A stretch of DNA of 64,000 nucleotides, from the NCBI RefSeq assembly GCF_040954645.1, contig NC_092809.1, positions 132,607,914 through 132,671,913 on the forward strand. Direction: 5' to 3'. Shown piece after piece: positions 1 to 64,000 of this stretch (position 1 is the stretch's first letter; every line of letters begins with the position of its first letter). The notes under the pieces were generated by a model. That model was not told the origin of the DNA. It saw nothing but the letters and a program-made list of their open reading frames with translations, and searched no databases. Source of the stretch: Diabrotica undecimpunctata. Its lineage: Eukaryota; Arthropoda; Insecta; Coleoptera; Chrysomelidae. The translations under genes were made by a program, and so were the position numbers.

Positions 1-215
1 TCCAAAGTAACTTTCAGTACCAGCCTCCTCATTCGTTATGTCTTGCGATGGGGAGAGATGGTTGGTTGGAGCTTGGGGGTCAGATACGTACCACTCCATT
101 ACGGAGTGTGACAGTTTGATCTTCGAACATGTGAGTCCCACTGTTCCATTATGACACACATGTCACTCGGAGCTGGGGTTCTACAAAAATTGTTGTGTGT
201 GTGTGCTTAAGTTAT
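1..215 (+). repeat. (GT)n-ended dispersed repeat, copy 1 (cut by the window edge)
   Basis: This stretch aligns over its length with 26697-26910 in the same orientation. Shared landmarks come in the same order: taactttcag, gcctcctca, tgggggtcagata, gtaccact, tttgatcttcg, acatgtg, and a final run of GT. It is more GC-rich than its surroundings. A microsatellite at one end is typical of the 3' end of a LINE or SINE, but no coding sequence is visible, so the class is open. Confidence 0.7.
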
Positions 216-1973
216 ATACAAAACTTACTTCAAAGTAGCATACTCGCTGCATAAGTCCTATTAATGGATACAGTACTATATCTCTGATCGTATATGATCA
301 CACCATTATTTATAATTTTGGTCATAAAGTACACTGGAAGTTTTAATATTAACATTTTGTATTTGTTATTGTAGTGTTATTGATTATTTAGTGTATTATT
401 ATCCCACATACATTGCGCGCCTTCTAGTGGCGAAATACGGGCCTGTACGAAAGAATATAAGCCGGTTGAGGTAATACTGCACTTTGGTTGCATGATTGCT
501 GCTGTGTTCCCCAATCGTGCAAGACATGAAGCTAATAGAAAATGCATCCAGGCATCAAATATCCGAAAATCTTTTCAGACCATAATAACGAAAAGTCCTT
601 CTCCAATATAACAAAAATTATAATCAAAAGATGACATCTCTTGAGGTAAAATGTCCCTTAAGCAAACTGAGCATCCGTTTGGATAAGAGTCTTTTCACAA
701 CAAATTTTCTATAGGCCAGTTTAAGAATAAATATATACAATACGATGCAAAAGAATGGAATAAATTAATTATTTAAGAAACATACGATTTTTTAAAAAAA
801 TCTTCAAGATTGTCAATTTTAATTTTTGAATGACACCATCAATTGCTGTATAACTGTTGGACATAACCTCGTCAGTGTTCATTGTCAGTGGTCATCACAA
901 GACACTTCATTTAAGAGTTCTTCTAATTGCTTTTACAACGACGCAATTATTTGAATATTTATTTTTACAAGGTTAACAAAAACTATTAGTTTATTAATGC
1001 AATTAACTTGAATAATTATTTATTGTAATTCCATTTTACTTAACTAAGTACATAATTTTGGTGAATCCTTAGAAAAAAATATTCAACTAATATATATTAT
1101 TAAATAATATCTCGTTGGAAAAGCGATTAGGAGACCGAAGAAAAAAGCAAAAGATTCCTAGATCTCTAAAGAATAGGAAGATGTACGTCTTCGCCGACCA
1201 CTATTACGGTATCGAAGCTGGTGAAACACCTATTGCGGTATTGGTAATCGTATTTGCATCTTCCGAGGTTTGTGAGCCCATGAAATTCTAAGCTTCAAAT
1301 TTTATCTTCAATATACTAATGAGCCGGTTCTTGTTCGCATCATTTCCCAGGAATTTATCTTGTGACACATGGAATCATTGTCTTGTCAAAAAGTATGTCT
1401 AATGAAGCAGTTATTCGTAATCGTTGAGATCGCTCCACATATTGGATATGATCCGCGAAATACGATTATGTTATTGAATTTACATTTTGATTAAACGTAC
1501 ATGATGTAGATGTCTAATGACTCGGTCTAATAAGTACCTTCTGTCGAAGACATACATTGTATCCAGAGTCTTGCTTCCATTATCGCTTTGTAATGACGAA
1601 GGCATGCGTAAATGCGTAAAGTCTTTCATGTATAAGACATTTATGCAACATTCTAGAGACATACATTTTGGCGTTACAATCGCATCTGCGACAATAAAAT
1701 ATTTTACAGAAATATATGAAAAAAAAGTGTTGTTTAGATAAATAATACTTTCTGTCGCTGTTATACCAAAACTATTGAAAAATTTGTGAATAGATAAAAT
1801 TATTATAGGAAATTTTCTATAGTTTAATAAGTAGTGTAAATGTTTTTCCAGTAAAATGCGTCGAAAAGGAGATATTGTAAAAAACTGTTATTAGGCGCCA
1901 TTTTTTCCAATATTGCAACGCGAGCGGTGGAGATACGAGGTGGCAAAGTTGAATTTCGGAAAGATCACTAGAA
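216..1973. other. AT-rich DNA with no recognised gene
   Basis: No long open frame, RNA gene or repeat boundary could be supported here. The two short opposed frames around 1480-1741 overlap each other and resemble nothing known to me. Probably intron or intergenic DNA. Confidence 0.5.
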
Positions 1974-2913
1974 CAGTCTGGTTAAAAAAAAAAGGTGGAA
2001 AAATGTTTCGCAGATACCTGAAGCTTTTAAGACATAGGTGGAGGATACTAGATGACGAATAGATAAAAAGATACTCCTAGTTTTACCTTGCGTTTTTTTT
2101 AAGCAATAATTTATGGTCACAATTTGATTTTTTGTCTATAAATTTTTTTCCTTATATTTTAAATAAACAATATTTATGTCATTTCTTTACGAAAAGAATA
2201 TCTTTATTTTCCCGTTTTTTTAATTAAACTTGATAAATAATTTACAGAGATATTTGCAAAAAAGCAGTTTTTTTGCACTAATTTATAAATTTTATTAATT
2301 TTTTTATTAACAAAATAAAATGGTATTAATACATTTAAACATCAATGAATTACCATCTTTTAGATTTGTGCGAAATTTCCCCCTGATCAGTCAAATATTT
2401 TATGTTATTTAATTTGTTTATCCCTGAAGCTAATTATTTAAACTATTGAGCTTGCCCTATGCATGATGCTAGACACATTCAGCAAATTTCATAGGATTCT
2501 TTAAGACTTAGACTATCTCAGAAGTTAAATGCATATTAAGTTTTCATCGAAATTATTTACAAAATAAACGTTTGAAAAAGAGGTATGTTTTTTACTTATA
2601 AACAATTGTAATAACTTCTATATTTTTTAAGCTACAGACTTGTACGTACAACCATTGGATAGCTGGTAAAAAAGCTCACATTAAAAAATAAAAAACCTTC
2701 TATGACCAATAGGAACGAAGTTAGTGACTATTTTTAAAAAAATCATATCTCCATTGTTTATAAACATTAAGAAGTAAAATTTGCACAAATTTTGAATGAA
2801 AATCTAAACTTTATATTGAAACTTATAGCTATAAAATTTATCTAATTTTTCGAAACGACGGTACTTTCGAAAGATCGACATAGGAAAGTGGAGAGGATAT
2901 CTGTTTCAGCTCC
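1974..2913 (+). repeat. Left arm of the long inverted repeat
   Basis: Reverse complement of 4694-5660. It is AT-rich, with no open frame. Landmarks include aaatgtttcgcagat, agacataggtggagg, gacgaatagataaaaagata and accttgcgttttttttaa, each found inverted in the right arm. Confidence 0.75.
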
Positions 2914-3599
2914 GTTTTTTTTTTCGGCATCGGAACTTCAAATTGCAACAGGTAGGAAAAATTTACATTATCTTGGCTTCCTTTGCAGCTGCAAGCCTCT
3001 TTTTTAATTCTGGGGTAGCTCGTCGAAATATGAATAACTACATAGTTTTCACTGGCCGGAAAATATGGGAAAACACGGAAAAATTGAGTCTATTTGAAAT
3101 TCACCCTAAATACTTACTTTTTTTTAATTTGCTCGAATAGTCTGTCGCAGTATTAATAATGATGACATAATTTTCACCCCCCAAAAATCTCGGAAAATCC
3201 CGGAAAATCAACATATGTTTTTTCATTTTATATCAATGATGTAATAATACTTATATATTTTATAAATTAAATTTCAGGTAATTTTTTACACATTATATTA
3301 TTATATTCCTTATATTAATTATAATTGTTTGTATTTTTATAATTAACAATATTGATTTTTATTCTATTTTTCTTACAAATATGATACAATATTAATCTAA
3401 TCTGCCTTACCGCTTTGATAAAATAAGTCGATTTTTTCATCACTTGCCTTATTAAATTTTGCAATGTTTATTGAACTTTACTTTTTTTATTTTCTTTACA
3501 TACATTGGTTTAAAAGTTAAAATTTGGTTCATTTATTCGACTTCACTGTCAGGTCTGAACCTTTTTGTTGTAGGTTGTTTGTCTTCACTTATTAAGTCA

Positions 3600-4693
3600 G
3601 TCTTTCCATACATTAACATATTAATGGGCGATCTTAATGCCAAGGTGGGTCAAGGTAAGGTAGGAGAACAAGTAGAAAAATATGGGCTTGGAAACAGAAA
3701 TGACAGAGGAGATCGATTGATTCAATTTTGCCAAAGTGAAGACTTCGTAATAACAAATACCTTTTTCAAATTACCTCCTCGATGGTTATATACATGGACA
3801 TCTCCACAACATACCAAAGATAAAATAGTGAGAAATCAAATAGACTACATTATGATAGCAAGGAGGTATCATAATGCTGTTAAATGTACTAAGACGTACC
3901 CAGGAGCTGATATAGGCTCTGATCATAACCCGGTAGTTACTGTGATAGAGGCGAGACCAAAAAAGATTAGAAGACCACACAGAAAGGCACTAGATTTAAA
4001 TAAACTTAGAAACAAAAATATACGACAAGAAACAGGAGAAGAAATAAATGAAAACCTCGGTTCAGTGCAGCAACAAATTAACGATACAAACAACGTTAAC
4101 CAAAAATTAAAGTACATAAATACAGCTATACAAACAGCAGGAAAGAAACATCTTACAAAAACAACAACAAAGGATAAGGGGTGGATGACACAAGATATAC
4201 TAGACTTGATGGAACAAAGAAGAAAGATGAAGAATTACCCAGACAAATACAAAGAAATAAATAAACACATAAAAAAGAGAATAAAAGAAGCCAAAGAGGA
4301 GTGGATTAAAGAACAATGTGAAGAAATGGAAACCTATGAGAAAAAGTACGATGCGTTCAATATGCACAAAAAAGTAAAAGAGATAACAGAAAACAGGAAG
4401 CATAAAGAAATGCCAAATAGGTAAACTTAAAGACAAAGATGGAAATCTTATTGTAGATCTAGAGAACAAAATAAAAAGATGGACAGAATACCTGAATGAA
4501 TTATTTGAAGACGATAGAAACAACTTAACTCAGATAATCAATGCAACTGGGCCAGACATATTGAAAGAAGAAGTAGAATACGCAATAAGAAACGCTAAAA
4601 ATGGAAAAGCAAATGGACCTGATAAAATTCCTACAGAACCGTTGAAGCTTTTGAATGATAAATCTGTAGCCATATTATTAAATTTTGCAGCGA
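3600..4693 (+). pseudogene. LINE fragment (RTE-like): end of endonuclease, linker and start of RT
   Basis: From about 3624 the frame reads MGDLNAKVGQ, then NRNDRGDRLIQF, LPPRWLYTWTSP, QIDYIMIA and GSDHNPVV. These are the late motifs of an apurinic-type LINE endonuclease, including the catalytic SDH. A Lys/Glu-rich linker follows. At about 4424 a one-base frameshift leads into a second frame reading KDKDGNLIVDLENKI and NGKANGPDKIPTEPLKLL, the beginning of the reverse transcriptase domain. It is collinear with the LINE on the minus strand at 29290-30942, so the same broad family. It ends abruptly at the right inverted-repeat arm, so it is truncated at both ends and inactive. Confidence 0.85.
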
Positions 4694-5660
4694 GGAGCTA
4701 AAACAGTTTCCCCTCCACTTTCCTATGTCGATCTTTCGAAAGTAACTTCGTTTCGAAAGGTTTTAAGTTTCGAAAAATTGGATGAATTTTATAGTTATAA
4801 AATTCAATATAAAGTTTAGATTTTCATTCAAAATTTGTGCAAATTTTACTTCTTAATGTTTATAAACAATTGAGATATAATTAACAAAAAAATTGTCGCT
4901 AACTCCGTTCCTATTGTTCATAAAAGGTTTATTTTTGTTAAATGTGAGTTTTTTTACCAGCTATCTAATGATTGTACGTACAAGTCTGTAGCTTGAAAAA
5001 TAGAGAAGTTATTACAATTGTTTATAAGTAAAAAACATACCCCTTTTTCAAACGTTTATTTTGTAAATAATTTCGATGAAAACTCAATATTCATTTAACT
5101 TCTGAGATAGTCTAAGTCTTAAAGAATCCTATGAAATTTGCTGAATGTGTCTAGCATCATGCATAGGGCAAGCTCAATAGTTTAAATAATTAGTCCCAGG
5201 GATAAACAAATTGAATAACTTTTAAACTATTTGACCGATCGGGGGGAAATTTCGCACAAATTTAAAGGACGGTAATTCCTCAATGTTGAAATGTATTAAT
5301 TACATTTTATTTTATTAATAAAAAAATTAATTAAATTTATAAATTACTGCAAAAAAACTGCTTTTTTGTAAATATCTCGTAAATTATTTATGAATTTTAA
5401 TTGAAAAAACGGGAAGATAAAGATATTCTTGATATAAAAAAATGGTATAAATATTGTTTATTTAAATTATAAGGGGAAAAAACTTATAGATAAAAAATCA
5501 AATTCTGACCATAAATTATTGTTTAAAAAAAACGCAAGGTAAAAATAGGAGTATCTTTTTATCTATTCGTCATCTAGTAACCCCCACCTATGTCTTAAAA
5601 GCTTCAGATATCTGCGAAACATTTTGCCGTGAAATCGATGATTTTTGTATAACCAGACTG
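4694..5660 (-). repeat. Right arm of the long inverted repeat
   Basis: Reverse complement of 1974-2913, slightly longer because of small indels. It ends outward in taaccagactg. It interrupts the LINE reading frame that comes from the left. Confidence 0.75.
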
Positions 5661-6349
5661 GGCTACACATCAACATCTATAAAATAACCAAGTTTCAAAA
5701 CTCCCAAAAAACTTTAAAGGTAACCCACTTTTTTTTGACCAACTGACTGTGCTAGTAAATATTCCAGATTATCTTTTAATGCCTCAGTATTTTTGCCATC
5801 TTGAATAATTATTTTACTGGTTCCATTTACCAGAATACATACTGTTTTTTAATAAAGTGTTTTTGTGTTATAATCTGCGAATTTATATTAAATTACAGAT
5901 GAGGGCTACACACCCTTGTTCTATCCTTTTGTTTTATAACGTTGAATGTTCTTTTTTTCAAGTTTTATGATCTTTGACTATAATACAATTGTTTTATTAT
6001 TCTAAGCTCGTCTCTGTTCAGTTGTTTTATATTTAGGTACATTCGTACAATTGTTGTGTTGTATATTGTCAAGGGGTTTTAATTATTTAACGGAACAAGC
6101 ATAAAGCTATTTGGCGGGAGTAATTTATATACCGACATCAATTAACTTTTGAAAAATTTAACCAGTAGCGCGATATCAGGATTAGTGGTGACATTTTCCC
6201 CCTATTATTTACGCATATTAGTAAAAAATTTCTTTTATATTTTCTAAATTCTCTGTTAATTACAGTTAAAAAAGTAATAACTTTTAATTATACTAAAATG
6301 AACTGTTTTATTAAATTGTTTCCAAACAAAAGTGTAACTTATTTAGATA
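5661..6349. other. AT-rich DNA, nothing recognised
   Basis: No coding, RNA or repeat signal could be supported. Confidence 0.5.
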
Positions 6350-6720
6350 TACGAGGGCGGTCCAATAAGTACTTAGCCTACAAAAGAAAAACAAATTTTG
6401 AAAAAATGACGATTTATTTCTCAAAATAGTCTGCTTTTAGCTGAATAAGCTTAACCTAGCGATGCTCGAACTTCTGTAACCAGTCTAAATAATTGTTTTT
6501 CTTGAAGTCTGCCAAGTAGGCCTCCGTGGCAACGATGATCTCCTCATTTGACTAAAATTTTTGCCCGGTGAGTGACCTTTTCAAATTTAAAAATAAAAAA
6601 AAAGTAGCATGAGGCCAAATTTGCAGAATACGGTAGATGGAGCAGCAGTTCGTAGTGCAATTCAGCCAATTTGGCCTTATCGATGGCGAAGGTGGGAGCC
6701 GATGCGTTGTGATGGTGAAA
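6350..6720 (-). pseudogene. mariner-like transposase remnant (C-terminal end plus one terminus)
   Basis: The low-coordinate end, tacgagggcggtccaataag, is the kind of terminal inverted repeat seen in mariner-family elements. Read on the minus strand, the adjoining sequence gives AKLAELHYELL and then, after frameshifts, EEIIVATEAYLADF and NYLDWLQKFEHR, the pattern of the last part of a mariner transposase. The catalytic core and the other terminus are missing, so only a dead 3' fragment remains. Confidence 0.7.
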
Positions 6721-7588
6721 AAATACTTTTTTCTTCGCCGTTAGGTAGTATTGCCACCATCCTACTTATCAAATCATTGGAGGTTAAAATTACTCAGAAG
6801 CATTAAACGGAAAAATGAACCTGATGAAAATCAAGACAGACAGTGAATTTTTCGGGACGCCTTGAACGGTCTTGAATCTTATCTGGATTTTATTCGGTCC
6901 AAAGTTGACAATTCTGTTTGTTGATGTATACATTTATCTAAAAATGAGCTTTATCGTTGATGATTTATCGATGAAAATAAGGGTCAGATTCTAACAGATT
7001 GCGTCTTCTTCTCTTCTCAATCTTGCATTTCGTTGACGTATGAGTGTTGGTTGATTATTTAGTAAACCATTGGACTCCACCACACTACGAATAATCCTTA
7101 GGTAGGACAATTATGTTAATTGTAAAAATGGTTGAAGCACGCAAAACGTTGCCCGAACAGATACATTATATAATATAGTTGTAGTATAATTGAAAATAAG
7201 ATGTAGAATATTATCATGGGATTTATGAGTTGGAAAAGAATAATATCAGGGCGAATTTTATTGATGAATCTGTGTGTATTAGAGAATAAAGGTTGAACAT
7301 GAGTGAGTCGGAAAGTACGAGACATCCAGAAGGGTCATCGAAAAACAGTTTATCAAAATCCCTGCTCCAATAAAAATGCCGTTGTGAAAGAAAAAAGTAT
7401 TCATAACATCAATATATAATCAATATATAATAATAAGGTTAACTAGAGTCAATAGTTTAACGCTACCTCTCAAATTTTAAGTGTGGCGTGGGACTTAGAA
7501 TACTTAGAATACTACAGCACGGAACATTGGAAACTTCTTTTAGTATATTGGGCAGGATTTTTTCAATTCTAATGCAGGGGTTCGTAAT
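6721..7588. other. No recognised gene
   Basis: Possibly more decayed transposon sequence adjoining the mariner remnant, but no motif could be supported. Confidence 0.4.
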
Positions 7589-7621
7589 AACTCTTGAGTT
7601 GTTACGAACAACTCAAGAGTT
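7589..7621. repeat. Perfect 15-bp hairpin with 3-base loop
   Basis: aactcttgagttgtt is followed by acg and then aacaactcaagagtt, a perfect 15-bp palindrome. Its centre (ttgttacgaacaa) repeats the first bases of the LTR that starts at 7655 (tgttacgaaca). Confidence 0.85.
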
Positions 7622-7654
7622 GTTGATCTACTCGTCACTATGAATGCAATATAT

Positions 7655-7938
7655 TGTTACGAACATGCTTTCGAGATGGCCCAGGTAACGGTTGCATTGC
7701 ATCTCTAATACCCTTCCAGAAGCTTCTCCGTGTATCGAGTGCGAGAGAGAACAACAGGTCACGTAGGCAAAATTAGAGGTGGGACAACTCCCGAATGTTC
7801 TGGAACTTAATACTTTTGGTATATATATGACGCGATTTTAGAAGTAGAGTTAGTTGATAAGAGAGTACCGAACTGTAAACTTATAAATAAATATATGTAT
7901 ATAAATTCGAACCGCTCGTTTTATTTAATCTCGCTACA
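7655..7938 (+). repeat. 5' LTR (284 bp)
   Basis: Begins tgttacgaac and ends ctcgctaca. It holds a TATA-like run (7820-7828) that may set transcription start, and AATAAA at 7886-7891 that may serve as the polyadenylation signal. By eye it matches 13065-13348 base for base. Confidence 0.95.
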
Positions 7939-7960
7939 GTGGTGTTACGGTGTGAGTAAA
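7939..7960 (+). promoter_or_regulatory. Putative primer-binding site
   Basis: Directly after the 5' LTR comes gtggtgttacggtgtgag. A TGG-starting stretch here is where a tRNA 3' CCA end would anneal to prime minus-strand synthesis. The matching tRNA was not identified. Confidence 0.5.
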
Positions 7961-8097
7961 AGAAATAAATTCAGCAATGACTTTTGAAAAAGACTTTTGA
8001 ACTTTTGAAAAGTATTGTTCGTCGGGAACATCCGCGTAGTTCGGTAGTGATCTTTGTACGAAAAGAACATTTAAAAGTACGTGTGTGCCTGACAAAG

Positions 8098-9501
8098 ATG
8101 CTGCTAGTAGAACTTTCAGTAAAACAGTTGCGTGAGCAACTAGAAGAACGCGATGAAGACTGCAGCGGGTCCAAAAAGATACTTCAAGAACGACTGAAGA
8201 CTGTTCTCAACAAGAATGGAGAAGACCCAGAGACATTCCAGTTCCAGTCAGCAGAAGAAGCAGTTTTAATTAAAATAAAAAATGTCTCGCAAATGATAGA
8301 AGAATCTTCTAAAAAAAATGATGAAAGATTCAATGAAACGTCTCAAATGATAGAAGAATCTTCTAAAAAAACTGATGATAAATTCGAGACTGTTTCCAAA
8401 AGATTCGATGAAACGTCTCAAATGATAGAAGAAACTTCTAAAAAAAATGATAGTAAATTTGAAAACGTTTCGCAAAAAATTGAAGAATCTTCTGGAAATA
8501 ATGATGAAAGATTCAATAAAACGTCTCAAATTAATAAAGAAATAGCTAGACAAAATGACGAGAAATTTGAAAATGTGTCTAGAAGATTCGACGAGACTTC
8601 TCAAATAATTAAAGAAGTATGTAATCAAAACAATGAGAAATTTGAAGAAGTCTCAAGAACATTCGATAACATACAGAAAAATGTAAACAATGTAGAAGAG
8701 AAGATCAAACAGTTAGAGAGCATGATAAATAATACAAAAGTGCTACCACCAGTTAATACAATAGCCTTAGAACCGGTAGTGAAAGAAGAATCACCTAGAG
8801 ACGAAACAACACATAATATGAGATTCAAATTGCCACCATTTGATGGAAAGTCTTCTTGGTCCATATACCTTAGACAATTTGAAGCTATTGCGACAGCCAA
8901 TCATTGGACAGAACAAGAAAAAGCTGTTTCCTTGACTGCTGCTTTACGAGGTGATGCTGCAGATATCCTAAGATCGATTCCTAAGGGTCAAGAAAAATGT
9001 TACCAGACCTTGTTTACCCGACTAGACAAACGTTATGGAGATGCCCATCTACAACAAGTCTACAAGGCGCAACTAAGAAGTAGAATTCAACGAGCAAGTG
9101 AAAATTTGCAAGAGTTTGAAGCAGATGTTGCTCGTATAGTGCGGTTGGCTTATCCGGAGGTACCAGACAACATTTTAGAAGAAATTGCTGTAGATACCTT
9201 CGTCAATGGGTTAAAACAAAGTGAATTACAGAAAGCTTTACGACTAGCAAGACCGAAAGTTCTAGATGAAGCGCTCGCTATTGCCTTGGAACATGAAACA
9301 GCTAGTCAAACTTCACGGAGTCATCGAGTAAGAACCATTGAAGAAGGCGACGAACCAAACGATGAACGTCTGGAAGAAATGGTACGAAAAGTAGTTCGTA
9401 ACACGATGCCGAAGAGACGCGAGCCCAGATGTTGGAATTGCGGTGACGTAGGTCATATTCGCCGTAATTGCAAGAAAATGATACAACAGTCGGAAAACTA
9501 G
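8098..9501 (+). CDS. gag: Gag protein of the Gypsy element (SAP-like, coiled coil, capsid, zinc knuckle)
   Basis: The frame is open upstream of 8098, but the first in-frame ATG is here, giving 467 residues. The start (LSVKQLREQLEERDEDCSGS) matches the SAP pattern of two helices and a Gly/Ser-rich turn, a motif for DNA or chromatin binding. From about 8281 to 8740 there are six or so degenerate repeats built on SQMIEESSKKND and FENVSRRFDET, predicting a long coiled coil. From about 8820 (FKLPPFDGKSSWSIYLRQF) a retrotransposon capsid-type domain follows. The C-terminal end carries CWNCGDVGHIRRNC (9430-9471), a CCHC nucleic-acid-binding knuckle. It would form the particle that packages the RNA. 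The stop overlaps the protease frame, which lies at -1, so a -1 frameshift is the likely route to Pol. No canonical slippery heptamer is obvious. Confidence 0.9.
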   Translation: MLLVELSVKQLREQLEERDEDCSGSKKILQERLKTVLNKNGEDPETFQFQSAEEAVLIKIKNVSQMIEESSKKNDERFNETSQMIEESSKKTDDKFETVSKRFDETSQMIEETSKKNDSKFENVSQKIEESSGNNDERFNKTSQINKEIARQNDEKFENVSRRFDETSQIIKEVCNQNNEKFEEVSRTFDNIQKNVNNVEEKIKQLESMINNTKVLPPVNTIALEPVVKEESPRDETTHNMRFKLPPFDGKSSWSIYLRQFEAIATANHWTEQEKAVSLTAALRGDAADILRSIPKGQEKCYQTLFTRLDKRYGDAHLQQVYKAQLRSRIQRASENLQEFEADVARIVRLAYPEVPDNILEEIAVDTFVNGLKQSELQKALRLARPKVLDEALAIALEHETASQTSRSHRVRTIEEGDEPNDERLEEMVRKVVRNTMPKRREPRCWNCGDVGHIRRNCKKMIQQSEN

Positions 9502-9734
9502 AACGGGTCGACAACAAGGGGCAACTGCCGACCTCGAGAAACACAGCCCCCATAGTAACTGTGAACATTACGTCCTCAGGTGGAATTCATAGCTTGTACA
9601 TAGAGGGTCGTATCAATAATAAATGTATATCGTTTTTGGTAGATACAGGTGCAACGAGAACTATTGCACGGCCAGAAGTAGTACGAGGCCATCTTAAATT
9701 ATTGCCTGCAACAGTAAAGCATAGTAAAGCATAA
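9468..9734 (+). pseudogene. Gypsy aspartic protease, truncated by a deletion
   Basis: This frame overlaps the end of gag by 34 bases at -1. It contains ISFLVDTGATRTI; the Asp-Thr-Gly active site (9642-9650) is intact. It then reads RPEVVRGHLKLLP and stops at 9732-9734. Gypsy elements normally have a longer protease and a linker of a few hundred bases before RT; here RT sequence begins immediately in another frame. The junction is a tandem 10-base repeat, agtaaagcat, at 9713-9722 and 9723-9732. The second half of protease and the linker are missing, so Gag-PR-RT cannot be read continuously. Confidence 0.85.
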
Positions 9735-9825
9735 AATTAATACCGGAGACGCTCAGCCAATCAGACAACAGCCTCGACGACTTCCATTTGCGAAAAGAGA
9801 TGAAGCCGAAGACATCATCAAAGAT

Positions 9826-12800
9826 ATGAACAAACAAGGGGTAATTGAACCATCAAACAGTCCATGGACATCACCAGTAGTCCTAGTAAAGAAGAAAGAT
9901 GGTTCAACACGTTTTTGTATTGACTACCGACAGCTCAATGCAGTAACTAAAAAAGATAGTTATCCTTTGCCCAGAATAGACGATACTTTGGATACACTTT
10001 CTGGTTCTCGTTGGTTCTCCACACTCGATCTGAAAAGTGGATATTGGCAAGTAGACATAGAGCCAGCTGATCGTGAAAAAACCGCATTCTCCATAGGATC
10101 AGGGCTTTGGCAGTTCACAGTTATGCCCTTTGGTTTATGTAATGCTCCGGCCACATTTGAAAGATTAATGGATGCAGTTTTAAGAGGTCTAACATGGAAA
10201 ACATGCCTGGTTTATTTGGATGATGTAATTGTAGTTGGAAGATCCTTCGATGAACATGCCAATAATCTATCAGAAGTTTTTCAACGATTGCGGGCAGCGA
10301 ATCTGAAGTTGAGTCCGAAGAAATGTCACTTGTTTCGACGAGAAGTGAAGTACTTGGGACATATTGTAGCAAGTAATGGTGTAACAGCTGATCCTGAAAA
10401 ACTTGCAGCAATTAAGGATTGGCCAATACCAAGAGATAAACACGAAATTAGAAGTTTTCTTGGCCTATGTACATATTACCGCCGTTTTGTCAAAGGATTT
10501 GCCAATATCTCCAAGCCATTAACAAAGTTGACAGAAGAAGGTAAAGAATATACATGGAGCGAAGAGTGTCAAAGAGCTTTTGAACACTTACAAGTGGCTC
10601 TGATCAGCGCACCGATTTTAAGCTACCCTAGACAGGCAGGAAAATTTGTGTTGGACACCGATGCAAGCAACAGTGCAATAGGAGCTGTTCTTTCCCAAAT
10701 CCAAGATGGGCAGGAGAAAGTCATCGCTTACTTTAGCAAAGTCTTGTCAAAACCAGAAAGAAACTATTGCGTTACCAGAAGAGAATTGCTAGGCGTAGTG
10801 AAGGCTTGTGAGCATTTCCATAAATACTTGTATGGCAGAAAGTTTCTCCTTCGCACGGATCACGCTGCTCTAAAATGGCTCCTACAATTTCGTAATCCAG
10901 AGGGCCAGATGGCAAGATGGTTAGAACGATTACAAGAATATGATTACGAGATCGAACACAGGGCTGGTAGAGTTCATTCCAATGCTGATGCCCTTTCGAG
11001 ACGACCGTGCAGTGCAAATTGTAATCACTGTCTTAAATTAGAAGAACGACTTTGCCCCGTGAGACGAACCACCGTCATTAATGAGCAATGGCAGCCTCAA
11101 CAGCTACAAGACGCTCAAGCAGATGATCCATGTATAAAAAGAGTATTGGATTGGATGCGTCGAAGTGAGAGACCTTCTTGGCAAGACATTAGTGCATGTA
11201 GTCCAGAAGTCAAGTGTTACTGGAGCCAATGGAATTGCCTAGTGCTGAAAGATGATCTTCTGTATAGAACCTTTGAGAACGATGATGGTACAGAAACTAA
11301 GCTTCAGTTAATTGTACCTAAAAGTAAAGTGTCAGAAGTATTGCGTCAGTTGCATGACGGTGCATCAGGTGGACACTTTGGTATCACGAAGACTCTGCAA
11401 AAGGTTCGAGAACGGTTCTATTGGGTGAACTGTAAAGATGATGTAAGAAGATGGTGCCGGAAATGTGAACTGTGTGCAACCAGTAATGGTCCAGCTGGTA
11501 AAAAGAGGGCACCCATGAGACAGTACAATGTTGGTAGTCCTATGGAAAGAGTAGCAATCGACATTGCAGGTCCACTTCCAGAGACAAATGATGGAAATAA
11601 ATATATCCTGGTAGCCATGGATTATTTTACGAAATGGACTGAGGCCTATGCGATACCAAATCAAGAAGCTGCTACCGTTGCAGAGGTACTTGTTAAAGAA
11701 TTCTTTAGCCGATTTGGTGTTCCTTTGGAGATCCACTCCGACCAAGGGCGAAACTTCGAGTCAACCCTTTTCCAAAACGTCTGTAAATTGATTGGTGTCA
11801 ATAAGACCAGAACGACACCCCTGCATCCTCAATCAGATGGAATGGTCGAGAGAATGAACCGAACAATGGGTAAACACCTGTCCAAAGTTGTATCGGAACA
11901 TCAAAGAGATTGGGACCAGCACATTCATTTATTCCTAATGGCCTACCGCTCGGCCGTGAATGAAACTACAGGCCAGACTCCAACCTGCCTGATGTTAGGT
12001 CGTGAAGTTCGTTTACCCTGCGACCTAGAGTTTGGCTGCAGACCTTCCGAAGAACATGTTGCAAGCGAAGATTATGTCGACCGCCTGAAGTTAAGAATGA
12101 ACAACATTCATGAACTTGCCCGACAACACATCCAGATAGCCAGTGACAGAATGAAAGATCAATATGATTCTCGATGCAAGAGTGAAAGCTATGAAGTAGG
12201 TGATCTTGTTTGGCTTTATAATCCGCAACGTCGTCGAGGCTTGTCTCCCAAACTGCAAAGACAATGGGAAGGTCTATATGAAATTAAAAAGAAAATAAAT
12301 GACGTAATATACCGAATTAAGAAGTTGCCGAAAGGTAAACCAAAAGTAGTTCACATAAATCGTCTTGCACCATATGCTGGCTCAAATGAAACAGAAGAAG
12401 CACGAACCCTTCAACATGAGATCAAAGATGACCGGCGACCAAGCTTTAATGAATTTATGTCAAATTACGCAGAGAGAAAGAGTGCTAGATTCGGCGTGAC
12501 CAGAGAAGTTCAGCAGGATCTTTTTAGGGTTCCGCATAACGTCTCTCTAGCCCACTGTGTTGCCCAAGATCTTGAGATGACTAAAGGAATCTCATCTGTA
12601 TTTTATAAGAAATTCGGTCGTTTGGACGAGTTAAAAAACCAGCAGCCTAAAGTTGGAAGAGTACTGAGATTAAAAGATGGTTCTCGATCTTTGCTGTATA
12701 TGGTGACCAGGAAGTCGTATACAGACAGGGCAAGCTACGAGGATATATGGCGTGCTCTAACTAATTTGAAGAAAATTGTGTGCAATTACGACATCAAGAA

Positions 12801-13053
12801 TTTGGCCTTACCCAAGATAGGTCATGCACTAGATAATCTGGACTGGAAGATTGTCAGAAGCATGCTTGAAGTGATCTTCCGAGAAACCGGCGTAGGAATT
12901 ACTGTGTGTTGCATTAACCCGATGAAATCGTATCCTTCAAAGTCAGTGGACTGTTATTTCTTTCTAAAGGGTTCATGCAGAGCTGGAGAGTCCTGTAGAT
13001 TCCGCCATCCTGTGCCTACATATAGAGTTGCTGATCGGGACGGTCAGATTTAA
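9826..13053 (+). CDS. pol: Gypsy Pol: RT, RNase H, integrase, macrodomain, CCCH finger
   Basis: The frame is open from about 9735; numbering is from the first Met (1075 residues). RT starts at WTSPVVLVKKKDG, with the catalytic Y130-L-D-D133. RNase H has D279, E320 and D345. Integrase has a zinc domain with H510, H517, C547 and C550, then the catalytic triad D579, D639 and E675 (D-X35-E). A GPY/F-like segment lies near W814-EGLY. A normal Gypsy Pol would end soon after this, or carry a chromodomain. Here about 60 further residues lead into a macrodomain (about 890-1032) and a CCCH finger (1043-1061). All catalytic residues of RT, RNase H and integrase are present and there are no stops. Expression is doubtful because the upstream protease frame is out of register. 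Position 9826 is simply the first Met, not a proven start. Confidence 0.93.
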   Translation: MNKQGVIEPSNSPWTSPVVLVKKKDGSTRFCIDYRQLNAVTKKDSYPLPRIDDTLDTLSGSRWFSTLDLKSGYWQVDIEPADREKTAFSIGSGLWQFTVMPFGLCNAPATFERLMDAVLRGLTWKTCLVYLDDVIVVGRSFDEHANNLSEVFQRLRAANLKLSPKKCHLFRREVKYLGHIVASNGVTADPEKLAAIKDWPIPRDKHEIRSFLGLCTYYRRFVKGFANISKPLTKLTEEGKEYTWSEECQRAFEHLQVALISAPILSYPRQAGKFVLDTDASNSAIGAVLSQIQDGQEKVIAYFSKVLSKPERNYCVTRRELLGVVKACEHFHKYLYGRKFLLRTDHAALKWLLQFRNPEGQMARWLERLQEYDYEIEHRAGRVHSNADALSRRPCSANCNHCLKLEERLCPVRRTTVINEQWQPQQLQDAQADDPCIKRVLDWMRRSERPSWQDISACSPEVKCYWSQWNCLVLKDDLLYRTFENDDGTETKLQLIVPKSKVSEVLRQLHDGASGGHFGITKTLQKVRERFYWVNCKDDVRRWCRKCELCATSNGPAGKKRAPMRQYNVGSPMERVAIDIAGPLPETNDGNKYILVAMDYFTKWTEAYAIPNQEAATVAEVLVKEFFSRFGVPLEIHSDQGRNFESTLFQNVCKLIGVNKTRTTPLHPQSDGMVERMNRTMGKHLSKVVSEHQRDWDQHIHLFLMAYRSAVNETTGQTPTCLMLGREVRLPCDLEFGCRPSEEHVASEDYVDRLKLRMNNIHELARQHIQIASDRMKDQYDSRCKSESYEVGDLVWLYNPQRRRGLSPKLQRQWEGLYEIKKKINDVIYRIKKLPKGKPKVVHINRLAPYAGSNETEEARTLQHEIKDDRRPSFNEFMSNYAERKSARFGVTREVQQDLFRVPHNVSLAHCVAQDLEMTKGISSVFYKKFGRLDELKNQQPKVGRVLRLKDGSRSLLYMVTRKSYTDRASYEDIWRALTNLKKIVCNYDIKNLALPKIGHALDNLDWKIVRSMLEVIFRETGVGITVCCINPMKSYPSKSVDCYFFLKGSCRAGESCRFRHPVPTYRVADRDGQI
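12493..13011 (+). other. TARG1/OARD1-like macrodomain plus CCCH zinc finger at the end of Pol
   Basis: Seen: from residue 890 of Pol the sequence reads QQDLFRVPHNVSLAHC, AQDLEMTKGISSVFYKKFG, VTRKSYTDRASYEDI, LALPKIGHALDNLDW and TGVGITVCCI, ending at about residue 1032. This is the motif order of the TARG1 (OARD1) class of macrodomains, which bind ADP-ribose and remove it from acidic residues and nucleic-acid ends. The resolving Asp of that family matches D1003. The catalytic Lys matches the R962-K963 pair; by my recalled alignment it falls on the Arg, so activity is uncertain. A CCCH finger follows (C1043-X7-C1051-X5-C1057-X3-H1061), usually RNA-binding. There is no intron or stop between integrase and these domains. 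Inferred role: removal of host ADP-ribosylation from element proteins or nucleic acids. Confidence 0.88.
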
Positions 13054-13064
13054 GAGGGGAGCAG
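13052..13064 (+). promoter_or_regulatory. Polypurine tract
   Basis: aagaggggagcag lies between the pol stop codon and the 3' LTR. It is the expected plus-strand DNA primer site. Confidence 0.85.
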
Positions 13065-13345
13065 TGTTACGAACATGCTTTCGAGATGGCCCAGGTAACG
13101 GTTGCATTGCATCTCTAATACCCTTCCAGAAGCTTCTCCGTGTATCGAGTGCGAGAGAGAACAACAGGTCACGTAGGCAAAATTAGAGGTGGGACAACTC
13201 CCGAATGTTCTGGAACTTAATACTTTTGGTATATATATGACGCGATTTTAGAAGTAGAGTTAGTTGATAAGAGAGTACCGAACTGTAAACTTATAAATAA
13301 ATATATGTATATAAATTCGAACCGCTCGTTTTATTTAATCTCGCT

Positions 13346-13348
<3 letters not shown>
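13065..13348 (+). repeat. 3' LTR (284 bp)
   Basis: Same length and, by eye, the same sequence as 7655-7938. AATAAA at 13296-13301. It is followed at once by an (AT)n tract, so the element probably inserted into an AT-rich simple repeat. Confidence 0.95.

Positions 13349-13414
<66 letters not shown>
13349..13414. repeat. (AT)n microsatellite
   Basis: About 33 uninterrupted AT units immediately right of the 3' LTR, ending in gtgtgtatgtg. Confidence 0.98.
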
Positions 13415-13420
<6 letters not shown>

Positions 13421-13576
13421 ATGTGTAACAAAGAAGCACCCATTAAAAATACTCCTTATGGGGAATACAGTCTTAAGCGTTGCCACAAAGGATTTCATAA
13501 TGCCTGTCGCATTCGTTGACGAAATTTCAAAAAGAAGTCTTTCTAGATCGGATTTTAAGCTTTACATATTTGACAT

Positions 13577-15302
13577 ATTCTATAAGAAAGTTAACATCAA
13601 CAGAAAAGAATTTAAGGCAAACACAAATCAATGTAGAAGTTTAAATGGCGATCTCTTAACAACAAGAACAGACGTACTAAACCGATGGACGGAATATTTT
13701 AACCAGATACTTAATATAGAGGAAGAAGAAAACCCGGAAGACGAAAGCTGCGAGGTAAGCGGAGCAGACGAGAGGGAGGAGGATCCACCAACGATCCTGG
13801 AAGTTAAAGACGCTGTAAACAAACTAGCCAGAAACAAATCACCCGGAATAGATAATCTCCCAGCGGAATTATATAAAGAAGGTGGCCACGATATCATAAT
13901 AGCCCTACAGCAGCTTATAAAAGAAATATGGATACAGAAGTCCCTTCCCAATGATTGGAATATTGGAATACTTTGCACCATACACAAAAAGGGTGATATC
14001 TTTGAATGCTCTAACTATCGAGGAATTACGCTCCTAAATGCAGCGTATAAAATATTCTCCAATATACTATGCCATCGTATGGCACCATATGCAGAGCGAA
14101 TAATAGGACAATACCAGGCTGGTTTCAGAGGTGGTAAATCAACAATTCATCAGATTTCAACCCTAAGACAAATTCTAGAGAAAACACTGGAATACGGTGT
14201 AGACACGCACCACATATTTATAGACTACAAGGCAGCCTACGACTCTGTAAATAGAAGAGAATTGTTTAGAGCAATGATAGACCTAGGAGTACCAAATCAG
14301 TTGGTAAGTTTAACCAAACTAACCCTTGAAAAAGTTGAATGCAAAGTACGAATCCAGGGGGAACTCTCTGAACCTTTTAAAACAAATAACGGGCTACGTC
14401 AGGGAGACCCACTCTCCTGTATACTTTTTAATCTAGCTCTGGAAAAAGTAATACGTACGTCACAAATCACAACTACCGGTTCAATATATAACAAATCTGT
14501 GCAAATCTTAGCATATGCTGATGATATCAATATTGTTGGGAGAACGGAAAACGCAGCACGAGAGGCGTACGTAGCATTAAAGGAAGCGGCTACAAAAATG
14601 GGTTTAATAATAAACACCAACAAAACAAAATACATGAAAATAAGTACGCAACCACAAACACTACGGCCACTTGTTATAGAAAATGACGTCATCGAAGCAG
14701 TTAACGAATTTGTATACCTGGGAACGCTCGTCAATACTGAAAATGACACTACCGCAGAGATAAACCGCAGAATTTGCACGGCTAATAGATGCTATTTTGG
14801 GCTTAATCTCCTTTTTAAATCTACAGTTATATCAAGAAATACAAAAGTAAAACTCTACAAAACAATAATACGCCCAGTCCTAACATATGGTTCAGAAACC
14901 TGGACTTTAACAAAAAGCAATGAAAACATGTTAGGATGTTTCGAAAGAAAAATACTAAGGCGCATCTATGGAGCGGTAAATGAAAATGGTGTCTGGAGAA
15001 GACGATACAACTTCGAACTCTATAGGATATACCAGGAACCAGATATCGTAAAACACATAAAGATAGGACGTCTGAGGTGGGTAGGCCATGTTATGCGGAT
15101 GGAGCAAACCGACCCAGCTAGAAAAACGCTCCTTGATAGACCTATTGGTCAAAGAAGAAGAGGAAGACCCAGAACAAGATTCCTAGATAACATCGATGAA
15201 GACATGAGAAATATGGAAATACGTGCTTGGCGGAGGAAGGCGATGGATAGGGACGACTGGAGAAAAATTCTTGGGGAGGCTAGGACCCACACAGGGTTGT
15301 AG
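13577..15302 (+). CDS. LINE reverse transcriptase ORF, 5'-truncated but free of stops
   Basis: The frame is open across the whole insertion and ends at TAG 15300-15302. In order it shows NKSPGIDNLPAELYKEGG, NYRGITLLNAAYKIFS, YQAGFRGGKSTIHQI, FIDYKAAYDSVNR, GLRQGDPLSCILFNLALE and the catalytic YADD (14514-14525), then the thumb and a C-terminal part with VLTYGSETWTL, RLRWVGHVMRM and QRRRGRPRTRF. The last motif group is common to many arthropod LINEs and is probably nucleic-acid binding. The frame continues upstream into LTR and AT-repeat sequence by chance; that part is not protein. The clade (RTE-like or a relative) is not fixed. The intact frame suggests a fairly young copy, but without its endonuclease it cannot move by itself. 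Confidence 0.9.
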
Positions 15303-15321
15303 AGCCAAAATGATGATGATG
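13577..15321 (+). mobile_element. 5'-truncated LINE with (GAT)n tail, nested in another LINE
   Basis: The copy is flanked by a perfect 11-bp duplication, atatttgacat, at 13566-13576 and 15322-15332. It ends in a short GATGATGAT tail. The flanks read as parts of a Jockey-like LINE. The insert is about 1.75 kb and lacks the endonuclease, as expected for a 5'-truncated target-primed insertion. Confidence 0.9.
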
Positions 15322-15332
15322 ATATTTGACAT

Positions 15333-16521
15333 TATACCTTTACTAATACTTTTACTATGAAATAAAAGATACAGTTCCTATTTTGAAATCTGGTAATATA
15401 AATGATGTAAAAAATTACAGACCCATTAGTATTTTAAATTCTCTTTAAATATTTTAAAATAATTGAATTTATCTTATATAACAACTTATTACAACATTTT
15501 ATCAATTCTTTCAATTAATATTAACATGGATTTCTACCAGATAGATAAACAATTACGAACTTATGTATATTCACACAAACTGCTGCAAATGCCATAAACA
15601 CTAAAAGGCAAATGGACGTAATCTTCACTGATTGTGCAAAAGCATTTGATAGGGTTGATCATGGTTTGTTATAAGAAAAACTAGGCACATTAGGCCTTTT
15701 AAATAATGCAGTAATGTTTCTGAATACATATCTAGCAGATAGAAGTCAACAAGTTGAGTTGGTAATTTTTTCTCAGAGGAATATTTGGTAACGTCAGGAG
15801 TTCCTCAGGGCAGCAACCTAGGACCACTCTTATTTGCTTGCTTTATAAATGATCTTTCTAGGTGTCTCAAATTTTCGTCTTGCTTAATGTTTGCAGATGA
15901 TTTTAAGATGTTTAGAGTCGTAGACAATCAATGTGATTGCCAACTATTACACCTAGACTTAAATACAGTATCTAATTGGTTTCAGATAAATGGAATCGTT
16001 CCAAACGTTGACAAGTATTCAGTGATGACCTCCACACATAAGGAAATGTATAAAAATGACTTACGATATAAATAATAGAGAATTGCCAAGAAAATCAGTG
16101 TGTAAAGATCTTGGTGTGAATTTTCAACACAACTTGCATTTCAATGAACATTATCACATCATTACTATTAAGGCTTTTAGGATATTAGGGTTATAGTATA
16201 GCATAATTAAATTATACAACTCCTTGGTTAGACCACACCTCGAGTATGATTCTGTAGTTTGGGCACCTCATTCAGAATTAAATACAGATTTAGTTGAAAA
16301 GGTACAAAAAAGATTTTTAAGATACCTATATGCTAGAAAATATAACTCTTATCCTTAATTGGTGTCTTACAAAAGTATGCTTGAATCTTTTAAATTTGTA
16401 ACACTGAAACAGAGAGGGAGAATGCAAGCAATGCTGTTTGTATATGTTGTCGTGAATAACTTAAAATATAAAGATTTATTCTTCATTAACTTCATAAAGT
16501 TCTTTGTACCTAAGATTAACT
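15333..16521 (+). pseudogene. Jockey-like LINE reverse transcriptase, degenerate
   Basis: Read across several frameshifts: VPILKSGNINDVKNYRPISIL (shared by three frames), FTDCAKAFDRVDHGLL, GPLLFACFINDLSR, CLMFADDFKMFR (the catalytic FADD near 15893) and LVRPHLEYDSVVWAPH. These are RT and C-terminal motifs of the Jockey/CR1 type. The 5' part is separated by the LINE at 13577-15321, and the 3' end is cut by a MITE at 16522 and resumes at 17206. Confidence 0.85.
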
Positions 16522-17205
16522 TAAAATACGCCATACACGCTACGATAAATCGTTACGATTTAACTGTACCGTTCAAATTACACCGATAATCGCTACGTGT
16601 ATGGGGTACAATTGCACAGTTTTTTAGGATTTTTAAAAACGGTACCGTCCAACGGAACAGTACAAAAATTTCAATAGATTTATCGGAATTGGAGAAACTG
16701 CACAGTTTTATCGATAAGTGTATGTTCGTATAATAACTCGCATTTCTCATAGCAGTATCTTTCGTTTCGATAATTAACGCTACCATAGACAGCTGATGTA
16801 AGTAAGTTTCATTTTCCATTCTTGGAAAATTATGCCAATCTTTTGAAAACATTTTTAATTCCTTCAACAAATTAACATGAGAATAAAGTTCTACTTTCAA
16901 CAGAAAGTCTTTACATTAGATGCTACGATTTTTCCGCTATTTTATCCTTTTCAAGGTGAATATTTATCTCACGATAGCTAACATGTCTTGGTCAGTCGAA
17001 GCCATCAACAATGAAAATTAAATGAAAATTAGACATGAAAATTGTTGAATATTGATAAGAGGGGAACTGTATAGTTTTAATGGTACCGTTAAATCGTAAC
17101 GATTTATTATAACGTGTGTGGTAGTGGAAAGAACGAAGAAATGTACAGTTTAAACGATACAGTTAAATCGTTATCGATTTATCGTAGTATGTATGGTAAC
17201 CTTAA
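16522..17205. mobile_element. MITE with TTAA target sites and inverted ends
   Basis: TTAA occurs at 16522-16525 and 17202-17205. Just inside, the two ends are inverted copies: ccatacacgctacgataaat on the left and the complement of atttatcgtagtatgtatgg on the right, followed by gttacgatttaac-type sequence on both sides. Related motifs recur inside near 17080-17110. There is no transposase. TTAA suggests mobilisation by a piggyBac-type enzyme, though the termini do not start CCC. It sits inside the Jockey-like LINE, whose frame resumes on the far side. Confidence 0.7.
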
Positions 17206-17375
17206 GGTTAAGTCATAGAGGGCTATTTTGTATTTGTGAGACAGATTGCTCGCCCATAAACAGCATGATGAGGCAGTGCAATATAATACTAAAAAATATC
17301 AACTTAGATATCGTCAACACCAACACCAACGCCATTAAATCTAGCTTTCTACCTACTTCAACCACTATATCTTAG
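17206..17375 (+). pseudogene. 3' end of the interrupted Jockey-like LINE
   Basis: SHRGLFCICETDCSPINSM, then MRQCNIILKNINLDI. This matches the final segment usual for this LINE type (Arg-rich loop, Cys, N-x-P-I/L-x-R-M) and continues the frame broken at 16521. A stop at 17373-17375 is followed by TG/TA-rich sequence. Confidence 0.65.
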
Positions 17376-17551
17376 TGGGCATATCTGGCATAGATACACT
17401 GAGATATGGATGCTTTTGTCTACATGTATATGTGTGTGTCTCTGTCTCTATATATATTTCTATATGTGTGCATGTAAAATTCATTCTTGTAATTATATTT
17501 TTTTTTGTAAAATGTGTTTGTTGTGAAATAAATAAATGAATAAATATTATA

Positions 17552-19876
17552 TACAGGGTGGTCCTTAAGTAATTGTACAAACAGAAACCGTAGATTCTGT
17601 ACTTTAAAATATTACGATTTAAGCCAACTTGCTTTAATAAAATGTTGATATTAAGAAAGATACAGAGTGTTAAAGTGGAAATTAAAAATTTTATTTTTCG
17701 CTATAACTTTTACGTTTGTAAATATTTTTGAACAAAAATTTACAGTTGGATGCTTTTAAGTAGGATAAATTATAATTTTATACATACTTTAATATAACTA
17801 ATAGAGAGCGCCACATATGCCACATGTGTGGCATAAATTTGCGCTTAACTTTTTTGGTATTTAAGTTAGCTCTATTTGTGTTAAGAAATATTAAAGATAC
17901 ATTATTTTTACAAAGAAAATGTATACTTGTTGGTAACCTGAAAATTCAACCGTTTTCGAGATAATCGCATTTTATAAGTCAGCTGAATAATAATTCTTAG
18001 TTTGATATTTATGCGGTAAAGCACTGAATACCTGTAGATAAGCATAATTCATAGTTTATTCTAATTAAAACAACTTAAAGATGATAATGTAATATCACAA
18101 AATGCTTTGTTATGGGTGCTAAATGTCTTATCAGAGAAAAGATTCTTCATCTTCCTTAGATGCCGTGTCCGTATTCAGACGTTGGCCGTCATCATGTTTA
18201 CAATTTCCCTTTTCTATCGCTTCTTAAGTTTCTATAATGGTTTCTATAATTGTAAAATGCTGAAAACCCAAAATATGTGGTTTATGAAAGATGGTACACC
18301 ACGACATACTAGAGAGAAGGCAGTTAAAACATACTTAAATACAACTTTTTTGAACGTTGGATTGGTCGTGGTAGTCATATTCCTTGGCAATGTGGTGAGA
18401 TATTGATATTATTATTTAATTCATAAAAAATTCGAAAAAAATACTTATTATTCATTGTTAAATTGTTTACGCATTTTTATTAGGACAAATGGATACTAGA
18501 GAACAGGTATTGAATGTTTCATAATACTTTTGCTACAAATCTAACCTTAAAGACTCAGCATTTTTACAAAAACAACATCGTTGGCCTAATAACCGATATT
18601 GTTATAAATACAGTAAACACACAGGCAATTTAGTTCAGAATAATATTAGTTCTTTAGTAAATCATAATCGTCCATTTGTTCGAGATGTAATTATAGTTAC
18701 TCGTAAGCTTTAACGTAATCATGTAAATAAGTAATGTCATCGATAGGTTATTCCGTGTTTATAAAAGTAACCAATGAACGAGATACATCACAGTTTAGTA
18801 CATTATTTAACCTCTGCGACAAATAAGATGTAGTTCCATAATATACCTACCTTAAGATTTGGATATGTATCCAAAACAATATATTCATCCATTATACAAT
18901 ATAGCCACCACGTACCCAAGAATTTAATCCGCTTGATTTTGGTGTATGGGGCGCGTTAAAACAACGTGTCTATCCCATATACATACGGTATAAGAATCCC
19001 ATAAACATTCGCAACCAACTATGGGAAGAAATAAATACTGCAGCAGTTTCTTTAGAACCAATGATGCTATTTAATATGAGACGATCTTTTATGGAATATA
19101 TTGACAAATGAATTAAAGAAAATGGCGGACATATCGAACACTTACTTTGACAAAAAGTTATGTTATTTAGTTTAACTATTTCTGAATTTGGTTTGTAAAC
19201 AAAATGCTTTGATTATGACTTTAATTTAACATAAAACGTAAAATTTTTTATGTAAAATCCTATTATTCTGTTATTTTGTCAAATCCTATTATTAATTATC
19301 CTGCTGATATATTTTATTTAATATTTTGTGTTAACTATTACCTTTAGTTAAAGGTATTTTATACCAAAATTCAGAAGTATTAATGTTTTTGTCTATTTTT
19401 TCTTCGTTGCCTGGAGTAATTGCCTTAAATCAGAATTATGCAACTGATTTGTAAAATGCGATTATCTCGAAAACTGTTGAGTTTTGAAGTTATTACCAAG
19501 TATATCTTTTTTTTTTGTTAAACTAATGTATCTTTAATATTTTTTATCCCAAATACAGGTAACTTAAAGAGCAAAAAAGTTAAGTGCAAATTTATACCAC
19601 ATATGTGGCATATGTGGCGCCCTCTATCACTTAAATCAAAGTGCGCATCAAATTATAATTTCCCATATTTAAAAGTACCTAGTTGTAAATTTGTATACAT
19701 AAATGTTTACAAACATGAACGTTATAGCGAAAAATAAAATTTGAAATTTGCAATTTAACACCCTGTATCTTTCTTAATATCAACATTTTATTAAAGCAAT
19801 TTGGCTTAAATCGTAATATTTTAAAGTGTAGAATCTACTGTTTCTTTTTGTACAATTACTTAAGGACCACCCTGTA
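17552..19876 (+). mobile_element. Tc1/mariner-superfamily element with very long terminal inverted repeats
   Basis: Both ends carry tacagggtggtccttaag and its complement, flanked by TA. The inverted similarity runs inward for about 440 bp on each side (17552 to about 17990; about 19438 to 19876), including the mirrored motif ccacatgtgtggcat and the segment tttcgagataatcgcatttta. The inside holds a broken transposase. It lies in the neuroligin intron, ending about 35 bp from the splice donor. Confidence 0.85.
18270..19150 (+). pseudogene. Transposase remnant inside the long-TIR element
   Basis: MWFMKDGTPRHTREKAVKTY (18273 on), then after a frameshift WIGRGSHIPWQC, is the block around the second catalytic Asp of a mariner-superfamily DDE transposase. 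The last block, PPRTQEFNPLDFGVWGALKQR then EEINTAAVSLEPMMLFNMRR, begins at about 18900. The 500 bases between these blocks do not read as transposase and may be a further insertion. The N-terminal DNA-binding part was not found. Not functional. Confidence 0.75.
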
Positions 19877-19910
19877 TATTGTGTGAAAAATAAGAACTAG
19901 ATAAAAAAAT

Positions 19911-19916
19911 ACTTAC
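19911..19916 (-). promoter_or_regulatory. 5' splice site (donor) of the neuroligin exon
   Basis: On the minus strand the exon ends ...gcagatg and is followed by gtaagt, a consensus donor. It splits a codon after its first base (phase 1). Confidence 0.9.
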
Positions 19917-20370
19917 CATCTGCTGGTGCATATATATTCAAGTATAAACAGTCTTCACTCTGATTCTTCAGGTAGGGCAACAGCCGTTTCAAGTACTCTA
20001 ATCGCCCTTTCGGCATTCTTTCTAATGCAGCTGTTTCGTTGGTAATATCGGGCAGCTTTTGTGGACATACGGGTCCTAATTTATCAGAAAGTAGTATTCC
20101 CTGCCAAGGACTTGGCGTTCGAGTGGGGCTAAATCTATTGGACTTAACAGGGGGAGTAGCGTATGGTACTCCCAAGTACACTTCAATAGGTTTAAGAGAA
20201 CGCTGGGCATCCATCGGTACCAATAATCCCTGTAGTCTGCCGTACCGTGTTTGAATGATTTTTGTACTGATTTTAGCATTTTTCGTAAAATCTCGGATAT
20301 CTGCCCTTGCATAAAGTACGAAACAGATTAAAAGTAAAACACAATAAGATCTTCTAAAAATCTGATTCAT
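19917..20370 (-). CDS. Nlg: Neuroligin-like protein, signal-peptide exon (partial)
   Basis: A cholinesterase-like synaptic adhesion protein of the plasma membrane; neuroligins bind neurexins across the synapse. The exon gives 151 codons plus one base. The start is the ATG at 20370: MNQIFRRS followed by a hydrophobic run (YCVLLLICFVLYARA) makes a good signal peptide, and the open frame upstream has no ATG. Next come IIQTRYGRLQGL, VYLGVPYATPP, RFSPTRTPSPWQG, GPVCPQKLPDI, ERMPKGRLEYLKRLLPYL and NQSEDCLYLNIYAP, the conserved N-terminal part of the esterase fold with its first disulfide cysteines. Later exons would lie at lower coordinates and were not seen in this window. The frame is clean, with no sign of decay. 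Neurexin-binding and transmembrane regions lie outside, so the paralogue cannot be named. Confidence 0.93.
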
Positions 20371-20585
20371 ATTTATATCCAAGACATTTGTGTATACGAA
20401 AAATTTCAAATTTATTACGATGTATTTCTAAAAAGGCTTATCTCCCTAATTCATTTCCAATATTAAATACAAATCTTCCTATAAAATACTTCGTTGGATA
20501 AATTTCCGTTAAAGAATCTTTGCAATTAGGTGAGCCATTGGCAGACGCTCTTTCATCTCATTTGAATATCGATCGATGTGAGCTC
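20371..20585 (-). promoter_or_regulatory. 5' UTR part of the neuroligin exon with two upstream ORFs
   Basis: On the minus strand, tttattttgttgcag just before 20585 is a good acceptor with a pyrimidine tract, so an upstream non-coding exon is expected at higher coordinates. The UTR contains a three-codon uORF (20561-20553) overlapping a 15-codon uORF (20556-20509), both closed before the main start. They could reduce translation. Confidence 0.6.
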
Positions 20586-20601
20586 CTGCAACAAAATAAA
20601 A

Positions 20602-20965
20602 ATTTATCAAATTAAAAAGGAACATTTTTTCGTTATTAAAGCAATATACGGTGTAAAATTTGTTATTCAAATTACACAGACTTGCGATAAAAACCTATAT
20701 CCGTGTAATCGAATAATAATTACGATAAAAATAGTTGAGAATTTCATCACGTACAATTTTTCAGTGAAAAATTCAGTAATAAACCGATGAAAATCAGGCA
20801 CGCTTACCTTAAATAGTAGAAGGAATATTATTTATATACTAGAACACCTGTTGATAAAAGGAAAAAACTAGAATGCACATATGTGGACCATGTAGTACGT
20901 GTAGTAATTTTCTACACATTACATAGTCCATTATCATCATCATCGTTATCGTTCAATCTTGTCAG
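20602..20965. other. Neuroligin upstream intron, nothing recognised
   Basis: AT-rich. A short run of atcatc triplets occurs near 20934-20950. No exon could be supported. Confidence 0.5.
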
Positions 20966-21059
20966 ATTATAATAGGTGTCCCAAATGATTTGAATTTCTA
21001 CAGTAAAGTGTTAACAACAAAACAAAAACAGTTTGACAGCTGACAGTTTAGGGTTAGTA

Positions 21060-21935
21060 AATATGGAGATACCCAAGAGAACAACAAGTTTCCATTGTTG
21101 AACAATATTTTAAAAATAATGAAAGTTTGGCGGCCACTGTTCGAAAATTTCGTACAAAATATGGTCGGAATATTGATTTAACATCGGCAACTATGAAAAG
21201 AGTAATTGAAAAATTCACAGACTGAATCGATAACTGACGCTAAACACACTGATCGCCCAAAAATAAGCCGCTTAAATATCGAATGTTGGTGCATGAGAGT
21301 GTTGGTGAAAGTCCAGAAACATCAATTCAGCATGGTGGAGGAGAATTACAAATTTCAAGAAGCTCCATACAAGGTATACCCACTGAAGATCTGCATCTTC
21401 ATGCTTACGAAGTTCAATTGATACAAGAACTGAAGCCTAGTGACCATGCAGAGGGAAGAGAGTTCGTTAGATGGATTATTTAACATCAACAAGTGGATGC
21501 TGATGTTTCGAACAAAATCATCCCAAGCGATGAAACACATTTTCACCTTGATGGCTTTATTAATCGTCAAAATTGCCACATTTGAGGTTCTGAAAACCCA
21601 CATATGACCGTCAAAAAGAATGCATCCACAATGTGATACGTTTGGTGCGTATTTTAGACTGAATACATAATTGGACAATACTTCTTTGACAATGAGGCTG
21701 GACAAACAGTGACTGTTAATGGTGCTCAATTAGATGCCACATGCCATATATTGGTCCCCTAGATCGTGTAATTTAACACCATTCGACTTATTTCTATGGG
21801 GTTATTTGAAGTCAAATGTCTATGCCAATAAGCCTACAACCACTTGTGCATTGAAGGAGGAAATTCAACGCTGCATCAACAAAATTCAGCGATATTTATT
21901 CAAAAGGGTCATGGGAAATTCCTGATGTGCTATTT
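21060..21935 (+). pseudogene. Tc1/mariner-superfamily transposase, many frameshifts
   Basis: Readable blocks in order: QVSIVEQYFKNNESLAATVRKFRTKYG-like start (helix-turn-helix; quoted across two frames), IIPSDETHFHLDGFINRQNCH (first catalytic Asp in SDE), a YFFDNEAGQTVTVNGAQ block, PRSCNLTPFDLFLWGYLKSN near 21750 and a final VMGNS-like end with DVLFHT. The frame changes several times. The element may begin at ataataggtgtcccaaat (20970), but a matching right terminus was not found. The middle block with the second catalytic Asp is shortened. Confidence 0.8.
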
Positions 21936-22132
21936 CATACATAATCCTATGCTATGTACTTTATGATTCAAAAAAATAATTACAATCTAAACAAAAAAAG
22001 ACTATTGCTTCAAATAAGTTGTAAATTTTGGATAGTAATGCCATGCGGCCTGTAAGTAGTAGTCGTCTTTTTGAGATCGACTTTAATTAATTAATTTTTT
22101 TCTTCATTTCACGATTAGTCATTAAAATATTA

Positions 22133-22795
22133 CATATATTCAGTGATTCTACAGTATTCACTGCCTTCCCTCGCTCAACCGTTTTTATCTCTCTTTGTTG
22201 TCCCATTCTCCACCGTTTAGGCCTCTCTTACTCATGGCGTCGTCTACTTCGTTCCTCCAGGATCTTTTGGGTCGTCTTCTTTTGCTCCTTCCTATGCTGC
22301 TCCATTCGGTTATTCTCTTTATCCATCTACTGTCGCTAGTTCTTCTTACATGTCCATACCACTTTTTTGTTGTAGTCTTTTTTGTTCTATACATGTTAGT
22401 ATATTTGTAGACATAGAAGATCTGCAGATTGACGACAACATAACAATCAAAGGTAAGGATAAATTCAAATACTTGGGGTTTATAATCACGAAAAAGGCAA
22501 CAACAGAAAAAGAAATTAAGCAAAGATTAGGACAAAAAGAACAGCAATTCGACAACTTAACTCAGTATGGGATAGACACCTATATATGCAGACAAAAACA
22601 CAGATTTATAAAACATTAGTCCGAAGTGTTATGACATATGGGGCTGAAAATTGGATTATAGACAAGAAAAACAGGAGTAAGATAGTAGCAACAGAGATAT
22701 AATGCCCAAAGATGCTGCAAAGTACCAAAGATACCAAAGATGCCCAAAGTGCCAAGAATAGATAGGAGAAGTAATGACGAAATAAAGCAAAGAAC
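22133..22795 (-). mobile_element. (TA)n-tailed LINE family copy with 5' inversion (twin-priming structure)
   Basis: The 3' end of the element reads on the minus strand (about 22402 down to 22150: [37 protein letters not shown]). The part directly upstream of it in the family lies next to it on the plus strand (about 22406 up to 22795: [47 protein letters not shown]). The two parts together cover one continuous stretch of the element, with only a few codons missing at the join. The whole is flanked by a perfect 12-bp duplication, attaaaatatta, at 22121-22132 and 22796-22807. This is the signature of twin priming during LINE insertion. A small local expansion with ccaaaga-type repeats disturbs the plus-strand part near 22715-22755. 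Confidence 0.88.
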
Positions 22796-22859
22796 ATTAA
22801 AATATTAAAAACCAACAAAAGTACTGGATCTATCGAAGTTTATCATGAAATACTCCAGT

Positions 22860-23330
22860 TAATTAAAAGGATTGGTCTATGGAGGGAGTTCTTTAAGTAT
22901 TACCGAGTCCTAGGTGACATGTTACGGTGAACCAGTCTTCTGCATTGTCTTATAAAGATGTTCACTCAGACCCAGTTATTTTATGTTTTCTAGGATATTT
23001 TTCGGAACAACACCAATAGTAGAGAGAAGTATCGTCTAAGTACTCTCCATTCTCCATTGTCTCTTTATTTGTATTTCTAGATCTCCGTACTTGGCGATCT
23101 TTTCATTGTATTTAATATGAAGATTATTATTTTTAGATATCCCCATATCAATAAGTGTTGTTTGCCTAAGTAATACATTAAATATTAGAAGATCTGATCT
23201 ATTATGTGTCACTGGTTAGTCTGTAAGCACAGTGCGGTTCAAGTATAGCTTAAAATTGTTATTCTCAAGGACGTATTGATAATATGGGAGCAGTTAGTTT
23301 TCAGTTGAAATAATCTGATTCTGAATGGCT
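22860..23330 (-). pseudogene. LINE C-terminal fragment
   Basis: On the minus strand, DRPVTHNRSDLLIF-like sequence (one stop), then RQTTLIDMGISKNNNLHIK, YNEKIAKYGDLEIQI and GVVPKNILENIKQLG. This is a C-terminal domain found in many arthropod LINE polyproteins. It is truncated on both sides, and the clade cannot be fixed. Confidence 0.65.
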
Positions 23331-23429
23331 TGTATGACGAACTCATACAAAATTGTGTGAGCAGATATTGAATACGTTAACGTAAACTAAGCGGTGACCG
23401 CGCCTTATACAGTTCTGGGTTGATAATGA

Positions 23430-24480
23430 TTTGGCAATAATGACCTCTATGTATAAGCATCATCTCAGAAGATTGTACACTTGGATCTCACCCAGTGGAC
23501 GACACCGACATCAAATCGATTACATAATGATTAAAGGTCGCTGGAAAACATCTATTAGCCAATGTAAAACATGATCTGGTGCTGACTGCGGCTCTAATTG
23601 TCAACTCCTTTTTGCAACACTAAAGCAAACATTCAAAGCGTGTGTTAGGCGTGTCCGAACAAGAGGCTATCCCAAATTAATATAAGATACACAATAATTT
23701 AAAAGCCAATGTAATGAAATATTGGAAAATAATTTACCAACCATGGGTACTCAAGATGAATACAGATCTTAACTTACTGCAAGTCACAGTCTAACGTCTG
23801 CTCAAGCGGCCCAAAAACAGTATGTGTGTCTGCAGATACTTTTGACCACGTTAAAGAACGCAGAGGACTCAAAATTGCTGAAATTGATAACCTTCTTAGG
23901 CATTCCCAGTGCAGGCAGTTCTCTAGAGCTATTGAGGTTGCTTGTAGACGAGACAAGAGCAAGCATATAGAGAAAATCTGCAGGGAGATTCAACAACATG
24001 CCGACATAAATAACACCAAAGAACTCTTAGATAAAGTCAGACTACTAACACAAAATTCAAGTAGAAATCTTGGTCTATTAAAGAAAACGAAGGCAATGTA
24101 CAGACGGATTTGGACCAGGTTATAAATGGAAGGCGTATTGTAAATCTTTATGTGCTGATACGAATCAGATATCAGCGAACACTCCGTATGTACCTGAATG
24201 TCGGGCCTTCTCGCCGCACGAATATCTCGGTTCTTGATGGAATTAAACTCAATCAACGTCTCTCTAGTACTGTTTACTTTAGAATTTTAAAGTTCTTTGG
24301 TCTCAACCATCAAAGCGATCTCAAAATGGAGCAGTTGGTGGTCCAAGGAATGATGGGCAGACATTACGCAAAAGCTTCTCAACAAACAATATGCTGAGGC
24401 AGTACATGTAACAGATGACCGCGACTAGCGAAAAAATATCGTTAATCAAACTATCATAGGTACTGAAGCTCAATAATCAA
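23430..24480 (+). pseudogene. LINE remnant: endonuclease end, linker and 3' end, RT deleted
   Basis: HHLRRLYTWISPSGRHRHQI and DYIMIKGRWK then SGADCGSNCQLL are late endonuclease motifs (the SDH of active copies is SNC here). A linker follows (RDKSKHIEKICREIQQHA, TKELLDKVRLLTQ). From about 24280 the 3' end of a LINE resumes (FFGLNHQSDLKMEQLVVQGM). The RT catalytic region is absent, so this is an internally deleted dead copy. Confidence 0.7.
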
Positions 24481-24489
24481 CCACAACAC

Positions 24490-25555
24490 ATGTGCTGAGA
24501 TTTTATTGAATATAATGAGTATAAAACCTTTTAAGTTCAGGGAACATTTTTCATGATGTGTCCTGATTACTATTATTATTCTTAGCTTTCTAGAAACTTA
24601 TGTTTCTAGATACATGTAAAGTGTAAACATGTAAACGTGTAAGCCAGTGACAGAACGTGTATAAAATAATAGAATGATTCTGAAAATCCTGAATAAACAT
24701 AGTAGATGGGTTAAAACTATGGTAAAACATATCCAGAGATGAACGAAAACTGTAATAATTTTTAACATTTTAAGATAACAAATTTATTTCGTTGTTTGGG
24801 TGATATTTTTTGTAATACTCTTGTCACAAACAATTTTTATCAATGCCGATCCTCCTCCTCATACAAACATTTTAATAATATCTAGTAATTTTACGCTATA
24901 CTCATATCACAAAATCTTTAATCATTGTTATGATCATTATTAAAAAAGAAGACAAACGACACAGGCACATTGATTATACACGTATGCGTTAAAAAATCGA
25001 TTTTAAATCGAAATAAAATTTTTAAATCATTTATCATGTTGTCAAAACACAAAACCATCGAGTAAAATTCTTTTTAGCGTAGTCTGTGTTATAAAAATGT
25101 CATGGGCGGGAATTTCAGACACTTTCGCAGAATAATATGTTTCTAAACTAGATTGTTACAATTTGCTTAAAGTAGGAGCAACGTATGCGTTTGAATAATA
25201 TACATTTTTTTTATATAAGGGCGAGAAATTACATACCTATCGAATTATTCTCTCACAATACGATAACTTTAAAGAAATTGAAAATATGTCAATTATGGAT
25301 AATTGATAGAAAAATTAATGAGCTACACAAATATGAATAAAATTTTAATGATAGTATAGATACTGATCAGTTTGAAATAACAATTTATCATTTAGATTTA
25401 AATCAACAATCGGAAATTGAGTAATTGATTAATAAACATAAATTAGTATTTGCTTAAAAAATATATGATGTACGTACTATAAGGTATTATGAAGGCCTTA
25501 TTGGTCTACTAGTAGATAAATACTACTCCAAACGTCCATAAAGACGTACTATTGA
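24490..25555. other. AT-rich DNA, nothing recognised
   Basis: No coding or repeat signal could be supported. Confidence 0.5.
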
Positions 25556-25690
25556 AGAAAAGTAAGTACTAGACAATCAAATACAAGAGCCATCAAAAAA
25601 AATTAATTGAAGAATCATATAGTTTATTTGCTGCTCCAGTAACTCTCGCTTACAAAAAAAGTGGTACAGTAGATGGTACTGTAGACTAGC
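25556..25690 (+). pseudogene. Possible fragment of a Gypsy-type RT start
   Basis: Across frameshifts the sequence resembles the region just before Gypsy RT motif 1 (…EESYSLFAAPVTLAYKKSG-like). It is only about 130 bases, so support is weak. Confidence 0.35.
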
Positions 25691-26255
25691 GCGAAGCTTC
25701 GTTCTATGTTTTCTGTGTTTTTTAAATTTAAATAATATACATATTTAAAATTGAATAAGATAATTTTATGATTTATTTATTATTTTCATAGATTTTAATA
25801 AAATTCAAAAAATTTACATGTTGTATAACGGTCACCCCCCGTCACGTAAATGGACTCTTCCGATTGTTTACTGTGACTACTACACACAACGCAAAAGTCT
25901 AAGAATATTTTAATAATTTGACAATACCAATGACAGAAATTTCATGACCATATAAATTTGTCTGTACCATAATTGTTGATACAGATGTTGATACACCGGG
26001 GTGTGTGAGAGCAGTATACACTTGGGAATGCACACCCCAACACACGCACACAAACAGGATTAAGAAAAAAAAAGGAAAGAATTGTTGGCCAGGCACATTA
26101 TAGTTCCGAAGCTCCAAGGAAGTCCACAAAAAACAAAAAAAAAAAACAAAAAAAAAACAAAAAAACGGTCTCACTATCTAAATCACTTTGGATTCATCCA
26201 ATCTTAAATCTTTTTCACTCTACATTTACTGTATCTTTCACTTTCATCATAGACT
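25691..26255. other. No gene; A-rich low-complexity tract
   Basis: Interrupted A runs with single C (aaaaaacaaaaaaaaaa) occupy about 26126-26166. No gene is visible. Confidence 0.6.
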
Positions 26256-26259
26256 AAAT

Positions 26260-26910
26260 ATGGAGGGCCCATCTGGCTCTACATATACCGCTTCAGCGGA
26301 CTAGGCCCTTAAGGCAGATCAGGTGAATACTGATATTCTCGCGAAATCCGAACACTGAGGTCTTGTGCGGCATACAAGGGCCCAGTGGCCGGACCCTACT
26401 CGGGTGCTCGGCCGGCGAGGAGAACAAAATGTATTTTGCCAAATCGGCGGCCGAGTGACCGAGCACACACTCTTTTCCGAACATAGAGTCGTCAGCCAAG
26501 GCTGGGGGCTCTATGGTCGGAACACACGTTTTTTTTCTTTTTGTTTTAGGGACTCAAGTCCCGAAGTCATGATAGAGTAACTTCAATAGAGTCAGTAATG
26601 TAAATAGCTAGAAAAGCTTAGATCTGGCTACCCCTACAGTTAGGTGGCATAACCACAGTCATTAAAAATAGAGGGTGTTCCATTACCCAGGACACCTTAA
26701 GTAACTTTCAGATCATAAGCCTCCTCACGTAAGTCACACGATGAGGAAGGATGGAGGATAAACCTGGGGGTCAGATAGGTACCACTTCGACTAGCGAAGT
26801 GTGACCGATTTGATCTTCGGACATGTGGATCCCATTCTTAGATTGGTATACACATGTTCCTAGGAGCAGGGTTGATCACTGCGTGTGTGTGTGTGTTGAT
26901 ACAGACACTC
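26260..26910 (+). repeat. GC-rich dispersed repeat ending in (GT)n, copy 2
   Basis: The part 26697-26910 matches 1-215. This copy extends further to the left with unusually GC-rich sequence (26340-26480, e.g. ggccggcgaggagaac) and several A/T runs. It ends in gtgtgtgtgtgtg. A LINE or SINE 3' region is likely; no protein frame is convincing. Confidence 0.65.
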
Positions 26911-27074
26911 ACTTCTTATCAAAAAAAAATTGTAAAACTAATAGCAATACGTGTTTTAGGATGTTTCTTATAAGGGACAAAAAATCGACATTTTTATGTT
27001 TTGTATATTTTTAATTTTAGTCACTTTATACCATTCTTGCTTAATAGGCGAGTTAAAGATATTGTCTTTTTACC

Positions 27075-27855
27075 ATGCAACGACAACATTTAACGTTGGA
27101 CGAGATGAATAGAGCCGTGGGCCTCCTTCAAGCTGGTATGTGACAAACTCAAGTTGCTGATCAGCTGAGTGTCTTCCAAAGCGTCGTAAGTCGTTTGTGG
27201 CGTCGGTTTATAGACACTGGGAGTCCAGCCGAGCAACATCCAGGATGTGGTCGCTCTACAACCGTCGCTCAAGACCGATATTTAATTTTAAATGCCAGAA
27301 GGCAGCCAACAATCACAGCACCCGAGCTCGTTAATGAATGACAGCTTGAACAATATGTAACAATTAGCAGCAGTACTGTCAGGAACCGTCTCTATGAACC
27401 CAATCTTCGTAGTCGGCGACCACTGAGATGTCCACCTCTATCTAGCGGCAATTGCGCTACAAGATTTACCTGGTGTCAAGAGTTTCAAAATTGGACTGAC
27501 AATGAATTTATCCAGATTCTCGTCGGACAAGAGTTTGGAGACGACCCGGAAATGGAGAAAGATCTTCAAGAAGTGTATGCATACAGAGGTGGTACATTAA
27601 TGGTATGGGGCGGAATCATGGTTGACGGAAGAACTGACCTCATTTTCCCACGTGACTTTCTCACAAGTAAGCAATATTTGAACACTATTCCTGAACCTGT
27701 TGTGCGCCCATTTGCTGCTGCAGTTGGAGAAAATTTTTACTTTATGCATGATTACGCTCGACCACATGTTGCGCATATTGTAATAAACTGGTTGGATAAC
27801 GAGGGTATTGATGTATTTCCTTGGCCAGCAAAATCACCGGACTTGCATGTTTAAT
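27075..27855 (+). pseudogene. Tc1-like transposase, 3'-truncated
   Basis: MQRQHLTLDEMNRAVGLLQAG starts a paired-type HTH. It is followed by VADQLSVFQSVVSRLWRRF, GRSTTVAQDRYL, ISSSTVRNRLYE, GGTLMVWGGIMVDGRTDLIF, FYFMHDYARPHVA (second catalytic Asp) and WPAKSPDLHV. An in-frame stop (27142-27144), a deletion around the first catalytic Asp, and loss of the last block (the NPIEH region) show it is dead. The break coincides with the start of LINE sequence at about 27860. Confidence 0.88.
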
Positions 27856-27859
27856 ATAA

Positions 27860-29284
27860 TATTGGAAACGATAATTACCCCGCATAACTGGAGTGAAGTC
27901 ATTTTTACCATGATATTTAAATAGGTAAACAGAGATTATCCAGCAAACTGTAATAGTGGTATACTCTACTTAGCTGTGTTGAGAAAATATTTTCTAATAT
28001 TTTGATAAATAGACTAAGAGATCAGGATCATCAGTCAGGGTTCCGGGGATCAAGAGGTTGCATTGATAATGTATTCACCCTCACTTCTGATATACAACTG
28101 CAACTGCGACTAAAAAAACGCAAAGTATACGCTGCATTTGTAGATTATAAACGGGCATTTGCTATTATATTTAATATACAATATCTATTTTGATATCCTT
28201 ATGATATCACGATACCTGTATCAGGTCAACGACTAAGAAGAGATCTATTTTGAAAAACATAGATGATAACGCTAGAATGTACATCAAAACTACAAACGGT
28301 TGCACAAGATCATTTGATATCACAACAGGAGTCTTACAGGGAGAACCTTTGAGTTCACTTTTATTTAGTTTATTAATTGCGAATATAGAGCAGTTTTTTA
28401 TGAGTCAAGGATCAAAAGGTTTCTCCATTGATAGCAAAAATCAAATAATATTGCTTCTGTATGCTGATGATTTGGTCATTATTTCTGACTAGAAAGTTGA
28501 ACTCGGTAAAAATTTAAGTTATCTAAAAAATACAGTGACCAAAACCAGCTAACTGTAAATGTTGGCAAAACCAAAATTCTTCCATTTACCCGAAGCGGTC
28601 AAATCGGCAATAGGGGTATTAAGTTCCTATATAGGAACGAAACAATTGAAGTTGTCAACAAATTTGTATACCTAGGAGTCACCTTAACCACATCACTTTT
28701 TAAAGCAATAGCCGATACAATAGTGGAAAAAGCCAAACATGCAATTGGCAATGTAATAGGTTTCATGGTTCAAACCAAAATGAATTCTTGGACATCTTGT
28801 GTGCAACTTTTCGATTCGTTAGTTCAAAGCCTTGTCATAAACTGTGTGCCCGTTTGAGGAATGAGATATGCTGATCATTTAGAACGAATACAAACTACTT
28901 GTTTTAAAAAGTAATCTTGGTATCAATACACCTGATTATGCTGTTAGGTTGGAAACAGGAACAGTCAAAACTTCTTTCACTATTTTCAAGCTTATTTTAA
29001 ATTGGCTTATCAAGCTATCGTAAATGCATGATTAAAGACTTCCTTTAATTTATTTTCTGCGTCAGTTTCAAATTACTACATTAAATAATTTAGTAAATAA
29101 AAACAAATACAACTGGGTCTCACAGATTAAGCAATATTTTCAAATATTAGACCATGAATTCTTTTGGGAGGGTAACATTTCTAATTGGCTGTTAAAACAA
29201 CAAGAAAAGCATGTTAAAAAAATATGGATATGTTTCATCCAGAAGACATGCAATCATTTTCCGTATCAACATCCTCACCTATTT
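27860..29284 (+). pseudogene. CR1/Jockey-type LINE, degenerate RT (host of two nested LINEs)
   Basis: LLSCVEKIFSNILINRLRDQ, SGFRGSRGCIDNVFTL, YAAFVDYKRAFAII, GEPLSSLLFSLLIANIEQF and LLLYADDLVIISD (catalytic YADD at about 28461) show a reverse transcriptase. Many stops and frameshifts follow. The element continues at 30944-31261 and 32205-32480, after two younger LINE insertions. Confidence 0.85.
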
Positions 29285-30943
29285 CTTCTTCAAGTGCCAT
29301 CTTCGTTCCGAAGGTTGGCGATCATCAGGGCTATACGTATTTTCGAAACTGCTGACCGAAACAATTCGTTCCTGCTACAGCTATACCATTCCCGTAGATT
29401 CTTTAGCCAGGAGTTTTGTCTTCTTCCTATGGACCTTTTTCCTGCTATTTTCCCTTGCATAATTATTCGAAGCAGTTCATATCTTTCGCCTCTTGTAATG
29501 TGTCCCAAGTATTGCAGTTTTCGTTTTTTGATCGTAAATATGACTTCCTTTTCTTTATTCATTCTTCTCAAGACCTCGACATTTGTGACTCTCTCGGTCC
29601 ATGATATTCTCAGGATTCTGCGATACATCCACAGTTCAAATGCCTCTAATTTTTTGGTATCAATCTTTTTCAACGTCCATGACTCCATTCCGTAGAACAG
29701 CACAGAAAGTACGTAACATCTCATCAGGCGAAGTTTCATTTCAAGGCTCAAATCTCTTCCGCAGAACACTCTCTTCATTTTAGTGAATATGGATCTGGCT
29801 TTTTCTATTCTTATTTTGATTTCTGCTGAGCTATCGTTGTCTTCATTTATAAAAGTGCCTAAATATTTGTATTTGCTAACTCGATCGATAATTTCATTGT
29901 GTAAATATAAATTTTGGACATTTTGTGTTGATTTCGATATTACCATAAATTTAGTTTTCCATATGTTCAAAGATAGTTCATATTCTTCGCTGTAGTCTGC
30001 TATCTTATTCACCAATGTCTGTAGCTCTTCAAGTGTTTCTGCGATCAGAACGGTGTCGTCGGCAAATCTCAGATTGTTTAATCTAACACTATTTATTTTA
30101 ATACCTACGGATTGCTCAGAGAGTGTTCTATTCATTACGTCTTCGGAATAGAGATTAAACAGGGTTGGTGACAGTATACACCCTTGTCTCACACCTCGCT
30201 TTATTTCGATTTCTTCAGTGGTATTATTCTCTACTCTCACTACTGCTTTCTGATTGTAGTACATATTTGCTATTAGTCGGATGTCTCGTTTATCTAAATT
30301 CTTTTCTGTCAGGAGTCTGATTAGGTGATCATGCCGCACTTTATCAAAGGCCTTGTTGTAATCTATGAAACACATGAATACATCTTGATTTATGTCAAGA
30401 CATCTTTGAGACATAACGTTCAGTGCAAACAACGCCTCTCTTGTTCCAAGTCCATTTCGGAATCCAAACTGGGTATTATTGATGTCCATTTCCAGTTTTC
30501 TGTGTACTCTAGAGTGTATAATTTTCAGAAATATTTTCAGTACATGGCTCATCAGACTGATTGTACGGTAATCACTGCATTGTTTGGCATTTATCTTTTT
30601 TGGTATAGTAACAAAGGTGGATAAAAGCCATTCTTGTGGTATTTTTCCTGATGTATAAATGCTATTGAAAAGTTTAACCAAAATGTGAATCGAGTCTTTT
30701 TCTATTAGTTTAAGGATTTCCGTTGGTATTTCATCTGGACCTGGGGCTTTACCATTTTTCATTCTTTTTAGTGCGTACATTACTTCTTCTTCCGTTATTT
30801 CTGGACCTTCGTCTCCTTGTATGTTACTTAGCTCAGATTGTTGTCTATCATCTGCAAAGAGTTCTTCAATATAGTTTTTCCATGTCTTCAACTGTTCTTC
30901 TAGTTCTGTTATTATGTTTCCGTTGACATTATACAGGGTCATA
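29285..30943 (-). mobile_element. 5'-truncated RTE-like LINE with (GAA)n tail
   Basis: Perfect 12-bp target duplications, cctcacctattt, lie at 29273-29284 and 30944-30955. The 3' tail on the minus strand is gaagaagaaa. It interrupts the LINE at 27860-32480. Confidence 0.92.
29290..30942 (-). CDS. LINE reverse transcriptase ORF, 5'-truncated, no stops
   Basis: The 550-residue open frame shows MKNGKAPGPDEIPTEILKL, DYRTISLMSHVLKIFLKII, FGFRNGLGTREALFALN, MCFIDYNKAFDKVRHDHL, GVRQGCILSPTLFNLYSE and FADD (30055-30066), then VLSVLFYGMESWTLKK, RRILRISWTERVTN and LQYLGHITRG. It ends IANLRNEDGT. This is the RTE/BovB-like pattern and is collinear with the fragment at 3600-4693. The endonuclease is missing. 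The first Met only happens to lie at the truncation. The intact frame and perfect target duplication suggest a young insertion. Confidence 0.92.
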   Translation of the reverse strand: MTLYNVNGNIITELEEQLKTWKNYIEELFADDRQQSELSNIQGDEGPEITEEEVMYALKRMKNGKAPGPDEIPTEILKLIEKDSIHILVKLFNSIYTSGKIPQEWLLSTFVTIPKKINAKQCSDYRTISLMSHVLKIFLKIIHSRVHRKLEMDINNTQFGFRNGLGTREALFALNVMSQRCLDINQDVFMCFIDYNKAFDKVRHDHLIRLLTEKNLDKRDIRLIANMYYNQKAVVRVENNTTEEIEIKRGVRQGCILSPTLFNLYSEDVMNRTLSEQSVGIKINSVRLNNLRFADDTVLIAETLEELQTLVNKIADYSEEYELSLNIWKTKFMVISKSTQNVQNLYLHNEIIDRVSKYKYLGTFINEDNDSSAEIKIRIEKARSIFTKMKRVFCGRDLSLEMKLRLMRCYVLSVLFYGMESWTLKKIDTKKLEAFELWMYRRILRISWTERVTNVEVLRRMNKEKEVIFTIKKRKLQYLGHITRGERYELLRIIMQGKIAGKRSIGRRQNSWLKNLREWYSCSRNELFRSAVSKIRIALMIANLRNEDGT

Positions 30944-30955
30944 CCTCACCTATTT

Positions 30956-31261
30956 ACAAACATTTATCCATAGATACCCATAGAAACCACAGTCCAGCAA
31001 TATCTAGAATTTCAAATCCAAATAAAATACATTCTTACCATGACGCAACCTAGAATATCTAATTGCTATTTGTCAAAATTTACCTAGCATGGTATAACAT
31101 AATTCGACTATCTGAAATTTGTACTATTTTCAACACAAACAAGTTATAAACTCTTGAGCATTTACTATTTGAATGTCCCAGTTACAGTTCAATGAAGCTG
31201 GATAATATGCCCCCCTTAACAATTGCACAGATCTTACTGGTTGTCTTAATAACGTCACTAT
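30956..31261 (+). pseudogene. Continuation of the host LINE (C-terminal part)
   Basis: After the nested LINE, sequence reads through EHLLFECPSYSSMKLDNM-type residues (Cys-rich LINE C-terminal motif) and CLNNVTI. It stops at the next insertion and resumes at 32205. Confidence 0.65.
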
Positions 31262-32204
31262 CATCATAATCATCATCTTTGACTGGACAATCTTCTATGG
31301 ATCCTGGACTGCTTTAAGACTCTTCTTCTTCCTATAGGTGTTTCTGTCGTTAGCTTTTTAGCAATCATATCGTCAGGCATTCGTAGTATGTGTCCAGCCC
31401 ATCTAAGTCGCTGTGTTTTAATGAACGTACGTTACGACATCTGGTTCATTAAAGAGTTGGTATAATTCGAAATTATATCTTTTGCGCCATTGTCATTGAT
31501 CGTTTATAGCTCCAAATATTTTGCGGAGTATCTTAAGCTTGAATATTTCCAGAAGTCTTTAATCCTTCTACGTTAGGGTCCATGTTTCCGCCCCGTATGT
31601 AAGGATCAGCCTTAGCAGTATTTTGTATATAATAATTTTAGTTTTTCTTTGGATATTTCTTGAGTGAAATTATTTTTGGTGTCCATTGTACACACTATTT
31701 GTAAGGTTTATTCGTCTTTCTAGCTAGTAGTCACTAGGGAGCCAAGGTATTCGAAGCTGTCATTACGTTTAAAGATATAACTTCCAAAGGAAGTTTTTCG
31801 TTCCCCATTTGCTATAGGATCCTTGGTTTTGTTTTAGTTGATGACTAGACCGACCCGTTTTGCCGACGTTTACAATTCTAAGAAATATTGCTCAACATCT
31901 CTCTTGCTACACAATATTCGTCTTGGTGTCTTGGACTGCCTTTTCCAAGGCAATGTTAAATAGGAGGCAAGCCAGGGCATCCCCTTGTCTGAGTCTATCC
32001 TTTATCTCAAAGGATCAAGTATTTTCTCCCTGTATCGTAAGGCTGGCTTCTAAGTTAGACATTGTCATTCTTGTCAAGTTTTTCTGGTATACCAAACTCA
32101 TGCATTGATTGGTATAGTACTGTTCTCTTGACATTGTCGTCTGAGGTTTTGAATTCGACGAATAGGTGATGGGTTCCAATATTAAATTCTAGTGTTTTCT
32201 AAAT
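31262..32204 (-). mobile_element. Truncated LINE with (GAT)n-type tail nested in the host LINE
   Basis: On the minus strand: IKDRLRQGDALACLLFNIALE, then after stops RLILTYGAETWTLT, KILRKIFGAINDQW and RKRYNFELYQLFNEPDVV. These are the RT palm and C-terminal motifs of the same broad family as 13577-15321. It ends in an atcatcat tract (+ strand). The flanks show aacgtcactat (31251-31261) and aatgtcactat (32205-32215), a target duplication with one mismatch, so it is older than its neighbour at 29285-30943. Confidence 0.82.
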
Positions 32205-32480
32205 AATGTCACTATAACGTCTGTAAAATCAACTTAAATATATATTTGGAATATCATAAAACTCAGGTCTTTTGTTTCAAACAAATAAGCTTCAGTTTCT
32301 CATTTATTTAGTTGATATTTACTAAATCTGCTGTCCATTTTAGTTATTGATAGCATATATCTTTTTGTTATATTTGTTAATACTTACATAATATACTTAC
32401 ATACTTGTTAAAATTTGTACTTTCTAAACTCATTGTTATAAAATAGTAGTTTTTAACAAAAATAAATGTCTATCTATCTA
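32205..32480 (+). mobile_element. 3' end of the host LINE
   Basis: AT-rich untranslated sequence ending in a short tctatctatctac microsatellite, consistent with the 3' terminus of the LINE that begins at about 27860. Confidence 0.55.
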
Positions 32481-32528
32481 CACGGCATGGAAGCCTGGAC
32501 GCTGACAATTAGCTTATTACGACGCATG

Positions 32529-32597
<69 letters not shown>

Positions 32598-32790
32598 GGA
32601 TATGAGAGATAAAACTTCCTTCAGTTAATATTGGAAGGAAATGAAAGGAAAAATAGAAGGAAAGTGTGGTCCTGGCAGACGAAAAATGAGCTGGCTGCGT
32701 AACGTCAAGGATTATACAGGACTAGACCTCCAAATCTTGTAGAAGTCATCGCCAAACCTCCATTAGAGACGGGACCTAAAGAAGAAGAAA
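32481..32790 (+). pseudogene. LINE 3' fragment with an embedded (TA)n tract
   Basis: HGMEAWTLTISLLRRM precedes, and LQLILEGNERKNRRK-like sequence (frameshifted) with GPGRRKMSWLRNVKDYTGLD follows, a (TA)n run at 32533-32595. The missing codons between the two halves are replaced by the repeat. It ends in a gaagaagaaa tail. Confidence 0.75.
32533..32595. repeat. (TA)n microsatellite
   Basis: About 31 uninterrupted TA units lying inside a LINE-derived frame. Confidence 0.97.
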
Positions 32791-32861
32791 TAATTGTCCG
32801 TCAGTATGCATAGATAATACTTCTATTCCCATTAAAACAGAAGTAAAATATCTAGGACTTT

Positions 32862-33110
32862 ATCATCATCATTGGTTCTACAATTCTTAGTGGGTCTTGG
32901 CCTGTTCTAAGATCAGCTTCTATTTCTTTCTATCCTTCGCCTTGGTTTTCCAATTTCGTAATCTTAACTCTCGGAAGTTGTCTTCCGCCTGGTCCTTAAA
33001 TCGTGCTCTGGGCCTGCTTCTTCTCCTCACTACATCCGGTCTTAGGTTATAAATGTGTTTCAAAGGCTCCATCTCGTCCATTATGCGTAAGTGGCTGAGA
33101 TTTGTGAACC
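32862..33110 (-). pseudogene. LINE 3' end fragment with (GAT)n tail
   Basis: On the minus strand: RRRSRPRARFKDQAEDNFRE, LRLRNWKTKAKDRKK and ILEQAKTH, then gatgatgata. This is the last C-terminal motif and tail of a (GAT)n LINE. Confidence 0.8.
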
Positions 33111-35190
33111 AATGATAGATGGTACCTAAGTTAAACCCTTTCTAAACAACATCTTATTTACTAATTGTTTTATGTGTTTATTCAGTAGTTTGCAAATTGT
33201 AATAAATATATAAAAAATATTGATTTTAAATAAGGTAAATAAAATAATAATTAAAAAATTTCATAATAAATATGTTCCCACCTAAATACTGATCTTTTCT
33301 ATAGATTACACATTTACATTTTCTCGGGAAAAGATTCTCTCTAATGCCTTTGTAATCGAGTAATATTTTCATCTTAAGTTCAAACATAAAGCAACCTTTC
33401 ACTATATTAAATTTAAATTCCAACAAATAAATCCAAATCTCGTTATTGCTTGAATAATTGCTAAAACTTGAGCTTCCTGATTCAAGTACTTCCCTTTGAC
33501 TGGCATCTCCATCTTGCTGAAATTATAAAGGGGACGCATTTTTGCCTCTATTGCTTCTTTGTAACAAACATGCACAATATCTGTGTTTGCTTTTATTCGT
33601 ATGCAACTCGGTCTTAAAAATATATGTATAAAAATATGAAAAGTATGTAAAACTGGTTTGTTTGTTAAACTTTAAATTTGTTTTCCACCCAAAATAAATG
33701 CTCTGGCTTACTTTTATGAATCACTTAGTGGTTTAGATCTCGTGAAATAAAAGGGGATAAAGTTTCGTAAATATACAATTAAGGTTAACAACTTTATAAT
33801 TCTTTAATGTGGTTAGTTGAAATTGCAAATCACTTTAGTTTTCTCATTATATTAAGCGTTCTTACCAAATTTGTCAGAATCTTCTTCTTACCTCTTTTTT
33901 ATTAGGCAGCACAGTCCCTTTAATCGTCATCAGAAGCTAATGCTTTAATTTTAATATTTTTAGAAAAATATGTAAGTGATATTTCTAGAAACAAATTGTT
34001 ACGACATTCTATTGTAAAAACATTGAAACAATTTGTAATAGATCATTTAAGAATAACATTGTCGATAAATAAACGAATATGTTAAGTTTACATAATATCA
34101 GGAATGCGTCCAACAACTTTGATTCATAAGGCCATATAAAGAACACATCAACATACGTATCTCCGTCATACTGTGGGTTTTACATTTAGTTTAGAAATAA
34201 CATTTGTTTCGAAGTATTTCACAAATATATTTGCTAATAATGGAGATAGAAAAGATATATGTGTGAAAGTTAGAACGGATGTTTATAAAAATATACCAGG
34301 AAAGACAGTAAGCGTGTAGGTAATCATAAAAAGGACAAAGAAGTATAGACTTTGCAACAGAAAGACAAATGGTAATATGAAGAACGTAGCTTTTCTATTT
34401 CCTCTGATAAAAAGGCAGTAAATCGAAAAGACGACATATTAATAGAGAGCCAATACACTCACAATGTAATATGAAAAGCATGAGAGGAGCGGAATGGAAC
34501 TAGGACCACTTTTTAATAAGAGCAGGGTATAAGAATGAGTGCTAGTATTCAGAAAGACAGCAACACAAACAAAAAAATCAGAAAAAAACATTACATGTTG
34601 ACAAACTCTTTGTCTTGAATTATCTTCTGACCATTCTCCAATTCTAATTACAATCAGCACTGACTTAAGACAAAAAGAACCAGCTGGTAGCTTAGGCAAT
34701 AAATACACTAACGAACTGATGAACTGATGAACCAATGAACTGATTTTCCTGAATATCTGGATACATTGTTCGATCTCTATATTCCTCTAAAACCATAATT
34801 GGTAAAAAGAACATGATAGAACATTTTACAAGATCGACACAAAAACCGATATGGGACACAACTCCAAGCTAAGTCTCAAATAGCACTGCTCAAGGACTGC
34901 CTTTGATAATTAACCAAACAATAGCCGAGAAACGTAAAATAAAAAAAATCTGACAAAGAACGCGTACTCCTGCGGACAAAACTAAATTATATTAAGCTAA
35001 CATAGACCTCAAGACCTCACTAAATACTAATATCTTTCGGTAAGATAGTTTCGAAACAAATTCAGAACGCCTATGAATAACTGTTCTGATGAGACTTATT
35101 AAGTCGAAATACGTATCAACAGATACATAGACGCTTTGTACGTGAAATCAAATCTTTGCTGTCTTTTTCATTTCATACTAATATCTTTCT
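33111..35190. other. AT-rich DNA, nothing recognised
   Basis: No convincing coding, RNA or repeat feature in 2 kb. Small frames at 33226-33426 and 34439-34735 lack recognisable motifs. Confidence 0.5.
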
Positions 35191-35194
35191 TTAA

Positions 35195-35405
35195 TACTGA
35201 CCCCCGGAGAAAGTGTCGTGGTAATCATGATGGCGTGTATTGTCCGCCTCCAAAGATCTTTGTCTCTGGTCATTTCTTTTAACTCATGCATAGGTATTTT
35301 GCATATGCTGGTAATTTGATCTGTGTCTGCTTTCTTTCTTTCTTTTTTCGCTTGTCGTGGGGTCCAAGATTCACATTCGTATGTCAGTATTGAGAATATT
35401 AAGCA
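35195..35405 (-). pseudogene. Probable LINE 3' end fragment
   Basis: On the minus strand: ILTYECESWTPRQAKKERKK, then MHELKEMTRDKDLWRRTIHA. The order (ESWT, then an acidic/basic DR-x-WR motif) fits a LINE C-terminus. Short and decayed. Confidence 0.5.
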
Positions 35406-35479
35406 GTTAATACTGCTAAGTACGATAAGGTATTAACCAAATACTAACAAAATTCAAAATTATCTTAACAGCTTCAGAA

Positions 35480-36790
35480 GCTACTGACTAAAATTTATGA
35501 AAAGCTGTAAAAAAAGTAAAAAGACCTCAATTTAGAAACTCCCTTATACATCCTTCAGATGGTCAATGGGTAAAAAGTTATAAGGAATAATTAAATGTTC
35601 TTGCCGAGCACTTGGAAAAAGTCTTAGAATCATATCCCGCCGAAAATATCTTTAACATTGACGACAAAATTTTATTGTAAACAAAGTCACAACGTCCATA
35701 CATACGTTGAATCCAACAAATCTGCAGGATTCGACTAAACTAGTACTAAAATTGCTGAGATTGTTGACACAAATATACAATGCTGTTTTAAGGACGGGGT
35801 ACTTTTCGATTTCGTGGAAGGAAGCTCAAATTATACTATTCTCTAATCCAGGAAAACCTGCTGAGCTAACAGCATTCCAAACAACTATTAGCTTACTCCC
35901 TACTATGGCAAAGCTACTAGAAAAATTACTTGAAGAGACTAGAACTAATTCTAAAAGCAAATTTATTCCTAACCATCAATTTGGATTTAGAGCAAAACAC
36001 GCCCCAATCGAACAAGTCCACCGAGTTATAAATAAATTATATAAAATCTAAGATCAAAGATCAAAAATACTACTCTACTGCCTTTTTAGATATCTGTCAA
36101 GCTTTCGATAAAGTTTGGTACGATGAACTGTTATACAAAATCACAAAAAGCCTACCGAAAAACATTTTTCTTATCTTTCAAAATAGATACCTTCAGGTAA
36201 GGTATTTAAGGTAAGACAAAACCACAATTCTAGACCCAATAAGGTATGGTGTGCCCCAGGGAAGTGTATTTAATCCGATCCTCTATATCATCTACACAGC
36301 TGATCTTCCCACTAGTAAAAATATAACCATTGCAACATATGCAAATGATACCGTTGTTATGGCATCCCACAAAGATCCTGTCATTGCTTCTCAAATTTTG
36401 CAGACTCACTTTGATCTTATTTTCTCTTGGATAAAAACCTGGAGAATTAAAGTAAATGAAATTAAATCTATCCATGTCATCTACATCCTACGAAGAGGTG
36501 CCTGTCCAACTGTGGCATTTAATGATCAGTTGTTAAAACAAAAAGAAGATGCAAAATATCTGGGAATCTACCTAGACCGACCATCAATTTGGAGGACACA
36601 TATATTTGCTAAGAGTAAGGAACTGGGCTGGGCAATTTAGCAAATTATACTGTATGCTAGGTCATAAATTACAATTAACAATTACCAACAAATTGCTAAT
36701 TTACAGTGTTATCCTAACACTGATATGGAGCTACGAAATTTAATTGTGGGAGACAGCATTCCACGTAAATATTTAAATTCTACAAAAATT
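35480..36790 (+). pseudogene. Jockey-type LINE reverse transcriptase, degenerate
   Basis: Blocks in order: ISWKEAQIILFSNPGKPAEL, QFGFRAKHAPIEQVHRVI, AFLDICQAFDKVWYDELL, YGVPQGSVFNPILYIIYTAD, TIATYANDTVVMASH and NDQLLKQKEDAKYLGIYLDR. The catalytic box is YAND instead of YADD, and there are several frameshifts, so it is dead. The endonuclease is not seen. Confidence 0.88.
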
Positions 36791-37005
36791 CCAGTACAAA
36801 GGAAAGAATACCGAAAATGATATTCTCACGAAAGGTAAAATGAAAAACAAGAAAATCTAGACCTAGAAAGAGATGAAGTGACAACGTGTGAGAAGACATA
36901 ATGAAAAAGTAATATTGAGAATTGGAAAGAAAAAACATTGGACAAAAATCAACGGAAGAAAGTGGTTAAGAAATATATGGAAAGACTATAAGGAATATTA
37001 AATGT

Positions 37006-37575
37006 CTAATACAGAAGTAACAATTTCAAAATTTGTATATTGGTATAAAAACTTTTTTATTAAAACTTGTTAGAAGTGTCGTCCAAAAATTAGAGATGCC
37101 AAACGTTTTTGATCGGAATCAGATCATCCTCAGAGCATTCTTTTAGTACTTGTAGCTAACACTAAAATTGCAGTGGAGACATCAAAAATATAATACGATC
37201 CTAGGTCGATGACAATTGTTGTAAATGTTAATACTTAAAGAGCAACATGCTTCCTTGCTAGACTGGAACACGTGGTTCTTGTCTGTTCAAACGATACTGA
37301 CCCGACACAGGGTATAACATTTACAACCATTGTCATCGATCTAGGGTCGCATTATATTTTAAATTTTAATATATAAGTCATATATTATATTGATGTCTCC
37401 ATTGTAATTTTAGTGTTAGCTACAAGTACTAATAGAATGCACTGAGGATAATCTGATTCAGATCTAAAACGTTATACATCTCTAATTTTGGCACATTTAC
37501 GACACTTTTAACAAGTTTTAATACAAAAGTTTTTATACCAATATACAAATTTTGAAGTTTTTACATCAGTATTAG
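37006..37575. mobile_element. Foldback/MITE with about 230-bp inverted arms
   Basis: Left arm 37006 to about 37232 and right arm about 37317 to 37575 are inverted copies. Shared motifs include tcaaaatttgtatattggta, taaaacttgtta, tagctacaagtact (left arm inverted) and catcgacctagg/atcgatctaggg. The centre is about 85 bp and includes ggaacacgtggttcttgtc. No coding sequence. A non-autonomous DNA element is likely. Confidence 0.8.
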
Positions 37576-37827
37576 TTTTTTAACTATAATATACAGCCAA
37601 CTACTGGGATTTTCCCATTAATAATAAATATTAAATGTATTTTATATAATAAAAACAAAATGTAAATAATATTTTTAATGGAAAACGTAAAATTTTCAGC
37701 CCTTGGCTTTTAAGGCCTGTTGAGCTTTATAAATAAATAATGCAGATAAAGCAAATCCCATTGCCAGACCAAAATTTTGTTTATAGAAATCATTATTTAG
37801 TTAAAAATAGGTATTGTCAATTTATCA

Positions 37828-38363
37828 AGTGCTATTATGGCCTGAGGAAACATATGGCCCCAAAACTACCCAGAAAAATTAAAGTTACCATATATAAAAC
37901 ACTAATAAGGCCAGTGTTAACATATGGGTCTGAAACGTGGTCACTTATACAGAACGACCAAGAATTGCTTAAACGTTTCGAGAGAAAAATTCTAAGAAAA
38001 ATATATAGAGGAATCCGAGAACAGGGTTTGTGGCGTAGGCGCTACAACTTTGAGTTATATAGAAGTTTTGGGGAACCTGACGTTGTAAAATATATTAAAT
38101 TAGCACGCCTTCAAAGGGTAGGACATGTAATTAGGCGAGATGAAGATGCAACGATCAGAAAAATTTTCGACCGAAGAGGACCAGTGGGAAGACGAGCCAG
38201 AGGAAGACCAAAACAGGTATCAAGATAACATAGAGGATGATCTAAAATCCATCGGAATTAAAGCATGGAGAAGAGTTGCCAGAGACAGGGGCGAATGGAA
38301 GATTGTTCTGAAGAAGGCTTTGGCTCATAACGAGTTGTAATGCCACTGATGATGATGATGATG
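37828..38363 (+). mobile_element. Short 5'-truncated LINE with (GAT)n tail
   Basis: A perfect 15-bp duplication, attgtcaatttatca, lies at 37813-37827 and 38364-38378. The insert encodes only the LINE C-terminus: VLTYGSETWSLIQ, FERKILRKIYRG, RRRYNFELYRSFGEPDVVKY, LARLQRVGHVIRR and (after a frameshift near 38215) EDDLKSIGIKAWRRVARDRG. The stop at 38338-38340 is followed by gatgatgatgatgat. A relative of the element at 13577-15321. Confidence 0.92.
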
Positions 38364-38378
38364 ATTGTCAATTTATCA

Positions 38379-39109
38379 TTATTCTCTTATATTGTTTTGA
38401 ATATTTTCAAAGTCTTACATCTTGTACATTTGTAAATGGATCTATATCAAAACTTACTAAAATATAGTTCGGACTAAATTCAATATTCGATAATTGCCAT
38501 AAATAAATATCATTATTATATGCCAATGGTTACTGATAGTGATAAAAAAAGAAGAATATTTCCATTCAAATTATAGAAAAATTTCGGGGACAATGAACTA
38601 AATATTTTTAACCAGATATCATTAAATACGATGTAAAAGGGACATGTGTCAATAAAAAACATCGTGTAATAGTTACAAGAGACGATAAGTACAGTCATGA
38701 GTAAAAAAGGCAGCTCGAATAATGGAAACATAAGAAATATAACAAAAATGCACCAATATAAGAGAGATTAAAAAATTATCGCCCAATATATACTGAATTT
38801 GAAAGGCCGAGAATCGGCTACGCATCGAAAACTAGGGCTGAAACATTATAGACGAAATGATTGATCAGTGGACACAGGGGACCAGCTGCCCTAAGCTAAC
38901 TCGACGTATAACGTGCATTATAGGTGTGTACTTTTACCTATCTATCTCCTAAACTAATATACATTTCATTTTGAAACTTTTGTACGTTTTCCATATACAT
39001 TGAACTACGGTTTTATATAAAAATTATTATTAAAAAAATGGTAGTAGCTCTTACAATGGTGATTTAAAAGCACTAACTCACGGTTTGTCAAAAATTTCAA
39101 ATTTGCAGC
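38379..39109. other. AT-rich DNA, nothing recognised
   Basis: No gene or repeat boundary could be supported. Confidence 0.5.
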
Positions 39110-39339
39110 TAATTTTTATTTAAATTAGTAAATTATTTACTAATCTTTGCATTTTGATAACGATTTCCGGACTGGAAATTGAAACGCACCGATTCAAAAT
39201 ATACTTAGAGAAAACCTTGACTACATGGAGAAGAAAATGCGAAGGCATGGTAGTACCGGTACGGAACGAATAACTATATACGTTAAGCTTTGCAGACGAT
39301 CAAGTACGGATTGCACAAGACCAAGACAACCTTAGCTAC

Positions 39340-40026
39340 ATGATGAAGAAACTACAAGAAGAATATACCAAGGCTGGCCTAGATATTAAACTCGCGAAAA
39401 CAGAGTACCTATCTACAAGTGAAGAAGATATAAAAGATCTACAGATTGATGACAACGCAACAATCAAAGGAAAGGATAAATTTATATACTTGGGGTTTAT
39501 AATCACGAAAAAGGCAACAACAGAGGAAGAAATTACACAAAGATTAGGACAAACAAGAACAGCAATCCGACAACTTAACTCAGTATGGTGGGATAGACAC
39601 CTAAATATGAAGACAAAAACACAGGTTTATAAAATATTAGTGCGAAGTATTATGACATATGGGGCTGAAGATTGGATCATAAACAAGAAAAACAGCAGTA
39701 AGATAGTAGCAACAGAGATGGAATGCCTGCGAAGATGCTGCAGAGTAACAAGAATTAATAAGAGAAGTAATGACGAAATAAAGCAAAGAACATCAATAGA
39801 AACGGACATACTAACATATATAGAACAAAAAAGACTAAAGTGGTATGGACGTGTAAGAAGAACTAGCGACAGCAGATGGATGAAGAGAATACCCGAATGG
39901 AGCCTCATAGGAAGGAGGAAAAGTGGACGATCCCGAAAATCCTGGAGTAACGAAGTAGACGACGCCATGAGTAAGAAAGGCCTAAACGATGGAAAATGGG
40001 ACAACAGGAGAGATGGAAACGGTTGA
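39340..40026 (+). CDS. LINE C-terminal ORF of copy 2
   Basis: An open frame of 228 residues holding the end of RT and the C-terminal region: [39 protein letters not shown]-type thumb sequence, [44 protein letters not shown] and [17 protein letters not shown]. Upstream sequence back to 39187 is in another frame and includes LSFADDQVRIAQDQ, the palm motif with its catalytic FADD. The 5' two thirds of the element are missing. Confidence 0.85.
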
Positions 40027-40053
40027 GCGAGGGAAGTGAATACTGTAGGATCC

Positions 40054-40174
<121 letters not shown>

Positions 40175-40619
40175 AAACGTCAATAAACTTACTTTAACCT
40201 TTAATTGTGGCGTATTCCCATTTAAATAGTAATTTTTGTTTCATTAACTTTGTTCAATATTTCATTAAAAGTTTGTTTAAATTTTCCAGAAATTTTTTTC
40301 TCATACTACATCGATTCTAGAGATATCACAAACACAACCACATAAAAAATATTTATTGAAATTGAGTCGAAGATGAGAAAGAAATTCGGAGAAAAACATA
40401 TTTCTTCGATGTCTGGTATATGTGAAATGTATTAAAACTGAAGTATTGGTAATGAAATAACTGTTCAAAGTTTACTTTGAATTTATAGCTACTAAAATCA
40501 TTTATGACTTAGTACAAGTAGTTTGACGATGGGAGGTCAGGCAAGTAGGTCTTGGTTGGCAACCCAAATAAACTATGTCTACTCTGATCCAATATGCAAA
40601 ACGAGATCTATAGAAAATC

Positions 40620-41690
40620 GAGCCGATCTTATTGCGAAGATAAGAATGCTGGTTAAAAAAATAATAAGGAACCCGGCAGCGATGGAATACCTGCAGAGTA
40701 TCTAAAACACGTAATAGCAGCACAATTGCTCTTCCTCCATTTCGTTAGACCATTTAGTTTTTGTCTTATGCATAGTAAATATAATTTCAGGTTCAATATT
40801 CAATCTTTCCAACATTGTTCGATTTGTGACTATCCGTCCAGGCACTCTGTAGACCCACATTTTAAAAGACTATATTTTTGGGCGTTAGCCTCCTACACCT
40901 AGTCATTTTGATTCTTAGAGTCACAGAAAGAGACGGTGCTGTTAACAGTTTTTTAATTGTGACAAAATCTTTTTCAATAAGTGAATGAATTTCTGGTAAA
41001 TGTTGATTAGTCTGGTTGACAATAGTTCCAAGATATTTGTACCACAAACCTCGTCCAATAACCTGTCCATTAAAAGCTACTTGTCCACAATTGTGCATGT
41101 GAACAATGGATGCATAAAGAGTAGTAAATAGAAAAACACAAAAAACCCGATACTGAAAGAATCACAGAAAAGCAGTCGTCTTTTAAAGGCTGATATAAAA
41201 GTTAGATATTGAAATAATAGGAACTAGGACTACTAACAAACTGACTAACAGTGTACAAAGGACTTTGTATTGTAAAAAAATTAAAAGTAAAATATCTTGA
41301 ATCTACTCTGGCGTCGTCCAATGCTGTTAAGAAAGCCCATTTCTCGATACTGTCGAATGCTTTGTGATAATCGACAAATGCCAGAGGTAGTGGTATGTTG
41401 TACTCTATTGTTTTTTCAATAACTGTCCGGATTGTTTGCAAGTGATCGATAGTGCTAAAACCCTTATGCAAGCCTGCTTGCTCCACTGGTTGGTATGCAT
41501 TTAGCTTAGCTGTCAATCTATTTGTTATTATTCGGGTTAGTAGTTTGTAAAGGTGTTACAATAAGCTTATTGGTCGGTAGTTTTCTATATTTGCGGCGTC
41601 CCCTTTTTTATGGAGTAGAATGACTTCCGCATTTTTCCATGCTTTTGGTCTTTGTCCTTCCCATAAGCATTTAGTTTTTAAGCACATTTA
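40620..41690 (-). pseudogene. LINE remnant, mainly minus strand, with a short opposed piece
   Basis: On the minus strand from 41690: a LLHKKGDAANIENYRPISLL-like block (frameshifted), YQPVEQAGLHKGFSTIDHLQ, LPLAFVDYHKAFDSIEKWAF, then after a deletion YKYLGTIVNQTNQHLPEIHS and MWVYRVPGRIVTNRTML. The FADD box is lost in the deletion. At 40650-40730 the plus strand instead reads a short NPAAMEYLQ block resembling the start of RT (PGSDGIPAEYL in active copies), so that fragment is inverted relative to the rest. Confidence 0.75.
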
Positions 41691-41696
41691 AGTGAA

Positions 41697-41723
41697 TTTA
41701 GTTAACGCAACACGTTAACTAAA
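41697..41723. repeat. Perfect 11-bp hairpin
   Basis: tttagttaacg, caaca loop, cgttaactaaa. No surrounding gene suggests a role. Confidence 0.7.
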
Positions 41724-43145
41724 TGCAAAAAGTTCAATTTGCGAAGTGACTCTAATGATGTGATCACCCAATATGTTAATGCTACTAAACATATAACAAG
41801 TTATTCACTAGATATAGTTGTTTTGTATCAATATTTAATTTATTGAATCTCGTTTATTAGATAATAAACTAATAAAATATTAATTTATTTTTATTCTACA
41901 TTGAAAGAATTGTAAAAAAAATAATGCCTTATTATGATCAAGCGAATATCTTCTCCGCCACTGTCGGAGTCATCACGCGTGTAGCATGAAGCTCTATTTC
42001 TCCAGAAACATTATTGAAAATGTTTTGCATCTCTGATAATCAACATCTGGGAAATCATTATCATCAATATATATATATATGTTGAATGAAATTCTCTAAC
42101 AAATTAGTCTGAATTAACCCCGAATATGTTATAATATATTGTTATAATACAAGAAACAAAAAAAAAATACTGCATGAAAAACACAGTATGTCTAAAATAC
42201 CCAACTGAAAGAATAATGTTGTAGTATTGAGTTTATATAACCACGGAATTAATAATCAAATCGAGTCTTGCCAATTCATCCGAAATATTTCATCTGCCTT
42301 ACACCGCTAATTCTTATTTATTTGTTCTTTTGTGTAAGCTTAGTTTAAATTATTTCTTATAAAGGAGATCAAGAAAGAAAGACGGCAACCTCGGTTTAGT
42401 TGCCAGACATAAAAGCTTAAAGCCCGTTCCCACGTGAGGTGCATGATTCAGTGAGAGCGTGATGTAACTCAGCTTTTACTCACATCGCTGACTTTAACTG
42501 GGATTAAAATCAAACACGTCCGTAGTAAAACTCAAAATGAACAGCATTTATTTAAAAGTGAAATGTATATGCGGAATGTGACTTTTATGCAAAGAGCATT
42601 TGTTACGGTTTCCATTATAACAAAGTGCTCATTCAAATATATAATCGAAGCAATTATGTCTGATAAATTTTAAATAAATGTATAGCTGCCTCAGGACTCT
42701 ATGATAAGGAATAGTGATGGATCAAACGTTCAGGATACAGCGTTAGTAGGAAATATTAAAAAGAAAATATTGGAGATGTGAAAAATGCTCTCAAGGAGAC
42801 ATGAAGCCTTTAAAAATCAATTTGTGTTTAAAAATACAGTTTTAATAAAAAATAAAAAGGATATCAGTATTAAGCTTTTCATATATTTTAGTAATTTGAT
42901 ATATGGAAAAACGTTTTTAAGACGATTTATTAGTGTTTAAAAAAACATCAAAAAATTACAGCGTGATCATTTTGGTTCACTAAAATGTATGAAAATCGGT
43001 ATAGAATAAACCTTAAAAAGATATATCATTAAAAATTAACAATTTAACAATTTTGTATAAGCTAAGCTATACAAGATCATAAGAACTTACAATTTTAGTG
43101 GGAGCTTTTATTGCTAAAAAATGATATGGTAAAATGGAGAATATT
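41724..43145. other. AT-rich DNA, nothing recognised
   Basis: No gene is visible. A short (AT)n run occurs near 42067. Confidence 0.5.
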
Positions 43146-43149
43146 TTGT

Positions 43150-43275
43150 GTGCAAACACTTTGGGTGTGGCCAACGATCGTAGAGACCGACTGTCTAGTA
43201 CAACTTTGTAAAAAAGAAGATTTTGCAATAATTAATACGTTTTTTTAATTACCACCTAGGCGTATATATGTACAG
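43150..43275 (+). pseudogene. LINE endonuclease fragment
   Basis: NDRRDRLSSTTL, then (shifted) CKKEDFAIINTFF and LPPRRIY match the NDRGDRL...FVITNTFF...LPPRW series seen at 3690-3790. Only about 40 codons survive. Confidence 0.7.
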
Positions 43276-43349
43276 GTGAATTTGACAAATTGTTGACAAA
43301 AATGTAAAATTGTTCTGAAGCTTTTCTTGTAGCATTTTAAAGTAGATAC

Positions 43350-43560
43350 TATTTTAAGGGGAATCAGCCACAATTGAAGGTATTTGACGTTTCAATTTCC
43401 ACTTCGGAAATCGTTCTCAAAATACAAATATTAATAAATTACAAATTTTGTTTTTTGTTACTTGGTGAAAAATTCTTCTAATAATTTCATTTTATGTGAC
43501 TCATTTATATTGACAATCCAGACATATATTATACATTTTAAAGTAGACGACTTTAAAATG
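43350..43560 (-). repeat. Dispersed repeat, copy 2
   Basis: Inverse match of 39110-39186 plus 40171-40245 (ttgacgtttcaatttccac and cggaaatcgttctcaaaat). No coding sequence. Intact across the point where copy 1 is split. Confidence 0.7.
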
Positions 43561-44140
43561 ATATTGCCAATATTGCTGAGTGGCGTTCCTGAGACGACTT
43601 TATTGTAAAATAGTCCATTGGATTACATGAAATCAACTTTAACTTAAGAATATTCGTCAGAAAAAAATCATAGCATGTAATTTGTCTTTAAAAAGGCAAC
43701 CAGATGCCATGATATAAGTAAAATTCTCCTTTTAGTGATTCCATAGTAAATCATGAGGAAAAAAACAGGAAAAAACCTCATAATACTATCCCGACATGGT
43801 AAGTATTTGGTCTTACGTTTAGTTTACTCTCAATAAACACCAAATTCTGATTTCATCTGTTTGTTATTTAAAAAGCATAAATGATGTATCCTCGATATGT
43901 TACTGACTTACTAATACTGGTATTTTCTCCTTATTAACTTCCTGTTTTAATATGAGTAACCAGATCCGACTGCATTCTGCCGAGGAATTTGCGACACAAT
44001 TGGTTCTCATTTAGCACAATTAGAGCCGCTGCTTTGATTTTTCTCTTTTTACCATCCGTTTCTTTTAGGACTATACTGAAATCATTCCATTAAACCCTAT
44101 GTTCATTATCCCATGCGTGTTTACATATTTGAGATCTATA
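43561..44140. other. AT-rich DNA, nothing recognised
   Basis: No gene or repeat boundary could be supported. Confidence 0.5.
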
Positions 44141-44144
44141 GATA

Positions 44145-45424
44145 AGACATCGAAGATATAAACGCGAGCTGGGAGAAAATTAAAAACAACATTGAAGAAG
44201 CACTAGGAGCACAGAAGCTCTAGGAAAACGCAAAGTCATACTAAACAAAGAAACAACAACAATACACCATGGTTCAGAAAAAAAAATAAAAGAGAACTGT
44301 AAAGAGAAACGAGAGGCCTACACGAAGTACAAAACGTCAAATACCCCAGAAATTCGAGACACCTATAGAAGAATACGAAATGAAACAACGCAACAAATAT
44401 GGAGATTCATAAGAAACCAATGGAAAGAAATGGCAGAATTTAAGGAATACAATAACATACCAGCTAACGAACGGGAAAAACACCTGACGGAACTGTTTAA
44501 AGTAAAGGAAAATAATAATCAACACAATACCGTACCTGACTTAGGACACGAAATAGAAATCAGTTTTCAGGAAGTAGAAATTGCCATAAATTTACTCAAA
44601 AATAGAAAGTCACGGAAAGTCAGTCAAGGCTGGCCTAGATATTAACCTCGCGAAAACAGAGTACCTATCTACAAGTGAAGAAGACATAGAAGATCTACAG
44701 ATTGATGACAACGTAACAATCAAAGGAAAGGATAAATTCAAATACCTGGGGTTTATAATCACGAAAAAGGCAACAACAGAGGAAGAAATTACACAAAGAT
44801 TAGGACAAACAAGAACAGCAATCCGACAACTTAACTCAGTATGGTGGGATAGACACCTAAATATGAAGACAAAAACGCAGATTTATAAAACATTAGTGCG
44901 AAGTATTATGACATATGGGGCTGAAAATTGGATCATAAACAAGAAAACCAGCAGTAAGATAGTAGCAACAGAGATGGAATGCCTGCTAAGATGCTGCAGA
45001 GTAACAAGAATGGATAGGAGAAGTAATGACGAAATAAAGCAAAGAACATCAATAGAAACAGACATACTAACATATATAGAAAAAAAAAGACTAAAGTGGT
45101 ATGGACATGTAAGAAGAACTAGCGACAGCAGATGGATAAAGAAAATAACCGAATGGAGCCCCATAGGAAGGAGGAAAAGAGGACGACCCCGAAAATCCTG
45201 GAGGAACGAAGTAGACGACGCCATGAGTAAGAGAGGACTAAACGATGGAGAATGGAACAACAGAGAGAGATGGAAACGGTTGAGCGAGGGAAGGCAGTGA
45301 ATACTGTAGAATCCCTAAATATATATATATATAGAAAGTCACCAGGATCAGACGGAATAACCAACCAGCTTCTAAAACACGGTAAAGAAAGTATAACCCT
45401 AGAGATAACAAAACTTATACAAAA
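44145..45424 (+). pseudogene. LINE linker and RT start, interrupted by a nested LINE
   Basis: KREAYTKYKTSNTPEIRDTY, RRIRNETTQQIWRFIRNQW and FQEVEIAINLLKNRKS lead up to 44613. The same sentence continues at 45335 with RKSPGSDGITNQLLKHG and ITLEITKLIQKLI, the first RT block. The gap is exactly the nested LINE at 44614-45330. The frame then breaks at about 45425, where another LINE begins. Confidence 0.88.
44614..45330 (+). mobile_element. (TA)n-tailed LINE family, copy 3, nested
   Basis: Flanked by atagaaagtcac at 44602-44613 and 45331-45342. Encodes [20 protein letters not shown] through [17 protein letters not shown], ending SEGRQ and a stop at 45298-45300, then gaatactgtagaatccctaaa and a short (TA)n tail. 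One small internal frameshift is possible, but 44863-45300 is open. The host at 44145-45424 may belong to the same family, which would make this a self-insertion. Confidence 0.9.
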
Positions 45425-46905
45425 ACTAATATTGCATTGCATGAATGAATTAACTAGACCCCCAACGCTAGAGGAGGTCCAAACGGCAATCCACATACAA
45501 AAAAGCCATAAAGCACCGGGAATAGATAAAATACCGGCAGAACTACTCAAGCAAGGAGAAAGGAATTTGACACAACATATGTACCAGCTTATAGGACAGA
45601 TATAGATAGAAGAAGAAATCCCCCAACAATGGAAGAAAAGTATAATCTGCCCTATTCATAAAAAAGGAGACAAACTGTTGTGTAAGAGTTATAGAGGCAC
45701 CTCTTTACTTTGTTCGGGATAAAAAATACTCACAAACATCATTAATCGAAGACTACAACCTCCCACGGAAAAAATCATCGGGGAATATCAAGCAGGGTTT
45801 AGGCAAAATAGATCTACCATTGACCAACTATTTACAGTTAAACAAATACTAGCCAAAGCATGGGAATATGACATGAACGTTTACAATCTCTTTGTAAATT
45901 TTAAACAAGCCTATGATTCAATAGATAGAACAATTCTACCTAACATATTGCAAGAATTTGATATACCATCAAAATTAATACGACTAGTGCAAATGACAAT
46001 GACAGAAACAGAAGCACAGATATGTATTTAGGGACAGATCACTGATGCGTTTACGATAACGCAAGGACTGAAACAAGGCGACGGACTGGCCCCAACGCTC
46101 TTTAATCTTGCTCTTGAATATGTAATTAGACAGTTGACGGTGAGCGGAAATAACATACTACAAATCTACCCAATTATCAGCATACGCAGATGATATAAAC
46201 ATAATGAGCAAAACAGTGAATGCAGAGGAATAAACCTAGGTTGAGTTGAAACAGAGTGCAGAAGCAGTAGGGCTAGCAATAAATACAAATAAAACAAAAC
46301 TACTCATACAAACCAGATCAAATAGACCGACGCAACAACACTTTATTGACGATATAGAACATGTGAATAGATTCACATACCTAGGAATGGATCTGGTCGC
46401 AAGCAATGAAGAAGAACCGGAAATAAATAAAAGGCTTATGCTGGCAAATAAAGCCTATTTCGCGATGGGCCACATTAACATGGGTGGTGACACAGAAATC
46501 TGCCAATGCATTAGATGTGTTTAAAAGAAAAATCTTACATAGGATACTGGGCCCAATAAGTGAAAACAATAACTGGCGAATTAGGTATAATAGAGAAATA
46601 TACGAGCAATATAGCGAACCAACTCTAGCACATTACACTAAACTGCAGAGATTATGGTGGGCAGGGCACGTGGTCCGCATGCATGAGAATAGAATCCCCA
46701 GAAAATTACTAAATGCAAGAATGCTGGGAAAAAGACCTGTTGGAAGACCTAAAAAGAGATGGGAAGACGAAGTCGATGAGGATGCCAGGAACTGTCTGGG
46801 AACACGTTCATGGAAAAGAACAGCGGTAAATCGAAATGATTGGAGAAGCCTGTTGAAGGAGGCCAAGGCCCAATTTGGGTTGTAGTGGCATTGGATGGAT
46901 GGAAA
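45425..46905 (+). pseudogene. LINE with (TGGA)n tail, RT and C-terminus, decayed
   Basis: [72 protein letters not shown] and GLKQGDGLAPTLFNLALEYV show RT. The catalytic box lies across a frameshift near 46185 (AYADDIN in the second frame). Then INTNKTKLLIQT, FTYLGMDLVASNEEEPEINK and an open C-terminal frame 46484-46885 with FKRKILHRILGPISENNNW, LWWAGHVVRMHENRIPRKLL and GRPKKRWEDEVDEDA. It ends AQFGL, a stop, then tggatggatgga. Confidence 0.88.
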
Positions 46906-47131
46906 CTCCGTATTTACTTTAAATCTAGACGAAATATTTAGAGACCATCATTATAAATTAAAGAGGAAACAGACGACAGCAAGGTCCAGTGTGAACTTCT
47001 TGCCAAACAGAGTATTTAATATCCGGAATAATTTGGATCAAGACACCATATTGGCAACTAGTGTTAACATTTTTAAAAATAGAGTTGATAGTTCGATATT
47101 TCATAAAATTTATAAGATTATATTATTTTAA
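46906..47131 (+). pseudogene. 3' end of a CR1/Rex-type LINE
   Basis: An open frame reading HHYKLKRKQTTARSSVNFL, PNRVFNIRNNLDQDTI and NIFKNRVDSS. This is the usual C-terminal sequence of this LINE group (F-x-N-R-V-x-N-x-W/R-N-x-L and FK-N-R-x-D). Flanked on the left by the (TGGA)n LINE tail. Confidence 0.6.
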
Positions 47132-47379
47132 GACCGCATTATTTATTGTTTCACAATTTTCTTTGATGTACTTAATTTTAACTTTATAATTGTTATTAGT
47201 TTTATAATAATATTCTTCTGTATTTTTGGACATGATAGGAGCTCGCTTCTTTGCTCATGTTTGTTTTAGAATAATATACGGGATGTCTCAGAAAATAAAT
47301 AAATTAAAAGATTGAAACGTAGACGCCAGTTTAACACGGTTCGACCTTAGGTCCAATTTTGTTTACATTATAGTTCGAG

Positions 47380-47635
47380 AATATTATAAAGATACATAAC
47401 TTTGAAGTGTGTAAAGCATTTAAATATGAAGGAACAACTATCACTAATGAAATCAGAGTAGAACGAGAAGTTGAAACGCAAATACCGGCGGGAAACAAAT
47501 CTTTCGTTGCAGTGCACATTTCTTGAGATCAAAACTTTTCTCAAAAGGTGCAAAAATCTAGATATACGAAACCATAATACGACCAGCAGTCGCGGATGGA
47601 AGCAAAAAAGGACGCTAACAAAAAAATTATTAAAT
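47380..47635 (+). pseudogene. LINE C-terminal fragment
   Basis: EVCKAFKYEGTTITNEIRVE, REVETQIPAGNKSF and a shifted IYETIIRPAVADG-like block match the YLGT-to-TYG stretch of LINEs. Frameshifted and short. Confidence 0.65.
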
Positions 47636-49677
47636 TGAAAAACATATCCATTTTTTGCAAATTTAACTTTATGTTATTCGCATAGAATAGTAGTTTTTTA
47701 TGGATCTCACACATTCAGTTGCGTAAAAATCCCAAATGTCCGGAGTAGGTAAACTACATATAACATTCGGATAGTTTTAGAAAAACAACAGATGTCCATG
47801 CGGTTTGTTGTAAAAGCAACACTTGTCCCATCTTAGTCATCGGTCATCGCTAAGCGTGAATGATCTTGTCTATAAATTTATCAGTATTAGAAAAATACTC
47901 GTAGTTCAGCATGGCAAAAACTGTTCAACACAATACCTCTAACGTTATAACATTTGTGAAATTTGAACTACAGATCAACCACGAAAACGGAAAAGAAAAG
48001 GTTATCGAAGGGAAACCATAAAGCATGCTAAAATACATGGAGTTGCTCACAAAACGCATAAAGGTGATAGGGATGTTTTAGCCCGAACAACAGAAAATGA
48101 CTGTAAGTAAGTTTTTCGATAATAAAAAGTTGTTTTCTCAATGCTTATGACTTCAATCTTGGTTGTAGGTGTAAATGTTACCGATGCTTATATGTAATAA
48201 AACAGGAACAACGTTATGACTTACTGAATATGTTTAATAATATGAACACCAAAAACGACGCAGTCGTATCCCACAATGCTTTACCTAACCACAGTACTAC
48301 TAGTGACAGTGGAAATGAACATACAAACAATGCTCGACATCAAGAAGGTTCATGACATGTAGCTTCTTTTATGTATAAAATTCGACTACCAGGACAAGAC
48401 GTGCCAAAAGCTCTTCGTAGTATTTTCGGTGTTAACTGAAATGCACATAAGTCGAATTGGAAATAGCTTAGCAATGAGTGGATGTTCTTCAAAAGATGCT
48501 TGGGGCAAGCATACAAATAGGCTTAAGAAGACACACCCTGCTGATATAGGAATCATAATAGCTCATATTTCAAAGTTTTAGCTTTAGAATATTTTAGCTT
48601 CATTCAAAGGCCGCCAAAGTCATTATCCATGGAGACTGGACAAAAAGAAAATTTATCTACCATCAGAGTTAAATGTAAAATATATGTACAGAGCCTTTAA
48701 AGAACTTCACCCATAGTCCAAGGTTTCTTACTTTGTTTGTTATAACATATTTCAAACGCGATTTAACAAATCTTTTTCTTACCCCAGATGTGACACTTGT
48801 ACATTATGTGATGAAACTGAAAACCAACTCAAACTACAGAATATCGATAAATCAACAAAAAAGGAACTACTTCAAGTGAGAAACCTTCATCACGCTAAAG
48901 CAAAGGCATTTTATGATATAAAACGAAAAATTAAACATAAATGTCAGCATAGTAATAATGTATCTGCAATAGCCTTTCACTTTATGCAAAATCTTTCGCT
49001 ACCCAATTTGACTACAAATAAAATTTTCTACAGCAGACAACTACTAAAATTTTCTACAGTACTATGTAGTATTCGGTGTACACAACATCGGAGGAAATTA
49101 TGTCCATATGTATTACGAAGGAATGGCTAATCGTGGTCATAATGAAGTAAATTCCATGATATTTTATTATCTAAAATATCATATACTCGGTAAAATGGAT
49201 GAAATATGTTTTTTCTCTGATGGTTGCCCGGGTCAGCACAAAAAATACTTCTTTATCCGCTTTTCATATATCTTGGTGCATGTACTGAAATTAGTATCAG
49301 AGGTAACACACGTTTACCCAATACGAGGACATTCATACCTACCTTGCGATAGTGATTTTAGTCTCATTTCTCATGCAAAAAAGTAGTTGTTGATGTTCCA
49401 GAAGAATTCTCTATTTAAAGTGGTTAATGCTGGTAAAGAAACTGACTGGTTTCTTATGGACGAAAGTTTTAAGGATTTATTTTTAAAGAATCCAAAACCA
49501 AAAATGTCATAAAGCCAGCAAGAATGTACCGAATATCTGAGAAGTATCCTGGACAAGTTCTAATACGTCAAAGTTATTACGGTCCATGGAGGTCCCACAC
49601 CATTACTGGAAAAACAACACCAAAACAAATAACTCTGATACCAAAAAAAGCGAAAAATAAAATAGGTCAACCAAAGT

Positions 49678-50509
49678 ATATATATATATTTAGGGATTCT
49701 ACAGTATTCACTGCCTTCCCTCGCTCAACCGTTTCCATCTCTCTCTGTTGTTCCATTCTCCATCGTTTAGTCCTCTCTTACTCATGGCGTCGTCTACTTC
49801 GTTCTTCCAGGATTTTCGGGGTCGTCCTCTTTTCCTCCTTCCTATGGGGCTCCATTCGGTTATTCTTTTTATCCATCTGCTGTCGCTAGCTCTTCTTACA
49901 TGTCCATACCACTTTAGTCTTTTTTGTTCTATATATGTTAGTATGTCTGTTTCTATTGATGTTCTTTGCTTTATTTCGTCATTACTTCTCCTATCCATTC
50001 TTGTTACTCTGCAGCATCTTCGCAGGCATTCCATCTCTGTTGCTATTATCTTACTGCTGTTTTTCTTGTTTATGATCCAATTTTCGGCCCCATATGTCAT
50101 AATACTTCGCACTAATGTTTTATAAATCTGCGTTTTTGTCTTCATATTTAGGTGTCTATCCCACCATACTGAGTTAAGTTGTCGGATTGCTGTTCTTGTT
50201 TGTCCTAATCTTTGTGTAATTTCTTCCTCTGTTGTTGCCTTTTTCGTGATTATAAACCCCAGGTATTTGAATTTATCCTTTCCTTTGATTGTTACGTTGT
50301 CATCAATCTGTAGATCTTCTATGTCTTCTTCACTTGTAGATAGGTACTCTGTTTTCGCGAGGTTAATATCTAGGCCAGCCTTGGTATATTCTTCTTGTAG
50401 TTTCTTCATCATGTAGCTGAGGTCGTCTTGGTCTTGTGCAATCACTACTTGATCGTCTGCAAAACTTAACGTATATAGGTATTCGTTCCGTACCGGTACT
50501 CCTATGCGT
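49678..50509 (-). mobile_element. (TA)n-tailed LINE family, copy 4
   Basis: A perfect 11-bp duplication, tcaaccaaagt, lies at 49667-49677 and 50510-50520. The (TA)n tail is short. It interrupts the DUF7869-like pseudogene. Confidence 0.93.
49708..50509 (-). CDS. LINE C-terminal ORF of copy 4
   Basis: Open for the whole insertion, ending SEGRQ and a stop at 49708-49710. It reads VPVRNEYLYTLSFADDQVVI (with the catalytic FADD), [91 protein letters not shown] and [18 protein letters not shown]. The best-preserved copy of the family in the window, but 5'-truncated within RT, so not autonomous. Confidence 0.9.
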
Positions 50510-50939
50510 TCAACCAAAGTTCCGCGTTCTAATGGAGTTAACTAAATATCTCAAGAATCCTCTTAATAAAGAAGTTTATTTTTATCTAGAACCAAAATCC
50601 GGGGAAACCAAGGACCATACTTCAGTCGTAGAACTATTTAGCGATGATAATAGCAGGGTGGCGAATAGACATCATAGAATTTTGTGCTATTTCTACGAGG
50701 ATATTTTATATGTTCATTTTCCAATATGTTTTGCTAAGCTGTTACCGATTTTTGTTTAAAATATCAATAAGAATATAAAATCGACTTCTACTTTTATTTT
50801 TATATCCACATTCCTTCCAATGAATATCTTAGTAAAAGTTAGGTTTGAAACAAATTGAAGCTGGGCAGTTTTTCTTGATTTGCCAAAATTTTAATTTTTG
50901 GAGTGAATTTTTAAGTGTTGTTTTTTAAATAAACGGTTT

Positions 50940-51240
50940 AATTGCTGGTCTGTGAACGTAAAATCCTTTGAATAATATATGGGCCTTGCAGAAATACAAG
51001 TGACACACTAATGGAGAAACATACACAACATTGAGTTAGAGTCTCTCTTCCCAAAGGAAAGTTTAGTGAGAAAAAGTCCAGTAGACTAAGATGAGCCAAA
51101 CACGTGGCACGTAGCAATGACAATCACCTTGTAAACCATGTGTTTTAGGAAAGACCAGATGGAAGAGGAGATGCAGTCAGAAAGGATCTGGAGAAAATGG
51201 AATGTGATACAATGGAAAATAGTGGCACAGTACCTACAAA
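50940..51240 (+). pseudogene. LINE C-terminal fragment
   Basis: KSSRLR, then AKHVARSNDNHLVNHVF, ERPDGRGDAVRKDLEKME and a W-x-x-x-A-type end fit a LINE C-terminus (WxGHVxRM ... GRPxxRWxD). Decayed. Confidence 0.6.
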
Positions 51241-52516
51241 AATGAAAAGCAAATGGATATTGACAGTGCCTGATTCATACATAAATTCCCACTCATTTTA
51301 CCCACCTGAAAGTACAGGTGCTATTAATACAATTAATTAAGATATTCAATAATTGATTTATTCGCTAAATTATCATGTACTAAATACAAACTCTGCGTAT
51401 GTGTATTTTGTGTGTGGGCGTGTGAGTTTGTGTGGGGACCTATGTCACACAGATGTAAAAATGTTAAGCACGGAAAAGAAAATATTCCTACACGCTGTTT
51501 GTCTGTTCCACCAAATCATCAAAAAATCATTACCAATATATCTTTTTAAAAAAATAATATATTTAATATAAATTGGTCTGACATGCACACTGTCCACACA
51601 AAGTACAAACATACAATTATAGATCCACCACGTAGCGCGTCGTACAGAACAATTCAAATTCTCATTTACATATCAAATATCAAGAGTATACAATGGACTA
51701 ACAAAGTAATTACAATTAAAATTTCTTTTAAAAAATCTCTTAAATCTAAATTTCTGAGTAAAACATGCCCCTACCAGTTAATGGCCTTCCTTTATTCATC
51801 ATTTTTTATTTAGTTTAATGAGTCTCTTGATTTTTAATATTTGCCGAGTCTTAACACTGGTAAAACTTTATTTTCATTAAATTTTATTGTGGGTTTTTAT
51901 AATATTGTTACTACTGTGATTCAGGACAGACATTCACAAAAAATTTTCTTGCTTAGCCCGTCAACAGGTATTTTCATCACAATTTATTTTTGTGCCAGTA
52001 TCGGTCATTTTTCGTACTCTTTTTTGTAAACAAGCATGTTAAAGTAGATGTGAACAAATAATTAAGTTAAAAAAGAAACTAAAGGAATTAAAGTTTTTAA
52101 AACAAAAAAAGAGTCAATCTGCACAATCATTACATATGTAATGCTATAGGTAAGACATAGCAGAAAGAGAAACATAATTAATAACAACTTACTAACAATT
52201 ATTAAACAACATTTGACCTGTAATAGGAGTATAGTAAATTAAGGATTGAATCAATATTTTGATGAAAATGTATATTTTCATATATGTATGAAAGGAGTTG
52301 AATGCAAATTTTTTTTAAACATACTCTGCAGTAAAATTCATTGTTTATTTTGTTATTAATATAAAAATACAATACACTGCCACATAATTCAATATAATAA
52401 TACAATACAAATTAAAATGCAATATTCATAAGTATTTAAAAATGACAATAATATACATAACTTTTCTATTTACGCATATGTTTAATTTACCATGTAATAA
52501 TATTAATAAAAAAGTC
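51241..52516. other. AT-rich DNA, nothing recognised
   Basis: Several short open frames (51353-51571, 51583-51813) lack any known motif. Confidence 0.5.
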
Positions 52517-52588
52517 CTCCCCGACTGGGAATCGAACCCCGGTCTCTCTCGTGACAGGCGGGGATACTGACTAATATACTACCGAGGA
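52517..52588 (-). tRNA. tRNA-Asp (GTC)-like gene, probably decayed
   Basis: The minus strand gives a 72-base cloverleaf-like sequence: acceptor TCCTCGG paired with TCGGGGA, discriminator G, anticodon loop CTGTCAC (GTC, Asp), T loop TTCGATT. A run of six T follows within a few bases, a Pol III terminator. The anticodon stem (CCCGC/GAGAG) has two mismatches and the T stem (CGGGG/CCCAG) one, so it is more likely a pseudogene or a tRNA-derived repeat head than a working tRNA. No intron. Confidence 0.75.
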
Positions 52589-52739
52589 CATGACATAAAG
52601 TATTTCAAAATTGACAGTTCTGGGTCATACAGTGATTTATTGAGGATATTATTTTGAAATAAAAAAGACTAATATAATTATGAACATTTAATAAATAATA
52701 CAAAACATATTATATAAATAATAATATTAATAAATATTT

Positions 52740-52796
<57 letters not shown>

Positions 52797-52830
52797 TATG
52801 TATATATATAATATATATAATATTAAATAT
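52740..52830. repeat. (TA)n microsatellite, imperfect
   Basis: About 25 TA units (52743-52790), then interrupted tata runs to 52830. Confidence 0.95.
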
Positions 52831-54010
52831 ATATACAAAAGGAACATTTTTATATTCGAGAGAGGAAGAGAGAGAAAATATATCTTCTGTCTCTCTCTTA
52901 CTCATTATCTTACATATGTAATGATTTCACAGATTCACTCCCATACAAATTTCCAACGTGGAGCGCGCGTATAGAAGTATAACTTAAATAAATTCGAAAA
53001 TAAGGAAAAAAGTGCCTCAATTAGCCAATAAATTTTTTTAATCGATATTATGATATCTATGCGAAAATGAATAGAGTATGTATCGCTATAGAGTATAGAG
53101 TATGTATGTGTCGATGTCAACAGCACGTAGGAAGGAGGTTACCTGCGCTGCTCAGTCGAACTATTATCACTGTCGAGTGGAGTGGTTTGATAAAATTTGA
53201 ATGACAAAAAGATTGTGCTTTTGCGATGTTATGTGAGTCAAGTGATGATAGTGATGAAATGTCAGCTGTCACCAAGTGGTGTCTGCTTGATAATATACAG
53301 ACAATTTTTAGTGCATCCAATAAATTTGAAAAGAAGCCGTTTAGGGGAATACCAAAATCTTTTTCTCGAACTGAAAAATTACCTGGAACGATTTCATTCG
53401 TATATGAGAATGACGCCTGAAACATTTTCGTACTTATTGGAAACTAAAATTTCCAATTTTTTTTAATATTCTGGATTGCTTTGTTTCTCACCACAACTTT
53501 CAACGAGCTCTAATTAAATCAGAAGGAAAGTTGGTCGTAACTATCAGGTAACTATTATGTGAAATTATTAAAAAAGAATTTTTATTTTACTTATCCTTTA
53601 ACCTATTGATGTTTTTGATACCAAACAATGTTTAATACTATTTATTTATACAATAATGTTGGCCGTTATGGTTTATATCTTTGAGTTTGATTAATATTTT
53701 AGCCCGTTTGAACTACATTTGGGTTGGCCCAATGAAGTTTTCAGTTCTTGGTTGATAATTAAACGCGCATTTATAAACTCAAGTTTATTGGATTGAATAC
53801 ATAATACAAAAAAATCAGTCACAATGAAATAGTTTTTACCATCTGCATTTTTGATAACAGGTATAGCGTCTTTGTAACCACTGTCATAAGGTAGATAGGG
53901 TGAAGTTGAATCTTAATATTTTATTGTAGGAAAATGCCACATATGAAGTATTCGGGGCATTTATTGCTTGTTGAGGTAGGTAGGCCATATCAAAAAGCAT
54001 CTTTTGAATC

Positions 54011-54246
54011 TGCATCATCATCATCATCACGTAGCGCTACAACCCTGGGTGGGTCTTGGCTGACTGAACAACGTTTTTCCAATTTGTTTGGTCTTCCATC
54101 AACCTAGGGTCAAATGGAATGTTCATTTTCCGGAGATCTGCTTGGATGTTATCTCTCCATCGCATTCTGGGACGTCCGAGTGATCTTTTGCTTGTGGAAA
54201 TCTGCACCCGGAAGTGTAATTTTTCAGGTGGGGTCAGCTGTCTCAC
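54011..54246 (-). pseudogene. LINE 3' end fragment with (GAT)n tail, inside Harbinger
   Basis: On the minus strand: KRSLGRPRMRWRDNIQADLR, MNIPFDPRLMEDQTNWKNVV and SAKTHPGL, a stop (54037-54039), then gatgatgatgatg. Only the C-terminal 69 residues remain. Confidence 0.85.
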
Positions 54247-54419
54247 GTGTGATAGAAGAGGATTAAAGAAAAAAATATCCTCATCATTCGAGTTTTTGAC
54301 AGCTTTATTCTGTTTAATTTTCAGTTTCTCGTTTTCCTAATTCAACAGCTGTTGGCAAATAAGAGTTTGAGGTGTTACTCTTTTGATGTATCCAATTTTT
54401 TGTCGTGATGGTGTTTACA

Positions 54420-54730
54420 TTTTGGGATTATTTTACATTTGTAATGTATTCTGAAGCTCCATTTGCAAAAGGACTTAAAGCACGAACAATAATTTCTTCA
54501 TTTCTTTCTTTTTTACCATCTTCTGATCCGGTAAGACTGCTATTATCATTTTGGTTGAATGCATAGTTTCCACTGGATAGTCTAGGGATGAACTGATCAG
54601 TCAAAAAAAGTATTGACTCCAAGCATGGCCAGCTTGAGAAGGGCTCGTCTGGAGCAGTTGATTCTGACTTCAAGGTTAGCTACTTCCTAAATTACTGGCA
54701 AAATTTTTCCAGACATATCCGACTTTTTTA
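54420..54730 (-). pseudogene. Harbinger accessory (MADF/Myb-like) ORF fragment
   Basis: FSSWPCLESILFLTDQFIPR, LSSGNYAFNQNDNS and NEEIIVRA-like sequence. The WPY-x-x-x-(M/I)LFLxDQF motif is typical of the second Harbinger protein that carries a MADF-like domain. Truncated upstream by the LINE fragment region and stops. Confidence 0.6.
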
Positions 54731-55489
54731 TCTGAAAATAAAAAAACATTTATAGTAAATTGAAAGTCAATGTATTTTGTTTCAGGTATCTAGCAACGGT
54801 GATGTTAAATCCCTTGAATATGCCTTCAAAATGAGCGCTTCTATGTTAAAAACTATTTGCAAGTGTTTCTGACAGGTTTTGTAACCCCTTCACATGTCTG
54901 CATGATCTACTTCAAATTTCCAATGCTTCGCTGCACGGTTCAATGAAGTGTGAAATTTTCTAAACTGCCTTGGTGCCACTCATGGAATGCATTGCAGAAT
55001 AAAGTGTCCCACTCATTCTGGATCTATATATGATAATAACAAACATTTCTTTTCTATTTTGCAAGCAGTAGCCGATGACCATTACAAGATTGTGTGTATT
55101 GATGTTGAAGGATATGGTAAACAAAGTGATAGGGATACGTTTGCTGTCTCTGTTGTTGGTCGTTTATTGGAAAATAATAAATTGCCTATACTTAAAGACA
55201 CACAGATTCCCTTAATTGACACAGATACCCACTAAAGAAGAACATCCATGAGACCTTATGGTAAAAACAACCTAGGCGATGCTAAAGACATATTTAATAC
55301 AAGATTGTCAATTAAAATCTTATTTTTTAAGTGGTGTATCCTGTGTACTTACATAGAAACTAATCCGTCTACTGCGGATGATATTATTAAAGGAGTTTGT
55401 ATTTTACATAACCTAGTTTTTAATATAGATCGATTCTGTGGTGACCTTAAAGACATTTTTGATTATTTTACAACTTTACAATAACTATT

Positions 55490-56635
55490 AATATAAAACC
55501 CTTTTTTGAAGTAAATTGCACATTTTATTAATTAGTTTATTATGCCTAACTAATAGTCAACTAAAATTTGAAGGAGTCTAACTTAAATAGTCTACCATAA
55601 TAGACCTCTATAATAACTGTTTCTCTTTTATTCTGATTATTCTCATTTCTATTAATTAGCTGTCGTTTCAATTCGAGTTGCTATCTTCTTCCACTTCTTT
55701 TCAAGAATATGCCGGTTATGATGATGTCTGTGGGTCTTCTACTATCATATCTTCCTTCATACTTAGCACTTGAAATTCAAAAGTAAATCGAATACGAGAA
55801 AGAGATTATAGGTAGAGACCCGAGTACCGTAGCGCACGAAATGACAACTTATCATTAAATGCACCAATCACAGGAAAGCATCCTTGTAGACTGCGCAGTA
55901 GGTATCCATGTAAAAACAAACTCATTTGATTTTCAAAAGCATCGATGTAAACCTCCTGGATGGCATCGCGCTAAACCTCCACCGCGACTTACCTGCTCTG
56001 TTCTCTACCATTCACTACAATGTGTTTCTTTTACATGGATATCGACATCGACCACGGCCGCGACCTCCATCTTCACTGTGAGTTACTTGTTCTGTTCGTA
56101 CCCTTAGAGTGGATACATGCTATAAATACTTTCCTTTGTTTACAGTTAAATCGAGAGGTACATTATTCCTGATTGCATTTTTGACTGTGAAAAATAATTT
56201 TTTTAAATAATTTTGTGCTATATACAATATTTTATTTGTGTTAAATCTATTTAGTACATGAGTTTTTAGCCTTAAAATAATACATGGTCTATTTTATTGA
56301 TTACACTATAATAATATTTTTCTTAATTAATTTATTAATAATATATATTGATTGATATAAAATATATTATGTTTTTGTTAATTATTATATTTCGGCAGGG
56401 TAATGAAAATCGAATAACCTTATTAATTAGAATAAAGAATGATTGATAATATTTGTATAGTAAACAAGTAATGATACCTAACCTCTCAATCAACTTATTT
56501 TTTTTATAATAGTTATAAATAGAATTAGATAAGTAAAATACCATCGAAAATGTTTTCTAATCTTCTTCTTCCTGTTAATTTTGCTTATTTATTGGCGGGT
56601 TAAAAATTGGCACATTGGCGTGTGGAAAAGTTAGT
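55490..56635. other. No recognised gene
   Basis: A frame at 55859-56107 is Ser/Thr/Cys-rich with no known motif. The remainder is AT-rich. Confidence 0.5.
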
Positions 56636-56639
56636 CTGA

Positions 56640-56800
56640 ATTCTGAAGACAAAAAACATGGACAAAAGGGACTTAAGAATAATAAGAAACTTTTACTGGA
56701 ATCAAAGAGCACACATTGTAATAAATAACGAACCCAGTTCAGAAATTGAAATCACGATAGGAGTTAGGCAGGGATGTATTATGTCTCCATATACAGATAA
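56640..56800 (+). pseudogene. LINE RT fragment
   Basis: MDKRDLRIIRNFYWNQRAHI, EIEITIGVRQGCIMSP. This is the RT stretch ending in the VRQGC-x-x-SP box of RTE-like LINEs. The next residues are unrelated, so it is cut there. Confidence 0.75.
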
Positions 56801-57140
56801 CGACATTGTTTTGTTCACCATAGAAATTAAGATTTATTGCAATCCCATCTCTAGAGTATGTTTATTATAATGCTCTAAAACTAATTTTTTGGTTATTTTT
56901 TAGCCTTAATAGCAATACAAATAAATAAGTAAGTAAATAAGTAATATGCTTTGCTGTCACTGAAAATTGTACAAATTTTATGGACAAAGCTTATAAGAAT
57001 AAGACAAGAAAGAAGAAAAAAAAATCAGAATAAGAATCGTTTGTACTTTTAAATAAAAAAAAACAATAAAATTCTTCCAAACTTAAACATAAAAAATACT
57101 ACCTAATTAAGAACCTACAAACATCGTAAAATGTACCTAA
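56801..57140. other. AT-rich DNA, nothing recognised
   Basis: No gene or repeat boundary could be supported. Confidence 0.5.
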
Positions 57141-57149
57141 CAAAAAATA

Positions 57150-58222
57150 AAAATTAGGAAAGCAGATTAATGAATTAAGGGCTCAAATATTCCACTTCCT
57201 TGTGCTAAACAGTAACCAAATCTGTCATACAGATTTCTTCTCATATTTTGGAGTAGGGCTGGTGTAATGATTGTAGAGAAATGAAGTATTTTTGCTATTA
57301 ATTTGACTAGGTTTGTGGCCCTTTCAAACTGATGCCTATAAATATTTTCTTTGAGAAAACGCCAAAAAAAAAAGAAATCGTTAGACGCTAAGGATCACAG
57401 GATCTAGCGGGCCATTTAATTGTACCACGTATACTTATCAGTCGATTAGGAAACGTTTGATTGAGGAAGTCAACAGTTGCTCTAGAGTTGTGAGCCGAAC
57501 ACCCAGGCGTCGAACCGCCGGAATGAACTCATTATGTAAAAGTTATAAATATTTGGGACCGTTTAGGTTTCCATCGATAAAAAATGGACCGACAATGTGA
57601 TCGCCTAACATCCCACTCCAAACATTTAACTTTTGCGTATGCTGCGTTCGCACTGCATCACTGAGGTGCTTATTTGTCCAAGAATAATACCTTGCAACGG
57701 ATGGATTGTGTTTTTTATTTAATGAAAATAAAGATTCGTCATAAAATAAAATATTTTTTAAAAAGTTACATTTTCATTCTGTTTATCTAACATAATTTTA
57801 CAAAACTCCATTCGCCTAAAGTTATCTTCCGGAAACAGTTCTTGTGTTGGTTGTATCTTAAAACAGTGATACCCATTTATTTTGAGAACTCGCTGGACAG
57901 TTCGAGCATTCACGTTAACTTCCCTAGCAATTTGTACACTATTGCAGGGTTCACTAGCTTCTACAAAAGCACAAATGTTAATATCTCTGTTTTGACGCTT
58001 CTCATCCACAGGTCTAACAAGTGGATCATTACTTTCATGACGCTTTTTACAACTGTTTACACATACCGAAGTTTGAAAATGTTTAATGGTATTTTTAACT
58101 GTTGTAACACGTGGTGGGGGTCTATTTTCGAAGGCAACAATAAATAAATCAATTACTTCGCGTACAGAATGACCCTGAAAGTACCATGTTACAAGTTGCA
58201 CTTTTTCTTGGACGGTATACAA
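57150..58222 (-). pseudogene. mariner-superfamily transposase of the DUF4817 HTH type
   Basis: On the minus strand the first 154 residues are open: YTVQEKVQLVTWYFQGHS, then RPPPRVTTVKNTIKHFQT (DUF4817-type helix-turn-helix), EASEPCNSVQIAREVNVNA, TVQRVLKINGYHCFKIQ and FPEDNFRRMEFCKIML. After a frameshift: YDESLFSLNKKHNPSVARYY (first Asp), RTQHTQKLNVWSGMLGDHIV, GPFFIDGNLNGPKYL, HQFERATNLVKLIAKI and RRNLYDRFGYCLAQGSGIFE. The segment with the second catalytic Asp is broken. Most of the gene can still be followed, so it is a comparatively recent pseudogene. No true ATG is certain at the 5' end. Confidence 0.85.
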
Positions 58223-58379
58223 CGTAATAGGCGTTTTATTAATTAATTCATGATTTCACATTCATGATTTATTAATTAATTGTTTATTCTTTCAGAACTT
58301 CGTTTAAAATTTTTATTGTCAATGTGACAATGTATAGTCAATAAAACAATGTCTGGTTACAGCAACAAATTTACTGAGA

Positions 58380-58965
58380 TGTATATTGGAGCTGGAAGGT
58401 CAAATAATAGAACAAGTGATGTAGTTTAAATACCTAGGCATTAGATTATCTAGCAACGGAAAACTCGAAATTGAAGTGAAAGATCCAGCGAATAGAGCAA
58501 ACAGAGCCGCAGACTGCCTGAAATAAAAAATATGGAGAAATAAAAATATCGGGAAAGAAATGAAAGGCAGAATTTACAAAACCGTAATCAGACCAATAAT
58601 GATATACGCGGCAGAAACACGACCTGACACAGAGAGGACAAAAAGGATGTTAGAAACAGCAAAGATGAAAACACAAGAAAAATTGATGGCAAGACACTAT
58701 GGAACAGAGCTAGAAGTACATATATACGACGTAGATGCAAGGGGAGAACATCAAGAACTGGGTAAAAAATAGAGGAGTAGAATGAAACGATCATTTAAGC
58801 CGAATGAGAACAAATAGAGTAGTAAAGACGGCAAGAGACGGTTCCCCAATAGAAAGACGATCGGTAGAAAGACCACAAAAACGCTGGAACGGCAACACAC
58901 TGAAGGCACATTCAAAAACAGACAGTCATGTCTACATAAAAAGAAGAAGAAGAGAAGAAGTTCCA
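58380..58965 (+). pseudogene. RTE-like LINE 3' end with (GAA)n tail
   Basis: EMKGRIYKTVIRPIMIYAAE, TRPDTERTKRMLETAKM, then frameshifted ENIKNWVKN, RMRTNRVVKTARDGSPIE and RRSVERPQKRWNGN, ending in agaagaagaagaga. Collinear with the C-terminus of RTE-like LINEs. Two frameshifts. Confidence 0.85.
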
Positions 58966-58969
58966 TCTT

Positions 58970-59095
58970 CTTGTTTTGATAGAGGTTTTTAATTGTTTTT
59001 ATAATATCCAGTGGGATCTCTTTATTTTACAAGAGATGTACTATATCTTTAAGTCTTACTTTGTCAAATGCATTCTCGGGTCGATCAAACACATA
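58970..59095 (-). pseudogene. Opposed LINE RT fragment
   Basis: On the minus strand: NAFDKVRLKDIVHLL, a stop, then NKEIPLDIIKTIKNLYQNK. This is the AFDRV block of RT. It abuts the tail of the plus-strand LINE at 58380-58965. Confidence 0.7.
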
Positions 59096-59099
59096 CTCC

Positions 59100-61351
59100 A
59101 GGAGCCGGAACTGCTTCGTGGCCGATCAAAGACCACGCCGTTTTAGAGTATATTCTTATGTATTTTGGCCCGCTGAAATGCAATTCTTATTGCAAAAGCA
59201 AAAAAATAAAACTGAATTGCAAAAAGCAAAAAGCTTAAGCAAAAACAAGTTTAAAATTCGAATTCAGGGGTCAAAATACATAAGAACACACTCTGAAACT
59301 CAGTGAATTTTAATCGGCTACGAAACAGCCCTGGCCCCTAGACTAATAGGAATGCGGGTCTTTTAATATTGTAATGCTTTTTGTGTTTGTTAATCTGTTT
59401 TATGACGAATATTGCATCTGTACGACTTTTCCGTACCGAAACATTGTTGCTCATTTACTAAGTTTATGAGCTGATTTAATCGTTCTTGCAAAATTTTAGT
59501 TTCAGGATAGTATTTATCAAATCGATACCTCTGTAGTTTTCTGGTTGTTTCTTATTGCAATTTTTGATTAATAGATTAGCTCGCTTGTCTGTCATTCTTT
59601 TGGCATTTTAGTGTGTCTTATAATCTTATTAATTAATGTTGTCAGGTGATCCGTCCTTGCCGCTCCCCCATATTTTCTCAATTCATTTGGTATCACATAT
59701 TTACCTGCAGCTTTTCTGTTCTTTAGTTTTTCAAATGTTTTTGTACTTCATACTTATTTGAGTGAACTTCGTTTGTGGTAATTTGTGGTGTTTGTAGTTC
59801 CAATGTCATTTGTTGTTCTTCTGCATATAATTTAGATATTTGCGCATAATCAAAAAGCCATATTTGAATAAATAAACCTCTGTTACAGGTAATCGCGAGA
59901 AACAAAAGAAGTGAAAATTATACCAATCGCATAAAACATATTTGATTCGCACTTTTTTTATCTGCAATTGTGGGCAATTATACAGAGGGCTTTCGAATGA
60001 CCAACGGCAACGGTTTCAGACAAACCCATTACATCTTCATTTTTCCGATACCGTAAAGAAGTATAACTCGTAATGAACAAAGTAGCTGGCATTACTAGAA
60101 AAATATCCTAGAAGTTAACAAATGTCAAGGAAATCAATAAGGAGGGAATTGAAAAAGTACAAATTTCCTAGAACGAGTGTCAACATACATAAATCTTGCA
60201 CAGTTTTAAATGAGCTATGACACAATTCCCAGTAAGGATTTATTCTGTGTTATTGAAATCAAACATTTGAATGCAAAATTGAAAATCAATCTCTACTGAC
60301 GTTACATATTGAAAATGTTAGTTTATGGAGTATATAGCAAGTATAAGCTTGTAAAGAAGAAAAGAACGAAGCAGCGAATAAAACTGTATCACACATCGTA
60401 GTTCTCCAATACTTAAGAAAAAAATTATTATGTACGCAATCAAAGGATGAAAATTAGGACATTCAGAAGATGTTACGAAAAATACTATGTCCAAAGATGG
60501 ACCGAAGAAGGCTAATTAGATAGATTCATTCCATGTGTCCATATAAGTGTTCTCTATAGCCAAATTTAACGGTTATTCTATATTATCTATTTTTTACATT
60601 AAACATATTTTTGTACAAAACGCTCATTTCCATCAAAGAAGTCATTAAATTTACTTGTATAATCTCAGTTTGACATTTATATCTAATAAGTTAGACAATA
60701 AGTACAACTGTAAGATAAAACAATTTTTAAACTTACTCTTAACAGAAAAAAATACAATTTATATTCTTAGTCAGCGCAATGGATACTGTTTAGTGGCATC
60801 TAGAGTTTATGGCCAAAAATACACAAATCGAGAGAAGCCTGATAGACATTTTTTTGAAAAATTACTAGAACAGTTTAGGGCTATAGTCGGACAATTTTCA
60901 ATTAAAGGTGACTAATCTACAAATTGAACTAAACGGTAGCGGCACCCATGTAAAATGTCAGCAGTAAATTCTTACTGGAGTCATTTTCATTGTGTATGCT
61001 TCGCCCATGTAAATAAGTGAAAAAGTAAGATAAGTTTCATAAAACTTGCCCCCGTAACAATATAAATTGGTGCGATTCACTAGTGTATAGTGAGACAAGT
61101 TCATTGAATAGTTTGAAATATCGGCAAACTTATCAATGTTTTGCTGGTCTATATATATTTACGTTCTTAGAAAGAATGGGAATGAGAAAAATATGATATT
61201 TTAGTTTATTCGTTCCACATTTTATATGTGCATAGGCGTAATGTGTTCTATTTCTTGGGAATATATTTAATAAATAGACTTTATTATTAACTTTAAAATA
61301 GTTTTAAGGTAAGTAAAGTAAATTTGAGGCAAGTTTATTCTTTATATAGTA
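59100..61351. other. No recognised gene
   Basis: Over 2 kb of AT-rich DNA. A frame at 59061-59306 is Arg/Lys/Gln-rich without a known motif; another at 60655-60915 is unrecognised. Confidence 0.5.
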
Positions 61352-61539
61352 TTAACCCATTAACGGCCACTCAATATACAAAGAGAAATTTGACAATTAG
61401 TTTATTAGATTGAATTAAAAACACATAACTTAAGACTAATTTACAACCAAAAAGATTTTTGTCTCATTTTAAGGAAAACAGTATAATTTTTAATAAAGGA
61501 ACATATTGTATCTTAAATGTAAATTAAATTTTAAGGTGA

Positions 61540-62496
61540 ACATTTTCAAAACAATCGGGGTGTAGACGTTTTACATAAATAAATAGTATTACTTTTGCAC
61601 ATCTTGCATTCTTGCACTATCGTCTCTTTTTGCAATGTGGCCAATATTGTCGAATCTGGTTTTATCTGGTAAAGCGAATTAAGATTGATGTCCATGTACT
61701 AAGTTTGACACTAATGTAGCGGTTTCTTCAGTATTATAAATTCTTCTTCTTCTTCCTATGCCGTCCTTATTAACGGAGGTTGGCGACCACATTTTTAAAA
61801 GCTTCTCTGTCTTTTGCAACGTGTATAAATTATAAATATAAATCTATGTCGGCTCATGCTTTCTCTTATAATGTGCACTTCTTTAGCCTCATCCTTTGAC
61901 CAATTCATATCAACCTGAAGCAGAGTGTGAACCAGATAATAAACATATGCTAATGATTTTTGTTTTTAAACCTATGTTATTAATTTCAAAATCGTGACGG
62001 TTATTCTGCGATGCATAAATATTTGTAAAATATAGAATGCTCTCAATTACTTTTTTATCAAAAAAGAGTGAAAAAACTTCAATATATGATTTGCATCCAT
62101 GGTTGGCTTTTATATTATCTAAATATCAATCAGACTGATGTTGAATTATTACTGAGCCCGAAGGAATATCTGTTGTTACAACTTGAGACAAATTTGGATT
62201 CACTATTTTCGCCTGGTTTTTTCTTTGGACGTTTTATCTGTGGTTCAGAGGAATATTATTACAATAGGTAAGGTAATTCCCAATCACTTGTATTTCAGAT
62301 ATACCTGCAATATCCAATTTTATTGATTCTTCACAAATAATATTACCATCAATGTCTTCTTCATTAGAAACTTTCTAATTTAATCTCGGCGGCAAATACC
62401 TCCGCCGATAACCACAATAAGTGAGTCAGCATTTTCACAATCTTAGTCTTCTTCTAACAAAGCTATTAACTCTTTAGTAGTTAGTGCCATCTTCAT
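61540..62496 (-). pseudogene. piggyBac transposase pseudogene
   Basis: On the minus strand: MKMALTTKELIALLEED (N-terminus), then FSLFFDKKVIESILYFTNIY, ASQNNRHDFEINNIGLKTKI, NWSKDEAKEVHIIRESMSRH (frame-shifted), a gap, and at the end TRFDNIGHIAKR with a Cys-rich CKMCKSNTIYLC finger fragment. The order is that of piggyBac transposases: N-terminal acidic region, catalytic-domain start, C-terminal zinc finger. The segment with the three catalytic Asp residues is deleted. A LINE 3' end (61738-61812) sits in the gap. Confidence 0.8.
61738..61812 (-). mobile_element. LINE 3' end fragment inside the piggyBac gene
   Basis: On the minus strand DREAF(K)NVVANLR-like codons run into gaagaagaagaatt. This is the last few codons and the (GAA)n tail of an RTE-like LINE. 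Confidence 0.65.
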
Positions 62497-62500
62497 TTCG

Positions 62501-63155
62501 TATTTCGAGAATTTACTGAAATAAACAAATGCATTACTATATACACGCATTCACATGATATTAGTTTAGCTTACTTCATTTTAATTTAAATGAACTTCAT
62601 AATATATTTTTATATTTATATAAACAAATAAACACAAGGAAGCTTTCAAATTAAGTTAAAAAAACCAAATATAACATTTACAGGACACAGCAATTCTATA
62701 AATAGATAATGATGTGTAATGACGAGATCGTATGTTAAAATTTCAGATAGTTTAGCCTAATGAAAAATAAGTATTTTCCAAAGTTTTCTGTTTTTTGAAG
62801 TTCTGTATTAGGTACTCTCTAATAAGAATAAAATTTTACTTTAATCTTTTAGACAACTATAAGATACTTGTCAAAAGACACATAATAATTTAATAATTAT
62901 ATCGGTGTTAGATTTAATTTTTACGTAATTACTTATGTGTTTAAATAAATAATTAAATTTTTTTTTGGTACGCCTCTGCAAAATTGATAAGTGGAATATG
63001 ATTTCGTTGAAAAGTTATCGTTAAGTGCGATGTTGCCAAGTAATCACCTTCAATTACAAATTGTTTTAGTATAGCAGAAACATAGAATATAAAAAAAATA
63101 TCCAGCCTCAACCTGTTACAGACGATTATAATGACGAATTTACGGTTAAAAACTC
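62501..63155. other. AT-rich DNA, nothing recognised
   Basis: No gene is visible. Confidence 0.5.
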
Positions 63156-63169
63156 ACCAATAGAAAATC

Positions 63170-63850
63170 CACACACAAGTCACCAAGTAAATAGTGGAGA
63201 AAATAAAATTGGTAAGAGCAGTATTGGACGAGTAAAACAAAAACACAGTTGCATCGAGACCTGTATGAAACGGATTTTCAACAACAAATCGATTTTTGTT
63301 TATGGGTTGTGGATAAAATAGCATCCTATGAAGGAATTTTTTGATTATGTTTTGTTTTTCGATGAGTGCACTTTCCATAATAATGGACTTGTTTAATCTC
63401 CATAACTGTCATTATTACAGTGATGGGAATCCTCACGTCTATTGCACTCTCGATCATCAGCATTATGGTTTGTGAACGTATGAAGAATAATAGGATCGCA
63501 TGTTATAGGTCCTTATTTTTGTGACGATAATCTTAATGGCAGAAAATTTTTAAAATTTTTGCGAAATTATTCGAATTTCTTGATTATGTACCTTTAAAGA
63601 GTAGGCAGAAAATGTGTATGCAGTTTAATGTAGCCTCCGCACATTTTCAACATCGGGAACAACGATACTTAAATCTGTGTTTTGGTAATAAATGGATCGG
63701 AAGAGAAGCTCCACATAAATAAACTTCAGGATCAGCTCCAGGGTTTTTTCTGGGAATAACTAGAAATTATAGCGTATAACACCCCATCCATTACTCCTAA
63801 AAGCTAGAATAAGAGCTGTTTTTCAAACAGTAACAGGTGAAAGCCTTTTA
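63170..63850 (+). pseudogene. mariner-superfamily transposase remnant
   Basis: Read across frames: DFQQQIDFCLWVVDKIASYE, then FFDECTFHNNGLV (first catalytic Asp with E), HNCHYYSDGNPHVYC-like codons (frameshifted), HVIGPYFCDDNLNGRKFLKF and a decayed tail. A different lineage from the transposase at 57150-58222. The second Asp block and the C-terminus are unreadable. Confidence 0.75.
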
Positions 63851-64000
63851 AAGACAAAAATATCTTTTTAAAAACGAATTCACTTACATATATTTAGAAC
63901 AAGATGGGGGTCACTTTGAACAATTTCTTTGATTTATTTCTTTAGTATTAAATTTTTTTGGTTCTTGCTTTTTAATTTGTCTTTTTTTTATTAAATGATT

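What the first reader, a model, noticed from the sequence alone, without database searches (positions are those of the whole stretch)
12493..13011. Retrotransposon Pol fused to a TARG1/OARD1-type ADP-ribose hydrolase macrodomain and a CCCH zinc finger
Seen: in one uninterrupted frame with RT, RNase H and integrase, residues 890-1032 of Pol show the motif series of TARG1-class macrodomains (LAHCVAQDLEMTKGISSVF, ALPKIGHALDNLDW), followed by a perfect C-X7-C-X5-C-X3-H finger, the stop, the polypurine tract and the LTR. Known: TARG1 removes ADP-ribose from acidic residues and nucleic-acid ends; some RNA viruses use macrodomains against host PARPs; CCCH fingers bind RNA, as in the antiviral PARP13/ZAP. 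Inferred: the element captured a host hydrolase and uses it to strip ADP-ribosylation from integrase, Gag or cDNA ends. I know of no described Gypsy lineage with this module.
Basis: partly seen in the sequence, partly recalled or inferred. Interest (0 to 1): 0.95.

Follow-up and report, generated by a model that had tools for sequence, protein, structure and literature searches.

The report
Beetle retrotransposon carrying ADP-ribose macrodomain
A jumping gene of a leaf beetle carries, fused in one reading frame behind its integrase, a copy of a host-type domain that handles the ADP-ribose signal, followed by a zinc finger; the same fusion occurs in elements of four beetle families, and the domain likely helps the element deal with ADP-ribose marks on host chromatin or DNA, although in this beetle genus its key catalytic lysine is replaced in every sequence read.

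Summary

The 'hydrolase' reading needs one correction. TARG1's catalytic Lys84 is kept in 29 of 29 non-Diabrotica element rows that cover it, but is Arg in 6 of 6 Diabrotica rows and 60 of 60 D. undecimpunctata places. Asp125 drifts there to Glu (5 of 60) and Val (one D. balteata row). Most sampled beetle elements probably carry an eraser; the Diabrotica version is more likely an ADP-ribose reader, or an enzyme with altered chemistry. No description turned up in eight library searches. No activity was tested.

The parts
7655..7938 (+). 5' LTR, 284 nt, TG...CA
   Evidence: identical to 3' LTR
7651..7654 (.). target-site duplication ATAT, 5' side
7984..9501 (+). gag-like frame: SAP domain, repeat-built middle part, Retrotrans_gag, CCHC knuckle (TTG listed as start; true start not determined)
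9546..9731 (+). short aspartic-protease piece (DTGA motif), in a different frame from RT in this copy
   Evidence: gag-asp_proteas E 3.8e-05, below its cut-off
9826..13053 (+). Pol open frame, 1075 aa: RT, RNase H, H2C2, integrase core, p58_C, linker, macrodomain, CCCH
   Evidence: searched in pieces
12277..12372 (+). integrase p58 C-terminal domain (PF22938)
   Evidence: E 1.3e-10
12373..12492 (+). linker between integrase and macrodomain, constraint uncertain
   Evidence: dN/dS 0.49 (0.18-2.68)
12493..12912 (+). TARG1/OARD1-class macrodomain; Arg at the TARG1 Lys84 position, Asp at the 125 position
12952..13008 (+). CCCH zinc finger C-x7-C-x5-C-x3-H
13054..13064 (+). purine-rich tract (one C) between the stop and the 3' LTR
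   Evidence: sequence
13065..13348 (+). 3' LTR, 284 nt
13349..13352 (.). target-site duplication ATAT, 3' side, at the start of an (AT)33 run

Best explanation
This is the C-terminal module of the Pol polyprotein of a high-copy Ty3/Gypsy retrotransposon of the beetle Diabrotica undecimpunctata: a macrodomain homologous to the host ADP-ribose hydrolase TARG1, then a CCCH zinc finger, fused in frame behind the integrase, where it likely lets the integrase complex recognise ADP-ribosylated host protein or DNA. Shown: the fusion, the fold match of the predicted model, the spread across beetle lineages, the constraint in Diabrotica, and the Lys84-to-Arg change there. Inferred: a Gypsy element captured a host TARG1 domain once; it sits at the same end of integrase as the chromodomain of chromoviruses and rides with integrase into the nucleus; in the beetle lineages that keep Lys84 and Asp125 it would erase ADP-ribose placed by host PARP on chromatin, integrase or cDNA ends; in Diabrotica the eraser likely became a reader or docking module, because the catalytic lysine is gone while the fold and other conserved positions are held; the finger would add RNA or other nucleic-acid binding.
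Against: No binding, hydrolysis or expression data. The finger is poorly modelled (pLDDT blocks about 47-61). ALC1-class enzymes can work without the Lys/Asp dyad (SCO6735: PMC9411070 passages), so Arg84 does not prove loss of activity. The Diabrotica loop also changes at 122-123 (HA in 59 of 60 places), which could weaken ADP-ribose binding itself. Origin: the window domain is no more alike to the beetle host domain (39% over 136) than to human TARG1 (35-40%); the host row L031 is a long branch and the only beetle host sequence; grouping it with the cockroach host row is not firmly rejected (p-AU 0.059). No DNA, hence no dN/dS, for the Lys84 lineages. Whether the module stays joined to integrase after proteolysis is unknown.
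Confidence: 0.55

Rival explanations
1. The Diabrotica domain is still an eraser, with altered chemistry: Arg84, or the neighbouring Lys85, would replace Lys84, as SCO6735 uses Gln85.
For: Lys follows directly at position 85 in 6 of 6 Diabrotica rows and 69 of 71 loci, duplicates included; SCO6735 hydrolyses without either TARG1 dyad residue (PMC9411070); dN/dS of 0.163 shows continued use.
Against: Position 125 is Glu in 5 of 60 places and in 4 other Diabrotica rows and Val in one D. balteata row, and loop 122-123 changed. The proposed TARG1 mechanism needs a lysine amine as nucleophile (PMC9411070 and PMC7050489, passages). The Diabrotica branch is long (0.81).
Confidence: 0.25
2. The module blocks host PARP or related factors by binding them, without touching ADP-ribose; the finger serves RNA packaging.
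For: Catalytically inactive DarG, TARG1 and SCO6735 were compared for inhibition of DarT by interaction, and SCO6735 was the strongest (PMC9411070, passages); the Diabrotica catalytic residues changed while constraint remained.
Against: No partner is known; positions conserved through the family are kept.
Confidence: 0.1
3. A decaying passenger: a captured domain with no present role in Diabrotica.
For: Loss of Lys84, the long branch and accelerated change in Diabrotica.
Against: Macrodomain dN/dS 0.163 is close to integrase 0.143; the macrodomain-finger stretch is stop-free in 148 of 150 scored copies; the neighbouring linker is looser (0.49, but with a wide interval).
Confidence: 0.07
4. A one-off chimera or assembly error.
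For: None found.
Against: 60 distinct genomic places read out, 150 scored, and homologous modules in eight beetle genera, seven with integrase sequence in the same protein.
Confidence: 0.01

Closest known systems
TARG1/OARD1 (C6orf130), ALC1-like macrodomain class
   Different: Fused to a retrotransposon integrase and a CCCH finger; Lys84 replaced by Arg in Diabrotica (Lys kept in the other sampled beetle elements)
Chromoviruses (Gypsy elements with a chromodomain at the integrase C-terminus)
   Same: A host-type chromatin-signal domain added to pol; the place at the integrase C-terminus is recalled
   Different: No chromodomain found by Pfam here; an ADP-ribose domain plus CCCH instead; no targeting shown. 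Chromoviruses as described in PMC9289625, introduction
Phalaenopsis Gypsy elements with an AlkB RNA demethylase (PMC9289625)
   Same: Gypsy lineage that fixed a captured enzyme domain of a reversible modification system
   Different: Separate ORF, RNA m6A demethylase, in orchids; activity shown there (abstract and introduction read), not here
Macrodomains of RNA viruses (alphavirus nsP3, coronaviruses)
   Different: MacroD-type class with a different mechanism (PMC7050489, passages); here TARG1-class
Kadipiro virus VP8 and an IMG/VR contig (L073)
   Same: TARG1-like macrodomain in a viral protein (predicted fold E 2.3e-16, 36% identity; L073 36% to beetle elements)
   Different: Kadipiro virus is a Seadornavirus; L073 shows no RT, RNase H or integrase match in the stretch held

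Membership tests
Ty3/Gypsy LTR retrotransposon | Paired LTRs with short target-site duplication | tested here: met
   284/284 identical LTRs, ATAT on both sides
Ty3/Gypsy LTR retrotransposon | Domain order RT, RNase H, integrase in pol, after gag and protease | tested here: met
   Pfam order in pieces; protease only as a short piece in another frame in this copy
Ty3/Gypsy LTR retrotransposon | RT phylogenetic placement within a named Gypsy clade | not tested
   No RT reference tree was built
TARG1 / ALC1-like macrodomain | Sequence homology over the full domain | tested here: met
   E 5.7e-28, query 35-169 to 2eee 13-147
TARG1 / ALC1-like macrodomain | Minimal macro fold | tested here: met
Active TARG1-type hydrolase | Catalytic Lys84 | tested here: not met
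   Arg in the window copy, in 6 of 6 Diabrotica rows and 60 of 60 places; met in 29 of 29 other element rows that cover it
Active TARG1-type hydrolase | Catalytic Asp125 | tested here: met
   Asp in the window copy; 55 of 60 places Asp, 5 Glu; Glu in 4 and Val in 1 of 5 other Diabrotica rows
Active TARG1-type hydrolase | De-ADP-ribosylation activity | not testable with these tools
   Needs purified protein
CCCH zinc finger | C-x7/8-C-x5-C-x3-H spacing and profile match | tested here: met
   zf-CCCH E 1.3e-05, 25.5 bits against 20.5; 59 of 60 places; 28 of 36 rows
Chromovirus | Chromodomain after integrase | tested here: not met
   No chromodomain among Pfam matches up to E 0.1

The most novel reading that the evidence does not exclude
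A beetle-wide clade of Gypsy retrotransposons captured the host ADP-ribose eraser TARG1 once and mounted it on integrase to undo or exploit PARP-based marking of chromatin and DNA ends; in Diabrotica the eraser was turned into an ADP-ribose reader that docks the integration complex, making this the first ADP-ribosylation module known in a retroelement.
Probability: 0.4. Interest if true: 0.92.

Novelty: new variant of a known kind. Interest (0 to 1): 0.8.

Why it matters
ADP-ribosylation is an antiviral and chromatin signal, and macrodomains are known tools of RNA viruses. I found no report of one built into a retrotransposon integrase (eight searches, listings only). The lineage offers a natural experiment: relatives that keep the catalytic lysine, and a successful Diabrotica family that lost it yet holds the domain under constraint. 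It makes the question of whether host PARPs restrict insect retrotransposons directly testable. It also warns that genes annotated 'OARD1-like' in Diabrotica can be transposon pieces (P0003 lies beside integrase and LTR remnants).

Tried and rejected
Pfam's Macro model alone was too weak (E 0.015), so I used PDB sequences and fold comparison. A first structure job with nine rows was poor (pLDDT 55.8), though Foldseek already ranked TARG1 first; a 38-row alignment gave a good model. Protein search 2, with an integrase-plus-module piece, gave one hit only, P0009 of D. virgifera. I looked for a Lys84-type family in the own genome with P0007: 150 of 5345 candidates were scored, the top matches were 52-55% identical, and many places are the same as; letters were not returned, so residue 84 was not read there. 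Scans of IMG/VR and of GTDB genomes gave one TARG1-like hit each (36% and 30%), without RT, RNase H or integrase matches in the stretches held. Assembly artefact, one-off chimera and chance motif were considered and rejected. Integration-site preference was checked as a hint of targeting: 54 of 54 distinct 3' flanks carry TA at positions 2-3 of the tetramer next to the LTR; that is a sequence preference and says nothing about the macrodomain.

Bias to note: the third protein search used human TARG1, P0006 and P0007 as its query, all with Lys84, and listed only the best 120 of 5229 hits, from which I picked the element rows by eye (insect or unnamed source, integrase domain or element-like tail); other R84 lineages may have been missed, and the Lys84 tally is a tally of that sample. 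Ten of the 35 outside rows are Aromia moschata, so rows are not independent. Rows dropped before counts: 12 of 53 domain rows (fragments and near-duplicates) from the first tree and 26 of 53 from the second; 11 of 71 loci as the same genomic place (the dN/dS used distinct sequences only, which collapses them); loci with stops and L043 from dN/dS, and integrase covered in 47 of 71 loci only.

Full report
What is there. The window lies at G000:C7:132607914-132671913 of a 1.74-Gb assembly. Contig C8 is 145,884,717 bases long, the same as the contig that carries NCBI's 'OARD1-like' protein P0003 of Diabrotica undecimpunctata, and P0003 occurs there at 100% identity. The genome is therefore D. undecimpunctata, a leaf beetle (lineage). 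The element has two identical 284-nt LTRs (7655-7938, 13065-13348) and ATAT on both sides. Identical LTRs point to a recent insertion.

Not a one-off. In the own genome 150 of 150 scored places (6069 first-look candidates) match at 95-100%, 148 without an inner stop. I read 60 distinct places: 59 keep the C-x7-C-x5-C-x3-H finger, 57 have a stop-free macrodomain. Outside, I picked 35 element proteins. The 24 with a species name belong to eight genera: Diabrotica, Gonioctena (Chrysomelidae), Aromia, Exocentrus, Molorchus (Cerambycidae), Brassicogethes (Nitidulidae), Harmonia (Coccinellidae) and Pyrocoelia (Lampyridae), all Coleoptera: Polyphaga, in both Cucujiformia and Elateriformia. In 21 of the 35 an integrase-derived stretch lies in the same protein; these cover seven of the eight genera and four families. 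Pyrocoelia has only a 24-residue stretch of it, and the Brassicogethes model holds the module alone. Of 36 rows (with the window), 20 match Integrase_p58_C and 23 Macro at E<=0.01; 28 have the exact finger, and of the 8 misses 2 lack the first cysteine and 6 end or shift before the finger is complete.

Origin. In a tree of 41 domains the 26 element rows lie on one side of a branch (95/88), and the elements plus the Diabrotica host TARG1 gene (L031, 760-aa frame, a second degenerate macrodomain behind the first, as in the cockroach P0113) split from the other hosts at 99/97. A smaller tree agrees (95/93 and 99/91), but joining the beetle and cockroach host rows is not firmly rejected (p-AU 0.059). 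The tree is unrooted and has one beetle host row on a long branch. The window domain is 39% identical to that host domain over 136 residues, no more than to human TARG1 (35-40%). One capture from an insect host gene is therefore likely, not proven.

Constraint. The macrodomain has dN/dS 0.163 (95% 0.087-0.296; 47 distinct sequences), integrase 0.143 (0.098-0.214; 35), finger 0.232 (0.062-0.858; 12), linker 0.490 (0.183-2.678; 20) (pairwise counts, codon bootstrap). A first run on 41 loci gave 0.219 for the macrodomain, 0.126 for integrase and, for the finger with its tail, 0.544. So the macrodomain is kept about as firmly as integrase; for the finger and linker the intervals are wide.

The catalytic lysine. 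TARG1 works through Lys84 and Asp125 (PMC9411070 and PMC7050489, passages; the second paper prints Glu125, but the human letter is D). Lys84 is kept in 29 of 29 non-Diabrotica element rows that cover it (one fragment, P0008, does not) and in 17 of 17 host rows; Asp125 in 30 of 30 such element rows. In Diabrotica position 84 is Arg in 6 of 6 rows and 60 of 60 places. Position 125 is Asp in 55 and Glu in 5 of 60 places, and Glu in 4 and Val in 1 of the 5 other Diabrotica rows. The loop before it reads HA in 59 of 60 places, where other elements mostly have CG or SG. Many other invariant positions are kept. The Diabrotica stem is the longest inner branch of the element clade (0.81). I read this as an eraser that became a reader, or as altered chemistry; SCO6735 shows that the class can hydrolyse without the dyad.

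How it likely works. Position matters: the module extends the integrase C-terminus, the place where chromoviruses carry a chromodomain (place recalled); that domain interacts with histone marks and directs integration to heterochromatin (PMC9289625, introduction read). In Drosophila PARP-1 accumulates on copia and gypsy, and displacing it with a minor-groove drug raises their mRNA (PMC3964218, passages). TARG1 acts on Asp/Glu-linked ADP-ribose and on nucleic-acid ends (PMC7050489). An integrase-borne ADP-ribose domain could erase such marks (Lys84 lineages) or dock on them (Diabrotica). This step is inference.

Novelty. Eight library searches on retrotransposon with macrodomain, TARG1, OARD1, CCCH or PARP terms, and on Diabrotica or beetle elements, showed no description of this fusion in the listings (two searches listed 20 of 32 and 20 of 202 papers); two more searches were on TARG1 residues. 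The Diabrotica repeat paper PMC8982398 does not contain 'macro' or 'ADP-ribose'. Most subscription papers and all bioRxiv preprints are missing from the library, and no repeat library was on hand. Captured domains in Gypsy elements are a known kind; this one is new as far as I can see, hence 'new variant of a known kind'.

Noticed in passing
window 7984-9501: The gag-like frame carries a SAP domain (E 1.2e-05) and a middle stretch built of imperfect repeats (54-, 75-, 108- and 183-nt periods), unusual for a gag as far as I recall.
   Followed up: no
54 distinct 3' flanks of own-genome copies: Strict insertion-site preference: TA at positions 2-3 of the tetramer next to the LTR in 54 of 54, ATAT in 33 of 54; 5 lie in (AT)n runs.
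   Followed up: partly
L031 (G000:C3:100933792-100934691): Diabrotica host TARG1 homologue: uninterrupted 760-aa frame with a long N-terminal part and a second, degenerate macrodomain; cockroach P0113 has the same two-domain layout.
   Followed up: partly
L043 (G000:C8:128837550): NCBI's 'ADP-ribose glycohydrolase OARD1-like' P0003 sits beside integrase and LTR remnants of a diverged relative of this element, so it is likely a transposon piece, not the host gene.
   Followed up: partly
P0039 (Aromia moschata): A 513-aa protein with gag-like sequence (precomputed domain PF03732) before the macrodomain and finger and no integrase match. Likely an internally deleted copy or a gene-model artefact.
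   Followed up: no
Kadipiro virus VP8 (BFVD A0A8E0KJF2): Best viral fold match, 36% identical: a TARG1-like macrodomain in a Reovirales protein.
   Followed up: no
L073 (IMG/VR contig, 578-994): TARG1-like macrodomain on a 79-kb viral contig, 36% identical to the beetle-element domains.
   Followed up: no
window 13305-15302, 29290-30942, 49708-50517: Further reverse-transcriptase frames (RVT_1 without integrase, probably LINEs); the first spans the (AT)33 run at the element's 3' side.
   Followed up: no
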